Assembly: GCF_943736985.1 (NCBI RefSeq)
Contig: NZ_CALSFS010000002.1
Span: 62,001 to 126,000 of the forward strand
DNA length: 64,000 nt
Origin: Clostridium sp. Marseille-Q2269
Lineage (GTDB): Bacteria; Bacillota; Clostridia; Clostridiales; Clostridiaceae
Direction: 5' to 3'
The notes beneath the pieces are model-generated. The model was not told the origin of the DNA, did not search any database, and was given only the letters and a program-made list of their open reading frames with translations. Shown here in pieces: positions 1 to 64,000 of the stretch (its first letter is position 1; the number at the start of each line of letters is the position of its first letter). The position numbers were made by a program, and so were the translations under genes.

Positions 1-53
1 CTTAAAATAAAAAATCAAACTTTTAATCTATAATTATTTTCCTTTCCAACTAT

Positions 54-170
54 TTAAACAGTATAATCTTTTGCCATTTCAATTATCCTGCTTCCTATAG
101 CTTCATCAAAATCTAGGAGCCTTTCTACGGCAAATTCAGAACTAACTATTATAAGTTCTATAATTAATTA
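54..170 (-). pseudogene. Possible relic of a 3' gene end
   Basis: Read on the minus strand, this stretch ends in TAA at 54-56 and encodes a codon-like tail that includes FAVERLLDFDEAIGSRI. Its frame is closed upstream by a stop and has no start codon. A neighbouring frame carries a short ATG-led piece (MFEIINYRTY) that ends inside the same stretch. This looks like a frameshifted or decayed gene end. I do not recognise the family, and chance coding-like sequence cannot be excluded. Confidence 0.2.
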
Positions 171-452
171 TTTCAAACATTGTATTTGTATCAGATTCAT
201 TTATTTAACCTTAAATAAATGATCTATAAGAAGAATCCTTGACCTTCTATACTTTGATAAAACCTTTCTAAATTTATTTCTTATATTTATAAATGGTTGT
301 TATAAAAGTTTATGTAACAAAAATCTTTCAAGAAAATATTTTAATAGTATGAGGATAAATTAGGAGGTTTACAGGGTTCAGAAAATTATATAAATAATTA
401 TAATGAAATATATTTAATTAATACCTATATAAATTTTGGGGGTGGATTTTTA
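171..452. other. AT-rich intergenic region upstream of the FAD oxidoreductase
   Basis: No gene, RNA or clear sigma-A promoter is visible here. The only signal supported is a strong ribosome binding site, GGGGGTGG, at about 437-444, which sets the start of the gene at 453. Confidence 0.4.
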
Positions 453-1730
453 ATGAAAGTTGTAGTTATAGGTGGCGGTTGGGCTGGATGTTCCGCAGCT
501 ATTTGCGCTAAGAAAGCTGGAGCTGATGTTAGTCTTTTTGAAAAAACAGATTTACTTTTAGGATTAGGTAATGTTGGTGGAATAATGAGGAATAACGGTA
601 GGTTTACTGCTGCAGAAGAACTTATTGCTTTAGGAGCTGGTGACTTAATAAATATAACAGATGAAAACAGTAGACATAAGAACATAGATTTTCCTGGTCA
701 TAAACATGCGTGGCTTTACGATGTGAACAAAATAGAACCTGCTGTAAAAGATCATATGCTAAATATGGGAATAGATATTAACCTTACTTGTAGAATAGTT
801 GATGTAGAAAAAGATAATGATAAATTAAAAGGCATATATATGTCTGATGGAAATTATGTAGAAGGGGATGTATTTATAGAAACCACCGGTTCTACTGGAC
901 CAATGGGTAATTGTTTAAGATATGGTAATGGATGTTCTATGTGCATTTTAAGATGTCCTGCCTTTGGCCCTAGGGTAAGTTTAACATCAAGAGCTGGTAT
1001 AGAGGATTTTCAAGGGGAAAGAGAAGATGATTTGTTAGGTGCATTTAGTGGTTCCTGTAAGCTCGCTAAAGAAACCATGTCTGATGAATTAGTAAAAGAG
1101 CTGGATGAAACTGGAGTCCTAGTTTTAAAAGTGCCAAAAGAAGATATAAACCTCGATAAATTAAAGATGAAGGTTTGTCAACAATATGCTTTAAAGGAAT
1201 TTGCAGAAAATATAGTAATTCTGGATACTGGTCATGCAAAATTGATGACATCTTACTACCCTTTAGAAAAGTTAAGAAAAATAAAGGGATTAGAAAAAGT
1301 AAAATATATTGATCCTTATGCGGGTGGTAAAGGAAATTCCATAAGATATTTATCCGTAGCTCCAAGAACAAATGATATGAAAGTAAAAGGATTAAAAAAT
1401 CTTTTTGTTGGTGGAGAGAAAAGCGGTTTATTCGTTGGTCATACAGAAGCCATGGCCACAGGCAGTTTAGCTGGTCATAATGCTGTTAGATACTGCTTAG
1501 GTATGCCATTATTAATCTTACCAAGAAGTATTGCTCTAGGTGATTTAATATCATATGCTAATGAAAAACTTTATTCAAAGGAAGGGAGAAAAAATAGATA
1601 TACTTTCGCCGGTGCAGAATACTTCAAGAAAATGGTAGAAGAAAACTTGTATACTACAGATAAAGATGAAATAAAGAAAAAAGTTTCAAAGTTAAATTTA
1701 GAAAATGCTTTATCTCAAAGACTTATATAA
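453..1730 (+). CDS. FAD-dependent oxidoreductase, MnmG/TrmFO-like
   Basis: The 425-residue protein opens with a Rossmann dinucleotide-binding motif (VVVIGGGWAGCSAA, residues 3-16). Near the C terminus it has a second flavin-binding block (LFVGGEKSGLFVGHTEAMA) followed by a PRSIALGDLISY-like segment that recalls MnmG and TrmFO. Four cysteines cluster at residues 154, 161, 164 and 168 (CxxCxxxC plus one upstream), which could hold a metal or Fe-S centre. The start is ATG behind GGGGGTGG. The gene stands alone, convergent with purB and followed by its own terminator. Substrate is unknown. Flavoprotein oxidoreductase is secure; a tRNA-modifying role is only a resemblance. Confidence 0.75.
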   Translation: MKVVVIGGGWAGCSAAICAKKAGADVSLFEKTDLLLGLGNVGGIMRNNGRFTAAEELIALGAGDLINITDENSRHKNIDFPGHKHAWLYDVNKIEPAVKDHMLNMGIDINLTCRIVDVEKDNDKLKGIYMSDGNYVEGDVFIETTGSTGPMGNCLRYGNGCSMCILRCPAFGPRVSLTSRAGIEDFQGEREDDLLGAFSGSCKLAKETMSDELVKELDETGVLVLKVPKEDINLDKLKMKVCQQYALKEFAENIVILDTGHAKLMTSYYPLEKLRKIKGLEKVKYIDPYAGGKGNSIRYLSVAPRTNDMKVKGLKNLFVGGEKSGLFVGHTEAMATGSLAGHNAVRYCLGMPLLILPRSIALGDLISYANEKLYSKEGRKNRYTFAGAEYFKKMVEENLYTTDKDEIKKKVSKLNLENALSQRLI

Positions 1731-1736
1731 AATTTT

Positions 1737-1763
1737 AGGAGCCATTTCATTATGGCTCCTTTT
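1737..1763 (+). terminator. Intrinsic terminator after the FAD oxidoreductase
   Basis: A perfect 9-bp stem, AGGAGCCAT / ATGGCTCCT, with a 6-base loop is followed by TTTT. It begins 7 bases after the stop codon. Confidence 0.85.
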
Positions 1764-1836
1764 AAAACCCTATATGTTAAAACAAATAATTTTTTCATAA
1801 TATAATTAAATTTAGGTTCTTTTACCCATAAAAATA

Positions 1837-1889
1837 CTCCCCTTTGTAGTAGCAGATTTTACTTTTAATCTATCTACCTTAAAGAGGAG
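1837..1889 (-). terminator. Long imperfect hairpin between convergent genes
   Basis: The arms CTCCCCTTT...AGATT and AATCT...AAAGAGGAG form an imperfect stem of about 20 bp with a short loop. On the minus strand the hairpin is followed by TATTTTTA, so it could end transcripts from purB, although it lies about 150 bases beyond the purB stop. It could also be a small structured RNA. No ORF overlaps it. Confidence 0.4.
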
Positions 1890-2041
1890 CATATTACTTT
1901 TTAAATTGTATATTCTATATAATATACTTTCAGAAAACTACTTCATTAAAAGTCTATTACACCATAATTTTATATATTTCTAATTATAAATTTCATCTTT
2001 CACTAATAACCTTCAACTCTATCTAAACCTAAGAATTTTAT

Positions 2042-3472
2042 TTATACATTTATTTCTGATTTTTCTCCCAACATTTCTTTATTTTTTTCTAATATTGGAT
2101 CTACTGCTTCTTTTATAAAATCTATTACTTGGCCTTCTGCTCTTCCTGTGAATTTTTTAGGATCTATTAAAGATAATATTTCTTCTTTAGTTAGTCCAAA
2201 GGATTTATCTTCTATAATTCTGTCTATTAAATCATTTGACAATCCTTCTTGTTTAACCCTTCTTGCAGCTTCCATAGAATGAGTTCTTATTACTTCATGA
2301 AGTTCCTGTCTGTCTCCACCCTTTTTAACGGCTTCCATCATTATATTTTCTGTGGCCATAAATGGTAATTCTCTTTTTACATTACTTTCTATAACTTTTT
2401 CATATACCACCATATTTTCTGATATATTCATATACAATTTCAACACTCCATCTAATGCTAAGAAAGCTTCTGCTATAGATATTCTTTTATTAGCAGAATC
2501 ATCCAATGTTCTTTCAAACCACTGTGTAGAAGCTGTTATAGCTGGATTTAAAGCATCTACTATAACATATCTTGCTAAAGATCCCATTCTTTCTGATCTC
2601 ATTGGGTTTCTCTTATAAGCCATAGCAGATGAACCTATTTGATTTTTTTCAAAAGGTTCTTCCATTTCTTTCATACTTTGAAGTAATCTTAAATCATTAC
2701 TAAATTTATAAGCACTTTGAGCTATTTCTGATAATGTATTTAATATAATGGAATCAATTTTTCTTGAATAAGTTTGGCCTGTTACCATAAACTCTTTTGA
2801 AAAGCCCATTTTTTCTGCTACTTTTTTATCTAGAGTTTTTACTTTATTTTCATCTCCATCGAACAATTCCATAAAACTTGCCTGGGTTCCAGTAGTTCCT
2901 TTAACCCCTCTAAATCTTAAAGTATCTATGACAAATTCTAATTGCTCTAGATCTAAAAGTAAATCCTGCATCCAAAGTGTAGCTCTTTTACCTACTGTAG
3001 TAAGTTGAGCTGGTTGAAGATGAGTAAATCCTAAAGTTGCTACATGTTTATATTCTAATGCAAATTTTTTTAAATTATTTATAACATTTATAACTTTTTT
3101 CTTTATTACTATCATAGCTTCTTTCATGATTATTAAATCTGTATTGTCGCCTACATAGCAACTAGTTGCACCTAAATGTATTATTCCCTTTGCTTTAGAA
3201 CATTGTACACCATAAGCGTATACATGGCTCATAACATCATGACGTACTTCTTTCTCTCTTTGCTCTGCTACTTCATAATTTATATCATCTATGTATTTTT
3301 TTAATTCATTTATTTGTTCTTCTGTAATATTAAGCCCCAATTCTTTTTCACTTTCTGCTAGGGCTACCCATAATTTTCTCCAAGTTTTAAAATTCATTTC
3401 ATCTGAAAATAAATAACTCATTTCCTTAGATGAATATCTCTTATTTAATGGATTATTATAAATATCTCTCAT
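2042..3472 (-). CDS. purB: Adenylosuccinate lyase
   Basis: Cleaves SAICAR to AICAR and adenylosuccinate to AMP plus fumarate in purine synthesis. The protein is 476 residues, normal for the family. The fumarase/aspartase-superfamily signature GSSAMAYKRNPMRSE lies near residue 280, with the conserved TSCYVGDNTD block earlier. I chose the internal ATG at 3472 because GGAGG lies 8 bases upstream; the ATG at 3493 sits before that site. It is monocistronic, convergent with the FAD oxidoreductase, and has its own sigma-A promoter at 3524-3553. No other purine genes are adjacent. Confidence 0.93.
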   Translation of the reverse strand: MRDIYNNPLNKRYSSKEMSYLFSDEMNFKTWRKLWVALAESEKELGLNITEEQINELKKYIDDINYEVAEQREKEVRHDVMSHVYAYGVQCSKAKGIIHLGATSCYVGDNTDLIIMKEAMIVIKKKVINVINNLKKFALEYKHVATLGFTHLQPAQLTTVGKRATLWMQDLLLDLEQLEFVIDTLRFRGVKGTTGTQASFMELFDGDENKVKTLDKKVAEKMGFSKEFMVTGQTYSRKIDSIILNTLSEIAQSAYKFSNDLRLLQSMKEMEEPFEKNQIGSSAMAYKRNPMRSERMGSLARYVIVDALNPAITASTQWFERTLDDSANKRISIAEAFLALDGVLKLYMNISENMVVYEKVIESNVKRELPFMATENIMMEAVKKGGDRQELHEVIRTHSMEAARRVKQEGLSNDLIDRIIEDKSFGLTKEEILSLIDPKKFTGRAEGQVIDFIKEAVDPILEKNKEMLGEKSEINV

Positions 3473-3523
3473 TACCTTCTCCTCCATACGCACTTTATGT
3501 ATACATATTTTTTATTCATTCAT

Positions 3524-3553
3524 ATTATAGCATATGTTATAATGTTTTTTCAA
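3524..3553 (-). promoter_or_regulatory. purB sigma-A promoter with palindromic -10 region
   Basis: On the minus strand TTGAAA and TATAAT are separated by 18 bases, which puts the start of transcription about 45 bases upstream of the purB ATG. The -10 sits in a near-perfect 20-bp palindrome (ATTATA, CATATG, TATAAT) that could be an operator. It does not resemble the Bacillus PurBox. Confidence 0.65.
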
Positions 3554-3727
3554 TTTTATATTCGTGTTTTACAATGATAACTATGTATATTACTATCTTT
3601 AAGATTTAATAATATATCATTAAAATATAATTTTAAATTCATTAATGCTATTTATTAAAATCTTTTTGTTCTATTTTTTTATACAGTTAATATAATTTAT
3701 TAAGATATATTTAAAGGAGTGGATTTC

Positions 3728-3949
3728 ATGTATAAATTAAGTCTCATAGATAAGATTTCTTTTATATTAGTTATTATTGGAGCTATTAATTGGGGACTGG
3801 TAGGATTATGCAATCTTAATTTAGTAGGTATAATATTTGGGGAACCTGCACAATTTGTAGGAAGATTAATCTATATATTAATTGGAATGGCTGGAATTAA
3901 TATGATACTATTTCTTCTTAAAACAAAAGGATCTTTAAAACATAAATAA
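3728..3949 (+). CDS. DUF378 family small membrane protein
   Basis: The 73-residue protein has two hydrophobic helices, one around the FILVIIGAINWGLVG segment and one around IYILIGMAGINMILFLL. The INWGLVG block is typical of DUF378 proteins, whose function is unknown. The ATG at 3728 is chosen over the GTG at 3719 because AAAGGAG ends 8 bases before the ATG and overlaps the GTG. The gene is alone on the plus strand, convergent with ptsH and sharing its terminator. Confidence 0.8.
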   Translation: MYKLSLIDKISFILVIIGAINWGLVGLCNLNLVGIIFGEPAQFVGRLIYILIGMAGINMILFLLKTKGSLKHK

Positions 3950-3978
3950 AAGGCTCCCCAAAAGAGCCCTTAATTTTT
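3948..3978. terminator. Bidirectional terminator between the DUF378 gene and ptsH
   Basis: The arms AAGGCTC and GAGCCCTT, with one bulged C, are flanked by A-rich sequence on one side and TTTTTAT on the other. The hairpin can serve both convergent genes. Confidence 0.7.
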
Positions 3979-4234
3979 ATTCCAATGTATTTATTAGTTT
4001 TGATATTTCTTCTATAGCTAGAGTTTCATCATCACCAGAAGCTACTAATTTTATTTTTGCTCCACTTGTAACTCCTAATGAAAGGACTCCTATAAGGCTC
4101 TTTATGTTTGCTTTTTTACCATTGAATTCAATAGATAAATCTGATTTAAATGATGAAGCCTTTTTTACTAATAAAGTTGCTGGTCTTGCATGTAATCCAG
4201 TTGAACTGTTTACTGTTAATTCTCTTTCTAACAT
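3977..4234 (-). CDS. ptsH: Phosphocarrier protein HPr
   Basis: An 85-residue HPr that relays phosphate from PEP via enzyme I to sugar-specific EII proteins. His15 lies in TGLHARPAT. Ser46, the HPr kinase target, lies in IKSLIGVLSLG, so this is an authentic HPr rather than a Crh-type protein lacking the histidine. The ATG at 4234 follows AGAGGTGG; the upstream GTG at 4243 overlaps that site and is rejected. No ptsI is adjacent. The gene has its own promoter and so is expressed alone. Confidence 0.93.
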   Translation of the reverse strand: MLERELTVNSSTGLHARPATLLVKKASSFKSDLSIEFNGKKANIKSLIGVLSLGVTSGAKIKLVASGDDETLAIEEISKLINTLE

Positions 4235-4294
4235 TTTATCCACCTCTTTTATAAATTCTCTATTTGTTTAAAAACATATAAATATACATATGGT

Positions 4295-4323
4295 ATTATA
4301 CCATTTTTTTCTACAGTTTTCAA
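4295..4323 (-). promoter_or_regulatory. ptsH sigma-A promoter
   Basis: TTGAAA and TATAAT on the minus strand are spaced by 17 bases. The -10 is centred in the palindrome ATGGTAT-A-ATACCAT, a possible operator. Confidence 0.7.
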
Positions 4324-4359
4324 CAGTTTTCATGTATCATTTATATATATATAATGATA

Positions 4360-5553
4360 CTAATTAAGTTTTTTTATGAAATTTTCTATTCTATCTAGTC
4401 CTTTTTGTATGTTTTCCATAGATGTAGCATAAGACAATCTTATAAAATTACTATCTCCAAAAGCTATTCCTGGAACTACTGCTACATTTTCTTCTTGTAA
4501 TAATATTTTTGAAAAACTTATAGAGTCTTCTATAGTATTACCTCTTAGATTTTTTCCAATGATCTTTGAAATATTAATCATTACATAGAAAGCTCCCTTA
4601 GGATTTATTGAAGACAAATTACTTATAGAATTTACTTTTTTCACCATATAGTCTCTTCTTTTCTTAAACTCAACTATCATATTTCTAACCTGAGTTTTAT
4701 CTCCTCTAAGAGCTTCTAATGAGGCATATTGAGCTATTGAATTTGGATTAGATGTAGTATGGCTTTGTATATTACTCATCACCTTTATTATATCCAAAGG
4801 TCCTGCTGCATATCCTATTCTCCATCCTGTCATTGAATAAGATTTAGACATACCATTTATTACTACAGTCCTATTAAAAGCATCTTCTGATAAACTTGCT
4901 ATGCTTATATGTTTTTCTTCTCCATACACTAACATTTCATATATTTCATCAGCTATTATTAATAAATTATGTTTTTTTGCAAAAATAGCTAAAGCTTGTA
5001 AATCCTCTTTGCTATATACTGTTCCTGTAGGATTATTTGGACTATTTATTATAATAGCTTTTGTTTTATCTGTTACTTTTTTTTCTAATTCTCCTATTTC
5101 ATACTTAAATTGATTTTCTTCTCTTGTATCAACAAATACAGGTACTCCACCATATAATTTTATAAGTTCTGGATAACTTACCCAATAAGGTTTAGCTATT
5201 AAAACTTGGTCTTCTTCATTTAATATAGCCTGAAATAAATTTGAAAGGCATTGCTTTGCTCCATTACTCACTATTATTTCACTAGTTTCATAATTTAAAC
5301 CATTATCTTTTTTAAATTTCTCTACTATAGCTTGTTTTAATTCCATTATTCCTGAAGCTGCTGTATATTTAGTATGACCTTTTTCTATAGCATCCATAGC
5401 TGCTTTTTGTATATTTTCTGGTGTATTAAAATCTGGTTCCCCTGCCCCAAATCCTATAACGTCTATACCTTCAGCTTTCATTTTTTTAGCTTTTGCAGTT
5501 ATTTCTAAAGTTAAAGATGGTTCTATGTTTATTGCTTTGTTAGATAATTTCAT
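4360..5553 (-). CDS. PLP-dependent class I aminotransferase (aspartate aminotransferase-like)
   Basis: A 397-residue fold-type I aminotransferase. The PLP lysine lies in GMSKSYSMTGWRIGYAAGP near residue 236. NSPNNPTG and the C-terminal FIRLSYA arginine motif, which binds the substrate carboxylate, are present. The protein most resembles bacterial subgroup Ib aspartate/prephenate aminotransferases; the exact amino-acid preference is not visible. It lies 33 bases downstream of the SMR-type gene and may be co-transcribed with it, but no functional link to the membrane cassette is obvious. Confidence 0.88.
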   Translation of the reverse strand: MKLSNKAINIEPSLTLEITAKAKKMKAEGIDVIGFGAGEPDFNTPENIQKAAMDAIEKGHTKYTAASGIMELKQAIVEKFKKDNGLNYETSEIIVSNGAKQCLSNLFQAILNEEDQVLIAKPYWVSYPELIKLYGGVPVFVDTREENQFKYEIGELEKKVTDKTKAIIINSPNNPTGTVYSKEDLQALAIFAKKHNLLIIADEIYEMLVYGEEKHISIASLSEDAFNRTVVINGMSKSYSMTGWRIGYAAGPLDIIKVMSNIQSHTTSNPNSIAQYASLEALRGDKTQVRNMIVEFKKRRDYMVKKVNSISNLSSINPKGAFYVMINISKIIGKNLRGNTIEDSISFSKILLQEENVAVVPGIAFGDSNFIRLSYATSMENIQKGLDRIENFIKKLN

Positions 5554-5586
5554 ATTTTTGCCTCCATTTTATTTATTTTAAAAAAT

Positions 5587-5943
5587 TCAACTTCTTGCTA
5601 CTAATATTACTCCTATCAATATAAATGCAACGCCTATTATTCTTATAGGGGTTATGTTTTCTTTAAAAAAGAAATAGGAACATATCATTACTAATACATA
5701 ACCTAAGCTTACCATTGGATATGCATAACTTAGTTCTACTTTACTTAATACTTTTATCCATAATAAAAAACTAACTCCATAAGATATTATACCTGCCATT
5801 ACTGGAAGGTTTTTTAATATAGATATTATGCTAGGGAGAAACTGTGATGGAGAAAAATTTAATACTAAATTAACTGCTCCATACTTTACTAATATTTGAC
5901 CTAATGCTCCTAGAAAAACTGATGTTAATATTAAATATATCAT
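5587..5943 (-). CDS. SMR/EamA-type small flippase-like protein (ArnE/ArnF-like)
   Basis: The 118-residue protein is predicted to be four membrane helices and is half the size of a full EamA transporter. The block ELSYAYPMVSLGYVLVM followed by FFKENITPIRIIGVAFILIG is typical of SMR-fold transporters, including the ArnE/ArnF flippases of aminoarabinose-phosphoundecaprenol. Its ATG overlaps the stop of the glycosyltransferase gene by 4 bases (ATGA), so translation is coupled. From this context I infer that it flips a polyprenyl-phosphate-linked sugar across the membrane. A drug efflux role is an alternative but is less favoured by the neighbours. Confidence 0.75.
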   Translation of the reverse strand: MIYLILTSVFLGALGQILVKYGAVNLVLNFSPSQFLPSIISILKNLPVMAGIISYGVSFLLWIKVLSKVELSYAYPMVSLGYVLVMICSYFFFKENITPIRIIGVAFILIGVILVARS

Positions 5944-7226
5944 CTTCTTATCTCCTTAAGTAGAAATATAATATGTTTAATAAGATAAACCCAAAAGTAT
6001 ATCATTATAAATGTCACTGGGAAAGCATATCTACCTTGACCTTCAGTAACAAAATATACAGATGTAAACATATAAAATAAAATTGTAGAGTATAAATTAA
6101 ACTTATTTAATTTTTCTGTTCTTCTTTTTATTATTTGTATCAATATAAAAATGCTATATATAAATATATATATAATAGCTGGAATAAAAAATAAATTTCT
6201 TATGTTATTTGTTATAGGAAACAATAAAAATTTTACATTATCATTTATAGTAGTTACACCATGAATACTATACAATACATCATCTGACCACATATATGTA
6301 TTAAAAAGTCTCTTAAATCCTAGTATAACAAATTCTTTTGGATGAGATTTTATCCATTTTTTAGCTGCTTCTTTAAGCATTTTATTTTTGCCTGTATAAG
6401 AAGCTTTTTTATATGCTTCTGTTTTAGCTATGGAATTTTCTACATCTTGTACATCCATCCATCTTCCCATGTTATTTTGGGAATTATTATTTATATAGAG
6501 TACTATACCTCCGTTATTTGATACGAATGTACGCTCTCCATTATATTTTGTATTTCTATAACTCCAAGGACTTAAACAAATTAAGGCTATTACAACTATT
6601 ATTATAGCTGATTTTAAAGATTTTATAAAAGATTTTTCTTTTAATAATTCTACTAAAAATATTGCAAAAGCATATAATAGGAAAAATGGCTTTACCATAG
6701 TTGCAGCTCCTACTATTATACCTAAAATTATATATTTGTATTTTATATCACTAAAGTACAAATATGTTACTAATAAAAGTAATGTAGTAAACAATATTTC
6801 TGTACCTACAACACTATTAAAAAATATATTATTAGGGAATAGAGCAAACAAGGTAAATACTATTCTTCTATTTCTTTCTGTAATCTGAGTTTTTCTTAAA
6901 ATACCTAAAAATAACACTTGTCCAAAAAAAGTAAGTACTAAATTAAATATTTTAGCTAAGGTTAAACTTGCTCCAAAAAGTTTAAAAAGTCCACCTAATA
7001 CTATACTATATCCTACAGATGTGTAGGTATCTCCCCATTCTCCTCCATTGGCTATATCTATAGCTAATTTATAATAATAGTGAAAATCTGAAAAAGGCTT
7101 TGTGTCTACAATAACTACCCAAAGAATACAAAGTATCATAGATAAGCCTATTATTATTTTATAATAATTTGATTTACTACAATTATTATTTTTATCTTCA
7201 CAACTACTTAAATAATTAAATTCCAT
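5940..7226 (-). CDS. GT-C membrane glycosyltransferase (GT39/ArnT-like)
   Basis: The 428-residue polytopic membrane protein has roughly ten hydrophobic segments. An acidic residue lies in the first external loop (PFSDFHYYYKLA, near residue 47), as expected for GT-C enzymes that use polyprenyl-phosphate sugars. The SPWSYRNTKYNGERTFVSNN block and a soluble stretch of about 100 residues before the last helices fit the family. Upstream is the UbiA-like gene and downstream, overlapping by 4 bases, the small flippase. The acceptor, whether cell-wall polymer, lipid or protein, cannot be read from the sequence. Confidence 0.75.
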   Translation of the reverse strand: MEFNYLSSCEDKNNNCSKSNYYKIIIGLSMILCILWVVIVDTKPFSDFHYYYKLAIDIANGGEWGDTYTSVGYSIVLGGLFKLFGASLTLAKIFNLVLTFFGQVLFLGILRKTQITERNRRIVFTLFALFPNNIFFNSVVGTEILFTTLLLLVTYLYFSDIKYKYIILGIIVGAATMVKPFFLLYAFAIFLVELLKEKSFIKSLKSAIIIVVIALICLSPWSYRNTKYNGERTFVSNNGGIVLYINNNSQNNMGRWMDVQDVENSIAKTEAYKKASYTGKNKMLKEAAKKWIKSHPKEFVILGFKRLFNTYMWSDDVLYSIHGVTTINDNVKFLLFPITNNIRNLFFIPAIIYIFIYSIFILIQIIKRRTEKLNKFNLYSTILFYMFTSVYFVTEGQGRYAFPVTFIMIYFWVYLIKHIIFLLKEIRR

Positions 7227-7244
7227 TGCATTTATACACCGTCC

Positions 7245-8111
7245 TTAAAGTCTAAAATATATTATGGTTACTACAGATATTACCCATAATACCATATTTA
7301 CTAAGAAAGGTTTGTCCTTTCCAAAGATATCTTCTGGCTTACCTCCTAAATTATGCTTAGTCATTAAATATTGATATCTAAATATACCATATAATACAAG
7401 AGGTATAGTATACATCATACTCCTGCTTTGTACTGAACTAAAAGTATATAAGCAATATGATATTAATATAGATGGAGTCACTATGGTTAGCATACTATCT
7501 ATAAGTTCCACAGAATACTCTTCTAATATTTTTCTGTGACTTCCACTTTTATCTTTTAGAGTTATTATTTCACTCTTTCTTTTATTTAGAGCTAAGAATA
7601 GAGATAAAAGTATAGTACATAAAAATAGCCAAGGTGATACGGCAACCTTTGTAGCTAAGCTACCACTTTCTACTCTTAATACAAATCCAAAAGTTATAAC
7701 CATAACATCTAATATAACTACGTTTTTTAATTTAAAACAATAAAGTATATTCATTACAATATATAATAAATATATGTACATTATCTTATAATCTACAAAT
7801 TTATAAGAACAAAATAATACTATAAAAAGTATAACTATATTCATTATTATAGCTGTACTTTTAGATATTCTCCCACTTGGAAGAGGTCTATTTTTCTTTT
7901 CAGGATGCTTTTTGTCCTTTTCTATATCTACTATATCATTAAGTATATATATAGTAGATGAAGTTAAACAAAACAATATAAATGTTATTATGTTATTTTT
8001 TAACATGGTTTCATTTAACAAATTACCTGAAAATATTATTGCCGCGAATACGAAAAAATTTTTTATCCACTGCTTAGGTCTCATTAATGCTATAATGCCT
8101 TTTATATCCAT
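7245..8111 (-). CDS. UbiA-family prenyltransferase, polyprenyl-phosphate phosphoribosyltransferase (DPPR synthase-like)
   Basis: The 288-residue membrane protein carries MRPKQWIKN at its start and the Asp-rich NDIVDIEKDKKHPEKKNRP motif. Later blocks are SPWLFLCTILLSLFLALNKR, EEYSVELID and GIFRYQYL...GGKPEDIF. These match the mycobacterial decaprenyl-phosphate 5-phosphoribosyltransferase (Rv3806c) branch of UbiA better than quinone or heme prenyltransferases. The enzyme would transfer phosphoribose from PRPP to a polyprenyl phosphate. It is the first gene of the cassette, with AGGAGG upstream. No DprE1/DprE2 epimerase is nearby, so the final sugar may stay ribose. Confidence 0.8.
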   Translation of the reverse strand: MDIKGIIALMRPKQWIKNFFVFAAIIFSGNLLNETMLKNNIITFILFCLTSSTIYILNDIVDIEKDKKHPEKKNRPLPSGRISKSTAIIMNIVILFIVLFCSYKFVDYKIMYIYLLYIVMNILYCFKLKNVVILDVMVITFGFVLRVESGSLATKVAVSPWLFLCTILLSLFLALNKRKSEIITLKDKSGSHRKILEEYSVELIDSMLTIVTPSILISYCLYTFSSVQSRSMMYTIPLVLYGIFRYQYLMTKHNLGGKPEDIFGKDKPFLVNMVLWVISVVTIIYFRL

Positions 8112-8220
8112 GTTTTCCTCCTAATAAAGCTATATGTATCATTTAAAATTTATATAAATAATATTTTTTACATTGTAAAATACAACTAACATCTAATTTA
8201 TCATATTTTTAGCATAAATT

Positions 8221-8250
8221 AAAGGGCTTGAATATAAATTCAAGCCCTTT
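8221..8250 (-). terminator. spoVS terminator
   Basis: A perfect 12-bp stem, AAAGGGCTTGAA / TTCAAGCCCTTT, with a 6-base loop. It begins 16 bases beyond the spoVS stop. Confidence 0.85.
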
Positions 8251-8266
8251 TGTTTAATTATTCTAA

Positions 8267-8527
8267 TTATCTTGGCTGAACTATTAATTTAATAGCAGTT
8301 CTTTCTTCGCCATCGATTTCTATATCAGTAAAGGCTGGTATACAAATTAAATCGATTCCACTTGGAGCCACAAAACCTCTTGCTATGGCCACTGCTTTAA
8401 TTGCTTGATTGATAGCTCCTGCTCCTATTGCTTGTATTTCAGCAGCACCTCTTTCTCTTAGTACTCCTGCTAGGGCACCTGCTACTGAATTTGGACTTGA
8501 TTTTGCTGAAACTTTTAATACTTCCAT
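8267..8527 (-). CDS. spoVS: Stage V sporulation protein S
   Basis: An 86-residue SpoVS, a small Alba-like protein needed for spore coat assembly and septation control in Bacillus. Recognisable stretches are KVSAKSSPNSVAGALAG and GAGAINQAIKAVAIARG. Length is normal and it is preceded by AGGAGG. It follows rny; Bacillus subtilis has ymdB between these genes but it is absent here. It has its own sigma-H-like promoter and terminator, so it is a separate transcription unit. Confidence 0.95.
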   Translation of the reverse strand: MEVLKVSAKSSPNSVAGALAGVLRERGAAEIQAIGAGAINQAIKAVAIARGFVAPSGIDLICIPAFTDIEIDGEERTAIKLIVQPR

Positions 8528-8577
8528 AAGTAAACCTCCTATTTTAACTTTAATTTAATAGTCTTACTTACATATAT

Positions 8578-8606
8578 CTATTCTACAAAAAATTAAAAAT
8601 TCCTTT
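8578..8606 (-). promoter_or_regulatory. Sigma-H-like promoter for spoVS
   Basis: On the minus strand AAAGGAATT and GTAGAATAG are separated by 11 bases, close to the sigma-H consensus RNAGGAWWW and RNNGAATWW. The -35 lies within the right arm of the rny terminator. Sigma-H control of spoVS is known from Bacillus subtilis; its use here is inferred. Confidence 0.6.
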
Positions 8607-8650
8607 TAAATTTTGTAAATTTTAGCAACTTATAAAACTTAAAAGGAATT
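8598..8650 (-). terminator. rny terminator
   Basis: The arms AATTCCTTTTAA and TTAAAAGGAATT enclose about 29 bases. On the minus strand they are followed by TTTTTAATTTTTT. The hairpin starts 16 bases past the rny stop. Confidence 0.65.
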
Positions 8651-8665
8651 TATTTTCTAATCTAA

Positions 8666-10210
8666 TTATTTAGCATATTCAATGGCACGGGTTTCTCTGA
8701 TGACATTAACTTTTATTTGACCAGGATATTCAAGTTCACTTTCTATTTGTTTAACTACATTCCTAGCCATTTCAATACAGCCAGTATCATCAAGCACCTC
8801 TGGTTTAACCATAATTCTTATTTCTCTTCCCGCTTGAATTGCATATGACTTTTCTACACCTTCACACTCGTTTGCAATTTCTTCTAATTTCTCTAGTCTC
8901 TTTATATAAGCTTCTAAAGTCTCTCTTCTAGCCCCTGGTCTTGCTGCTGATATAGCATCAGCTGCTTGAACAAGTATTGCTTCTAGAGATTGGGGTTCCA
9001 TATCACCATGATGAGCTCCTATAGCATTTACTACTAAAGCAGATTCACGATATTTTTTAGCTATTTCAGATCCTATAATTGCATGTGGGCCTTCAACCTC
9101 ATGGTCTACTGCCTTACCTATATCATGTAATAAACCTACTCTTTTTGCTAAAGTTGGATCGATTCCAAGCTCTGAGGCCATAAGACCTGCTAAATATGAA
9201 ACTTCTATAGAATGCTTTAATACATTTTGACCATAACTTGTTCTGTACTTTAATCTACCTAATAATCTAGTTAATTCAAGATGAAGACCATGGATACCTG
9301 TCTCAAAAGTAGCCTGTTCTCCTTCTTCTTTAATACTAACTTCAACCTCTTTTTTAGCCTTTTCAACCATTTCTTCAATTCTAGCCGGATGAATTCTTCC
9401 ATCCACTATTAATTTCTCTAATGCAATTCTTGCAACTTCTCTTCTAATTGGATCAAAACCAGATAATATAACTGCTTCTGGCGTATCATCTATTATTAGA
9501 TCAACTCCTGTAAGCGTTTCTAATGTTCTTATATTTCTTCCTTCTCTTCCAATTATTCTTCCTTTCATTTCATCGTTAGGAAGATTAACTACATGTACTG
9601 TAGTTTCTGCAACATGGTCTGCAGCACATCTTTGGATGGCATATGTAATGATTTCTCTTGCTTTTTTGTCTGCTTCTTCCTTAGCTTTAGTTTCTATTTC
9701 TTTTATCATTACTGCAGTTTCATGTTTTACTTCTTTTTTAACTTGTTCTAATAAAAATTCTTTAGCCTGTTCTGTTGTAAGTCCTGAAATTCTCTCTAAT
9801 TCTATTCTTTGCTTTTCGTGAAGGTCCTCCATATGCGTTTCCACATCTTCTATTTTCTGAAGCTTTTTATTTAAAGCTTCTTCTTTATTTTCAAGGGCCT
9901 CACTCTTTTTATCTAAAGCTTCTTCCTTTTGAATTACTCTTCTTTCAAGACGTTGGACTTCATTACGTCTTTCTCTATTTTCTCTTTCAACCTCTGCTCT
10001 TAGTTTATGAGCTTCTTCTTTAGCTTCTAATATGGCTTCTTTCTTTTTTGCCTCTGCATCCCTTTCAGCATCTTCTTTCAATCTCATAGCTTCTTTAGAT
10101 GCCTCAGATAATTTTTCTTTGGCTTTTTTATCAACCACATATAAGCCTATAATCACACAAATTATCACAATAATCACTGCTGCGATTATCATATATTTTA
10201 TCGGACCCAT
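8666..10210 (-). CDS. rny: Ribonuclease Y
   Basis: A 514-residue endoribonuclease that initiates mRNA decay at the membrane. It has one N-terminal membrane helix (residues 4-26), then a long charged coiled coil to about residue 200. A KH domain follows ([19 protein letters not shown]), then an HD hydrolase domain with [10 protein letters not shown]. The length and order are standard. ATG follows AAAGGAGG. It is transcribed from its own promoter at 10321-10349, after recA. Confidence 0.96.
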
Positions 10211-10320
10211 AAAACACCTCCTTTGCTTTTTCTGCTTGCCATATATAAGTAAATATGAAGCTTAGAAAAGGTGTCATATTATTCAATTGGATCATGTATG
10301 CTAAACCAGATTTTGTTTTC

Positions 10321-10349
10321 ATTTTATATTAAAAATTTGCCATTGTCAA
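10321..10349 (-). promoter_or_regulatory. rny sigma-A promoter
   Basis: A consensus TTGACA and a TAAAAT are spaced by 17 bases on the minus strand. This leaves a leader of roughly 105 bases before the rny ATG. Confidence 0.75.
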
Positions 10350-10443
10350 GTTCATATAACATTATCTGTCTGTATCTTTCATATTATTTATTGATTTTAT
10401 TTATTAATTTTATTTCTTATATATGTTTTATTATATATCCTAT

Positions 10444-10471
10444 AAAAAAAGTAGGATAAACTCCTACTTTT
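10444..10471 (-). terminator. recA terminator overlapping the stop codon
   Basis: The stem AAAAGTAGGA / TCCTACTTTT has a 5-base loop and is followed by TTTTTTT on the minus strand. The upstream arm overlaps the recA stop codon at 10470-10472. Confidence 0.85.
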
Positions 10472-11537
10472 ATCCTTCCTTATTAGCTTCTTTTTTATTC
10501 TCTACATCTACCTTTTTCACATCAACAACTGGTAAATCATATTTTTTTCTTATAGTATTTTCTATTTCTAAAGCTATGTTCATATTTTCTTTTAAAAATT
10601 GTTTTGCATTCTCTCTTCCTTGTCCTAATCTTGTATCTTTATAAGAGAACCAAGAACCACTTTTTTCAACCAATTCTTCTCGAACCCCTACATCTAATAT
10701 GTTTCCAACTTTTGAAATTCCTTCATTGTACATGATATCAAATTCTGCTTTTTTAAATGGAGGAGCCACTTTATTTTTATTTATTTTTACCCTTGTTCTA
10801 TTTCCTAAGATTTCATCACCTTGTTTTATAGAATCTATTCTTCTAACATCTAATCTAACAGAAGAATAGAATTTTAATGCTCTTCCACCAGGAGTAGTTT
10901 CTGGATTTCCAAACATTATGCCAACTTTTTCTCTTAATTGATTTATAAATATAGCCACACATTTAGATTTGTTTATAGAACCTGCTAATTTTCTTAAAGC
11001 CTGAGACATAAGTCTTGCTTGAAGGCCTACATGTGAATCTCCCATTTCACCTTCTATTTCTGCTCTAGGGACTAAAGCTGCTACAGAGTCTACAACTATA
11101 ACATCTACTGCACCAGATCTTACTAAGGCCTCTGTAATCTCTAAAGCTTGTTCTCCTGTATCTGGTTGAGAAACTATTAGATTGTCTATATCAACACCTA
11201 AATTTCTAGCATATGATGGATCTAAAGCATGTTCTGCATCTATAAAAGCTGCTGCTCCACCTATCTTTTGCGCTTCTGCTAATATATGGAGTGCCACAGT
11301 AGTTTTACCTGAAGACTCTGGCCCATATATTTCTATTATTCTTCCTCTAGGAACTCCTCCTATACCTAATGCTATATCTAAATCTAAACTTCCTGTGGAT
11401 ATTGATTCTACGTTTAATCCACTATCTTCTCCAAGTTTCATTATTGAACCTTTTCCAAATTGTTTTTCTATCTGTCCCATAGCTGCTTCTATGGCTTTTA
11501 ATTTTTCTGGATTAATTTTGTTTGCCAATACTGACAC
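10470..11537 (-). CDS. recA: Recombinase RecA
   Basis: DNA strand-exchange protein and SOS co-protease. Walker [10 protein letters not shown] is near residue 73, Walker B is [13 protein letters not shown], and loop 2 is [16 protein letters not shown]. The start is uncertain because no ATG is in phase near the N terminus. GTG at 11537 (used here), TTG at 11540 and TTG at 11528 (giving [11 protein letters not shown]) are all possible, with only weak AAGGG/AAAGG ribosome sites. A LexA box and a consensus promoter lie directly upstream. It is transcribed separately from pgsA. Confidence 0.96.
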
Positions 11538-11553
11538 CAACCTTTCCCTTACC

Positions 11554-11565
11554 GAACTTATGTTC
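11554..11565. promoter_or_regulatory. LexA (SOS) box of recA
   Basis: GAACTTATGTTC is a perfect match to the Gram-positive LexA core GAAC-N4-GTTC. It lies just downstream of the recA -10, where bound LexA would block initiation. Confidence 0.88.
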
Positions 11566-11573
11566 TTAATATA

Positions 11574-11602
11574 ATTATATACTATTTTTTTACTATGGTC
11601 AA
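11574..11602 (-). promoter_or_regulatory. recA sigma-A promoter
   Basis: TTGACC and TATAAT are spaced by 17 bases on the minus strand, immediately upstream of the LexA box. Confidence 0.82.
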
Positions 11603-11617
11603 CTTAATATATGATAT

Positions 11618-11649
11618 AAATAAAAGCCCCCTTATAGGAACTTTTATTT
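11618..11649 (-). terminator. Terminator of the pgsA transcript
   Basis: The arms AAATAAAAG and CTTTTATTT enclose a G/C-containing loop with a short internal GG/CC pairing. It lies between the structured element and the recA promoter and probably ends the pgsA transcript. Confidence 0.55.
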
Positions 11650-11679
11650 AAATTATTGACAATATATTTTTTTATAAAC

Positions 11680-11809
11680 AGAGTTCTTGACTTCAGTGGG
11701 ATTTTTTACTCTCACTGAAGCTTAGAAATCGTTATCCAGGGACGTACCCGCTCTTTACTCCCACTTTGAAGAAGATAGGAGTATTAGAGCAGGTAGTCAT
11801 CGGATAAAC
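11680..11809 (-). ncRNA. Structured element downstream of pgsA (candidate ncRNA or IS200/IS605-like end)
   Basis: This block is richer in G+C than its surroundings and has no ORF. On the minus strand GTTTATCC pairs with GGATAAC as a closing stem. It encloses a hairpin (GCTCT and ACTCC pairing with GGAGT and AGAGC, with a small internal asymmetry) and a small GGG/CCC hairpin. An 11-bp stem-loop starting CTTCAGTG follows, then TCAAG. The three-way shape suggests a folded RNA. The final hairpin followed by TCAA is reminiscent of IS200/IS605 right ends and their omega-RNA region. No tnpB remains. Identity is a guess; structure is visible. Confidence 0.45.
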
Positions 11810-12394
11810 CTATTTGTCATGACTCATTACATCTTTGTTTTTAACAAAGTAATCTACACCAGATACTATAGTTATTATTATAGCTAATGCCATAGTAATA
11901 TTTGTTATATTAGATATAAAGTTTATATAATTAACAAGCCAATCTCCTAATATATATATACCTTCTTTATAATTTAAATTTATAAGTGCAAATATTATTG
12001 CTACTATTTGTATTACAGTTTTAGCCTTTCCCCATTTACTAGCAGCAATGACTACTCCTTCTGCAGATGCTACACTTCTAAGACCTGTTACAGCAAATTC
12101 TCTAGCTATAATTATTATACAAGCCCATCCAGGCACTATTTGAAAATCCACTAGAGATATTAACGCTGCTGTTACTAACATTTTATCTGCTAAGGGATCC
12201 ATTATTTTACCAAACCTTGTAACCTGGTTTCTACTTCTAGCTATGTATCCATCCAATTTATCCGTAGCTGAAGCTATTACAAAAACTGCGGTAGCTATTA
12301 CTGTACCATAAGGTATATCTTTAACTGTTATAAATATAAGAAATATTGGTACTAAAAAAATTCTTAATATAGTTAGTTTATTTGCTAAATTCAT
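11810..12394 (-). CDS. pgsA: CDP-diacylglycerol-glycerol-3-phosphate 3-phosphatidyltransferase
   Basis: A 194-residue membrane enzyme that makes phosphatidylglycerol phosphate. The CDP-alcohol phosphotransferase motif (D-G-x2-A-R-x8-G-x3-D-x3-D) is visible as [24 protein letters not shown], split here as DGYIARSRN and [10 protein letters not shown]. The ATG at 12394 is preceded by AGGAG at 9 bases; upstream in-frame codons precede that site. The start overlaps the rimO 3' end, so the two are co-transcribed. In Bacillus cinA follows, but it is absent here. Confidence 0.93.
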
Positions 12395-13715
12395 TATAAA
12401 CAACTCCTATTAAATCATATTCTAAGCTATGAGTTACTCTTACTTTAATTATATCACCAATTTTTATATTTTTATCCTTTTCAAAATAAATTTCTCCATC
12501 TATTTCTGGCGACATTTCATAGCTTCTGCCATAACACATATCTTCTTTAGTACCTTCCACTATAACCTTGTATATTTCTCCTATTTTTTCTTCATTTATA
12601 GCTTTAGATATCTTTTGTTGAAGTATCATTATTTCTTCTTCTCTTTTTTCTTTTGTATCTTCATCTATTTGCGTATCCATAATAGCCGCAGGTGTTCCTT
12701 CTTCTTTTGAATATTTAAATACACCCAGCTTATCTAATTTTATATTGGAAACAAACTCTTTAAGCTCATTAAACTCTTCTTCTGTTTCTCCTGGAAATCC
12801 TACTATTAATGAAGTTCTCAAATTAATTCCCTTTATTTCTTTTCTTAATTTATTTATTATTCCTATAATAGTTTCCTTTGTAGTTTTCCTACCCATTCTT
12901 TTTAAAACAGAATTACTTATTTGCTGTATAGGTAAATCCAGGTATTTGCACACTTTATCATTATTTTTAATTTCTTCTATAAGTTCCTCTGTTATTTCTT
13001 CTGGATAGCAATATAATAGTCTTATCCATTTTACACCTTCAATTTTAGAAATGTCTCTTAAAAGTTCATGTAAGACTTTTTTGCCATATATGTCTATGCC
13101 ATACATAGTTGTATCTTGAGCTATTAATATTATTTCTTTAACACCTTGATTAACTAAATTTTCTACTTCTTTTAATATATTTTCTTTCTTTCTACTTCTA
13201 TACTTTCCTCTTATGCGGGGTATAGCACAATAAGTGCAAAAATTATTACACCCTTCTGCTATTCTAACATATGCTGTATACGTTGGTGTAGTTAATATTC
13301 TATTTCCCTCATTTATTTTTGCATCACTATATTTATAATGAAAACTTTTTTCTCCGGATTTTAAGAATATCTTTATACTTTGAAGTAGCTTATCATAATC
13401 ATTTACGCCTAACATAATATCCATTTCTGGAATAAGTTCTTTAAGTTCTCCTTTATATCTTTGAGTTAAACATCCAGTAACTACTAATACTTTGCAATTA
13501 TGAGTTTTCTTATAGGAAGCCATTTGTAAAATAGTATCTATTGATTCTTCCTTAGCACTTTCAATGAATCCACAAGTATTTACTATTATTACCTGTGCTT
13601 CTTTAGGATCTTTTACTAGTTCTGCTTCTTCATCCAATTTGTATAGCATAAGTTCTGAATCAATTCTATTTTTATCACAACCTAAGCTAACTAATGCTAC
13701 CTTTAATTTTTCCAC
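12378..13715 (-). CDS. rimO: Ribosomal protein S12 methylthiotransferase
   Basis: A 445-residue radical SAM enzyme that adds a methylthio group to an aspartate of ribosomal protein S12. The N-terminal UPF0004 domain has Cys13, Cys48 and Cys82 for one Fe-S cluster. The radical SAM cysteines 156, 160 and 163 lie in [13 protein letters not shown] domain is at the C terminus. The start is GTG, preceded by GGAGG. RimO rather than MiaB is favoured by the LGCDKNRID opening and by the absence of MiaB-type extensions. It is coupled to pgsA. Confidence 0.93.
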
Positions 13716-13809
13716 CTATTACCCTCCTACATTTTTATATCATAACAAATATTTTAAATCTACTTAAGAAATTTTACAAGCATTAGATTGTTTCAATATT
13801 TGAAAATAT

Positions 13810-16089
13810 TTATATATTATCTTGGAAATATTTACTGTAAGCCTCATCATTTTTATCAATTATTACCTGTCTTGGTTTATTTCCATCTCTACCAGAAATT
13901 ATACCCTTAGCTTCCAATTGCTCTACTATTCTTGCTGCTCTATTATACCCTATTCTAAGCTTTCTTTGAATAAGTGATGTGGATACCTCCCCTAGCTGTA
14001 CACATATTCTTATGGCTTCTTCTAAAAGTTCGTCCTCATCGCCTGCTTCTACATTTACTGCTGTATCTATTTGATCTATTATTTCTTCTCTATATTCTGC
14101 TTCTCCCTGTTTATCTTTTATAGATGAAACTACTCTTTCTACTTCTCCTTCAGATATAAAGGCTCCTTGTATTCTTGTAGGCTTAGGGGAACCTGTAGGA
14201 TAAAATAGCATGTCTCCTTTTCCTAATAGCTTTTCTGCTCCAGACATATCTAATATGGTTCTAGAGTCTATGGAACTAGATACTGCAAAAGATATTCTAG
14301 AAGGTATATTAGCTTTTATTATTCCTGTTATAACATCTACTGAAGGTCTTTGTGTTGCTATAACCAAATGCATTCCTGCTGCTCTAGCCATTTGAGCTAG
14401 CCTACTTATGTAATCTTCTATATCATTTGGACATACCATCATTAAATCTGCAAGTTCGTCTATTATTATTACTACATAAGGCAATTTACTTTGTATTTTC
14501 CCCTGTTCATATAAATTATTATATCCTTCAATATTTCTAACACTATTTTCTGCAAATAGAGAATATCTCTTGGTCATTTCATTTACTGCCCAATGCAAAG
14601 CTCCTGCTGCTTTTTTAGGATCTGTAACTACTGGAATCAATAAATGTGGAATACCATTGTATATACTAAGTTCTACTACCTTTGGATCTATCATAAGTAC
14701 TTTTACATTTTCTGGAGAATATTTATATAAAATACTTATTATCAACGTATTTATACATACACTTTTTCCAGAACCCGTAGCTCCTGCTATTAATAAATGA
14801 GGCATTTTTGATAAATCTGATACTACGCAAGTACCACTTATATCTTTTCCTAAAGCAAAAGCTAGTCCATCATCAAATCCCTGAAAATCATCTGCTTCTA
14901 TAACTTCTCTCAAATATACTGGAGTCAATGATTTATTTGGCACTTCTATACCTACAGCTGATTTGCCTGGTATAGGGGCCTCTATTCTTACTCCTGAAGC
15001 AGCTAGATTAAGAGCTATATCATCTGCCAAGTTTACTATTTTGCTTACTTTTACTCCAGCATTAGGCTGAAGTTCAAATCTAGTAACAGAAGGGCCTCTG
15101 CTTACTTGCATAACCTTAGCTTCCACCCCAAAACTACTTAAAGTTTCTTCTAACTTATTTGCATTGTTTATAAGTTCCTTCTTATCTTCTTTATTTAGTT
15201 TTGATTGAACATTTTGTTTTAACAGTTCTAAAGCTGGGTATTTATACTCAATTTTTATATTGTTTCCTCTTTCATTAATGTTTTTACTAAGCTCTTCCTT
15301 TATGGACTCTTCTCCAACATCATCATTGATTTTTCTTGTATTTCCATTTAAAGCACTGTCTACAATATTTAGTGGTTCTTCCTTTATCTCTGAGTTTTTC
15401 ATAAAATCTAATATTTTAATCTTATCCTTAATATTTCTAGCAAATCCTTTATCATTCTCTAAATCAGAAGCTACTTCTTCTTCTATGTCATTATCCATAT
15501 GCTCTTTATCCTCTATGGATTTTTCTTTAACTTTTTTGTTTTTTATACTCCTTTTTACCTGTAAAGTATCTAATATAGTACTTAAAGATATTTGAAATAT
15601 TAATATAAAGCTTATGATATAAACACATATAAACAATATGTAACATCCTATAGTTCCAACTAATTTATATAAAGGAACATCTATCAAATAAGAAATTATG
15701 CCTCCATGAAGCATTGTATCTTCTCTATAAAACTTTGATATACCTATCATTACATCCTGTGTACCATAACTTTTAAGCAATATCATTTGTAAAAACAAAA
15801 GTGTATTTATTGAACAAAGAACTATTCCATAAAATTTAGAGTTTAAATTTATTTTATTCTTCTTTCCTATAAAACAACAACCTGTGAATATTATCAGTAT
15901 TGGAAATACTAAAGATCCTAAACCTAATACAGCTATAAGAACCCTTTTTATAAAGCTTCCTACTATTCCTGAAGCTGAGGGAGAAAACACACTAAAAAGC
16001 ACAAAAATTCCTATACTTATTAGAATTATCCCTATTATATCATTATTCTTTTTCTCTCTTTTACTAGATTTAGTTCTTTTCCTTGCCAT
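13810..16089 (-). CDS. ftsK: DNA translocase FtsK/SpoIIIE
   Basis: A 759-residue membrane-anchored DNA pump for chromosome segregation at division and into the forespore. There are four N-terminal membrane helices, a charged linker (about residues 170-290) and the motor domain. Walker A GATGSGKSV is near residue 436 and Walker B is VVIIIDELADLM. The C-terminal winged-helix gamma domain (EQLEAKGIISGRDGNKPRQV) reads polar KOPS/SRS sequences. GGGAGGTG precedes the ATG at a somewhat long spacing. Only this FtsK-type gene is in the window, so its division and sporulation roles cannot be separated. Confidence 0.94.
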   Translation of the reverse strand: MARKRTKSSKREKKNNDIIGIILISIGIFVLFSVFSPSASGIVGSFIKRVLIAVLGLGSLVFPILIIFTGCCFIGKKNKINLNSKFYGIVLCSINTLLFLQMILLKSYGTQDVMIGISKFYREDTMLHGGIISYLIDVPLYKLVGTIGCYILFICVYIISFILIFQISLSTILDTLQVKRSIKNKKVKEKSIEDKEHMDNDIEEEVASDLENDKGFARNIKDKIKILDFMKNSEIKEEPLNIVDSALNGNTRKINDDVGEESIKEELSKNINERGNNIKIEYKYPALELLKQNVQSKLNKEDKKELINNANKLEETLSSFGVEAKVMQVSRGPSVTRFELQPNAGVKVSKIVNLADDIALNLAASGVRIEAPIPGKSAVGIEVPNKSLTPVYLREVIEADDFQGFDDGLAFALGKDISGTCVVSDLSKMPHLLIAGATGSGKSVCINTLIISILYKYSPENVKVLMIDPKVVELSIYNGIPHLLIPVVTDPKKAAGALHWAVNEMTKRYSLFAENSVRNIEGYNNLYEQGKIQSKLPYVVIIIDELADLMMVCPNDIEDYISRLAQMARAAGMHLVIATQRPSVDVITGIIKANIPSRISFAVSSSIDSRTILDMSGAEKLLGKGDMLFYPTGSPKPTRIQGAFISEGEVERVVSSIKDKQGEAEYREEIIDQIDTAVNVEAGDEDELLEEAIRICVQLGEVSTSLIQRKLRIGYNRAARIVEQLEAKGIISGRDGNKPRQVIIDKNDEAYSKYFQDNI

Positions 16090-16285
16090 ACTTTTAATTC
16101 ACCTCCCAACTAGTAATGTTTAATTTAAGCTACATTTATAGATTCTACATTAAACTTTTATATCCTTTTATATTACATCAATTAAGAAACGCTCTGATTT
16201 ATTATAGTAATTTAATAAAATCGCAGCTTATAATTAAAATAAAATTATATGATACATTATTTTACATTGCTCAACACATTAAAGT

Positions 16286-16311
16286 ACCATAGGATTTATA
16301 TACCCTATGGT
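16286..16311 (-). terminator. Hairpin at the tepA stop codon
   Basis: The arms ACCATAGG and CCTATGGT overlap the tepA stop. The downstream T run on the minus strand is weak, so it is only a possible terminator. Confidence 0.4.
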
Positions 16312-16985
16312 TTTTGTTTTGCATCTATTAAATTGTTTAATTTATCTAAAGCTTCTTTTACTCCACCTACTTCATCTATAATTCCAGATTCCACCGCCTG
16401 CTTTCCTATAAGTATAGTTCCCATATCATTTAAAAGTTCATCGCTTTGTAGCATAAATTCTTTTAATTTTTCTTTGCTTACTTTAGAAGTTCTAACTATA
16501 AATTCTATTATTCTTTCTTGCATTTTGTTAAAGTATTCAAAAGTTTGAGGAACTCCTATTATTAATCCATTCATTCTTATAGGATGAACTATCATTGTAG
16601 CTGTAGGGGATATAAAAGAATAATCTGCTGATGTAGCTAATGGAACTCCTATAGAGTGTCCTCCTCCTATAACTAAAGATACTGTAGGTTTGCTTAGACT
16701 TCTTATCATTTCAGCAATAGCAAGCCCTGCCTCTACATCTCCACCTATAGTATTTAATATCATAAAAACACCTTCAACTTCCTTAGAAGTTTCTAAAGCT
16801 ACTAACTGAGGAATTAAATGTTCATATCTTGTAGCCTTAGTTTGAGGTGACAAAACCATATGTCCTTCTATTTGGCCTATTATTGGAAGAACTTGAATCC
16901 TATCTACTTGCCTAGGTGGCAAATTTGTGGTCCCAAATTCTTTTATAGTATCTATCTTTTCATTCTTTTCTTTTTCATCTGTCAT
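16305..16985 (-). CDS. tepA: ClpP-family serine protease TepA (translocation-enhancing peptidase)
   Basis: A 226-residue ClpP/crotonase-fold protein of the TepA/YmfB group. The nucleophile Ser111 lies in GGGHSIGVPLA and the catalytic His134 in MIVHPIR. GGDVEAGLAIAE forms the oxyanion region. In Bacillus subtilis TepA helps protein secretion and signal peptide degradation. The neighbouring dapG matches the Bacillus order (dapG-dapA-tepA), without dapA here. A perfect 11-bp inverted repeat abuts its AGGAGG site and may control translation or transcription. Confidence 0.85.
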   Translation of the reverse strand: MTDEKEKNEKIDTIKEFGTTNLPPRQVDRIQVLPIIGQIEGHMVLSPQTKATRYEHLIPQLVALETSKEVEGVFMILNTIGGDVEAGLAIAEMIRSLSKPTVSLVIGGGHSIGVPLATSADYSFISPTATMIVHPIRMNGLIIGVPQTFEYFNKMQERIIEFIVRTSKVSKEKLKEFMLQSDELLNDMGTILIGKQAVESGIIDEVGGVKEALDKLNNLIDAKQKP

Positions 16986-16999
16986 AAATAATTACCTCC

Positions 17000-17028
17000 T
17001 ACCATATGCATATCTTGTGCATATGGTA
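17000..17028 (-). promoter_or_regulatory. Inverted repeat directly upstream of the tepA ribosome binding site
   Basis: TACCATATGCA and TGCATATGGTA form a perfect 11-bp stem with a 7-base loop. In the mRNA the 3' arm runs into the AGGAGG site. It could be an operator or an RNA hairpin gating translation. Confidence 0.6.
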
Positions 17029-17175
17029 GAAGTAGTATTCATAAAAATTCTATTTATATAGATTTAAAATTTATGTTGTACTTATTTTAATTTATAAATT
17101 TTTATTCTCTATATAGTTATAATATTATATATTTTAAAACTAACTTCAATATATTAGCTTCTTACTACATAATGG

Positions 17176-17226
17176 TTTCTTAGCTTCAGTTGAAGTATAT
17201 CTGAAACTCTACTTGAAACTAAGAAG
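17176..17226 (-). terminator. Imperfect hairpin after dapG
   Basis: TTCTTAG and CTAAGAA close a hairpin that contains imperfect repeats of CTTCA and TGAAG. It begins just beyond the dapG stop. A clear U tract is missing, so it may be a weak terminator or a relic repeat. TTAGCTTCAGT resembles the AAGCTTCAGTG segment in the structured element after pgsA. Confidence 0.35.
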
Positions 17227-17231
17227 TATAT

Positions 17232-18437
17232 TTATATACAATCTAACTTAAATTCACAATGTAGTGATTTTATGGCCTTTTCTGTATCCTTATTAGAAAC
17301 TAAACACCATATAGTTGTATGGGAATCTGCAGTCTGAAGCACCTCTATATTTTCTTTTACAAGTGCTTTTAATATTTTAGCCATAACTCCAGGTATTCCT
17401 CTCATTCTACTACCTATTATAGCTATTTTACTACATTCTTGCACATATGAAAATTCTATTTCTAACTCTTTCATTATGCACTTAAACTTATTAAGATCTT
17501 TTTCATCTATAGTAAATATTTTTTCTTTAGGAAAAACATTTATAAGATCAATACTAATACAGTTTTCTGCTAATGAATTTAATAAATTATCATAATTTTT
17601 ATTTCCATAATTTTTTTCACCGTTTACTATAATCTGTGTTCTATTACTCATATGAGTGATACCTGTTATAACATTATTAGGATCTCTAACACCTATATTA
17701 TTTATAGTAGTACCTTTGCAATCTGTCATAGTATTTTTTATTACAAGTTTTGTATTTGATGTCATTGCAATTTCAACTGCTCTTGGGTGTATAACCTTAG
17801 CTCCTTGATCTGCAAACTGAAAGACTTCATTGTAGCTTATTTCTTTTATTAAAGAAGCATTAGAAACTATTCTAGGGTCAGCAGTCATTATACCATCTAC
17901 ATCTGTATATATTTCTACGCTTTCAGCGTCTAATGCTGCCCCTAAAAGTGCTGCTGTTACATCACTACCCCCTCTTCCTAAGGTAGTTATATAACCATCT
18001 TCAGTTCTTCCCTGAAAACCTGCTACTACAGGAATTTTATCTTCTTTTAATAAATTTATTATTTTATCTTTTTCTACTCTAAGTACAGAAGCATTATTAA
18101 AATTATTGTCTGTTATAATACCTGCCTGTCCTCCCATTAAAGGTACTGCAGTTACTCCTTTATTAAAAAGTTCTGAACTCATAACCACTGTGCTTATTAA
18201 TTCGCCACAACCCATCAAAAGATCAGCTGCTAAGGTATTTTCTCCTAAAAAATCTTCTCCAACTAAAGATCTTAATGTATCTGTAGCATAAGGCTGACCT
18301 TTTCTTCCCATGGCAGAAACCACTACTACTGGGTAGTATCCTCCCTTTTTAGCCTTAATTATTTTATCTACTACTAAAGATCTTCTTTCGGCTGTAGATA
18401 CAGATGTTCCTCCGAACTTTTGAATTAAGATTTTCAT
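17232..18437 (-). CDS. dapG: Aspartate kinase (aspartokinase I type)
   Basis: Phosphorylates aspartate, the first step toward lysine, diaminopimelate, methionine and threonine. The 401-residue protein opens with LIQKFGGTSVSTAERR. GRGGSDVTAALLGAALDA is the catalytic block, and two C-terminal ACT domains for effector binding follow. Its place beside ymxH and the M16 peptidase matches Bacillus dapG; spoVFA, spoVFB, asd and dapA, which flank it there, are absent. No lysine riboswitch is seen upstream, since ymxH lies 15 bases away. Confidence 0.93.
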   Translation of the reverse strand: MKILIQKFGGTSVSTAERRSLVVDKIIKAKKGGYYPVVVVSAMGRKGQPYATDTLRSLVGEDFLGENTLAADLLMGCGELISTVVMSSELFNKGVTAVPLMGGQAGIITDNNFNNASVLRVEKDKIINLLKEDKIPVVAGFQGRTEDGYITTLGRGGSDVTAALLGAALDAESVEIYTDVDGIMTADPRIVSNASLIKEISYNEVFQFADQGAKVIHPRAVEIAMTSNTKLVIKNTMTDCKGTTINNIGVRDPNNVITGITHMSNRTQIIVNGEKNYGNKNYDNLLNSLAENCISIDLINVFPKEKIFTIDEKDLNKFKCIMKELEIEFSYVQECSKIAIIGSRMRGIPGVMAKILKALVKENIEVLQTADSHTTIWCLVSNKDTEKAIKSLHCEFKLDCI

Positions 18438-18452
18438 TTGTTTACCATCTCC

Positions 18453-18725
18453 TTAGCGGATTTTTTTTAATTCTCCCTTTTCAGCATCAATTATTATAGT
18501 CTTTGATCCTATTTTTTTCACAGAATCCCAAGATACCTCTAATAAACTTGGTTTAGAAAATAATCCAAGCTTTCCTCCTGATTCACTCAGTATTAAAAAT
18601 TTTAAATATCCATCTTCATCTATTACAATATCATTGTTTCCTAGAAATCCATATTTATCTCCATCATTTACATTTATAAGTTCATATCTTTCCATATCAC
18701 TATATCTTTTTATATTTTCTTCCAT
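18453..18725 (-). CDS. ymxH: YlmC/YmxH family sporulation protein (PRC-barrel-like)
   Basis: A 90-residue protein of the YlmC/YmxH family, with a short beta-rich PRC-barrel-like fold. Recognisable parts are MERYELINVNDGDKYGFLG and the C-terminal VSWDSVKKIGSKTIIID. Function is unknown, though it is tied to sporulation in spore formers. The ATG at 18725 follows GGGAGG; the longer upstream reading has no ribosome site. It is in an operon with dapG downstream and probably the M16 peptidase upstream. Confidence 0.83.
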   Translation of the reverse strand: MEENIKRYSDMERYELINVNDGDKYGFLGNNDIVIDEDGYLKFLILSESGGKLGLFSKPSLLEVSWDSVKKIGSKTIIIDAEKGELKKIR

Positions 18726-18801
18726 AATAATCCTCCCATTGCTCCTAATAATATTCATATTCAATATTATGAAAAATAGTGAGAAGTTATTACAAATTAC
18801 A

Positions 18802-20103
18802 TTATATTAATTTTGATTTAGTTTCTTTAAAAGCCCTTTTATGTTCACTCAAAATATTTTTAACATTTTCCAAATTCAATTTTTTTCCAACAAAAGCTAA
18901 ATTCTTTATACCAAGTCCAAAAGTTTTGGACATTACTTCCTGCAATTTATCCTCTGTTATTTTATCTATCTTTTTCATTATTATATCTGGATCGTTTACT
19001 CTATTTAAAAATAGCACAGATTTCCCATTATTAAACATTCTTGTACTAGTACTTTCTAACCCTAATATATAGCTTCCTTTTAATTGTTCTTTAGATTTTA
19101 TTAATTTTTCTTTATTTATACCTTCCTTTGAAAAATTATTTACAACCTTTTGTATTAAATCTATGGCTTCTTCTGTATAAATTGGATTTAATCCTGTATA
19201 TATACTTACAGCTCCTGTATTATTAAAAGATGACATATAAGAATATATGCTATAGCATATTCCTTTTTGTTCTCTTATTTTTTGAAATAATATAGATGAG
19301 GCTCCTCCACCTAACACATTACTAAGCAGAACAAGCGGATACTGGTCAGCATTACCCATTTCTACTCCTTCAAATCCTAAACTAACATGTAGCTGTTCTA
19401 TATTTTTACTTTTAAATAAATGACTATTTTCTATTTTAGGTTTAGAATAAAATGTTATGTTTTTATTTAAACCGCTACTCCAATTGCCAAAATACTTATT
19501 TATGAGTGATTCCAATTTATTTATATCAAAATTACCACATATGGATATAACAGAATTCTCCGGTATATAATATTTATTTATGTAATCTACTATGTCTTTT
19601 CTCTTAAAAGATTTTACAGTTTTTAGAGTTCCTAAAATAGGGTAGGAAATAGAATCATCTCCCCATATAGCTTTGCAGTGTAAATCTGATAATACATCTT
19701 CTGGAGAATCTTCAGTCATACTTATTTCTTCAAGTATTACTCCTTTTTCTTTTTCTATATCATCCTCTTTAAATTTACTATTAAATAACATATCAGATAA
19801 TACTTCTAAAGCTAATTCAATATGAGAGTTTAGTATTTTTATGTAATAACAAGTGGCTTCTTTACCTGTAAATGCATTTATCTGTCCACCTACATCTTCT
19901 ATACATTCGGCTATTTGCAGCGCACTTCTATTCTTGGTACCTTTAAACATCATATGTTCTATAAAATGAGATATGCCATTATTATCTAGCTGCTCATTTC
20001 TTGAACCATTTTCTATCCAAAGTCCTACACTTACAGATTTTACATAATCTATATTTTCTAAAACCACTCTTAGTCCGTTATCTAATGTAAATAAATTGTA
20101 CAC
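18802..20103 (-). CDS. M16 family zinc peptidase (processing protease, MlpA/YmxG type)
   Basis: The 433-residue protein has the inverted zinc motif HFIEH at residues 46-50, with the distal glutamate region EKGVILEEISM, and then a second, non-catalytic M16 domain. The start is GTG at 20103, with AGGAGG 9 bases upstream. It lies between pnp and ymxH, as in Bacillus (ymxG/mlpA). Substrate is unknown; homologues resemble mitochondrial processing peptidase. Confidence 0.9.
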   Translation of the reverse strand: MYNLFTLDNGLRVVLENIDYVKSVSVGLWIENGSRNEQLDNNGISHFIEHMMFKGTKNRSALQIAECIEDVGGQINAFTGKEATCYYIKILNSHIELALEVLSDMLFNSKFKEDDIEKEKGVILEEISMTEDSPEDVLSDLHCKAIWGDDSISYPILGTLKTVKSFKRKDIVDYINKYYIPENSVISICGNFDINKLESLINKYFGNWSSGLNKNITFYSKPKIENSHLFKSKNIEQLHVSLGFEGVEMGNADQYPLVLLSNVLGGGASSILFQKIREQKGICYSIYSYMSSFNNTGAVSIYTGLNPIYTEEAIDLIQKVVNNFSKEGINKEKLIKSKEQLKGSYILGLESTSTRMFNNGKSVLFLNRVNDPDIIMKKIDKITEDKLQEVMSKTFGLGIKNLAFVGKKLNLENVKNILSEHKRAFKETKSKLI

Positions 20104-20366
20104 TAATTAATTCCTCCTAAGCCCTATATTTATTTCATTACAACCATTACTGAACTTCTATAAATCTATTATTATCAATTATACATTAAGTATATACTGA
20201 TTTTATACAAAAGTTTGAGCTAATCACTATTACATATAACAAAATAAGTTCTTTTCTAAAGGATAACATTTGTAAAAAGCAAAATTTTCAATAACTTTAT
20301 TAATACTGTTCAGATGGCTAGCATAATTATTATAAATAATCACCACCTGAACTTAACAACACTTAA
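20104..20366. other. Intergenic region between pnp and the M16 peptidase
   Basis: This stretch holds no ORF. It contains the M16 gene's AGGAGG site and one long hairpin at 20308-20352 whose arms GTTCAG-TGG and CCA-CTGAAC enclose a second AT stem (ATTATT/AATAAT). No clear promoter for the M16 gene is visible. Confidence 0.45.
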
Positions 20367-20400
20367 TAAAAAATAAAAAGGCAACTATGCCCTTCTATTT
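20367..20400 (-). terminator. pnp terminator
   Basis: A short GGCA/TGCC stem, extended by A-T pairs with a bulge, is followed on the minus strand by TTTTTATTTTTT. It lies just after the pnp stop. Confidence 0.55.
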
Positions 20401-20403
20401 TTA

Positions 20404-22512
20404 TTATTTATCTTTTTCTTCTTCTTTCTTTGCAATAGCATCTTTCCTTGATAAGTTTATTCTGCCTTGATTATCTATATCCGTAACCTTAACTAATATC
20501 TCATCTCCTACAGATACTACATCCTCTACCTTTTCTACTCTTGCAAAATCTAATTTAGATATGTGAACCAATCCTTCTTTGCCTGGTAATATTTCTACAA
20601 AAGCTCCGAAATTAGTAATTTTAGTTACCTTACCTAAATAAATCTCTCCTTGAACTACTTCCTTTGTTAAACCTTCTATTATACTTATAGCCTTTTTAAC
20701 ACCTTCAGGTTCATTATTGGATGTTACAAATACTTTTCCATCTTCTTTTATTTCTATTTTTACATTTGTATCTGCTATTATCTTATTTATTACTTTTCCA
20801 CCAGCACCTATAACGTCTCTTATTTTCTCTGGATCTATGCATATTATCGCTGTTCTTGGCGCATATTTAGACAATTCTACTCTTGGTTCTGGTATACAAT
20901 CTTTTATTTTACCTAATATGTGTAGTCTTGCCTTTTTAGCACCATCTAATGCATCTCTTACACAATTTTTTGACAATCCAGCTATCTTTGTATCAAATTG
21001 TATAGATGTAATTCCTTTTTCTGTTCCTGCTACTTTAAAGTCCATATCTCCAAAAAAGTCTTCTATCCCTTGAATATCTGTTATTACTTTCTCTCTCTCT
21101 AAATCATCACTTGTTATAAGTCCCATAGCTATTCCTGCAGCTGGTCTCTTTATAGGCACACCTGCGTCTAATAAAGCCAATGTACTTCCACAAACACTAG
21201 CTTGTGATGTTGACCCATTAGAACTTAATACTTCTGATACCAATCTTATAGTATATGGGAACTCTTTTTCAGATGGAATCAATGGTTCTAGAGCTCTTTC
21301 AGCTAATGCTCCATGACCTATTTCACGTCTTCCTGGTCCTCTTAAAGGTCTAACTTCTCCTACGCTGTAAGATGGGAAATTATAATGATGCATATAGCGT
21401 TTAGATTCTTCTTCTGCTATTCCATCTAAGATCTGAACATCTCCTAAAGCTCCTAGAGTAGCTACAGTCATTACTTGAGTCAATCCTCTTGTAAATAGAC
21501 CTGTACCATGTGTTCTAGGAAGTATTCCAACTTCACAGCTTATAGGTCTTACTTCGTCAAAAGCTCTTCCATCTGGTCTTCTATTTTCATTTAAAAGCAT
21601 ATTTCTAACTATTTCTTTTTGAGCTTTATATATAACCTGTGCTATATCAGCACCTTTGTCTTCATATTTTTCCGAAAACTCATCTGCTATCTTTTCTTTA
21701 ACTTTATCTAGAGCATCATTTCTTTCATCTTTATCAGTTATATACATAGCTTCCTTTATCATATCAAAAGAAAAACTTTTAACTTCTTTTTCTACTTCTG
21801 CATCAGCTTTATATAATACTGGCTCATCTTTAGTTTTACCAAATTTAGCCACAGCTTCTTCTTGAAACGCTACTATATTTTTGCATTCCTCAAAACCAAA
21901 CATGATAGCATCATACATGGTGTCTTCATCAATTTCATGCCCACCTGCTTCTACCATCATAACTCTTTCTTTTGTGGCACATACGGTTAAATCTAATATA
22001 GTGTTTTCTCTTTGGGCTACAGTTGGATTTATTACAAACTGTCCATCTATTAACCCTACAGAAACTGCAGCTACTGGTGTTGTAAATGGTATACTAGATA
22101 AACATAACGCTAAAGAAGAGCCATTTATAGCTAATATTTCTGGTAAGTTGTCCTGTTCTACAGATAAAACTGTATTAACTATTTGGACATCATTTCTATA
22201 TCCCTTTGGAAATAAAGGTCTTAATGGTCTATCTATTGATCTGGCATGTAGTATAGATTTGTCAGAAGGTTTCCCTTCTCTTTTTATGAATCCTCCTGGA
22301 ATCTTTCCTACTGAGTATAATCTTTCTTCATATTCAACGCTTAATGGGAAAAAGTCTATTCCCTCTCTTGGTTCTTTAGAAGCGTTGGCATTTATCATAA
22401 CCACTGTATCTCCATAGCTTATAAATATAGCGGCATTTGAAAGCATTCCTGTCTTACCAAAATCTACTTTCATTTTTCTTCCTGCTACAGTAGTTTCTAA
22501 TGTATGAATCAT
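20404..22512 (-). CDS. pnp: Polyribonucleotide nucleotidyltransferase (PNPase)
   Basis: A 702-residue 3'-5' phosphorolytic exoribonuclease. Two RNase PH domains flank a helical linker. The second PH domain contains [13 protein letters not shown] and the catalytic [11 protein letters not shown] block. A KH domain ([15 protein letters not shown]) and an S1 domain ([19 protein letters not shown]) end the protein. GGGAGG precedes the ATG. It is the last gene after rpsO, although the strong rpsO terminator implies partial readthrough or a separate start. Confidence 0.97.
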
Positions 22513-22720
22513 ACATTAACCTCCCTTCAATAATTGAACTAATAGTATAATTATATCACTATTACATTTATAACAAACATTTAATTTTTATAACCTATTA
22601 ATATATTTTTGTAATATTTTATGTATTTCTATACTTATAAATATTAATATTATTCACAACCATTATCTATAGTATTTTAAATATTACACTTATTATACTT
22701 TCCAAAGTATAAATTATTAA

Positions 22721-22752
22721 AATAATAGAGCGGGCTTTAGCCGCTCTTATTA
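22721..22752 (-). terminator. rpsO terminator
   Basis: The stem TAATAGAGCGG / CCGCTCTTATTA has a 7-base loop and is followed by TTTTAA on the minus strand. It separates rpsO from pnp and may also serve as an RNase processing site. Confidence 0.8.
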
Positions 22753-22758
22753 CTTTTA

Positions 22759-23022
22759 TTACTTTCTTAAACCTAGTTCTTTTATGATAGAACGATATCT
22801 TTCAATATCTTCACGCATTAAGTAATTTAAAAGACCTCTTCTTTTACCAACCATCATTAAAAGACCTCTTCTTGAGTGATGATCTTTTTTATGAGTTTTT
22901 AAGTGGCTGTTTAAATGATTTATTCTTTCTGTAAGTAATGCTATTTGCACTTCTGGAGAACCTGTATCTCCTTCATGTCTTGCGTGTTTAGCCATTAATG
23001 CCTGTTTGTTTGCTTTATCCAT
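22759..23022 (-). CDS. rpsO: 30S ribosomal protein S15
   Basis: An 87-residue S15, which binds the central 16S rRNA three-way junction. [19 protein letters not shown] and [15 protein letters not shown] are diagnostic. The ATG at 23022 follows GGAGGTG; a longer in-frame reading from 23073 runs through the leader and is rejected. It has its own promoter and a structured leader, consistent with S15 autoregulation. Confidence 0.97.
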
Positions 23023-23034
23023 TGTAAGCACCTC

Positions 23035-23100
23035 CAAATAATTATCTCCTTTATCCAAGGATACCGTTGGCAATTCGGTATTCTTAGTATAAGGTTCACG
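23035..23100 (-). promoter_or_regulatory. Structured rpsO leader (candidate S15 autoregulatory RNA)
   Basis: In the rpsO 5' leader CTAAGAATACCG pairs with CGGTATCCTTGG, forming a 12-bp stem with one mismatch and one wobble. Two purine-rich ribosome sites follow (AGGAG and GGAGG). Firmicutes S15 is known to repress its own mRNA through varied leader structures; that this one binds S15 is inferred. Confidence 0.6.
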
Positions 23101-23106
23101 AAATGT

Positions 23107-23135
23107 ATTATAACAAATAAATATATAATTGTAAA
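23107..23135 (-). promoter_or_regulatory. rpsO sigma-A promoter
   Basis: TTTACA and TATAAT are spaced by 17 bases on the minus strand. Its -35 overlaps the AT-rich inverted repeat at the ribF stop. Confidence 0.7.
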
Positions 23136-23158
23136 TTAATTTTTATAAATTAATTTAC
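23131..23158 (-). terminator. AT-only inverted repeat at the ribF stop
   Basis: GTAAATTAATTT and AAATTAATTTAC form a perfect 12-bp stem with a 4-base loop, overlapping the ribF stop codon. It has no G/C-rich core, so termination would be inefficient. Confidence 0.45.
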
Positions 23159-24075
23159 ATACTTTGTCTTTTAGCGAACTTTTTATCCTTTTCTAGCTGT
23201 TCTTTTAAATTATCCAAGGAAGAAAACCTTTTTTCGTCCCTAATTCTCTTTATAAAATATATAGTTATATTTTCTCCATATATATCTTTGTGGAAATCTA
23301 ATATATTAGTTTCTATATGTAGTTTATTATGTTCTACTGTTGGATTATACCCTATATTAGTAATTCCTTTATACAATTTATTTTCGTATTCTATTAGAGT
23401 ATAGTATACCCCTCCTCTTGGAAGAACATACTTTGCATCATAATTTAAATTTACTGTAGGGAATCCTAGTCGTCTACCTAGCTGTTTTCCCTTTACTATA
23501 TTTCCCTTTAAAAAATAACTTCTACCTAACATTTTTTTTGCTTTATCTACATTTCCATCCTCTATCAATATATGCCTTATTTTAGAACTACTTATAATTT
23601 CATTTGAATATTTAACAGGTGAAACTACCCTAAGATCAAAATGAAATTCTTTACTCATTTTGTTTAGAAGTTCTATATCTCCTAAATTTTTATATCCAAA
23701 TCTATAATTAAACCCAACTATAAAACCACCAGCATTATAGTAATCTATCATTCTTTTTATAAAATGTTCTGGGCGTAATTTCATATATTCTTTGTCAAAA
23801 TTAATAAAGTTAACTAAATCAACTCCATTTTCTTCTAATATCTTTACTTTACTAAAATTATCTAATAGAATTTTAGGAGCCAAATCTTTATTTATAGTAT
23901 TCAAAGGATGTTCCTTAAAGGTCAAAACCATACTTTTGCCTTTATTATACTTAGCCATTTTTTTTGTTTCTTTTATCAATTTCATATGACCTTTATGAAG
24001 TCCATCAAAACTTCCTAAAGCTATATAAGTTTTATCTTTTAATTTAGTAGAAAAGTTATCCTCCATAATCATCAT
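23155..24075 (-). CDS. ribF: Bifunctional riboflavin kinase / FAD synthetase
   Basis: The 306-residue enzyme converts riboflavin to FMN and FAD. The N-terminal nucleotidyltransferase domain has GSFDGLHKGH near residue 17. The C-terminal flavokinase domain has GKQLGRRLGFPTVNL. The first of three close ATGs is used because AGGAG lies 9 bases before it. It lies 12 bases downstream of truB, in the infB operon, the usual Firmicutes arrangement. Confidence 0.94.
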   Translation of the reverse strand: MMIMEDNFSTKLKDKTYIALGSFDGLHKGHMKLIKETKKMAKYNKGKSMVLTFKEHPLNTINKDLAPKILLDNFSKVKILEENGVDLVNFINFDKEYMKLRPEHFIKRMIDYYNAGGFIVGFNYRFGYKNLGDIELLNKMSKEFHFDLRVVSPVKYSNEIISSSKIRHILIEDGNVDKAKKMLGRSYFLKGNIVKGKQLGRRLGFPTVNLNYDAKYVLPRGGVYYTLIEYENKLYKGITNIGYNPTVEHNKLHIETNILDFHKDIYGENITIYFIKRIRDEKRFSSLDNLKEQLEKDKKFAKRQSM

Positions 24076-24087
24076 AAGCTATTACTC

Positions 24088-24957
24088 CTAAGTTAATAAT
24101 TTATGAATTTTAAATCCATATTCATTTTTCATTCCTAATCCTATAAATTTCCCATCTTCTATATAAGTTCTATATAACTTCTTTTCTTCTATAGAATCTA
24201 GTACCCTTTTATCTTTCAATGTTACACCATTTAAGACAAGTTTTTCAAATTTTTTATTTAAATGTACCTTGTCATAGTCTTTCAAAGCTTCATCCATAGA
24301 TATTATATTGTCTTTTATATTATCTTCAGTTAAATCTTCTAATTTTATTGCCTGTTTTATGTTAAATGGACTTGCCTCTAATCGTTGTAGATTCCACATT
24401 ACTGCTCCACAGCCCAAATCATTTCCTATATCAAAACATAAGCTTCTTATATATGTTCCCTTTGAACACTTCACATCAAATATAACATAGGGTAAATCTA
24501 TACTTAAAATGCATATATCATATATATGTATTGTTCTTGCTTTTCTTTCTACCTCTATGCCTTTTCTTGCTAGATCATAAAGCTTTTGTCCATTAATTTT
24601 TAATGCAGAATACATTGGCGGAATCTGATCAATATCCCCTATATATTTTTTAATAGCATTCTCTACTTCTATAGAATCTATATTTATTTCTTTTTCTTTT
24701 AATATAGTACCTTCTCTATCATAGGTATCTGTGGTAACTCCTAGCTTCATCTCCACTCTATAGGTTTTAATTCCCTCCATTATGTAATCAACTATTTTAG
24801 TAGCTTTACCTATACATATAGGAAGGACACCAGAAGCTAAGGGATCTAGTGTTCCTGTATGACCAACTTTTTTTATTTTAGCTATTTTTCTTATATCTCT
24901 AACCACATCAAAGGAAGTTATTCCTTTTGGTTTTAAAACATTTATTACTCCATTCAT
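24088..24957 (-). CDS. truB: tRNA pseudouridine(55) synthase
   Basis: The 289-residue enzyme makes pseudouridine 55 in the T loop of tRNAs. The catalytic Asp38 is in [32 protein letters not shown] is the second family block. The ATG immediately follows the nrnA stop, so the genes are translationally coupled. The position between nrnA and ribF is conserved. Confidence 0.95.
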
Positions 24958-25920
24958 TTATATCAACTCTTTTTTTATACTTTCTATTAATTTTTTTTCT
25001 ACTGTATTTAAAGATTCTCCTCTTATAAAAGCTCCTGAAGCACGAATATGTCCTCCACCATCAAAATTTTCAGCTATCTTTCTTACATCAACATATTCTT
25101 TTGATCTTAAACTTATTTTTACTCCCTCTTCCACTTCTTTAAATAATACAGTTACCTCTACCGATCCTATTTGCATACCTTGTGATATAATGTCTGATGT
25201 ATCTTTTGCATCTTCCATATCTAACTCTCTAAGCATTTTTTCTGTTACTTTCATAACACATAATTTTTCATTTTCTAAATACATTTCTTCTAAAACTTTT
25301 CCGTAAAGTTTCAATCTTTTATATTTCTTATTTTCAAATATTTTTCTATGTATTGAGCTAAAATCTAACCCTGTATTTATCAAATTCCCTGCTATTGTAT
25401 GAGTTAAAGATGTTGTACTTGGATATCTAAAGGAGCCTGTATCTGTAATTAAAGATGTGTATAAACAAGCTGCTATGTTTTTATCTAAATCTATATCTAA
25501 TGTTTCAAGTAATTTATATATAACTTCAGCTACTGCTGGTGCATTAGTATCCACTAGATTGAAATCACCATACATATCATTTGACATATGATGATCTATA
25601 TTTATTAAAGAGTAGCTTCTATTTTCTAAATCTAATTCTGCATTTATTCTTTCTACATTTCCACAATCTAAGACTATAACACAGTCTGTACCTTCTATAG
25701 GTTTTTTTATATCTCCTGTAATTTCATCACTACAAGCTAGATATTTAAAAGTGTCTGGCATGGGCTCCTTAGAAAGTATATAAGCTTTTTTGTTAATTTT
25801 TCTTATGCCCTGAAGCAATCCTAGGGCACTTCCTAAGGAATCCCCATCAGGAGAAATATGGAAAGTAATAGCTACACTATTACTTTCCTTTATTTTATTT
25901 AGTATATCATTAGTTATCAT
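24958..25920 (-). CDS. nrnA: DHH/DHHA1 phosphoesterase, oligoribonuclease NrnA
   Basis: The 320-residue enzyme degrades nano-RNAs and 3'-phosphoadenosine 5'-phosphate. The DHH motif lies in NIDHHMSNDMYGDFN, with an upstream aspartate pair in SPDGDSLGSALGL. The DHHA1 domain carries the GGGHIRASGA substrate-binding loop. It overlaps the rbfA 3' end by 11 bases. It complements rny and pnp in this window in RNA turnover. Confidence 0.9.
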   Translation of the reverse strand: MITNDILNKIKESNSVAITFHISPDGDSLGSALGLLQGIRKINKKAYILSKEPMPDTFKYLACSDEITGDIKKPIEGTDCVIVLDCGNVERINAELDLENRSYSLINIDHHMSNDMYGDFNLVDTNAPAVAEVIYKLLETLDIDLDKNIAACLYTSLITDTGSFRYPSTTSLTHTIAGNLINTGLDFSSIHRKIFENKKYKRLKLYGKVLEEMYLENEKLCVMKVTEKMLRELDMEDAKDTSDIISQGMQIGSVEVTVLFKEVEEGVKISLRSKEYVDVRKIAENFDGGGHIRASGAFIRGESLNTVEKKLIESIKKELI

Positions 25921-26272
25921 TTGACTTATTCTCCTTTATTGAGTGAAGAAGTTCATCTATATGCATACCTCTTTCAATACTATTATCTATTTCTATTATA
26001 ACTTCTGGTGTATTTCTTAATTTAACTCTTCTTCCAATTTCTTTTCTTATAAAACCTACTGAACTTTTTAAAGCTTCTAAAGATTCCTCTTTAGATTTTT
26101 CGTTTCCAAAAATACTTACATATATCTTTGCATATTTTAAATCTTTTGTAACATTTACATCTGTTACACTAACCATGGCACTTAATCTTGGATCTTTTAT
26201 ATCATTGTGAATAATATTACTTACTTCTTTTTTAACTTCTTCATTTATTCTTCTGGCTCTATATTTTGCCAT
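25910..26272 (-). CDS. rbfA: 30S ribosome-binding factor A
   Basis: A 120-residue KH-fold factor for late 16S rRNA maturation and cold growth. MAKYRARRINEEVKKEVSNI and the LRNTPEVIIEIDNSIERG segment are typical. AAGGAG precedes the ATG. It lies between infB and nrnA in the operon. Confidence 0.94.
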   Translation of the reverse strand: MAKYRARRINEEVKKEVSNIIHNDIKDPRLSAMVSVTDVNVTKDLKYAKIYVSIFGNEKSKEESLEALKSSVGFIRKEIGRRVKLRNTPEVIIEIDNSIERGMHIDELLHSIKENKSNDN

Positions 26273-26304
26273 GAAAAATCACTCCTTTTTTAGAAGAGAA
26301 CTTA

Positions 26305-28362
26305 TTATAATGTTTTTTTCTTAATCTCTTCCATGATAAAGCATTCAATTATGTCCCCTTCTTTTATGTCATTAAATTTTTCTATGCTAAGTCCGCACTC
26401 ATATCCTTGAGCAACTTCTTTAGCGTCATCTTTGAATCTCTTTAAAGATGCAAGTTCTGATTCAAATATTACTATACCATCTCTTATTACTCTTGCTCCT
26501 GCATTTCTAGTTAATTTACCTGTTTGAATGTAAGCACCTGCTATAGTTCCTACACTAGATATTTTATAAACCTGTCTAACCTCTGCAGTACCTATAACTA
26601 CTTCTTTAAATTCTGGTTCTAGCATACCCAACATAGCTGATTTTATATCTTCTATAGCATCATATATAACTCTATATGTTTTAATATCTACTCCGTCTCT
26701 TTCAGAAGCTATAGTAGCATTATTGTCTGGTCTTACATTAAATCCTAATATAATACCATTAGAAGCTGTAGCTAATGTAACGTCTGTTTCATTTATAGCT
26801 CCAACACCCCCATGAATAACTCTAACCTTTACATCTTCTGTTGAAAGCTTTTCTAAGGATTGTTTTAACGCCTCTACAGAACCCTGAACATCAGCTTTTA
26901 CAATTAATCCTAATTCCTTTACTGTTCCTTCTTGTATTTGATTGTATAAATCTTCTAAAGAAACTTTATGAGTAGATTGTAGATATTCATCTCTTATTTT
27001 TTCTTTTCTCTTATCTGCAATACCTCTGGCAGTTTTTTCATCTTTGACTTGATAGAATTTATCTCCTGCTTCAGGAACTTCTGATAAACCTAGTATTTCT
27101 ACCGGTGTAGAAGGACCTGCTGATTTTATATTTTTGCCTTTATCATTAAACATAGCTCTTATTCTTCCATATGTAGATCCGACTACTATAGAATCGCCTA
27201 CTCTCAAAGTACCATTTTGAATAAGTAATGTAGCTACTGGACCTCTTCCTTTATCAAGCTTAGCTTCTACAACGGTTCCTTTTGCTTTTCTATTTGGATT
27301 TGCTTTTAGCTCAAGTATTTCTGATGATAAAAGTATCATTTCTAGTAGATCATCTATACCTTCTTTTGTATGAGCTGAAACTGGAACACATATAGTATCT
27401 CCACCCCAGTCCTCTGCTACCAAACCATATTCTGTTAATTCCTGTTTTACTTTATCTATATTAGCACCAGGTCTATCTATTTTATTTATAGCAACTATTA
27501 ATGGAACATTAGCTGCCTTGCAGTGACTTATAGCTTCTTGAGTTTGAGGCATAATTCCATCATCTGCTGCTACTACTAATATAACTATATCTGTAACTTG
27601 TGCCCCTCTTGCTCTCATAGCTGTAAAGGCTGCGTGACCTGGAGTATCTAAGAAAGTTATAGCTTCTCCATTTAATTCTACAGTATAAGCACCTATATGT
27701 TGTGTTATTCCACCTGCTTCTGTTGAAGTTACTTTTGATTTTCTTATAGCATCTAATAAAGACGTTTTTCCGTGGTCAACGTGGCCCATAACAGTTATAA
27801 TAGGTGATCTTTTTTGTAGATGCTCTTCATCTTCATTATCTATTAATATATCTTCTAATTCTTCTTCTTCATCATCTTCTTCTTTTAAAATTTTTACATT
27901 GAATTTCTCAGCCAACTTTTCAGCCATTTCAAAGTTTATTTCTTGGTTTACAGAAGCCATAACACCCATAAGCATTAATTCCTTTATAACTTCTGCATAA
28001 GATTTTTCTAATTTATCTGATATTTCTTTTACTGTAATAGTTTCAGAAGTCATTGTTATTATATCCATATCTTCTGAATTCTCAGTATTAACTTCTTCTT
28101 TTTTATTGTCTATTTGATTATCTTTTTTGTCATTTGTTGATTGTTTATTTAATTTTTTCGCTGTAGTTTCTATTTCATCATCTTCTTCCTTTGTTTTTTC
28201 TTTACCTGATAATAATTCTTTTATAAGATCTGCATCTTCATCTTCTATAGCACTCATATGATTTTTTACTTCTACACTAAACTCTTCTTCTAATAGTGTT
28301 ATAAGCTCTTTACTTGATATATTTAATTCCTTAGCTAATTCATATACTCTTATTTTTGCCAA
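26305..28362 (-). CDS. infB: Translation initiation factor IF-2
   Basis: A 685-residue GTPase that brings initiator tRNA to the 30S subunit. An N-terminal IF2-N helix ([20 protein letters not shown]) is followed by an acidic linker. The G domain has [16 protein letters not shown] and NKID. IF2 domains 2-4 complete the protein. TTG at 28362 is taken as the start because GGGGGTG lies 6 bases upstream; the GTG at 28371 is part of that ribosome site. Confidence 0.96.
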
Positions 28363-28379
28363 ATTATTCACCCCCGAAA

Positions 28380-28697
28380 CTAATACTCTTGGCTATCATT
28401 CCATAATTTTATTAACTTATTAGCCATACCTTCATCCTTTATAGCTAATATTTTCATAGAGTTTCTTCCTAATACATTACCTAGTTCACTTTCGCTATAC
28501 CCTTCAATTAAGGATATGTTATTTTTTTCGCATTTCACTTTGAATTTATTTTTACTATTTTCTGAAGCATCACAAGATATTATAACCGCATAAACCAATT
28601 TTTTTGTTACAGCTTCTTCACATTTATTGTATCCTTCTACTAAATGTCCTGCTTTTTTAGTTAAGCTTAAAAACTGTAGGAACCTATTTGGTATCAT
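28380..28697 (-). CDS. ylxQ: L7Ae-family ribosomal protein YlxQ
   Basis: A 105-residue kink-turn binding protein of the L7Ae/L30e family. [20 protein letters not shown] and [14 protein letters not shown] are typical. The start overlaps the end of the YlxR gene by 14 bases. It is a conserved member of the nusA-infB operon in Firmicutes; its role is not well defined. Confidence 0.87.
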
Positions 28698-28956
28698 TTT
28701 CTATTTCACCTTTTAATCTTTCATAAACTTCTTCATCTAGTTTAATTTCCAGATTTCTTTCTAATCTTTTAGATTTATATGCTTTATTAAAGCATTCCAT
28801 ATCTTTACAAATATAAGCTCCTCTACCTGCCTTTTTACCAGTTAAATCTATTGAAATCTCGCCTTCTTTGCTTTTAACAACTCGTACAAGCTCTTTCTTA
28901 GGCTTCATTTCGCTACATCCTGTGCACATTCTTAAAGGTACTTTTTTAACTTTCAT
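28684..28956 (-). CDS. rnpM: YlxR family RNA-binding protein (RNase P modulator RnpM)
   Basis: A 90-residue YlxR-fold protein. PLRMCTGCSEMKPKKELVRVV and GRGAYICKDMECFNKA are the family signatures. Members have been reported to modulate RNase P or act in transcription control. AGGTG lies upstream of the ATG. It overlaps ylxQ and follows nusA. Confidence 0.87.
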   Translation of the reverse strand: MKVKKVPLRMCTGCSEMKPKKELVRVVKSKEGEISIDLTGKKAGRGAYICKDMECFNKAYKSKRLERNLEIKLDEEVYERLKGEIENDTK

Positions 28957-29012
28957 CCTTTAATCACCTGCTTTATTATATTTATTTTATATTCTTGTTC
29001 TTATGCTTTATA

Positions 29013-30284
29013 TTAAACTTCATCTTTAAAAATTTCTTCTATGGCTTTTGTTGTATCAATATTCTCTTCTTCTTTGTTTTTAGTTATATTTATATCTTCT
29101 TCTGATGCATCTTTATTATCTTCAGACATAAAAACTTCTTCTGCAGCTTCTTCCATAGGTATATCAGCGTCTTCTAATTTTTTTTCTTTATTCTCTAATA
29201 TATCCTCATCTTCAGATAACCTTAGTGTTGCTTCTCTTTCTGATTGTGATTTACTTTTTATGTCTATTTTCCATCCTGTTAGTTTGGCTGCTAATCTAAC
29301 ATTTTGCCCTTCCTTACCTATAGCTAAAGATAATTGACTATCATCTACTACTACTTTTGCAGATTTATTTTCTTCGTTAACTATGGTTGTATCTATTACT
29401 TTAGCCGGACTTAAAGCGTTACATATAAGCTGATCTGGAAATTTACTCCATTTTATTATATCTATTTTTTCGTTTTTAAGCTCATTTACTATGTTTTGAA
29501 CCCTTACGCCCTTAGGTCCAACACAAGCACCCATTGGATCTACAGTTTCGTCATTAGAATATACTGCTATTTTAGTTCTTGATCCTGCTTCTCTTGCTAT
29601 ACTTTTTATCTCTACTACTCCATTATATATTTCTGGCACTTCAAGTTCAAATAACCTTTTTACTAATCCTGGATGAGTTCTTGATATCAACACCTGTGGT
29701 CCTTTTGTAGTATTCTTTACTTCTACTACATATAATTTTATTTTTTCATTAAATCTGAATTGTTCTCCAGGTATTTGCTCATTTGGTCCTAATACAGCTT
29801 CTGACTTACCTACATTTATAAGAATATTTCCTTTATCTTTTCTTAAAACTGTTCCTGTTAATATATCTTCTTCTTTTTCTATATATTCGTTATATACAAT
29901 TCTTCTCTCTTCTTCTTTTATTCTTTGAATAACTACTTGTTTAGCCGCTTGAGCTGCTATTCTTCCAAACTTTTTAGGTGTTACTTCAATATTTATTATG
30001 TCATCTAATTCATAATTTGGATTTATATCTTTAGCATCGTTTAAAGATATTTCATCTATCTCTTCTTCTACCACATCTACTACTTTCTTTTGAGCGTATA
30101 CTTTTATTTCTCCATTTTCTCTATTCATTATTACTTTTACATTATTAGTTGATACACCTTGCTTTGCATAATTTTTCTTATATGCTGTTACTAAAGCATC
30201 CTCTATAGTTGTAAACAAAAGATCTGCACTTATACCCTTTTCTTTTACTATTTCCTTTAATGCTTCAACAAATTCCTGGTTCAT
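29013..30284 (-). CDS. nusA: Transcription termination/antitermination protein NusA
   Basis: A 423-residue RNA polymerase-binding factor. It has an N-terminal NusA domain, an S1 domain (EDILTGTVLRKDKGNILINV) and two KH domains (GACVGPKGVRVQNI and LAIGKEGQNVRLAAKL). A long acidic tail of about 70 residues, rich in Glu and Asp, takes the place of the proteobacterial AR repeats. GGAGG precedes the ATG. The operon leader upstream of rimP contains a likely attenuator that NusA could control. Confidence 0.96.
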   Translation of the reverse strand: MNQEFVEALKEIVKEKGISADLLFTTIEDALVTAYKKNYAKQGVSTNNVKVIMNRENGEIKVYAQKKVVDVVEEEIDEISLNDAKDINPNYELDDIINIEVTPKKFGRIAAQAAKQVVIQRIKEEERRIVYNEYIEKEEDILTGTVLRKDKGNILINVGKSEAVLGPNEQIPGEQFRFNEKIKLYVVEVKNTTKGPQVLISRTHPGLVKRLFELEVPEIYNGVVEIKSIAREAGSRTKIAVYSNDETVDPMGACVGPKGVRVQNIVNELKNEKIDIIKWSKFPDQLICNALSPAKVIDTTIVNEENKSAKVVVDDSQLSLAIGKEGQNVRLAAKLTGWKIDIKSKSQSEREATLRLSEDEDILENKEKKLEDADIPMEEAAEEVFMSEDNKDASEEDINITKNKEEENIDTTKAIEEIFKDEV

Positions 30285-30300
30285 TTTTTTATTAACCTCC

Positions 30301-30762
30301 TTACAGTTCCCCTTTTAAAGTAGTCTTTGATATTTTTTCTCTAGGTATAGTTACTATATTTTCTTCAACTTTTATGTTTATATCCTCTTCATTAAAGTCT
30401 ACTAATTCACCTTCATATTTTTTCTTTTTATCTATAGATGAATATAAATTTAGTACTATGTTATACCCTTTATATTTTTCTAAATGTTCATTTGTATATA
30501 AAACTCTATCAATCCCTGGTGAGGAAACTTCTAGATAGTAGCTCTCTTGAATTGGGTCTATATCATCTAGTAATTCACTAATTGCTCTACTTACTTTTTC
30601 ACATCCATCTAAAGATACACCATTTTCACTATCTATATATATTCTTAAATAATTTTCCTTTCCTTCTTTAACAAACTCTATATGATACAGTTCATAGTTT
30701 ATGTTCTCAACAATAGGTTTTACTTGTTCTTTAAGATTTTCAATTAAACTATGTTTGCTCAT
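30301..30762 (-). CDS. rimP: Ribosome maturation factor RimP
   Basis: The 153-residue protein is needed for 30S assembly. The N-terminal domain holds LRIYIDSENGVSLDGCEKVS and YYLEVSSPGIDRVL; the SH3-like C-terminal domain follows. AAGGAGGG precedes the ATG. It is the first gene of the rimP-nusA-rnpM-ylxQ-infB operon, with its own promoter about 170 bases upstream. Confidence 0.95.
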   Translation of the reverse strand: MSKHSLIENLKEQVKPIVENINYELYHIEFVKEGKENYLRIYIDSENGVSLDGCEKVSRAISELLDDIDPIQESYYLEVSSPGIDRVLYTNEHLEKYKGYNIVLNLYSSIDKKKKYEGELVDFNEEDINIKVEENIVTIPREKISKTTLKGEL

Positions 30763-30843
30763 AAAAATCCCTCCTTGCCATTTTAAAATATATTTTATAC
30801 AGTTAGTTTTTCCAAATAATTAGCTATTATTTTATATTAATTG

Positions 30844-30869
30844 AAAAACGCAACTTACGCTGCGTTTTT
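30844..30869 (-). terminator. Intrinsic terminator/attenuator in the rimP leader
   Basis: AAAAACGCA and TGCGTTTTT form a 9-bp stem with an 8-base loop, followed by more T on the minus strand. It lies downstream of the rimP promoter and so would attenuate the operon rather than simply end polC. Confidence 0.7.
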
Positions 30870-30881
30870 TTACAAATAGAA

Positions 30882-30903
30882 AGAGCGGGTTCATACCCAC
30901 TCT
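30882..30903 (-). promoter_or_regulatory. Second hairpin in the rimP leader
   Basis: AGAGTGGGT and ACCCGCTCT form a 9-bp stem with one mismatch and a 4-base loop. On the minus strand it is followed by TTCTATTTG. It sits 12 bases before the attenuator hairpin. Confidence 0.55.
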
Positions 30904-30938
30904 GTACTTTAACATATGTCTTATTCTTGGCTATTCTC

Positions 30939-30967
30939 ATTTTATCATAGTAGAATATGAATTACAA
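30939..30967 (-). promoter_or_regulatory. rimP operon sigma-A promoter
   Basis: TTGTAA and an extended -10, TGATAAAAT, are spaced by 17 bases on the minus strand. The implied leader is about 170 bases and includes both hairpins. Confidence 0.65.
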
Positions 30968-31065
30968 GGGAAAGTTATGAAACTTAGAAAAATAACCATT
31001 GACAATATAAAATCTTCAGCAACTTAAAATTTTTATTATAATTATATGCTAAGTTTAAATTTATA

Positions 31066-34000
31066 TTAAAGACTAAATAATGATATTTGATTAGTTTCTT
31101 GCATTCCTCTTAGGCACCCATGGTTTTCTAATGTTTCTATAACAGTTTTAGTAACTTTTGTTCTAAGCCTTAAATCCTCTTTTGATATAAATTCTCCATC
31201 TACTCTTGCTTCTTCTATACTTTTAGCTGCATTTTTTCCTACACCTTGAAGAGCACTTAAAGGTGGCCTTATACTATCTTTTTCTATTAAAAATTTAGTA
31301 GCATTAGATTTATATAAATCTACCTTTAAAAATTTTATACCTCTTTTATACATTTCGTAAGATATTTCAAGTATTGTTAAAAGCCCTTTATCCTTTTGTG
31401 TTATATTGTTTCCCATGGCATACAGTTCATTCATTTTTTCTTTTATTTTTTCTTCTCCCTTTACTATTAAATCTGCATCAAAATCATCTGCTCTAACAGA
31501 AAAGTAAGTGGCATAATATGCCTTTGCATAGTATACCTTAAAATAAGCAATTCTCATGGCCATCATTACATAAGCCACAGCATGACCTTTAGGGAACATG
31601 TATTTTATCTTTTTGCAAGACTCTATATACCAATCTGGTACATCATGTTCCTTCATTGTAGCTTCGTGTTCCTCTGTAAGCCCTTTACCCTTTCTTACTT
31701 TTTCCATTATAGTAAAAGCAGTTTTAGGTGGAAGATTTTTTTGAAGTAAATACATCATTATATCATCTCTTGTTGATATGCAATCTTTTATAGTTGTATA
31801 TCCTTCTTTTATGAAATATTGGGCATTGTTAAGCCATACATCTGTACCGTGGGATAGTCCTGATATTCTTACCAACTCTGCAAAACTTTTAGGCTTAGTA
31901 TCTACAAGCATTTGCCTTACGAATTTAGTTCCAAATTCAGGTAACCCATAAGTACCAACAGGACAATCTATATCCTCTTCTGTTACTCCTAAAGCTTCAG
32001 GAGATGTAAATAAACTTATAACTTTTGAATCTCCTAGTGGTACAGTTTTAGGATCTACATTTGTTAGATCTTGAAGCATTCTAAGTACCGTAGGATCATC
32101 GTGTCCTAATATGTCTAATTTTAAAAGTCTACCACTTATAGAATGATAATCAAAATGAGTAGTTACAACATCACTTTCCGTATCATCAGCTGGATGTTGT
32201 ATTGGTGTAAAATTAAATATTTCATTATCCGCAGGCACCACCATAATTCCTCCCGGATGTTGTCCCGAAGTTCTTTTTACTCCTGTACATCCTTTGGACA
32301 ATCTTTCTATTTCTGCATTATTAGCTTTTAGGTTTTTTTCATCTAAATATTTTTTTACGAATCCATAAGCCGTTTTTTCCGCTATAGTACCAATTGTTCC
32401 TGCCTTAAAAACATGCCCCTTTCCAAAAAGAACCTCTGTATATTTATGAACTACACCTTGATATTCTCCAGAAAAATTTAAATCTATATCTGGTTCTTTA
32501 TCTCCTTCAAACCCTAAAAAAGTTTCAAAAGGTATGTCATGACCATCTTTTTTTAACGTAGTTCCACACTTTGGGCAATCTTTATCCTCTAAATCAGCTC
32601 CTGAACCTATAGATCCATCAGTAAAGAATTCACTATATTTACATTTAGGACAAACATAATGAGGTGGTAATCCATTAACTTCTGTAATATCTGACATGGT
32701 AGCTGCAAAAGAAGATCCAACAGATCCTCTGGAACCTACTAAATATCCATCTTCATAAGATTTAGCCACTAATTTATGAGCTATTAAATAAAGCACCGCA
32801 TATCCATGATTTATTATAGAATTTAATTCCTTGGTCAATCTTTTTTCTACTATTTCGGGAAGCTGTTCACCATATATTTCATGAGCTTTTTTTATAGTCA
32901 TGTTTCTTATATCTTCTTCTGCCCCTTCTATTTTAGGCGGAAAAGTTTCATCTGGTATTGGCTTTATATTATCTATCATATCTGCTATTTTATTTGTATT
33001 ATAAATTACTACTTCCTTTGATTTTTCTTCTCCTAAATATTCAAATTCTTTGAGCATTTCATCTGTAGTTCTAAGATAAAGTGGTGGCTGATTATCTGCA
33101 TCACTAAATCCTTGACCTGACATTAATATTCTCCTAAAAACTTCATCATCTTTATCTAAAAAATGTACATCACAGGTAGCCACTACAGGTTTATTATAAA
33201 ACTCACCTAACTCGCATATCTTTCTGTTTATTTCTTTTAGTTCTTCTTCATCTTTTACTGATCCATTCTTTACAAGGAATTCATTGTTCCCTAAAGGTTG
33301 AATTTCTAAATAATCATAAAAATCCACCATATTTTTTAGTTCCTCTTTTGTTTTTCCTTTTAGTATTTCTTTATATATTTGACCAGCTTCACAAGCAGAT
33401 CCTATTATAAGCCCTTCTTTGTACTCATTTATAAGGCTTTTAGACATTCTTGGTTTCTTGAAAAAATACTCTAAATTAGATCTAGATACTAATTTATATA
33501 AATTTTTCAGACCTACTGCATTCTTAGCCAAAATTATTAAATGGTAGGTAGGCTCTTTCTTTATATTTATATTTCCTAAAAACTCTTTATTTAAATTATG
33601 TAAAGTAGTTATTTCTTTTTCTTTTAGCATTTCAAAGCATTTTAATAATATATCTGCTGTTGCTTTAGCATCATCTACGGCCCTATGGTGATTTTCTAAT
33701 GATATGCCTAAATGTTTTGCTATAACATTTAATTTATATCTCTTTAATTCTGGAAATAAAAATCTACTTAATGTTACTGTATCCATTACACTATTTTCAA
33801 ATTCTATTTTTAAATCTTTACAATTTTTATTTATAAATGATACATCAAAAGATGCATTATGGGCTACCACTACAGAATTTCCTATAAACTCTATGAATTT
33901 TGGTAATATTTTATCTATAGTGTGTGCATCTCTTACCATATTATCTGTTATACTTGTAAGCTCTGTAATTTTGTCTGGTATATTCCTTTCAGGATTTACA

Positions 34001-35364
34001 AATTCGCTAAACCTATCTACTATTTTACCCTCTTCTATCTTAACTGCACCTATTTCTATTATTTTATCATTTTTACTTGAAAAACCTGTAGTCTCTAAAT
34101 CAAAAACTACAAAAGAATCTTCTATAGTTTTATCTCTTGTTTTAGATACAATAGGTACTCCATCATCTACAAGATAGGCTTCTATTCCATATATAACTTT
34201 TATATTGTTTTTTTTGCCTGCAGCCATGGCATCTGGATAAGCTTGAACTACGCCATGATCTGTAATAGCCACTGCCTTATGTCCCCATTTACCTGCTGTC
34301 TTAACTAATTCTGATACTGGAGTCATTCCATCCATAGCACTCATTTGACTATGCATATGTAATTCTACTCTTTTTTCTTCTGCTATATCCATTTTTTCTA
34401 TTTTTGTAGTCTTAACTATATCTTTGGCCATTATTACACATTCTCTTGCATAAGGATCATTTACAACTTCACCTCTAACTTTGCAATAAAGTCCTTCTTT
34501 TATTTCTTCTATTATTCTATCTGCATCTTTAGGTCTTGGGAAAAGCTTAACAGTCATAGAATTAGTATAATCTGTTATAAAAAAAGTCACTATTTTTCTT
34601 CCGGTTTTTGTTTCTATAACTTCTTTTTTAAATACATCCCCACATACTACTACTATGCCAGAATTCTCATTTAAATCCTTCATAAATACAGTATCTTCTC
34701 TTATACTTCTTCCTAATATTATAGCTGTATCCTTAGAATTTTCTTCACTTGCTCTTGATGCAATTTCTTTTTTAACTGCTTTCTTCTCCTTAGCTTTAAT
34801 TTCACTTAAAACATTCTTTACTATAGATTGCTCCATTGTTTCTATAGTTTTAAAATATTCCTCTTCATTAAATGATTTATCATATTCTAATTTCACATTG
34901 CATTCTATTCCAAATACATCTCTTATATAGGACTTCAATTTCCCTTCAAATTTATTTTTAGAAAGAAACCTACATAAAAATTCATTGTTATATATTATGT
35001 TTATACCATCTTCTGATACTTTTCTTTTAGACTTCAAAAGACAGTCTCTTGCAATTGGCACTGAAGATGATGCTAAATTTACTATATCCACCCAGTACTT
35101 TTTTGAAAGCTCTTCTAAGGTAATATTAGATAAATCCCTATAACAAATTATTTCAAAATCCTCTACCATTGAAAATCTATCTCTTAATAATTTTCTTATG
35201 TGATCTTCCTTTTCCTTAGTAAAGTTTTCAATGGATTTTAATATTATTTTTAGTTTATTCTTTTTTCTAAAATATTGAACTCTTATTATTTTTAGCTCTT
35301 TATCTATATCAAATTCTTCCTTATTTATTTCCTTTTGTAAATCGCTAGCCGAAGTATTTTCCAT
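31066..35364 (-). CDS. polC: DNA polymerase III PolC-type alpha subunit
   Basis: The 1432-residue replicative polymerase of low-GC Gram-positives. An N-terminal domain and an OB fold (residues about 230-330) precede a PHP domain ([15 protein letters not shown]). The proofreading exonuclease inserted in the PHP domain begins with [14 protein letters not shown]. The palm contains [13 protein letters not shown] zinc module has CPKCKYSEF and CPKCGTTL. Helix-hairpin-helix repeats and a beta-clamp-binding tail ending QISLFSL follow. AGGAGG precedes the ATG. It lies downstream of ispG. Confidence 0.97.
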
Positions 35365-35541
35365 ATTATTCCTCCTAAGAGTAACATTATTGGTTTTAAC
35401 ATAATAAATATATTATCACATTTATAAAGCATGTAAAAATAAAAAAATGAATTTCAACTTAAAATTTAAAGTAATACACTACTCTATATCCTACATCCGT
35501 TGAAATCCAAATTAATTTAAACAAACTAAATCATCATGAAA

Positions 35542-36591
35542 TTACATTTTTTCTATTTCTCTTATAAGTTCATCTATTATATGTTCTTCTTTTACTTTTT
35601 TTATGATCTCACCTTTTTTAAATATTAAGCCTTCGCCCTTTCCTCCTGCTATTCCTATATCTGCTTCTCTTGCTTCTCCAGGACCATTAACTACACATCC
35701 CATAACTGCTACTTTAATATCTTTATTACAATCTGAAAGCCTTTTCTCTACCTCTTCTGCTATAGATATTAAATCTATATTTGTTCTTCCACAAGTTGGG
35801 CAAGATACAAACTCTATACCTTTATTTATGTATCCTAATGATCTTAGTATTTCTTTCCCTATTTTAATTTCCTCTAGCGGATCTCCTGTAATTGATACTC
35901 TTATAGTATCTCCTATTCCTTCTGCTAATAAACTTCCTATTCCTACACTAGATTTTATAGTTCCTCTAAAGGTAGTTCCAGCTTCTGTAACTCCTAAATG
36001 CAGGGGATAGTCTACTTTTTCAGATATTAATCTATAACTTTCTATCATTTGCATAACATTAGAAGATTTGATAGATATGACTATATCATTAAAATTACAT
36101 TTTTCAAGTATTTGCACATGTTGAAGAGCACTTTCTACTAATGCTTCTGGGCAAACTTTACCATATCTATCTAATATATCTTTTTTTAGTGATCCGGAAT
36201 TCACACCTACTCTTATAGGTATAGATTTATCTTTTGCCGCCTCTGCTACCATTTTAACTCTTTTAATAGATCCTATATTTCCTGGGTTTATTCTCAAAGC
36301 ATCTACTCCATTTTTTATAGATTCTAAAGCCAATCTATAATCAAAATGTATATCTGCTACCACAGGAATTTTTGATTCCTTAGTTATTATTTTTAAAGCT
36401 TCGCTAGCTTCCATATCTGGTACAGCACATCTTATTATATGACAACCTATCTCCTGTAATTTTTTTATTTGATCTAATGTAGCCTTAGCATCTCTTGTGT
36501 CTGTATTAGTCATAGACTGTATAGATATAGGGGAATCTCCTCCCACATATATATTTCCTACTTTAATTTTCTTAGTTATTTTTCTATTCAT
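35542..36591 (-). CDS. ispG: (E)-4-hydroxy-3-methylbut-2-enyl-diphosphate synthase
   Basis: The 349-residue Fe-S enzyme of the MEP isoprenoid pathway. Cluster cysteines lie in SCPTCGRT and CVVNGPGEA near the C terminus. The TIM barrel part includes QSMTNTDTRDA. The ATG at 36591 follows AGGAG at a good distance; the longer reading from 36633 has no ribosome site. It sits with dxr and rseP, so two MEP-pathway genes share one cluster, feeding uppS substrates. Confidence 0.95.
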   Translation of the reverse strand: MNRKITKKIKVGNIYVGGDSPISIQSMTNTDTRDAKATLDQIKKLQEIGCHIIRCAVPDMEASEALKIITKESKIPVVADIHFDYRLALESIKNGVDALRINPGNIGSIKRVKMVAEAAKDKSIPIRVGVNSGSLKKDILDRYGKVCPEALVESALQHVQILEKCNFNDIVISIKSSNVMQMIESYRLISEKVDYPLHLGVTEAGTTFRGTIKSSVGIGSLLAEGIGDTIRVSITGDPLEEIKIGKEILRSLGYINKGIEFVSCPTCGRTNIDLISIAEEVEKRLSDCNKDIKVAVMGCVVNGPGEAREADIGIAGGKGEGLIFKKGEIIKKVKEEHIIDELIREIEKM

Positions 36592-36693
36592 TATTTCATC
36601 TCCTAGGCTTAAAAATTCCCATATTAAAATCAACTTATTGAGTTTATCTGTGTTTATTTATAAGAAATTTTCTTTAACTATGCTTTAATTTCA

Positions 36694-37704
36694 TTAAAAT
36701 TGTACAGGATATAATATATCTTTTATGGTTACTAACACCATAAGTCCCATTAATATAGCAAAACCTATATAGTTTACAAAGCCTACTTTATTTTCATCTA
36801 CTTTTTTTCCTGTGATGGCCTCAAATAAAAATAAGAATATATATCCACCATCTAGAGCTGGGAATGGTATAATATTAAATATAGCTAACTGTAAGCTTAT
36901 ATAAGCTCCAAAAGACATTAGACTTATTATACCTGCCTTAGCTGCCTTACCTGAGACTTTAATTATAGTTAATGGTCCTCCAACATCATTTTTTGAGACT
37001 TTTCCCTTGAATAAAGTCTTAAAAAATCCAAAAGTTTGCTTTGTTAAGGATCCTGTTTGGGCAAAACCTTGTTTTACAGACTCTTTTAAAGTTAAATTTT
37101 TTATTTCTGTAGGATATATACCTATCATAAATCTGTTTTCCTTAGGATCTTTAATAGGTGTTAATTTAATACTTTCCTCTACATTATTTCTAAGAAATTT
37201 TATATTTAATGGAGCTCCATTTCCTTCATAAATCACTGCAACAAAATCATCCCATGTAGTTATTTTTTTATCATTAACCTTTGATATTTTATCTCCTGGA
37301 ATAAAACCTGCTACTGCTGCCGGTCCATTTGGTACTACTTTCTGTACTATAGGCGCTAAGTATCCTCTTTGAGATGCTATTATGGCAAATAGCACCAAAC
37401 TTAATACTAGATTCATAAATGGGCCTGCCATAACTACGCTTAATTTTCTTAAAGGGGATTTATTATTAAAAGCTCTCTCATCTGAACTTTTTTCTTCATC
37501 TCCTAGCATTTTTACATATCCACCAATAGGTAAAAGCTTTATTAAATACTCTGTCTCTTTCCCTTTGATTCCTATAAGTTTTGGACCCATACCTATAGAA
37601 AACTCCTCAACTTTTATACCATTAGCTTTAGCCACTATAAAATGACCAAATTCATGGACTAAAACTAATATGCCAAAGGCTAAAATAGCCGCTATTATAT
37701 ACAT
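36694..37704 (-). CDS. rseP: Site-2 intramembrane zinc protease RseP
   Basis: A 336-residue membrane protease that cuts anti-sigma factors and signal peptide remnants. The HEFGH zinc motif is at residues 17-21 in the first helix. One PDZ domain follows (APIVQKVVPNGPAAVAGF). The NIIPFPALDGG motif lies in the third helix. GGGAGG precedes the ATG. It is placed downstream of dxr, as is common in bacteria. Confidence 0.94.
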   Translation of the reverse strand: MYIIAAILAFGILVLVHEFGHFIVAKANGIKVEEFSIGMGPKLIGIKGKETEYLIKLLPIGGYVKMLGDEEKSSDERAFNNKSPLRKLSVVMAGPFMNLVLSLVLFAIIASQRGYLAPIVQKVVPNGPAAVAGFIPGDKISKVNDKKITTWDDFVAVIYEGNGAPLNIKFLRNNVEESIKLTPIKDPKENRFMIGIYPTEIKNLTLKESVKQGFAQTGSLTKQTFGFFKTLFKGKVSKNDVGGPLTIIKVSGKAAKAGIISLMSFGAYISLQLAIFNIIPFPALDGGYIFLFLFEAITGKKVDENKVGFVNYIGFAILMGLMVLVTIKDILYPVQF

Positions 37705-37748
37705 TAACTAACCTCCCTAAAAATTATAACAATAAATTAATTTTATTA

Positions 37749-38906
37749 TTATATATCATAATTTTTCCACAAATATTCTCTTACTTCATTATCTACATTG
37801 ATAACATTATCTAATGTAACTTCCATAGGTCTATAAAATTTATTCATACACTCCTCTAACAAATCACCTATTTGTAATAATTCTATTTTACCTTTTAAAA
37901 ATAAATCTACTGCTACCTCGTTAGCACCATTTAATATAGCTGGCATTATTCCTGCTTTTTTGCCTGCCTCGTAAGCTAATTTCAATGGTGAAAATGTATC
38001 TAGATCAGGTTTTTCAAAGGTTAAATTAGATATTGTATAAAAATCTAAAGGTTCTATCTGAGATTTTTTTCTATTTGGATAATTTAAAGCGTATTGTATA
38101 GGCAATTTCATATCTGGAACTGCCATTTGTGCTATTATACTACCGTCTTTATATTCAACCATAGAATGAACTATACTTTGTGGATGTACCACTACCTTTA
38201 TATTCTCATATCTTACCCCAAATAAAAAATGAGCTTCTATAACCTCTAGCCCTTTATTCATTAATGTAGCAGAATCTATAGATATTTTTTTACCCATATT
38301 CCATTTAGGATGTTTAAGAGCATTTTCTGGCTTTATGTCTATAAGATCTTTCTTTTGCATTCCTCTAAATGGTCCTCCTGAAGCTGTTAATATTATATTT
38401 TTAACCTCTTCTTTTTTATTTCCTCTTAGGCATTGAAATATAGCTCCATGTTCTGAATCCACAGGTAGTATTTTTACATTGTGTTCTTTGGCTTTACTGA
38501 TAACTAATTCCCCTGCTACTACTAAAGTTTCTTTATTAGCTAAAGCTATATCTTTTCCGCTCTCTATTGCTTTTATGGTTGGAACTAATCCTATCATGCC
38601 AACAACAGAGGTAACTACTATATTTACCTCTTCTAGAGTGCTTATATAGATCATTCCTTCCATACCTTTTAAAACTTTAGTATCCATTTTGTTGTCTATA
38701 CAAAAATTTTCTACTATTTTAAAAGGATCTTCTTGCATTAATACTGCATATTTAGGTTTAAATTCTTTTATAATTTCTATAACTTTTTCATAACTTTTAT
38801 TTGCAGATATAGCTATTAATTTTAGTTCTTCATTTTCCTTTTTTATTACATCTAAAGTTTGAGTGCCAATGGAACCTGTAGCTCCTAATATAGTTATGTT
38901 CTTCAA
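37749..38906 (-). CDS. dxr: 1-deoxy-D-xylulose-5-phosphate reductoisomerase
   Basis: The 385-residue enzyme makes 2-C-methylerythritol 4-phosphate with NADPH. The NADPH motif GATGSIGTQTLDVI is at residues 6-19. The metal/substrate block is PVDSEHGAIFQCLRG, and NMGKKISIDSATLMNKGLEV is conserved. It is the second MEP gene here with ispG. It follows the AI-2E-type permease gene by about 30 bases and is probably co-transcribed. Confidence 0.95.
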   Translation of the reverse strand: MKNITILGATGSIGTQTLDVIKKENEELKLIAISANKSYEKVIEIIKEFKPKYAVLMQEDPFKIVENFCIDNKMDTKVLKGMEGMIYISTLEEVNIVVTSVVGMIGLVPTIKAIESGKDIALANKETLVVAGELVISKAKEHNVKILPVDSEHGAIFQCLRGNKKEEVKNIILTASGGPFRGMQKKDLIDIKPENALKHPKWNMGKKISIDSATLMNKGLEVIEAHFLFGVRYENIKVVVHPQSIVHSMVEYKDGSIIAQMAVPDMKLPIQYALNYPNRKKSQIEPLDFYTISNLTFEKPDLDTFSPLKLAYEAGKKAGIMPAILNGANEVAVDLFLKGKIELLQIGDLLEECMNKFYRPMEVTLDNVINVDNEVREYLWKNYDI

Positions 38907-38935
38907 AATGTCATCTCTCCTCTAATAACTTTTGT

Positions 38936-39901
38936 TTAAGTTTTTACAAATTCTTTAAGGGTTATTATATACAAAGGTCCTAAAAGCAAACCTAAAAATC
39001 CTAAAATTTTAAATCCTATATATATGGATATTATTATAGCTAAACTAGACAATTGAAGTTTAGAACTCATAAATTTAGTTTCTAGTATTTGTCTAGATAT
39101 TATTAATAATAAATATAAGCATATAAGTCCTAAAAATATCACATAATTTTCAACATAAACCTGATACAATATTAATGGTAAAAAAATTACAACTGTTCCT
39201 ATGTAAGGTAACATGTCTAATATACCACATAATACTCCTAATATTAAATAGTTATTTATATTTAATATTTTCAAACCTATTATAGTTTGAGCTGTAGTAA
39301 ATATAACTAAGAAACATTCTATTTTTATTATTTCCTTTAATTTATATATTTTATCTTTAATTTTTTCAAATTTCTTAATTCCTATATATTTTTTAATATT
39401 TTCTAATATAGCATATTTATCCACTAAAATAAAGTATATAGAAATACTAGCTACAAAATATGCACATATCCATTCTGTGGTATAACTAGCCCCTTTTCTG
39501 AAAAAATCTCCATTTAAAAAATTTGTATTTTTATTAAATATATGCTTATTTATATTTAACATCTTATTTATATCGCTTATAAAGCAATCTATTTCTGTTT
39601 TAAAACTATAATAATTACCTTTTAATAATATTAAATGATTATAAATAAAATTTCCTATAAAAAAAACTACTAAGATTAGCATAATATTTACTAAGATTAT
39701 ACTTATAATAGAATTTATATTATTATTAAATATATTTTTTTTACACAGAAAGTTATAAATAGGATTACACAGAAAAAGTAATATCACTATTATAAAAAAA
39801 GGTTTAAAATAGTTTTTTATTAATAAGGCTAATAAAAAAAATATTACGAATATTATTATAGCATAGATTATATCTTTATATTTATATTTATCATGCCTCA
39901 A
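38936..39901 (-). CDS. AI-2E family (PF01594) membrane protein
   Basis: The 321-residue protein has six to eight hydrophobic segments. The C-terminal GVLCGILDMLPYIGTVVIFLP block and the GLLLGP end are characteristic of the AI-2E/TqsA/YtvI superfamily, whose members include ion antiporters. Substrate is unknown. The start is TTG with AAAGGAG 7 bases upstream. It is inserted between cdsA and dxr, which are adjacent in many Firmicutes, and begins a new unit after the strong cdsA terminator. Confidence 0.8.
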   Translation of the reverse strand: MRHDKYKYKDIIYAIIIFVIFFLLALLIKNYFKPFFIIVILLFLCNPIYNFLCKKNIFNNNINSIISIILVNIMLILVVFFIGNFIYNHLILLKGNYYSFKTEIDCFISDINKMLNINKHIFNKNTNFLNGDFFRKGASYTTEWICAYFVASISIYFILVDKYAILENIKKYIGIKKFEKIKDKIYKLKEIIKIECFLVIFTTAQTIIGLKILNINNYLILGVLCGILDMLPYIGTVVIFLPLILYQVYVENYVIFLGLICLYLLLIISRQILETKFMSSKLQLSSLAIIISIYIGFKILGFLGLLLGPLYIITLKEFVKT

Positions 39902-40093
39902 TTTTTTACTCCTTTTATTGCTTTCTAGATAAATATATTCATAATAAATCTTATATATTAAATTTTTAATTTAATTGTGAAAATATACTATTTTTTATTA
40001 GATTATCTTTCTTATCTTTTAAATTATTATTCTCTTTATAATTTTTATAATACTTTTCTAAAGTTAATACTTTATTAAATTTTAATTATACTA

Positions 40094-40132
40094 AAAAACT
40101 CAATCTATAAAACAAATATAGATTGAGTTTTT
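40094..40132 (-). terminator. cdsA terminator
   Basis: A perfect 16-bp stem starting AAAAACTCAATCTATA with a 7-base loop. It lies about 16 bases after the cdsA stop. Confidence 0.85.
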
Positions 40133-40148
40133 ATAATCATATTTTATT

Positions 40149-40946
40149 CTAAAATTGTAATATAAAAGTCAAATAATAATATACTGCCACTGATGAAAAT
40201 AAAATGCTATCAAATCTATCTAGAATTCCTCCATGGCCCGGTATTAGATTACTATAATCTTTTACTCCTGCATATCTTTTTATGGATGAAGCTACCAAAT
40301 CTCCAAATTGACAAACTATTCCACATATAAGTCCTATTAATACATAATGTATGATTTCTATATTAACTCCAAATTTTAATATAACTATACCAAATATAGT
40401 GCAGGCTAATGAAGCTCCTACTATTCCGCCTATAGATCCTTCTATAGTCTTCTTAGGGCTTACCTTAGGACACAATTTACTTTTGCCAAAATACTTTCCT
40501 ACATAATAAGCTGTGGTATCACAAAGCCAAGCAGAAATAAATATAAGCCAAACTAAGTATTCCCCATGAATTTTATTATTAACTAGAACTATAAAACTAA
40601 AAAATACAGGCACATATAAAAATCCTAAAATTGTTATAGCCACATCTATAAAATTATACTTCAAATTTATAACTGGTATGGCCAAAAGTATAAAAATAGC
40701 TAAAATAATTATATGAAAAATATTTTTATAGTTTATGGTGTTTAAAAGGGGTATATAGTATATTAAACATAATAAATATCCTATTATTTCTATAGGATGT
40801 ATTTCTTTATTCTTAATTACTTTATAAAACTCATACATCCCCCCTAAAGAAAGTGCTAATATACCCCATTTTAAAAATACTCCTCCTATAAATAGGAATA
40901 TTAAAAAGGGTGCTAGAACTAAAGCCCCTATATATCTACTATTCAT
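40149..40946 (-). CDS. cdsA: Phosphatidate cytidylyltransferase
   Basis: The 265-residue membrane enzyme makes CDP-diacylglycerol, the precursor used by PgsA in this window. The family signature is at the C-terminal half: WLCDTTAYYVGKYFGK then SPKKTIEGSIGG. About eight membrane helices are visible. TAGGAGAG precedes the ATG. It follows uppS by 24 bases and ends the transcript. Confidence 0.94.
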   Translation of the reverse strand: MNSRYIGALVLAPFLIFLFIGGVFLKWGILALSLGGMYEFYKVIKNKEIHPIEIIGYLLCLIYYIPLLNTINYKNIFHIIILAIFILLAIPVINLKYNFIDVAITILGFLYVPVFFSFIVLVNNKIHGEYLVWLIFISAWLCDTTAYYVGKYFGKSKLCPKVSPKKTIEGSIGGIVGASLACTIFGIVILKFGVNIEIIHYVLIGLICGIVCQFGDLVASSIKRYAGVKDYSNLIPGHGGILDRFDSILFSSVAVYYYLTFILQF

Positions 40947-40970
40947 TGCATTCTCTCCTATTCTAAAAGG

Positions 40971-41729
40971 TTATTTTACAGCTCCGAATCTTCTATCTCT
41001 GTTTTGATAATCATATATGGCTTTATGAAGATGCTGTTTTTTAAAATCAGGCCACTTTATATCAGAATACCAAAATTCTGAATAGGCACATTGCCACAAT
41101 AAAAAATTACTTATCCTTTTTTCTCCACTAGGTCTTATTATCAAATCTGGATCTAACATACCTTTAGTGTAAAGATAATTCGAAACAGTTTTTTCACTTA
41201 TATCTTCTTTTGTTATAATTCCTTTTTCTATATCATTGTACATATATTCTATAGCTCTTATTATTTCATCCCTTCCACCATAATTTAATGCCAAATTTAA
41301 TACTAATCCTGTATTATCTTTAGTCTCTTCGTAAGCTTTTTTTAATTCCTTTACACATAATTCTGGCAGTCTTTCTATATTTCCTATTGCATTTATTACT
41401 ACATTGTTTTTATTAAGTTCTTTTACTTCTTTTCTCAAATATTGAACTAATAAGGTCATAAGGCCACTAACTTCATCTTTAGGCCTTTTCCAATTTTCAG
41501 TAGAGAATGCATATAGGGTTAAATATTTTACCCCCAAATTATTACATTCCTTTACTATTTCTCTTATAGTTTCTACCCCAGCTTTATGTCCCATGGTTCT
41601 AGGAAGCTTTCTCTCTTTAGCCCATCTTCCATTTCCATCCATTATTATAGCAATATGCTTTGGTATATTATTTACATCTAAATTAATCTCTTCAGTATTT
41701 TTTTTATTACGTAATAGAAATTTTTTCAT
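40971..41729 (-). CDS. uppS: Isoprenyl transferase (undecaprenyl diphosphate synthase)
   Basis: A 252-residue cis-prenyltransferase that makes the undecaprenyl lipid carrier for cell wall synthesis. [20 protein letters not shown] is the substrate-binding block. [10 protein letters not shown] and [18 protein letters not shown] are also conserved. Start behind GGGGGT. It is followed by cdsA and preceded by an frr terminator, so expression probably comes from readthrough or a promoter in the short gap. Confidence 0.95.
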
Positions 41730-41768
41730 AGAGTTACCCCCAACATCTTTAATCCTAAGTTATTAAAA

Positions 41769-41788
41769 AACCTGCTAATAAGCAGGTT
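41769..41788 (-). terminator. frr terminator
   Basis: AACCTGCT and AGCAGGTT form a perfect 8-bp stem with a 4-base loop, followed by TTTT on the minus strand. Confidence 0.75.
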
Positions 41789-41795
41789 GTAATAT

Positions 41796-42350
41796 TTATA
41801 TAGATAGTATTTCCTTTTCTTTTGAACTTATTATAAGATCTATTTCTTTTATATATTTATCAGTTTTCTTTTGAACATCATCTTCTGCCTTTTTTATATC
41901 ATCTTCTGAAACATCATCTTTTTTTAGATTCTTAACATCATCATTGCAATCTCTTCTTATGGATCTTATAGCTACTTTTGCTTCTTCTCCAGTTTTTTTC
42001 ACAGTCTTAACTATGTTTTTTCTTGTTTCCTCTGTCAATTCTGGTATAACAAGTCTTATTACTGTACCATCATTAGAAGGATTTAAACCTAAATCTGATT
42101 TTAATATAGCCTTTTCTATAGCACCCATGGAACTCTTATCCCAAGGTTGTATTAAAAGAACTCTGGCTTCTGGTACAGATATATTAGCTAATTGATTTAA
42201 AGGTGTCATAGATCCATAATATTCTGCTTCTATTCTATCAAGCATTGCCGGATTAGCTCTTCCAGCTTTCATTGAAGATAATTCCCTCTTTAAAGCTACA
42301 ATAGCCTTACCCATTTTTTCATCTGCTTTGTTTAATATTTCTTTTATCAT
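41796..42350 (-). CDS. frr: Ribosome recycling factor
   Basis: A 184-residue protein that, with EF-G, splits post-termination ribosomes. SSMKAGRANPAMLDRIEAEY and the C-terminal coiled coil are typical. It lies 15 bases downstream of pyrH, the standard order rpsB-tsf-pyrH-frr. Confidence 0.96.
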   Translation of the reverse strand: MIKEILNKADEKMGKAIVALKRELSSMKAGRANPAMLDRIEAEYYGSMTPLNQLANISVPEARVLLIQPWDKSSMGAIEKAILKSDLGLNPSNDGTVIRLVIPELTEETRKNIVKTVKKTGEEAKVAIRSIRRDCNDDVKNLKKDDVSEDDIKKAEDDVQKKTDKYIKEIDLIISSKEKEILSI

Positions 42351-42365
42351 TTAAATAACCTCCCT

Positions 42366-43082
42366 TTATTTTGAATTTGAAACTAGAGTACCTATTTTTT
42401 CTCCAGTCACAGCCTTTATTATATTACAAGGTTCATCTAATCCAAAAACTAATATCGGAATATCATTATCCATGCATAAAGAAGTAGCTGTAGAATCCAT
42501 AACTTGTAGCCCTTGTTCTAATACTTCTATATAAGATAATTTGTTATACTTCTTAGCATCATCATATTTGTGAGGATCCTTGTCATATACTCCATCTACT
42601 TTTTTAGCAAGTAATATTACATCTGCTTCTATTTCCGCAGCTCTTAATGCAGCAGCTGTATCTGTTGAAAAGTATGGATTTCCTGTGCCAGACGCAAATA
42701 TAACTACTCTTTCTTTTTCTAAATGTCTCATAGCTCTTCTTCTTATAAATGGTTCTGCAATTTCTTTCATTTCTATAGCAGTTTGAACTCTAGTATCAAC
42801 TCCCAATTGTTCTAATGAATCCTGGAGTGCTAAAGCATTTATGCAAGTAGCTAACATTCCCATATAATCTGCTGTAGTTCTATCCATGGCTGAACCACTT
42901 CTTCCTCTCCAGATGTTTCCACCACCAACTACTGCTCCTACTTCTATTCCCATATCAACTAATTTTTTTATTTGATATGATAATTCCTTTGTAAAGTCAA
43001 AATCAAAACCAAAACCTTTATCTCCTGATAGTGCTTCTCCTGATAGCTTTAACATAACGCGCTTATACTTTGGTTCATTCAT
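42366..43082 (-). CDS. pyrH: UMP kinase
   Basis: The 238-residue hexameric kinase converts UMP to [15 protein letters not shown] binds phosphate; [12 protein letters not shown] and [17 protein letters not shown] are the nucleotide-binding blocks. TTGGAGG precedes the ATG. It is separated from tsf by nearly 390 bases and a strong terminator, and must have its own promoter or rely on readthrough. Confidence 0.96.
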
Positions 43083-43433
43083 CTATATTATACCTCCAAA
43101 TTATTTTAAATTAAATATATTATGTATTATAAATTAAGCTTTAGGTTAAAAGAAATTTAATATTCCTGTATATTATAAATTTAACTTTATAAAAACCACT
43201 ATTATATGCATATCATTTATATAAGAATCTATTAATTTAATTATATTCACAACAATTATATCATATAAAATTATTCTACTACCATCTTATGTAATGCCTC
43301 TATAGTTAGATCTTTTGTGGATTTCTATATGCAATATTAAAAATAACAACTTAATTTTAATAAATTTTCACATAATCCAAAAGTTCATTTCATCTTATAT
43401 GTATTTTATATAAATCTTTATCATCTTATTTTT
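43083..43433. other. Intergenic region between tsf and pyrH
   Basis: About 350 AT-rich bases hold no ORF. Apart from the pyrH ribosome site (GGAGG) and the tsf terminator at its right edge, I see no consensus promoter or PyrR-like leader that I could defend. Confidence 0.4.
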
Positions 43434-43466
43434 AAAAAAAGAGAACACTCAGTGTTCTCTTTTTTT
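43434..43466 (-). terminator. tsf terminator
   Basis: GAGAACACT and AGTGTTCTC form a perfect 9-bp stem with a single-base centre, flanked by A7 and T7. It starts right after the tsf stop. Confidence 0.88.
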
Positions 43467-43468
43467 AA

Positions 43469-44392
43469 TTATTTACCTTGGTTCATTTGTCTTTGAACTT
43501 CTTCAGCAAAATCTTCTTCTTTCTTTTCTATACCTTCACCTTTTTCATATCTTACAAAGGCTTCTACAGTTATATCTGCACCGATTTCTTTTGATTTTTC
43601 TTGTAAGTATTTAGTTATAGTGTAATCTCCGTTTTTAACCCAAATTTGTTCAATTAAACAGTTTTCTTTATAGTATTTGTTGATTCTTCCCATAACCATT
43701 TTTTCAACAACTTTTTCTGGTTTTCCTTCATTTAAAGCTTGAACTTTGTAAATTTCTTTTTCTTTTTCTAAAGTTTCAGTATCAACGCCATCTTTATTCA
43801 AGAATAATGGGTTAGTAGCTGCAACTTGCATTGCTACATCTTTAGCTATTTGAACTAATTTCTCATCTTCTTTTTCACAAGCTAATTTTACAAGAACACC
43901 AATTCTTCCACCACCGTGTATATAGCTTGTTACAACACCTTTATCTAATGAAAGTTTAGCTATTCTTCTTAGGTTCATATTTTCACCTAATTTAGCTATT
44001 AATTCAGTAATTACATCTTTAACTAACTTACTTTCATCTGCTATATATTTTTCTTCTAATAATTCTTCTGCAGTTGAAACGTTTGAAAGAGCTGCTTGTT
44101 TTGATAAATTGTTTGCTAACTCTACAAATAATTCGTTTACTGAAACAAAATCTGTTTCGCAGTTAAATTCTATTATTGATCCATTTTTCATGTCTTCAGA
44201 TATGTATGTGCTTACAATACCTTCTGCTGCTATTCTGCCTGATTTTTTAGCTGCTGCTGCTAAACCTTTTTCTCTTAATACTTCTACAGCCTTTTCTAAA
44301 TCTCCATCACATTCAGATAAAGCTTTTTTACAATCCATCATTCCTGCGCCAGTTTTTTCTCTTAGATCTTTTACCATTTTAGCACTGATCAT
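43469..44392 (-). CDS. tsf: Translation elongation factor Ts
   Basis: A 307-residue nucleotide-exchange factor for EF-Tu. The N-terminal UBA-like domain includes [19 protein letters not shown]. The core has [16 protein letters not shown] precedes the ATG. It follows rpsB, with an intercistronic stem-loop that may reduce readthrough. Confidence 0.96.
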
Positions 44393-44422
44393 TATATATT
44401 CCTCCTATTTCAACTAATTTAA

Positions 44423-44454
44423 AAGGTAAATGAGAGATTAGTCTCACCTACCTT
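44423..44454 (-). terminator. Intercistronic stem-loop between rpsB and tsf
   Basis: AAGGTA and TGAGA pair with TCTCA and TACCTT around a small internal loop. TTTTAAATT follows on the minus strand. It is probably a partial terminator tuning tsf relative to rpsB. Confidence 0.5.
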
Positions 44455-44479
44455 ATATTTTTTGTTTATACTAGCTAAA

Positions 44480-45181
44480 TTATTCTGCTAATTGTTCGCC
44501 TTGTCTTCCTTCAAGAACAGCATCTGCCATTTTTGCTGCTATTAATCTTACAGCTCTTATAGCATCATCATTTCCTGGAATTACGAAATCTACTTCGTCT
44601 GGATCACAGTTTGTATCTACTATAGCTACAACTGGAATTCCAAGTCTTTTAGCTTCTAATATAGCGTTCTTTTCTTTTCTAGGATCAACGATGAACATAG
44701 CACCTACATTATTTGCATCTAAGTTTCTGATTCCACCTAGGTTCTTTTCTAATTTTTCTCTTTCATTCTTTAGTTTTATAACTTCTTTTTTAGGAAGAAC
44801 TTCGAATGTTCCATCTTCTTCCATTTTGTCTAATTCTTCTAATTTGTTTATTCTAGCAGTTATTGTTGTAAAGTTTGTCAACATTCCACCTAACCATCTA
44901 TTGTTAACAAAATGCATTTCTGATCTTTTTGCTTCTTCTTCTATAGCTTCTTGAGCTTGTTTTTTAGTACCTACAAATAAGACATCTTTTCCTTCTTCTG
45001 CAACTGATCTTAAAAAGTTATAAGCTTCTTCTACCTTTTTAACTGTTTTTTGTAAATCGATAATGTAAATCCCATTTCTTTCTGTAAATATGTATGGAGC
45101 CATTTTAGGATTCCATCTTCTTGTTTGATGTCCAAAATGAACACCTGCTTCTAATAATTGTTTCATTGATATAACTGACAT
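44480..45181 (-). CDS. rpsB: 30S ribosomal protein S2
   Basis: The 233-residue S2 protein. [19 protein letters not shown] and [20 protein letters not shown] are diagnostic. AAGGAGG precedes the ATG. It begins the rpsB-tsf transcript from a promoter about 100 bases upstream. Confidence 0.97.
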
Positions 45182-45284
45182 AAAATTACCTCCTTGGTTT
45201 TTCCTCCATTATCCTTATATTTATAAACCACCTGTTAAGGCACCACTTATAAAATTAGATAATGTGTGTATTTTCTCCTTAGGT

Positions 45285-45313
45285 AGTATATCACACCCTA
45301 CTATGTTATTCAA
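45285..45313 (-). promoter_or_regulatory. rpsB sigma-A promoter
   Basis: TTGAAT and TATACT are spaced by 17 bases on the minus strand. The implied leader is roughly 95 bases long and carries two GGTG-containing repeats of unknown meaning. Confidence 0.65.
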
Positions 45314-45396
45314 TAATAATTCAAAAAATTTTCCCCATATTTTTATCCAATTAAATACACTATGTGAAAATTCATTATTAAATTATACTAAAAAAC

Positions 45397-45418
45397 AAAG
45401 AAGTCCTAAGACTTCTTT
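45397..45418 (-). terminator. codY terminator
   Basis: AAAGAAGTC and GACTTCTTT form a perfect 9-bp stem with a 4-base loop. TGTTTTTTAG follows on the minus strand. Confidence 0.85.
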
Positions 45419-45419
45419 A

Positions 45420-46196
45420 CTATTTTATCTTTTTTAATTCTTCTAAAAGCTTATTATTTAATATTCTAATGTGAGTGCCCTTCATTCCTAAAGATCTTGA
45501 TTCTATTACTCCTGCACTTTCAAATTTTCTTAATGCATTAACTATAACAGATCTTGTTATTCCAACTTTATCTGCTATCTTAGACGCTACTAATAATCCC
45601 TCTGTTCCATCCAATTCATTAAATATATGCTCTACAGCTTCTAATTCTGAATAGGATAGTGTTCCAATAGCTAATTGTACTACAGCCTTTTTTCTTGCTT
45701 CTTCTTCTATTTCATCTTGTTTTGATCTTAAGATTTCAAGGCCAATTATTGTAGCACTGTATTCTGCTAATATTAAATCTTCATCTGTAAATTCTTTATC
45801 AAACCTAGCTAATAATAATGTACCTAATCTTTCTCTATTTCCATTTATAGGAACTATTGTTGATAGCTTATTAATTATTGAACAATCCTTTAAATTATCA
45901 AACACGCATTTATCATGATTAGGTGAGTTTGATAAAGTTTCATTTACATTTAATAATTTATTATTGTAGAATTCAGGGAATCTATTTTCTTTTAAAACAA
46001 CTTCTCTTACCTCGTCACATTCAAATCCTGAATAAAATCTAGATCCCAATATTTTTCCTTTTCTACTAATTATATATACGTTGCATTCTAAAACATCACT
46101 TAATAAGCTACAAATATCTTCGAAATCTACTGGTTCTGCACCTGATTTTTGCAATATTTTATTCAACATTCTTGTTTTTTCTAGTAATGAGCTCAT
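45420..46196 (-). CDS. codY: GTP- and branched-chain amino acid-sensing repressor CodY
   Basis: A 258-residue global regulator of nutrient and virulence genes in Firmicutes. The N-terminal GAF domain senses isoleucine, leucine and valine. The C-terminal winged helix is [25 protein letters not shown] precedes the ATG. It lies between topA and rpsB. The clpQ, clpY, xerC and trmFO genes that precede codY in Bacillus are missing here. Confidence 0.96.
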
Positions 46197-46386
46197 GGGT
46201 TTTCCTCCTTATATTACCGCTTTTACTTTAATTTATATATTGACTCCTGCTGCTTATATATATTATGTCTTTAAAAATTTTGACTATTAAAAATATTTAG
46301 AATTGTTGCCTGTCCTTATTTATAATAACATAAGGGTTTCTTTATTTCAACATTTAAAATATATAAATAATAATTATTTATATGAG

Positions 46387-48504
46387 CTAATCATTATTAA
46401 TTTCTTCTTTATTATTTATATATTTTTTATGTTTACACTCTGAATTAGCACATTCATAATATTCCCCTTTAGCTTTACTTTGTTTTTTCACCATATAACT
46501 GCCACATTCTTCACACTTTTCTTCTACAGGTTCTGACCAGCTTACAAAATCACACTCAGGATAATTGCTACATCCGTAAAATTTTCTACCTTTTCTACTT
46601 TTCTTTACTAAAACTTTCCCATTTTCACACTTAGGACACTTAACATTTATTTCCTCTACTATAGGTTTAGTATTTTTACAGTCTGGATATCCTGGACATG
46701 CTAGAAAATCTCCATATCTTCCGTGCTTTATAACCATATTTCTTCCACATTTCTCACATATTACATCTGTTACTTTATCCTCTATAGTTATTTTTGCAAT
46801 TTCTTTTTCTGCAATTTCTATAGATGCCTTTAAAGGCTCAAAAAAATCATTTACTACTTCTCTCCATGATTTTTTACCCTCTTCTATATAATCAAGTTTG
46901 TTTTCCATGCCTGCTGTAAATTCTAAATCAACTATTTGTTTAAAATATTCACTTACTATATTATCTACTATATCCCCTAATTCTGTAGGTTTTAAAGTTT
47001 TTTTCTCTCTTTCTATATATTTTCTATCTAATATGGTAGATATGATTGGTGCATAGGTACTAGGTCTTCCTATACCATTTTCTTCTAAAGTTTTTACTAG
47101 AGAAGCTTCAGAATATCTAGCTGGAGGTTGTGTAAAATGTTGACTTTTATTTATAGATTTTTCTTTTAAGGCCTCATTTTCTTCTAGCTCAGGTATTTTT
47201 ATACTGTCTTTTTCCTCTTCTGTTGAATATTCATATACCTTCATAAAACCATCAAACGCAATTAAAGATCCACTTGCTCTTAATCCATATCTACCGTTTT
47301 CTATACTTATAGATGTAGAATCTAAGATGCAAGATGACATTTGACTTGCCACAAATCTTTTCCATATTAATTCATACAATTTATATTGTTGTGGTGTCAA
47401 ACTCTCTTTAGCCAGTGTAGGAGTTATTTCAATGTTAGTTGGTCTTACAGCTTCATGAGCATCCTGTATATTTTTCTTTCCTTTAAAAACTCTTGGAGTT
47501 TTTGGAGCATATTCTTCTCCAAAATTATTTTTTATGTGTTCTAAAGCTAATTTTTGAGCTTCTTCTGATATTCTTATAGAGTCTGTTCTCATATAAGTTA
47601 TTAGACCTACTGTGCCAAATCCTTTAATATCTATCCCTTCATATAATTGTTGAGCTATAGACATAGTCTTTTTAGTAGGGAAATTTAATTTTTTATAAGA
47701 ATCCTGTTGAAGAGTACTTGTTGTAAAAGGTGCTAAAGGATTTTTATTTTTCTTTGTCTTCTTTATTTTTTTTATAACAAATTCACCTTTTTTTAAATCG
47801 TCTATAATTCCAATAGCTTCTTCTTCATTATTTATCTCTATTTTTTTCCCTAATTTAGTAGTCAACTTTATAATGAAAGGTTTTTTATTATTTTCTTTAT
47901 GTACCTCACATTCTATAGTCCAATACTCTTTAGGTATAAATTTTTCTATTTCTCTTTCTCTTTCACATATCATTGTTAAAGCTACAGATTGAACCCTACC
48001 TGCACTTAATCCCCATTTAATTTTACTCCACAATATAGGACTTATCTTATACCCAACTAATCTATCTAGTACTCTTCTTGCCTGCTGAGCATCCACTACA
48101 TTCTCGTTTATTTTTCTCGGAGACTTTATTGCCTTTTTTATAGCTGTCTTAGTTATTTCATTAAATTCTATTCTGCACTCAGAATCTTCATCTATTTTTA
48201 AAACATGAGCTAAGTGCCAAGAAATAGCCTCTCCCTCTCTATCAGGGTCAGTTGCCAAATATACTTTTGAACTTTTTTTAGCTTCTTTTCTAAGCTTATC
48301 TAAAAGCTCACCTTTCCCTCTTATTGTTATATATTTAGGTTCATAATCGTTTTCTATATCAACACCTAATTGACTTTTAGGTAAATCTCTTACATGTCCC
48401 ATTGATGCCTCAACTATATAGTTTTTTCCTAAATACTTCTTTATGGTCTTAGCTTTTGCCGGTGATTCTACTATTACTAAATTTTGTCCCATTTTTTGTA
48501 CCAT
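46387..48504 (-). CDS. topA: DNA topoisomerase I
   Basis: A 705-residue type IA topoisomerase that relaxes negative supercoils. The TOPRIM domain opens NLVIVESPAKAKTIKKYLG. The active-site tyrosine lies in GLITYMRTDSIRIS. Three C-terminal zinc-finger modules start CEKCGRN, CPKCENG and CEECGSY; the first is followed by CPGYPDC. The third ends in a CANSECKHK finger. The start at 48504 has no ordinary ribosome site within 10 bases; see the leader hairpin. An internal ATG at 48492 is the alternative. Confidence 0.95.
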   Translation of the reverse strand: MVQKMGQNLVIVESPAKAKTIKKYLGKNYIVEASMGHVRDLPKSQLGVDIENDYEPKYITIRGKGELLDKLRKEAKKSSKVYLATDPDREGEAISWHLAHVLKIDEDSECRIEFNEITKTAIKKAIKSPRKINENVVDAQQARRVLDRLVGYKISPILWSKIKWGLSAGRVQSVALTMICEREREIEKFIPKEYWTIECEVHKENNKKPFIIKLTTKLGKKIEINNEEEAIGIIDDLKKGEFVIKKIKKTKKNKNPLAPFTTSTLQQDSYKKLNFPTKKTMSIAQQLYEGIDIKGFGTVGLITYMRTDSIRISEEAQKLALEHIKNNFGEEYAPKTPRVFKGKKNIQDAHEAVRPTNIEITPTLAKESLTPQQYKLYELIWKRFVASQMSSCILDSTSISIENGRYGLRASGSLIAFDGFMKVYEYSTEEEKDSIKIPELEENEALKEKSINKSQHFTQPPARYSEASLVKTLEENGIGRPSTYAPIISTILDRKYIEREKKTLKPTELGDIVDNIVSEYFKQIVDLEFTAGMENKLDYIEEGKKSWREVVNDFFEPLKASIEIAEKEIAKITIEDKVTDVICEKCGRNMVIKHGRYGDFLACPGYPDCKNTKPIVEEINVKCPKCENGKVLVKKSRKGRKFYGCSNYPECDFVSWSEPVEEKCEECGSYMVKKQSKAKGEYYECANSECKHKKYINNKEEINND

Positions 48505-48549
48505 TTTATTTCTCTGGTAAAACTAGTAACCAGAGTCACACCCCCTTAC
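48505..48549 (-). promoter_or_regulatory. topA leader: distant Shine-Dalgarno and bridging hairpin
   Basis: In the topA leader AAGGGGGTG, near-complete complementarity to the 16S rRNA tail, lies about 35 bases before the ATG. A 7-bp stem CTCTGGT / ACCAGAG with a 10-base loop sits between. If the hairpin folds, the remaining spacer is TGA plus AAATAAA, about 10 bases, a normal spacing. Confidence 0.6.
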
Positions 48550-48725
48550 CTTATATATTAATTTACTTACACCTTTTCTACGGCTATAATATTTTTATTA
48601 AATCTTAGTGAAAACTAGACATTAATTTAATATCTATAAACAGTTTTTTATAATATTTATATATCTCAATAAACACTTTTATGTGTAATATATAAACTCT
48701 ATATTTATATATATTAGTCTATCCA

Positions 48726-49808
48726 TTAGGATTTAACATAATAGTTCCCAGCTAAACAAATTATTTGTTTTTTTAGCTGCAATTCAAATAATACCTCATA
48801 TAAATGTTTTATGTCAATATCCATTAACTTTAATATATCATCTATATGCTTAGGTTCATGACTTAATATGTTGTAGACTTTTCCTTGCATACTGTCCTTT
48901 AACGCCACATCATTATTCTTATTATTTCTTTTTATTTTTTCTATACCCATATAATTTAATATATCTTCCACTGTTGTAAATACATAGGCACCTTCTTTTA
49001 TAATCTTGTTTGTACCTATACTTTCACTGGAAAATATAGAACCTGGAACTGCAACTACATCTTTTCCTTGTTCCAATGCTATTTCTGTTGTTATTAAAGA
49101 TCCACTTTTTTCTCCTGCTTCTACAACTATTACTATATCACTTAAACCACTAATTATTCTATTTCTTCTAGGAAAATTGTAGGAAAATGGCGGTGTTCCT
49201 GGTAAAAATTCAGATATTATACATCCATCATCACTTATAATATTATATATTTTTTTATTTTGCTTTGGATATACAACATCAATACCACTACCTAAAACTG
49301 CTGTAGTAAATCCTTTATTTTCTATACAATAAAAATGAGAATAATAATCTATACCCTTTGCCATTCCGCTTACTATCATTATATTGTTGTCTGTTAAAGC
49401 TTCACTTATAATTTTTGTTACTTTCATACCATAGACAGAACATTTTCTAGAGCCTACAATAGCTGCACTTTTAAGAATATTTAATTTTTCTATATTTCCC
49501 TTGTAAAATAATACAGCCGGAGCATCATCATAGTTTCTTAACTTAGATGGATATAAATTTTCCATATAATTTATTATCTTGATGTTCCCTTGTAACATCT
49601 TCTGTTTCATATCCTTTATTTTTTCTCTATTAATGGCCATTTTAAAATTATTTATAACTTTAATTATATTAGGATTTATACTTTCTTCGCATTTAAAATT
49701 TATCACATAGTCAAATATATTTGATACGCATTTAAACTCTTGTAGTAACTTTGTTTTTATGTTATTTGAAACCTTTGCACTGGCATACCATAAATTTAAT
49801 TCTATCAT
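48726..49808 (-). CDS. dprA: DNA processing protein DprA
   Basis: A 360-residue RecA loader for incoming single-stranded DNA in transformation. The Rossmann-like domain carries VGSRKCSVYGMKV, MAKGIDYYSH and VLGSGIDVVYPKQNKK. GEKSGSLITTEIALEQGKDV is the family core. A C-terminal DprA winged helix follows (QGKVYNILSHEPKHIDDIL). The gene is divergent from yifB (comM), another transformation-linked gene, and upstream of topA. Confidence 0.93.
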   Translation of the reverse strand: MIELNLWYASAKVSNNIKTKLLQEFKCVSNIFDYVINFKCEESINPNIIKVINNFKMAINREKIKDMKQKMLQGNIKIINYMENLYPSKLRNYDDAPAVLFYKGNIEKLNILKSAAIVGSRKCSVYGMKVTKIISEALTDNNIMIVSGMAKGIDYYSHFYCIENKGFTTAVLGSGIDVVYPKQNKKIYNIISDDGCIISEFLPGTPPFSYNFPRRNRIISGLSDIVIVVEAGEKSGSLITTEIALEQGKDVVAVPGSIFSSESIGTNKIIKEGAYVFTTVEDILNYMGIEKIKRNNKNNDVALKDSMQGKVYNILSHEPKHIDDILKLMDIDIKHLYEVLFELQLKKQIICLAGNYYVKS

Positions 49809-49987
49809 CTTATCACCTTTTTACAATTTTATTCTTAAATTGTGGTCAAATATTATTTTTTTATTCACTTTTATAATTAAAAAAATAAATATTTTAAATT
49901 ACTTATATATTTAGTTCAACTAGTCAATAATCTATATAACATAAATTTATATTAATAAAAATGTATTATATTTACGAGGTGATTTTT

Positions 49988-51511
49988 TTGACTAGTAAAG
50001 TCATTACAGCTACTTTAAATGGAGCCTGCTGTAATTTAATATCTGTAGAAGTAGATATTAGTCATGGACTTCCTTCATTTAATATAGTTGGTCTTGCAGA
50101 TACTTCTGTTAAAGAATCTAAAGAAAGAGTGAAGTCAGCAATAACTAATTCTGGTTATGAATTTCCTATAAGTAAAATAACTGTAAATCTTTCTCCAGCT
50201 GATATAAGAAAAGAAGGTTCTTCTTTTGATTTACCTATAGCTCTAGCAATATTAGCTGCTACAGAACAAATCAATAATGAAAACTTTAAAGATTATATAG
50301 TTTTGGGGGAACTTTCACTATTTGGAGAAATAAATAAAATAAGAGGAGCTCTTCCTATAGCATTGGAAGCTATGGAAAATAATTTTATGAATCTTATAGT
50401 ACCCATAAATAATGCAATTGAATGTGCCATTATAGATAAAATAAACGTTTATCCATTTTCCTCTTTAAAAGAAGTAATTCATTATATTTGTTATAAAGAT
50501 TTACTTCCTTATAAAATTAATACACCCGCTGTGTTATCTAATTCACATAAAGAAAAAGACTTCTGTGAAATAGCTGGTCAAGAAAGCTGTAAAAGGGCTT
50601 TAGAAATAGCAGCAGCAGGATCTCATAATATAATAATGTTTGGACCACCTGGTTGTGGCAAAACTATGTTAGCAGAACGATTTCCTTCTATAATTCCTAA
50701 TTTGAATTATGAAGAATCTTTAGAAGTAACTAAAATATATAGCATAGCAGGTAAATTAGATAAGAATAGTTCTTTAATAACCAAACGACCTTTTAGAAGT
50801 CCTCACAGTACTTCCTCCCAAGTAGCATTAACAGGAGGAGGAACTCACTTAATTCCTGGTGAAATTTCTTTAGCTCATAATGGCGTTTTATTTTTAGACG
50901 AACTATTGGAATTTAAGAAAGGTGTGCTAGAGGCTTTAAGACAACCTCTGGAAGATAAAAAGATAACTATAAGTAGATTTAATGGTAGTGCTACTTACAA
51001 CTCAAATTTTATATTGTTAGGCACCTTAAACCCTTGTCCGTGTGGATTTCTAGGTTCAGAAAAGCCTTGTAGTTGTAGCGATTACCAAATCAAAAGATAT
51101 TTAAACAAGCTTTCTGGTCCTCTTTTAGACCGAATTGATATTTTTACTTTTGTTCCTTCTCTATCATACAGCGAGATTACTAATAATAAAAATTCACAAT
51201 CTTCAGATACAATAAAAAAAAGAGTAACTATAGCACGAGAAATGCAAAAAAGAAGATTTATTAATGACGGTATCTACACTAATTCACAAATGAAAGGAAT
51301 TCATTTAAAAAAGTACTGTAATCTAAATAAAGAAGCTTCTAATATATTAGAACGAATATATGATAATTTCAATCTAAGTGTAAGATCTTATAGTCGTATA
51401 CTTAAAGTAGCTAGAACTATAGCTGATTTAAATAGTAATAATAAGATTCAAAAGGAAGATATAATAGAAGCGCTGCAATACAGAAAATTTGTAAACAATG
51501 ATATATTATAA
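49988..51511 (+). CDS. yifB: YifB/ComM family Mg chelatase-like AAA+ ATPase
   Basis: A 507-residue AAA+ protein; ComM in other bacteria is a branch-migration helicase that promotes transformation. The N-terminal chelatase domain ends near residue 190, then Walker A MFGPPGCGKTMLAERFP. A zinc-binding-like NPCPCGFLGSEKPCSC lies in the ATPase, and a C-terminal helical domain follows. TTG at 49988 is chosen because GAGGTGAT lies 5 bases upstream; the ATG at 49961 has no ribosome site. It heads a plus-strand pair with yraN. Confidence 0.9.
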   Translation: MTSKVITATLNGACCNLISVEVDISHGLPSFNIVGLADTSVKESKERVKSAITNSGYEFPISKITVNLSPADIRKEGSSFDLPIALAILAATEQINNENFKDYIVLGELSLFGEINKIRGALPIALEAMENNFMNLIVPINNAIECAIIDKINVYPFSSLKEVIHYICYKDLLPYKINTPAVLSNSHKEKDFCEIAGQESCKRALEIAAAGSHNIIMFGPPGCGKTMLAERFPSIIPNLNYEESLEVTKIYSIAGKLDKNSSLITKRPFRSPHSTSSQVALTGGGTHLIPGEISLAHNGVLFLDELLEFKKGVLEALRQPLEDKKITISRFNGSATYNSNFILLGTLNPCPCGFLGSEKPCSCSDYQIKRYLNKLSGPLLDRIDIFTFVPSLSYSEITNNKNSQSSDTIKKRVTIAREMQKRRFINDGIYTNSQMKGIHLKKYCNLNKEASNILERIYDNFNLSVRSYSRILKVARTIADLNSNNKIQKEDIIEALQYRKFVNNDIL

Positions 51512-51526
51512 TGAAAGGTGATATTT

Positions 51527-51898
51527 ATGCATTATTGCAATAAAGATATAGGCTCTCTAGGAGAAGGCATAGCTGCTGATTATATCAAAAATCTTGGATA
51601 TATTATATTAGAAAAAAATTTTAGATGTAAATTAGGAGAAATAGATATAATAGCTAAGGATAAAAATTTTATTACATTTATAGAAGTTAAAACTAGATAT
51701 AGTTCCATTTATGGTACTCCTGGTACAGCCATAACTATAAAAAAACAAAATAGAATTTACAAAACTGCACAATTTTATATGTTGAAAAAATCCATCTTCA
51801 ATAAATTTTATTTTAGATTTGATGTAATAGAAATAATCTTGAACACATCAAATAATAAATATTCCTTAAACCTTATAAAAAATGCTTTTCAAATATAA
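51527..51898 (+). CDS. yraN: YraN family (UPF0102) endonuclease-like protein
   Basis: The 123-residue protein has a PD-(D/E)XK nuclease fold. LGEGIAADYIKNLGYIILEK precedes the core, where GEIDIIAKD and FIEVKTR supply the Asp and Glu-x-Lys residues. Its function is unknown. The ATG at 51527 has AAAGGTGAT just upstream; the GTG at 51518 lies inside that site. It is 15 bases after yifB, hence one operon. Confidence 0.88.
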   Translation: MHYCNKDIGSLGEGIAADYIKNLGYIILEKNFRCKLGEIDIIAKDKNFITFIEVKTRYSSIYGTPGTAITIKKQNRIYKTAQFYMLKKSIFNKFYFRFDVIEIILNTSNNKYSLNLIKNAFQI

Positions 51899-52096
51899 AT
51901 TTAACAGGTTTTATATATTAAATATACTAAAATAACCTTTTAAAGTTATATAAATATAACCATAGTATAAATCTTATACTAATTTAATTTTTTATTTAAT
52001 TTATGCTATTACTAAAATTTAAAAGAATCAATATTTATTATAAGATAAAAGGAAATATCAACTAAATAATTTATTTAATTTTATACATAAGGAATA
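51899..52096. other. AT-rich gap downstream of yraN
   Basis: No ORF, RNA gene or repeat is evident in the first 200 bases of the gap between yraN and rnhB. Confidence 0.4.
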
Positions 52097-52132
52097 AAGA
52101 TTTCTAAGAAGTACCTCTTCTAAGAAATCTTT
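52097..52132. terminator. Hairpin between convergent yraN and rnhB
   Basis: AAAGATTTCT-AGAAG and CTTCT-AGAAATCTTT form a stem of about 15 bp with one mismatch and a 5-base loop. It lies 200 bases past the yraN stop and 114 bases past the rnhB stop, and could stop transcription from either side. Confidence 0.6.
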
Positions 52133-52245
52133 TAATATAAATTGAATTTTTAGTGTTATCTTAATAATTATTATGAATTTAATTATTTTATTAAAATTCT
52201 TAAATGTAAAAACAATATTCCAAATAAACTTAATAAAATTCCTAA

Positions 52246-53055
52246 TTAAATTATATTATTAAGAAAACTCATTCTATGTATTTTAGAAGGTCCATACTTT
52301 TTTATTGCCTGCACATGTTCCTCTGTACCGTAGCCTGCATTATGATTAAATCCATACATACCTAACTTTTTAGAATATTCTTTCATCATATTATCTCTAA
52401 ATACCTTAGCTATAATAGATGCTGAAGCTATACTTATACTTTTATTGTCACCCTTTATTACAAATTCATTTCTTATATTTAAATTTTTAACAGCATATCC
52501 GTCAGATAGAACCAAGTCAGGCTTTACTCTTAACCCTTCTACCGCTCTTTTGAGCACTTGATTGTTGCTCCAAGATATTCCTCTTTGATCTATTGTTTTA
52601 TTATCCTCTAAAGCTATATTATAACTTATAGCTTTTTCTCTTATTATTAAATTTAATTCTTCCCTTTTTTTCTCTGAAAGTTTTTTAGAATCCTTTATAT
52701 TAAGTATCCTATGTGCCTCATCTACATTTAGATCCAAGATTACTGCAGCAGCCACAATAGGACCTGCTAAAGGTCCTCTGCCCACTTCATCTACGCCAGC
52801 TATTAAATAACTATCATTATATTTTTTATCAAAATGATACATATCATTTATTCTATTTAGTTCTTCTTCATACCTATTTAAGAATTTTTTAAGAGAATCT
52901 CCTAATTTTATAACATTTTTTCTAGAATCTTTATTAAGTTTTTCTATTGCATTAATAATTTCATACTTTTTATAAGATGTAAATTCTTTTTTAATTTTAT
53001 CTGTAAATTCTTTTATTTCATTATATCGTATATTTTCTAAGTTATTTATATCCAT
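52246..53055 (-). CDS. rnhB: Ribonuclease HII
   Basis: The 269-residue enzyme cuts RNA in RNA-DNA hybrids and misinserted ribonucleotides. The acidic site begins in [19 protein letters not shown], near residue 86; later acids lie in LVLSDGYAV and [11 protein letters not shown]. An N-terminal extension of about 80 residues, rich in charged helices, precedes the core, as in many Firmicutes RNase HII proteins. It follows ylqF after 2 bases. Confidence 0.93.
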
Positions 53056-53057
53056 AA

Positions 53058-53954
53058 CTATTCCTTAATAGAAGCATCTTTTTCAGCTTCTATATTATCT
53101 TTTCCCATATCTTCTGGATCCTCCAAAGAAATAGCACCTAATTTCCCACCTCTAAATTCATCTAAAAGAATTACAGCTATTCTATTATAATCTATTTCTC
53201 CTTTAGAAATTAGTGCCCCTCTTTTTCTGCCTATTTTATCTAAATTATCTAAAGGACTTTCTTCTAAAGATTCTAGTTTATATCTTTTCATTAATCTATC
53301 TGGATACTTATCTCCAAGCCTTTCTACTAATTTTAAAGCTAGTGTTTCTATATCCATAATTTCATCTTTAATAGCTCCAGTAAAAGCTAAATTTAATTGT
53401 ACAATTTCACTATCTAATTTTGGCCATAGCACTCCAGGGGTATCCATAAGTTCTATATCTATTTTAGTTTTTATCCATTGTTTACTCTTTGTAACTCCTG
53501 GCCTATCTCCTACTTTTGCTATAGAGTTCTTAGCCATTTTATTGATAAAAGATGATTTTCCTACATTAGGTATACCTACTACCATAACCCTATCAACTAT
53601 TTTAACTAAACCTTTATTTTTCATTCTTTCATGCTTTTCTTTTAATAGTTCATTTAATGTAGGCTTTATCTTATTTAATCCTTCTCCTGTTACAGAATTT
53701 ACTGGTAAAACTTTTATATTGTTTTGTGATAATGAATTAATCCACTTTTTAGTTATTTTATCTTCTGCTAAATCCTTTTTATTTAGAAGAATTATTCTTG
53801 GCTTATTGCCGCATATATCTTCTATCTCTGGATTTTTACTAGAACTTACTATTCTAGCATCTCTTATTTCTATAATAGCATCTACCATCTTTAGACTTTC
53901 TTTTATTTGTCTACGAGTTTTTGCCATATGTCCTGGAAACCAATTTATGTTCAT
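53058..53954 (-). CDS. ylqF: Ribosome biogenesis GTPase YlqF (RbgA)
   Basis: A 298-residue circularly permuted GTPase needed for 50S maturation. The G motifs appear in permuted order: LLNKKDL (G4), then [14 protein letters not shown] (G1), then DTPGVLWP (G3). The N terminus is [16 protein letters not shown]. The C-terminal ANTAR-like helical domain binds rRNA. The lepB-ylqF-rnhB order is standard in Firmicutes. Confidence 0.94.
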
Positions 53955-54093
53955 TTTTATACCATCCTCTTATTTTTCATCTGATAACTAGCATCCATAA
54001 TTTCACTACTTTTAAAGTAAGTGATAACAAATACTATATCCCTAGATAACATGTTATTATCTTCAGTTAAAATTATACACAAAATTAAAAATC

Positions 54094-54618
54094 CTATTTA
54101 CTTTTACGATATAGACTACCGAATTTATCAAAAGGATATATTCTTATAGCCGCTCTCCCCACAACTAGTTTATAATTTACAAAACCAACATCTTGAAATC
54201 TACTATCTCTACTATGGTTTCTATTGTCTCCCATAACAAATACTGAATTCTCTGGGACTTTTACTTCATTAAAATCTTCCATATAATTTTCTAATATATA
54301 TTTTTCTTCCTTAGCTTTACCATTTACATATACTTTATTATCATGTATGCTCACTGTATCTCCTGGAACAGCTATAACTCTTTTTATAAATTTTTCTCTA
54401 GTATCTGAAGGATATTTAATTACAACTATATCCCCATCTTTAGGTTTTCTAAAATAATAGCTTACTTTTTCTACTATAAGCCTATCTCTATTATTTAAAG
54501 TTGGATCCATTGAATGTCCTTCTACGCTTACAGTCTCAAATACAAAAGTTATAATTAAAAAAGCAGCTACTACAGCAATTATTATAGATTTTACAATTTC
54601 CATTAATTCTTTTAACAT
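54094..54618 (-). CDS. lepB: Signal peptidase I
   Basis: A 174-residue type I signal peptidase with one N-terminal membrane anchor (IVKSIIIAVVAAFLIITFVF). The catalytic serine is in EGHSMDPTL and the lysine in REKFIKRVIAVPGD. GDNRNHSRDSR is box E. The ATG at 54618 is preceded by AGGGGTGG; the GTG at 54627 falls in that site. It lies just beyond the rplS terminator and upstream of ylqF. Confidence 0.94.
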   Translation of the reverse strand: MLKELMEIVKSIIIAVVAAFLIITFVFETVSVEGHSMDPTLNNRDRLIVEKVSYYFRKPKDGDIVVIKYPSDTREKFIKRVIAVPGDTVSIHDNKVYVNGKAKEEKYILENYMEDFNEVKVPENSVFVMGDNRNHSRDSRFQDVGFVNYKLVVGRAAIRIYPFDKFGSLYRKSK

Positions 54619-54644
54619 AAAATCCACCCCTCTTATATGAAAAA

Positions 54645-54668
54645 AAGGGACTTATCTTAAAGCCCCTT
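54645..54668 (-). terminator. rplS terminator
   Basis: AAGGGGCTT and AAGTCCCTT form a 9-bp stem with one wobble and a 6-base loop, followed by TTTTT on the minus strand. Confidence 0.82.
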
Positions 54669-54676
54669 ATGTTTCA

Positions 54677-55021
54677 TTATATTCTTTCTTTAACTTTTGC
54701 TGCCTTACCTACTCTATCTCTTAAGTAGTATAGTTTAGCTCTTCTTACTTTACCTTTTCTTACAACTTGGATCTTTTCAATTAATGGTGAATTAACTGGA
54801 AAAGTCTTTTCAACTGCTACGTTGTATGCAACTCTTCTTACTGTGAAAGTTTCTCTTGCTCCACCATTTTGTCTTTTTATAATTGTTCCTTCAAATACTT
54901 GAACTCTTTCTCTAGTTCCTTCTTTGATTCTTTGGTGAACTTTTACAGTATCTCCTACATTGAATTCTGGTAAGTCATTTCTTATTTGTTCTGCTTCTAT
55001 AGCTTTTATAACTTCTAACAT
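54677..55021 (-). CDS. rplS: 50S ribosomal protein L19
   Basis: A 114-residue L19 at the subunit interface. [18 protein letters not shown] and [20 protein letters not shown] are diagnostic. GGAGGG precedes the ATG. It is a single-gene transcript with its own promoter, conserved leader and terminator. Confidence 0.97.
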
Positions 55022-55044
55022 TGTGCATTCCCTCCTTTAATTTT

Positions 55045-55112
55045 TTGACGTTCTTGCCTAAATTAATATAACTCAATATGTATAAGCAGAGGACCGCCCG
55101 TACTAGCACAAA
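55045..55112 (-). promoter_or_regulatory. Ribosomal protein L19 leader (candidate)
   Basis: The rplS leader holds GTGCTAGTACGGGCGGTCC followed by TCTGC, a G+C-rich block unlike its AT-rich surroundings. It resembles the conserved L19 leader motif of Firmicutes, which is thought to mediate L19 autoregulation. The match is from memory, not a model search. Confidence 0.6.
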
Positions 55113-55116
55113 ATTT

Positions 55117-55145
55117 ATTTTACCATAGTAAAAATCTTTATTCAA
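55117..55145 (-). promoter_or_regulatory. rplS sigma-A promoter
   Basis: TTGAAT and TAAAAT are spaced by 17 bases on the minus strand, directly upstream of the G+C-rich leader block. Confidence 0.68.
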
Positions 55146-55177
55146 TATTTTTTACAATTTTAAAAAAATTTTTCCTA

Positions 55178-55897
55178 TTATTTTTTGTTAAAATCTTTTA
55201 ATATTTTTTTATCTTCTTCTGTTAATTTATATGTATTAAATAAATCTGGCCTTACTTCATTAGTAATCATAAGGGATTTAGCTTTTCGCCATTTTTTTAT
55301 ATTTTCATGATGACCAGATAAAAGAACATCTGGTACGGCTTTTCCTTTATATACAGCTGGTCTTGTATATTGAGGGTATTCTAAAAGGCCATTGTAAAAA
55401 GATTCATCCTCGTAGCTCTCACTACTTCCTAGCACCCCGTCTGCCAATCTACATATAGAATCTACTATAGGGATGCATGCCATTTCTCCTCCTGTTAAAA
55501 CAAAATCCCCTAAGGATATCTCCATATCTATGTAATCATAGCTTCTTTCATCTATACCCTCATAGTGACCACATAAAAATATTAATTCCTCTTCTTTTGC
55601 TAATTCTTTAGCTAAATCGTGGTTAAAAGTTCTACCTTTAGGGCCCAAAAATATAACTTTACCTTTATTTTCTTTTTTTACTGTTCTTATAGAATCTGCT
55701 ATAGGCTGTACTGACATTACCATGCCAGCTCCCCCTCCATAAGGATAATCATCTACTTTTCTGTGCTTATTTATTGTATAATCCCTTATATTTACAGCAT
55801 TTATATTTAATATTTGTTTTTCTACAGCTCTTCCTATTATACTGTGATTAAATATAGAAAACATTTCAGGAAATAGTGTTAATATATCTATTCGCAT
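55178..55897 (-). CDS. trmD: tRNA (guanine(37)-N1)-methyltransferase
   Basis: The 239-residue SPOUT methyltransferase modifies G37 next to the anticodon to prevent frameshifts. The knotted SAM site includes [16 protein letters not shown] and [15 protein letters not shown]. The second ATG (55897) is chosen because GGAG lies 8 bases before it and only 2 bases before the first ATG at 55903. It overlaps the rimM 3' end, so they are coupled. Confidence 0.95.
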
Positions 55898-56382
55898 TGC
55901 CATTTCTCCAATGGTCTTATAGTTATAGTTTTATTTTCTATATCTATATTAGTAACTATGTCTTTTATGGCTGGAACTAATACCTCTTGTTCTCCCTTTA
56001 CTTCATACACATCATTACTACCAGTCTTTATTACATCAGATATTTGTCCTATTTCTATACCATTTTCATCTATAACTGTACATTCCATTAAATCTGCTAT
56101 AAAATAGCTTCCCTCAGGAAGTTTTACAGAGTTCTCTCTTTTAATTTCTAAAAGCTTTCTTCTATATTTATTAGCTTCTTCTATAGAATCTATACCTTCT
56201 ATTTTTAAAACCACATTATTAGGCTGAAGCTTACAAGATAGTATCTTTCTTTCTTCTCCATCTATAAATATTTGTTTTAACTTCTTAAATCTTTTCATAT
56301 CATCAGTTAAAGGATATACTTTTACTTCTCCCTTTATACCATGAGTATTTATTATCTCTCCTACCGCTAGAAATTCTTTCAT
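55888..56382 (-). CDS. rimM: 16S rRNA processing protein RimM
   Basis: A 164-residue 30S maturation factor. The N-terminal RimM domain starts [20 protein letters not shown]. The C-terminal PRC barrel contains [19 protein letters not shown]. It begins after the strong khpA terminator and is coupled to trmD. Confidence 0.94.
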
Positions 56383-56479
56383 ATATATTCTCTCCTCTAA
56401 CCATTTATATTATAATTATTCCCATTTTTCTTTTATAAATTCAATAGCACTAAAATATATTATATATTATATATTAAAA

Positions 56480-56503
56480 AAGAGTTAGGTGCACCTAACT
56501 CTT
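56480..56503 (-). terminator. khpA terminator, 24-bp perfect palindrome
   Basis: AAGAGTTAGGTG joins directly to its exact complement CACCTAACTCTT, and TTTT follows on the minus strand. The palindrome abuts the khpA stop codon with no spacer. Confidence 0.85.
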
Positions 56504-56731
56504 CTATATTATTTCAACAACAACTCTTTTATTTTCTTTTATAGCCGCTGCCTTAACAACAGTTCTAATAGCTTTTGCTATTCTTCCCTGTTTTCCTATT
56601 ACTTTTCCCATATCTTCAGGTGCAACTTTTAGTTCAAGAATTACGGATTGTTCTCCTAAAATTTCATTCACTTGAACTTGATCTGGGCTATCAACTAATG
56701 CTTTCGCTATAGTTTCTACTAAAGCCTTCAT
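56504..56731 (-). CDS. khpA: KH domain RNA-binding protein KhpA
   Basis: A 75-residue single KH domain protein; KhpA binds RNA with KhpB in some Gram-positives and affects cell division. The GxxG loop lies in [23 protein letters not shown] precedes the ATG. It lies between rpsP and rimM, as usual in Firmicutes. Confidence 0.92.
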
Positions 56732-56751
56732 TTGAATACACCCCCAGTTAA

Positions 56752-57000
56752 CTATTTAACAGAAATACCTGCTTTTTCGATTAATTTTTTAACTGTATCA
56801 GTTGGTTGAGCACCGTTTTTTATCCATTTTTGAACTTTTTCTTCATCTAATTTTATAGTTGAAGGTTCAGTTATTGGATTATAGTATCCTATTTCTTCTA
56901 CAAATCTACCATCTCTTGGTGATCTAGAATCAGCAACTACTACTCTATAAAATGGAGCCTTTTTAGCACCCATTCTTTTTAATCTAATTTTTACTGCCAT
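56752..57000 (-). CDS. rpsP: 30S ribosomal protein S16
   Basis: An 82-residue S16. [20 protein letters not shown] and [16 protein letters not shown] are diagnostic. The ATG at 57000 follows AAGGAGGTG; the codon at 57009 lies within that leader and is rejected. It forms an operon with ffh upstream and khpA downstream. Confidence 0.97.
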
Positions 57001-57030
57001 GTTTTTCACCTCCTTAAAAAGTCTGTTTAT

Positions 57031-58380
57031 TTAAAATGGTAATTTACCAAATAAACCTTTTTTAAATCCTTTTTCCATACCCTTCATTTGCTTCATCATC
57101 TTTTTAGAAGCTTGAAAATCTTTTAAAAGCTTATTTACTTGTTGAACATTAGTCCCTGACCCTTTTGCTATTCTCTTTTTTCTTGAAGGAGAAGAAGATA
57201 TTAATGAAGGATTTCTTCTTTCCTTTATAGTCATTGAACTAATTATAGCTTCCGTTCTTTTCATATCTTTTTCACTAGAACTTAAATCTATATTTTTTAA
57301 TTCCTTGGAATTCATTCCTGGAATCATCTCTAATAACTTATTTATAGGTCCTAATTTTTTCATTTGTTGCATAGAATCTAAGAAATCTTCAAAATTAAAT
57401 TCTTGATTTAACATTCTTTCTCCAATTTGTTTAGCTTTATCCTCATCTATAGATTGTTGAGCTTTTTCAATTAAAGAAAGTACATCTCCCATACCAAGTA
57501 TTCTTGAAGCCATTCTATCTGGATAAAATACTTCCAAATCATTCATTTTTTCTCCCAAACCTACAAATTTTATAGGTTTGCCACTCATAGACTTAATAGA
57601 AAGAGCAGCTCCACCTCTTGTATCTCCATCCAGCTTTGTAAGTATTACACCACTTATATCTAATTTATCATTAAAATTATTGGCTACATTTACAGCGTCT
57701 TGACCTGTCATAGCATCTACTACTAATAATATATCATTTGGATTTACTTCTTCTTTTATATTATAAAGCTCATCCATAAGTTCTTCATCTATATGAAGTC
57801 TACCTGCTGTATCTATTATAACTACATTATTTTTATTATTTTTAGCATGCTCTATAGCTGCTTTTGATATATCTACTGGGCTTAGTTTGTCTCCCATAGT
57901 AAACACTGGAATATCAATTTGTTTCCCAACTACTTGAAGTTGTTTTATAGCTGCTGGTCTGTATACGTCACAGGCTACAAGTAAAGGTCTTTTATTTCTT
58001 TTTCTAAGGTGAAGAGCAAGTTTTCCTGCCATGGTAGTTTTTCCTGCACCTTGAAGGCCTACAAGCATTATAACTGTTAGTCCTGAAGTGGAAGAATTCA
58101 AAGCACTTTCTGTGCTACCCATAAGCTCTGTTAACTCTTCATTTACTATCTTTATAACCTGTTGACCTGGTGTTAAACTTTCAAGCACTTCATTACCCAT
58201 ACATTTTTCAGTTACACTTTTTATAAAGTTTTTAACAACTTTATAGTTAACATCTGCTTCTAACAATGCAAGTTTAACTTCTCTCATGGCTTCTTTTATA
58301 TCTTTTTCTGAAAGCTTACCTTTACCTCTAAGCTTCTTTAAAGCATCTTGAAGTTTAGAAGCTAATCCATCAAAGGCCAT
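57031..58380 (-). CDS. ffh: Signal recognition particle protein Ffh
   Basis: A 449-residue SRP GTPase that binds signal peptides and SRP RNA. The N domain is followed by the G domain with GLQGAGKTTMAGKLA, DTAGRLHIDEEL and TKLDGDTRGGAAL. The methionine-rich M domain (about 300-449) includes the RNA-binding RRNPSLISSSPSRKKRIAKG stretch. The ATG at 58380 has AGGAG 9 bases upstream; the TTG at 58389 lies within that site. It is coupled to ylxM. Its receptor, ftsY, is nearby. Confidence 0.95.
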   Translation of the reverse strand: MAFDGLASKLQDALKKLRGKGKLSEKDIKEAMREVKLALLEADVNYKVVKNFIKSVTEKCMGNEVLESLTPGQQVIKIVNEELTELMGSTESALNSSTSGLTVIMLVGLQGAGKTTMAGKLALHLRKRNKRPLLVACDVYRPAAIKQLQVVGKQIDIPVFTMGDKLSPVDISKAAIEHAKNNKNNVVIIDTAGRLHIDEELMDELYNIKEEVNPNDILLVVDAMTGQDAVNVANNFNDKLDISGVILTKLDGDTRGGAALSIKSMSGKPIKFVGLGEKMNDLEVFYPDRMASRILGMGDVLSLIEKAQQSIDEDKAKQIGERMLNQEFNFEDFLDSMQQMKKLGPINKLLEMIPGMNSKELKNIDLSSSEKDMKRTEAIISSMTIKERRNPSLISSSPSRKKRIAKGSGTNVQQVNKLLKDFQASKKMMKQMKGMEKGFKKGLFGKLPF

Positions 58381-58392
58381 TATAATCAACTC

Positions 58393-58901
<509 letters not shown>

Positions 58902-58933
58902 AAAGCTGTCAAGTATTTTTACTTAACAGCTTT
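58902..58933 (-). terminator. ftsY terminator
   Basis: AAAGCTGT-AAGTA and TACTT-ACAGCTTT form a 13-bp stem with one mismatch and a short loop. TTTTTAAAATTTT follows on the minus strand. It lies about 100 bases beyond the ftsY stop. Confidence 0.8.
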
Positions 58934-59032
58934 AATATTATTATTTTTATATTATACATTAAATGTAAACCAATATTCATTTTATATTTAATACATATTA
59001 TGATAAAAATTAAATTTTAAATTATTTTACTA

Positions 59033-59944
59033 TTAAAATAATGCTTCTACAAACTCTTCAGGACTAAATTCCTGTAAATCATCTATTCCTTCTCCAACTC
59101 CTATAAGTTTTACTGGTATATCAAGTTGGTCTTTTATAGATATTACTACTCCTCCCTTTGCTGTTCCATCTAATTTTGTAAGTATTATGCCATGTATAGG
59201 ACAAGCTGACATGAATTCTTTAGCTTGTATAACAGCATTTTGACCTGTGGTAGCATCCAAAACTAACAATGTTTCTTTAGATGCTTCTTTATATTCTCTT
59301 TCTAGTATTTTATTTATTTTTGAAAGCTCATTCATTAAATTCTTTTTGTTATGTAATCTTCCTGCAGTGTCACATATTAGCACATCGGCTTTTCTTGATT
59401 TAGATGCTTGAACTGCATCAAAAACCACTGCTCCTGGATCAGAACCCTCTTGATGTTTTATTATATCTACTTTAGCTCTACTACTCCATACCTCTAATTG
59501 ATCTATAGCAGCTGCTCTAAAGGTATCTGCTGCAGCCATTACGACTTTATATCCTTGTTTTTTTAATTTTGCTGAAACTTTTCCTATGGATGTAGTTTTT
59601 CCTACACCATTAACCCCAATTATAAGCATAACTTTTGGAGTAGAATCTGGTGTTATAGATCCTTTTTCTTTTCCTAATATATCTAATATGACCTTCTTAA
59701 GACAAGGTTTAATTTCTGCAGGATCCTTTATTTTCTCTTCTTTTACTCGTTCTCTTAATCTATCTATAATTTTTATAGAAGTATCTACTCCTATATCAGC
59801 AGTAACTAGTATTTCCTCTAATTCTTCATATAAATCTTCGTCTATAGTTACAGCCAATTTTAACACATTACTTATTTTATCTGTAAATCCGTCCTTAGTT
59901 TTTGTTAATCCCTCTTTTAATTTATCAAAAAATTTTCCAAACAT
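59033..59944 (-). CDS. ftsY: Signal recognition particle receptor FtsY
   Basis: The 303-residue SRP receptor GTPase. The short N domain lacks the long acidic A domain of proteobacteria. The G domain holds GVNGVGKTTSIGKVS, DTAGRLHNKKNL and TKLDGTAKGGVV. GGGGAG precedes the ATG. It lies 35 bases downstream of smc, as in other Firmicutes. Confidence 0.95.
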   Translation of the reverse strand: MFGKFFDKLKEGLTKTKDGFTDKISNVLKLAVTIDEDLYEELEEILVTADIGVDTSIKIIDRLRERVKEEKIKDPAEIKPCLKKVILDILGKEKGSITPDSTPKVMLIIGVNGVGKTTSIGKVSAKLKKQGYKVVMAAADTFRAAAIDQLEVWSSRAKVDIIKHQEGSDPGAVVFDAVQASKSRKADVLICDTAGRLHNKKNLMNELSKINKILEREYKEASKETLLVLDATTGQNAVIQAKEFMSACPIHGIILTKLDGTAKGGVVISIKDQLDIPVKLIGVGEGIDDLQEFSPEEFVEALF

Positions 59945-59979
59945 TTTATCTCCCCTTCTAAATTAAAGTTATTTTTATT

Positions 59980-62349
59980 TTATAAAGTAGCTGCTACCTG
60001 CTCTTTTGATGTTAAATCCACAGATATAATTTTTGATACTCCTTTTTCTTCCATAGTAACTCCATAAAGAGCATCGCAAGCTTCCATGGTACCCTTTCTA
60101 TGAGTTATAACTATAAACTGACTATTTTGTGAAAATTCCTTTAAGAAATCTGCATATCTAGATACATTAGCATCATCTAACGCAGCTTCTATTTCATCTA
60201 ATATACAAAAAGGTGTAGGCTTCATTCTTAAAATGGCAAATAACAATGCTATAGCAGATAGCCCCTTTTCTCCACCAGACATAAGATTTATATTCTGAAG
60301 TTTTTTACCTGGTGGTTGAACATTTATTTCTATATTAGCAGTAAGTTCATCTCCATTAGATAGTATTAAATCAGCACTACCACCTTTAAATAATTCTATA
60401 AAGGTTTCATTAAAATTCTTTCTTAATTTATTAAAGTTTTCACTAAATACACTTCTCATTTTATTAGTCATTTCATCAATAACATTTAAAAGCTCTTCTT
60501 TTGATTTTACCAAATCTTCCTTTTGATTATTCATAAATGTTATTTTTTCATATAATTCTTTATATTCTTCTATAGCTCCTACATTTACTGTACCTAAATT
60601 AGATATATCTATCCTTAAATTTTGTACGTGTTCTTTATATTTTATTACATTTATATCTTCTTTTTTATAATTGAGTGCTTCAGCATAAGTTAATGAAAAC
60701 TCCTCATTCAATTTATTATACAAATTATCTCTTTCTGTTATGTACCTAGTTTTTTGTATATCTTGTCTGTGAACCTCGTCTTCCTTTTTCACAAGAACTA
60801 AAGCTAAGTTTTCTTCTTTATTTTTATTTTTCTCTAATTCTTCCTTCAATTTTATTCTCTCAATTTCATACTTTTTAAATGTCTTTTCTAAGTTTTCAAG
60901 ATGAATATTTACATCCTTTATACTGTTTTCATTTATCTTTATATTACTTTCAAATTTTTCTATGTTTATTATATCCTCATTATTGCCTTTATTTATATTT
61001 TTATTTTCATAACTTAAATTTGTAATATTAATATTCATAGAATGTAATTCTTTTTTTATACTAACTAACATTTCATCTAACTTAGCTTTTTCTATTTTGT
61101 ATTCTATTAATTTATCTTTTATATTCTTCATATTTGCTTCTTCATTTTGAAGAAAATCTTCACATTTTTTTATGTCATTATGGTTCAAATCTTTTTTAAA
61201 CTTAAGTTCTTCTAATTGTTTTTGTGATATATCTATGTTATCCTCAATTCCTTTTATTTTTCCTTTAGTTAATTTAATTTCCTCTCTAGATATGTTTAAA
61301 GAATTCTTAAGTCTTTGTGAGTCTTCTTTTATAGCATTTAATTTTCCCGTAAATTTAGTTATTTCTATATTGTTATAGTAAATTTCATCTTTTATATTTA
61401 GATTTGTTTCATCTAAAGTTTTTATTCTATTTTTATTTTCTAATATATTGCTCATAAATTGCTCTATAATATTTTTTGTTTCTTCTAGCTCTTTTTTAGT
61501 CTCTTCTATTTCTCTCTTTCGGCTTATTATACTACTTCCAGCTCTATGTTTTATACTACCACCCGTTAGAGATCCACCTGGATTTATAACTTCCCCATCT
61601 AATGTTACTATTTTAAATGAATAATTTAATTTTTTAGCAATCTTTAATGCACTATCCATGTCTTTTGTTACTAGTGTCCTACCTAGAACATAGTCTATTA
61701 TATTAGAAAATTTCATATCATAATCTATAAGATCACTGGCTATACCTAGAAATCCATCTTGCATTGTTACATTGTTTATGTGAGCTCTTCTACCCTTTAT
61801 TGTAGTTAATGGCAAAAATGTAGCTCTTCCTAAATTTCTCTTTTTTAAATAATTTATTAAAATTTTTGCTTTATTTTCATCTTCTGTTATAACATTAGAT
61901 ATACTTGCACCTAAAGCTATTTCCATAGCTATTTCAAATTCTTTTTTTACTTTTATTACTTCACCTAAAACTTCACAGCCTCCATTAATATTATCTATCT
62001 TTCCACTTACTACGTGTTCCATCAAAGTTTTTACACTTCTATTATATCCTTCATAGTGCTTTTCCAAATTTGAAAGCATATGATAATTTGCTTCTAATCT
62101 ACTATAGGCCGCATTCTTCTCCTTTAGCTTTTTCTCTTTATTATTAAGAGATATTTTTAAAGAGGATATATTTCTACTGTTTTCTTTCAATTTATCTTCT
62201 AATAAAACTATATTTTCTTTTAGAGTTCTTATTTCCTTTTCTATATCTTCTCTAGTTTTTATATTTATATTTATAGAATTTATATAACTATCGCAGGAAT
62301 TCTTTATATTATCTAATTTATTTTTCAAGTTTATTATTTCATTTTCCAT
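59980..62349 (-). CDS. smc: SMC C-terminal fragment (hinge, second coiled coil, ABC tail)
   Basis: The 3' part of smc in its own frame, opening at an internal ATG (62349). It encodes 789 residues: a piece of the first coiled coil, the hinge near GGCEVLGEVIKVKKEFEIA, the returning coil, and the ATP-binding tail. No ribosome binding site precedes this ATG, and the same frame extends about 40 codons upstream to the A8 run, so it is not a separate gene. Confidence 0.7.
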   Translation of the reverse strand: MENEIINLKNKLDNIKNSCDSYINSININIKTREDIEKEIRTLKENIVLLEDKLKENSRNISSLKISLNNKEKKLKEKNAAYSRLEANYHMLSNLEKHYEGYNRSVKTLMEHVVSGKIDNINGGCEVLGEVIKVKKEFEIAMEIALGASISNVITEDENKAKILINYLKKRNLGRATFLPLTTIKGRRAHINNVTMQDGFLGIASDLIDYDMKFSNIIDYVLGRTLVTKDMDSALKIAKKLNYSFKIVTLDGEVINPGGSLTGGSIKHRAGSSIISRKREIEETKKELEETKNIIEQFMSNILENKNRIKTLDETNLNIKDEIYYNNIEITKFTGKLNAIKEDSQRLKNSLNISREEIKLTKGKIKGIEDNIDISQKQLEELKFKKDLNHNDIKKCEDFLQNEEANMKNIKDKLIEYKIEKAKLDEMLVSIKKELHSMNINITNLSYENKNINKGNNEDIINIEKFESNIKINENSIKDVNIHLENLEKTFKKYEIERIKLKEELEKNKNKEENLALVLVKKEDEVHRQDIQKTRYITERDNLYNKLNEEFSLTYAEALNYKKEDINVIKYKEHVQNLRIDISNLGTVNVGAIEEYKELYEKITFMNNQKEDLVKSKEELLNVIDEMTNKMRSVFSENFNKLRKNFNETFIELFKGGSADLILSNGDELTANIEINVQPPGKKLQNINLMSGGEKGLSAIALLFAILRMKPTPFCILDEIEAALDDANVSRYADFLKEFSQNSQFIVITHRKGTMEACDALYGVTMEEKGVSKIISVDLTSKEQVAATL

Positions 62350-62464
62350 TACATATATTTCATTGTTAAGATTTGAAGTATCACTTAGTATTTCTATTTC
62401 TTCAGATTTTAATATCTTTAATTTTTCCTCTTTTTCCTTTAATTCTTTATCAAAATTATTTATA

Positions 62465-63559
62465 TTACTTTTTTTTATTTATTTCTTCTCTTAAATAAGT
62501 TTCTTCTTGTTTCAAGTTATTTAATTTATTTTCCAATTCTTGTTTTTCTTTTAAATAATTTTGTAATCTTTCCTCATTAGTCTTTAATGTATTTTCTTTC
62601 ACTTTTATATTATCTTTTAAATTTTTTATTTTTTCTTTTAATAATATATTTTGATTTTCTATATCTTTATTTTTATCCTTATTATAATAATATTCTTCTT
62701 TATTCTTGCTATTATCTTTATCTAAAAGCTCTAGTTCATGACTAAGCTTTGAACACATATTTTTATACTGATCTTTTTCATTTTTTAAGTTATCTATATT
62801 TTCACTTAAAGAAACCATATTATTATTTATGTTTTCTAAATCTTTTTCTATTTTATCTATAGAATATATCATAATATTCACTTCTTTATTCTTTAACTGT
62901 TCTGATAATTCTAAAAACTTTTTAGCTTTAATACTGTCCTCTTTAAGTGGCTCTATTCTTTCTTCATAGGTATTTAATATATCTTTTATTCTTACAAGAT
63001 TTTGTTCTGTATTAGAAAGTTTTTTGTCAGCTTCTTCTTTTCTCCATTTAAATTTCACTATTCCTGCAGCTTCTTCTAAAAGACTTCTTCTTTCCTCTGG
63101 TTTTCCACTTAAAACTGCTTCTATCTTACCTTGTCCTATTATAGAGTATCCTTCTTTACCTATACCAGTATCCATAAATAATTCTTGTATATCTTTAAGT
63201 CTACATTGAGTATTATTTATATAATATTCACTTTCACCAGATCTATATAGTCGCCTAGTTATAGTTACTTCTGTATATTCTATAGGCAATTCTTTATCAC
63301 TATTATCTAATATCAACGAAACCTGACAAAGACCTACTTGTTTTCTATATTGTGTGCCAGCAAATATAACATCTTCCATTTTACTTCCTCTTAAAGATTT
63401 TACACTTTGTTCTCCTAATACCCATCTTACTGCATCAGATATATTGCTTTTTCCACTTCCATTAGGTCCTACTATTGCTGTGACTCCTTGTTTGAATAAT
63501 AATTCAGTTTTATCTGCAAAAGATTTAAAACCTCTTATTTCAATTGATTTTAAAAACAT
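62465..63559 (-). CDS. smc: SMC N-terminal fragment (ATPase head and first coiled coil)
   Basis: The 5' part of smc, 364 residues from the ATG at 63559. It holds the Walker A head (residues about 32-47) and the Q-loop region, then a lysine/glutamate-rich coiled coil that stops at REEINKKK. Without the distal head it cannot bind ATP as a complete SMC. Confidence 0.7.
   Translation of the reverse strand: MFLKSIEIRGFKSFADKTELLFKQGVTAIVGPNGSGKSNISDAVRWVLGEQSVKSLRGSKMEDVIFAGTQYRKQVGLCQVSLILDNSDKELPIEYTEVTITRRLYRSGESEYYINNTQCRLKDIQELFMDTGIGKEGYSIIGQGKIEAVLSGKPEERRSLLEEAAGIVKFKWRKEEADKKLSNTEQNLVRIKDILNTYEERIEPLKEDSIKAKKFLELSEQLKNKEVNIMIYSIDKIEKDLENINNNMVSLSENIDNLKNEKDQYKNMCSKLSHELELLDKDNSKNKEEYYYNKDKNKDIENQNILLKEKIKNLKDNIKVKENTLKTNEERLQNYLKEKQELENKLNNLKQEETYLREEINKKK
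62469..62476 (-). repeat. A8 homopolymer at the smc frameshift
   Basis: Eight consecutive A on the coding strand (T8 on plus), in the context AAT-A8-GTAA. Reading with seven A restores the SMC frame; with nine A or a -1 shift it meets TAA two codons later. Confidence 0.9.
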
Positions 63560-63571
63560 GTGGTACAACTC

Positions 63572-63670
63572 CTATCTGGCAAAAAACATTGGTAATATAC
63601 TAGCAATAAATACAATAGCCATAACAGCAACTAAAACTTTAGTCATTTTTTCTCTTTTTTCTCTTTTCAT
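63572..63670 (-). CDS. DUF4044 family small membrane protein
   Basis: A 32-residue ORF: a basic N terminus (MKREKREKMTK) and one membrane helix (VLVAVMAIVFIASILPMFF). The ATG follows GGGAGG at a good spacing. It ends 13 bases before the smc ATG, and the smc ribosome site overlaps its stop, so the two are coupled. It fits the DUF4044 family of tiny proteins; function unknown. Confidence 0.72.
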   Translation of the reverse strand: MKREKREKMTKVLVAVMAIVFIASILPMFFAR

Positions 63671-63760
63671 TTAAATTTTACCTCCCTTTAAAAACAACAT
63701 CATTAAATAGTTTATTATATATAAAAAAAAATATCAATTAGTAAACCTTAAAATATATAT

Positions 63761-63785
63761 CCCCACTGAGTATAAAACAGCGGGG
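63761..63785 (-). terminator. Terminator after the partial gene at the right edge
   Basis: CCCCGCTG and CAGTGGGG form an 8-bp stem with one wobble and a 9-base loop. The following T tract is interrupted (ATATATATTTT). Confidence 0.6.
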
Positions 63786-63817
63786 ACAGTAAAATTCCTA
63801 TTAACTTGATACTTATA

Positions 63818-64000
63818 TTATTCTTTATGTATAAGTTTTTTTCCTTCTTGTGAAAGCTTGCTCATATAATTTTTTATAGATATATGTTTTTCATCTTCAC
63901 CATTTTTAACAATTATGCTTCCTCTATCTAGCTCTCTATGTTGAATGACTTTAATTTTTTCAATTTTATTTTTATGTATAAATTCGTTAAAAAATTGCTT
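63818..64000 (-). CDS. 3' end of an unidentified protein (5' truncated by the window)
   Basis: An open frame enters from the right edge and ends in TAA at 63818-63820. The last 60 residues include KIKVIQHRELDRGSIIVKNG and the end MSKLSQEGKKLIHKE. The codon use matches the neighbours. I do not recognise the family. In related genomes rnc and a radical SAM gene lie near smc, but this tail alone does not show either. Confidence 0.6.
   Translation of the reverse strand, partial: KQFFNEFIHKNKIEKIKVIQHRELDRGSIIVKNGEDEKHISIKNYMSKLSQEGKKLIHKE

What the first reader, a model, noticed from the sequence alone, without database searches (positions are those of the whole stretch)
62350..62490. smc is split by one extra base in an A8 tract
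On the coding strand the reading frame runs AAT, six A, AAG, TAA. Deleting one A of the A8 run gives about 40 open codons that join the downstream 789-residue frame, for a total near 1192 residues, typical of SMC. All motifs on both sides are intact and nothing else is decayed, so the change is recent, an error, or tolerated. Transcriptional slippage on A8 could restore full-length SMC in part of the mRNA. The needed shift is +1 (or -2), not the -1 of dnaX-type sites.
Basis: partly seen in the sequence, partly recalled or inferred. Interest (0 to 1): 0.75.

Follow-up and report, generated by a model that had tools for sequence, protein, structure and literature searches.

The report
Chromosome-packing gene broken at an A-run
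In this Clostridium-like DNA record the gene for the chromosome-organising protein SMC is cut in two at a run of eight A's; the most likely cause is a sequencing error or a one-off mutation, and no sign was found that the cell uses the break.

Summary
The split is in the sequence. On the minus strand, smc stops after 364 codons (TAA, 62467-62465). An open 43-codon stretch plus a 789-codon frame, both in another frame, carry the rest. The two open frames overlap only at 62478-62465, so the break lies at the A8 run 62476-62469. The pieces match SMC_prok_B at positions 1-363 and 400-1181. No second split gene was seen among 51 of the 55 other coding frames.

A8 runs are ordinary here: 12 sense-strand A8 runs in coding sequence, smc's included, and 27 of 56 intact AT-rich smc genes carry an A8 or longer. 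None of the 56 has A8 at this place; one (C. magnum) has an in-frame A7 touching it. A single inserted base, the commonest published slippage product, leads to a third frame closed at 62462. No ribosome-binding site for the second piece and no RNA structure were found. The spacing in the 56 relatives does not fit "one extra base".

Most likely a homopolymer-length error (0.55), next an ordinary recent frameshift mutation (0.30). Slippage rescue is unsupported (0.07). No reads were available; the species stayed unnamed.

The parts
62465..63559 (-). smc 5' piece: 364 codons from ATG plus TAA; N-terminal ATPase half with Walker A (GPNGSGKS; motif name recalled) and the start of the first coiled-coil arm
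   Evidence: (TIGR02168 positions 1-363 of 1181)
63569..63573 (-). AGGAG ribosome-binding site of smc, 9 nt before the ATG, overlapping the stop of the small upstream ORF
   Evidence: read
62469..62476 (-). A8 run (T8 on the + strand) where the frame breaks
62465..62467 (-). premature TAA stop of the upstream frame
62350..62478 (-). 43 open codons of the downstream frame between the break and its first ATG; align without gaps to intact relatives; no ATG, GTG or TTG in this stretch
59980..62349 (-). smc 3' piece: 789 codons plus stop; rest of the coiled coil, hinge, second coil, C-terminal ATPase half with signature (SGGEKG) and Walker B (domain and motif names recalled)
   Evidence: TIGR02168 positions 400-1181
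63572..63670 (-). 32-codon DUF4044-like ORF directly upstream of smc
   Evidence: E 0.0029, 17.5 bits, below the curated cut-off of 21.8
59033..59944 (-). ftsY, the next gene downstream, intact

Best explanation
The break is most likely a miscounted homopolymer in this assembly: one A run in an AT-rich, lysine-rich coiled-coil stretch was read with the wrong length, and the organism makes an ordinary one-piece SMC. Shown: a single frame change confined to an A8 run in a gene whose two pieces both match the SMC family. Inferred: that the wrong length arose in sequencing and not in the cell.
For: The frame change lies at a homopolymer and nowhere else. Both pieces keep their SMC family matches. 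The 3' piece shows no relaxed selection: its identity given FtsY identity is slightly above the line (mean residual +1.75, fit on 435 pairs of 30 loci; these loci had been fetched by likeness to this piece, which may flatter it). smc is whole in nearly all kin that were listed: in 147 of the 150 C-piece matches listed, out of 206 family genomes, it lies in one frame of at least 1177 codons. B. [quoted passage not shown] A published survey of 1106 genomes expects single, unclustered frameshifts that protein matches confirm to be sequencing errors rather than real indels (PMC3711429, section 29; the genome number from its abstract in the listing).
Against: The rest of the window looks clean: no second split gene was seen among the 51 of 55 other coding frames compared with families, and none of the other 70 coding A or T runs of seven or more lies at a seen frame break. 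A short-read assembly would rarely miscount A8 (recalled). No reads, no second assembly and no same-species genome were at hand. Five other genomes have broken smc frames, mostly away from long runs, which could be real lesions; in two of them, G140 and G101, the long control gene polC is in one frame (1453 and 1511 codons), so poor assembly does not obviously explain those.
Confidence: 0.55

Rival explanations
1. A real, recent slippage mutation in the A run that truncates SMC in this strain or culture; a plain loss of function that is tolerated, being purged, or suppressed.
For: A runs mutate by strand slippage; in Listeria inlA a poly(A) tract varies about 1,000-fold more often than the average point mutation (PMC2831843, abstract passage). 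smc is dispensable in S. aureus and D. radiodurans (PMC4634966, passage) and can be deleted in C. glutamicum without apparent growth phenotype (PMC11898615, abstract). The rest of the window looks well assembled. Five other family genomes show broken smc frames, two of them with an intact polC.
Against: No other lesion in the gene and no relaxed selection on the 3' piece, so it would have to be recent. Whole in 147 of 150 listed kin.
Confidence: 0.3
2. Transcriptional slippage on A8 gives a minority of mRNAs in the right frame and so some full-length SMC.
For: A8 is at the edge of what slips: E. coli RNA polymerase showed no detectable slippage on fewer than eight A's (PMC6260861, passage), and IS elements with A8 in Deinococcus and Nostoc may use it (PMC1088944, passage). 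In AT-rich Buchnera, deletions inside homopolymers do occur and rise with run length (PMC5574713, passages). Precedent for rescue: an A11 run in Citrobacter tssM1, 20-25% (PMC4256274, passages). In 56 relatives' smc genes A8 runs are half as common as expected (32 against 64.1), so they may carry a cost. One relative, C. magnum, has an in-frame A7 overlapping the place by one codon.
Against: About 80% of transcription insertions add one base, deletions rarely start in homopolymers in E. coli, and that study saw no error that restored a frame (PMC5574713, passages); one added base leads to a third frame closed at 62462. In this window A8 is not significantly avoided in coding sequence (12 against 15.9 expected, 70 of 500 shuffles as low), while A9 is absent (0 against 4.8 expected, no shuffle of 500 as low), so the costly length seems to start at nine. 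None of the 56 relatives has A8 at the site.
Confidence: 0.07
3. A reversible on/off switch (phase variation) by tract-length change.
For: Poly(A) switches exist in Firmicutes, for example swrA and inlA (PMC2831843, passages).
Against: Such tracts lie closer to the 5' end of genes (PMC2831843, passages), while this one is at codons 361-364 of a gene of about 1,190 codons. smc is not a surface or motility gene, and the run is not kept in 56 relatives.
Confidence: 0.05
4. SMC works as two separate polypeptides: the N piece and a re-initiated C piece pair through the ATPase head and the antiparallel coiled coil.
For: [quoted passage not shown]
Against: The first ATG of the 3' piece is 115 nt past the stop and has no Shine-Dalgarno sequence, unlike smc itself and ftsY. 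No two-piece smc at this place was seen among the 150 C-piece matches listed of 206 genomes; G154 has a break in the same stretch of the protein, but a second one too.
Confidence: 0.03

Closest known systems
Single, unclustered frameshifted genes in prokaryotic assemblies (singletons of PMC3711429)
   Same: One frame change at a homopolymer in a gene whose two halves both match intact homologues; not seen at the same place in the 150 listed matches of relatives.
   Different: No difference found; the size and importance of the gene are the only unusual points.
Slippage-rescued genes: tssM1 of Citrobacter rodentium (A11; PMC4256274) and dnaX of Thermus thermophilus (A9; described in PMC1088944)
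   Same: A poly(A) run before a stop, with more of the gene open in another frame.
   Different: Run of eight, not nine to eleven; the commonest slip goes to a closed frame; run not conserved; no RNA or protein data.
Poly(A) on/off switches (swrA of B. subtilis, inlA of Listeria; PMC2831843)
   Same: Short A run whose length decides the frame.
   Different: About 30% into the gene instead of at the 5' end; no length variation known; a housekeeping gene.
Bacterial condensin SMC, TIGR02168
   Same: Both pieces together cover nearly the whole family model; ftsY lies downstream.
   Different: Not in one reading frame in this record.

Membership tests
SMC (TIGR02168) | Match to the family model over head, coiled coil and hinge | tested here: met
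   in pieces: 1-363 (444.8 bits) and 400-1181 (573.8 bits) of 1181; curated cut-off 567.35 for a whole protein
SMC (TIGR02168) | One continuous reading frame | tested here: not met
Transcriptional-slippage genes | A or T run of nine or more (the selection threshold in a large proportion of genomes in PMC1088944) | tested here: not met
   run of eight; some published cases may use eight
Transcriptional-slippage genes | Run conserved in homologues | tested here: not met
   0 of 56 relatives has A8 or longer overlapping the site; 1 of 56 (L001, C. magnum) has A7 overlapping it by one codon column, 1 has A6, 9 have A5
Transcriptional-slippage genes | The common slippage product (one inserted base) enters the productive frame | tested here: not met
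   it enters the third frame, closed at 62462
Transcriptional-slippage genes | mRNAs of mixed tract length | not testable with these tools
   Needs cDNA
Programmed ribosomal frameshifting (dnaX type) | Slippery heptamer leading to the productive frame | tested here: not met
   A AAA AAG is present (that it is a slippery heptamer is recalled), but a -1 shift leads to the closed third frame
Programmed ribosomal frameshifting (dnaX type) | Stimulatory downstream structure | tested here: not met
   136 nt around the site, z -0.32; 72 of 200 shuffles fold as well or better; pseudoknots not tested
[quoted passage not shown]
   Codons 361-364
Phase-variable poly(A) genes | Tract length differs among isolates | not testable with these tools
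   No same-species sequence found in the searches made
Two-cistron split gene | Own start and ribosome-binding site for the second piece | tested here: not met
   no Shine-Dalgarno sequence before the ATG at 62349; nearest start 115 nt past the stop
Pseudogene | Further decay or faster evolution | tested here: not met
   both pieces open and matching; C-piece residual +1.75, within the range of 30 loci (-2.9 to +4.7)
Assembly error | Reads disagree with the printed tract length | not testable with these tools
   No reads or second assembly held

The most novel reading that the evidence does not exclude
The tract length is genuine and kept, and the cell meters SMC through rare slippage at A8 or runs on a two-piece SMC whose halves meet at the ATPase head; either would be a condensin whose dose or build depends on a homopolymer.
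Probability: 0.07. Interest if true: 0.6.

Novelty: not a real feature. Interest (0 to 1): 0.15.

Why it matters
If the break is an error, the lesson is practical: annotation would call this smc a pseudogene when it probably is not. If it were genuine and kept, it would be a natural test of how little SMC, or how fragmented an SMC, a clostridium can live with. The side result, that coding A runs stop at eight in this window and that eight is already thinned out in smc genes of related species, hints at the run length at which selection begins in these AT-rich genomes.

Tried and rejected
Other split genes as a sign of poor assembly: none seen. 51 of the 55 other coding frames were compared with Pfam or NCBIfam, of which 50 had a match at the limits used there and one (5943-7226) only a weak one; four short ones (51518-51898, 54677-55021, 56504-56731, 56752-57009) were not compared. 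A same-species or near-species copy: none found. The best C-piece relatives are 54% identical (a scan that starts from six short peptide patterns), the best listed Ffh among 206 family genomes is 83%, and there was no near match in 72,556 plasmid records. An A8 run at this place in relatives: none of 56. I first measured this from the wrong column and had written that no run of seven lay within three columns; one search shows that C. magnum (L001) has an in-frame A7 overlapping by one codon, and the text is mended; the odds did not need changing. An RNA signal: none (with Rfam at gathering scores). A restart site: none convincing. Broken smc elsewhere as support for tolerance: frames are broken in G140, G101, G154, G176 and G030, four of them at two places, and only two breaks (one each in G176 and G030) lie close to a run of seven or more. 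For G176 the control gene polC also scored lower (E 4.4e-251, where 198 of 206 genomes reach E 0), which suggests a weak assembly; for G140 and G101 polC is in one frame, which speaks against that. G186, G091 and G048 end at contig edges and were not counted as broken; the N piece was not found in 5 of 206 genomes (G067, G090, G183, G196, G202) and these were not looked into. The G154 break overlaps the same stretch of the protein but has no run above six. In one search, 29 of the 150 rows report a stop inside the match; in the six I could check it is the last or last-but-one codon, the gene's own end. Literature on a frameshifted or split smc: one unrelated paper and none; essentiality of smc in Clostridium: nothing usable in two listings.

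Full report
What is there. On the minus strand near the end of the window lies smc, between a 32-codon DUF4044-like ORF (63670-63572; E 0.0029, below the curated cut-off) and ftsY (59944-59033). smc starts at the ATG at 63559, with AGGAG nine bases before it, and runs for 364 codons to a TAA at 62467-62465. A second frame of 789 codons begins with an ATG at 62349. It is open upstream for a further 43 codons, to 62478, without any ATG, GTG or TTG. The first piece matches SMC_prok_B (TIGR02168) over positions 1-363 and the second over 400-1181 of 1181, with 444.8 and 573.8 bits. So this is one smc gene in two frames.

Where the break is. The upstream frame is closed from 62467, and the downstream frame has a stop at 62481-62479. 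They are jointly open only over 62478-62465, which is essentially the A8 run at 62476-62469. The downstream frame is the upstream frame +1 (mod 3), and the third frame is closed at 62462.

Comparison with relatives. The nearest named relatives in the species collection are Clostridium magnum and C. tetanomorphum at 54% over the 3' piece. The species of the window could not be named: no whole genome is held for it, and the best listed Ffh match among 206 genomes of the family is 83%. I kept the genus in mind and handled the two pieces apart. From the loci held, 100 distinct intact frames of smc length were taken, 56 of them below 33% GC; three pairs of the 56 are more than 95% identical. The 56 were aligned, and the window's N piece, its 43-codon stretch and its C piece were added as separate fragments. 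All 56 rows are gap-free around the site, within a block of 521 columns without a gap in any of them, and the window's N piece fits without a gap (364 residues in 364 columns). The downstream frame matches relatives right up to the break (mean identity 30.9% over the 40 columns after it, against 26.7% in the 90 columns before and 31.6% in the 90 columns after those).

Is the A8 run special? Not by length. The window has 71 A or T runs of seven or more in coding sequence, 12 of them sense-strand A8, the one in smc included. Of the 56 intact AT-rich smc genes, 27 carry an A run of eight or more in frame somewhere. At the window's site (three codon columns) none of the 56 has eight or more; one, C. 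magnum, has an in-frame A7 overlapping by one column, one has A6 and nine have A5. I then tested run lengths by permuting synonymous codons. In the window's 57 coding pieces, A8 occurs 12 times against 15.9 expected (70 of 500 shuffles as low), A9 is absent against 4.8 expected (no shuffle of 500 as low), and A10 or longer is absent against 2.9 (3.6% of shuffles as low). In the 56 relatives' smc genes A8 is found 32 times against 64.1 and A9 or more 3 times against 36.5 (200 shuffles, none as low). The two tests differ on A8: not significantly avoided in the window, half-depleted in the smc genes. Both show the strongest depletion from nine on, the length that PMC1088944 reports for a large proportion of genomes (passages and section 6 seen).

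Slippage. Published data speak mostly against rescue here. About 80% of transcription insertions add one base, deletions rarely begin inside homopolymers in E. coli, and that study saw no error that restored a frame (PMC5574713, passages); one added base enters the closed third frame. In AT-rich Buchnera, however, deletions in homopolymers are commoner and rise with run length (same passages). E. coli polymerase showed no detectable slippage below eight A's (PMC6260861, passage), so A8 is at the threshold. Known cases use A9 (Thermus dnaX, described in PMC1088944) or A11 (tssM1, 20-25%, PMC4256274, passages); IS elements with A8 in Deinococcus and Nostoc may also use it (PMC1088944). A -1 heptamer, A AAA AAG, is present but also leads to the closed frame; that it is a slippery site is recalled. 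No RNA structure stands out around the site (z -0.32, 72 of 200 shuffles as good or better).

Separate pieces. The first ATG of the 3' piece lies 115 nt past the stop and has no Shine-Dalgarno sequence, unlike smc and ftsY. A two-piece SMC is imaginable because both ends form one head (PMC4255302, abstract in the listing), but no adaptation to it was seen.

Error or mutation. For error: the break is single, at a homopolymer, in a gene whose pieces both match; the 3' piece is slightly better conserved than expected from FtsY (residual +1.75; 30 loci, 435 other pairs; range of per-genome means -2.9 to +4.7; the loci had been fetched by likeness to this piece). In 147 of the 150 C-piece matches listed, out of 206 genomes searched, smc lies in one frame of at least 1177 codons (29 of the 150 rows report a stop inside the match; in the six checked it is the gene's own end). 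The three exceptions are G140, G176 and G186, the last at a contig start. The other 56 genomes were not listed; six of them (G138, G101, G154, G091, G053, G094) were looked at again together with the three exceptions, and the N piece was not found in 5 of 206. PMC3711429 (section 29) expects such validated singletons to be sequencing errors. Two papers on long-read assemblies, seen only as abstracts in a listing, describe errors that break genes or stay uncorrected (PMC12007338, PMC8011154). B. subtilis without smc fails on rich medium at 37 C (PMC4634966, passages). Against error: the rest of the window looks clean, smc is dispensable in some bacteria (PMC4634966; PMC11898615, abstract and passages), and five other genomes show broken smc frames (G140, G101, G154, G176, G030), of which G140 and G101 have the control gene polC in one frame. 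I put error at 0.55, a recent ordinary mutation at 0.30, slippage at 0.07, phase variation at 0.05 and a two-piece SMC at 0.03.

Verdict. A correctly seen frame break, most likely an artefact or a private mutation. It is not evidence for recoding, and its interest is low unless reads and other isolates show that the broken tract is genuine and kept.

Noticed in passing
window, all coding sequence: A runs of nine or more are absent from 57 coding pieces (about 7.6 expected under synonymous shuffling) while A8 is near expectation; in 56 relatives' smc genes A8 is already halved and A9+ is about 12-fold depleted.
   Followed up: partly
L121 (G140), L122 (G101), L123 (G154), L124 (G176), L125 (G030): smc is broken in one (G140) or two places in five other genomes of the family, mostly not at long homopolymers. 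Whether these are errors or real lesions is open; G140 and G101 have polC in one frame.
   Followed up: partly
window 58933-58902 and 58912-58884 (-): A hairpin with arms AAAGCTGTTAAGT/ACTTGACAGCTTT and T's at its end sits in the 308-nt gap after ftsY (read; the terminator scan did not report it), and an 11-of-12 promoter-like site TTGACA-17-TATTAT overlaps it (such sites in all are no commoner than in shuffles). ylxM-ffh may be a separate transcript from smc-ftsY.
   Followed up: no
L030:5574-6572: A second partial match to the 3' part of smc follows the full gene in this Clostridium locus, in another frame; duplication or scaffold artefact.
   Followed up: no
window 31069-35364 (-): The window's PolC is about 70% identical to that of some family genomes, but only 53% to the listed match in genomes near by SMC and Ffh, such as G002 and G102; only two candidates per genome were scored, so this may be a search effect.
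   Followed up: no
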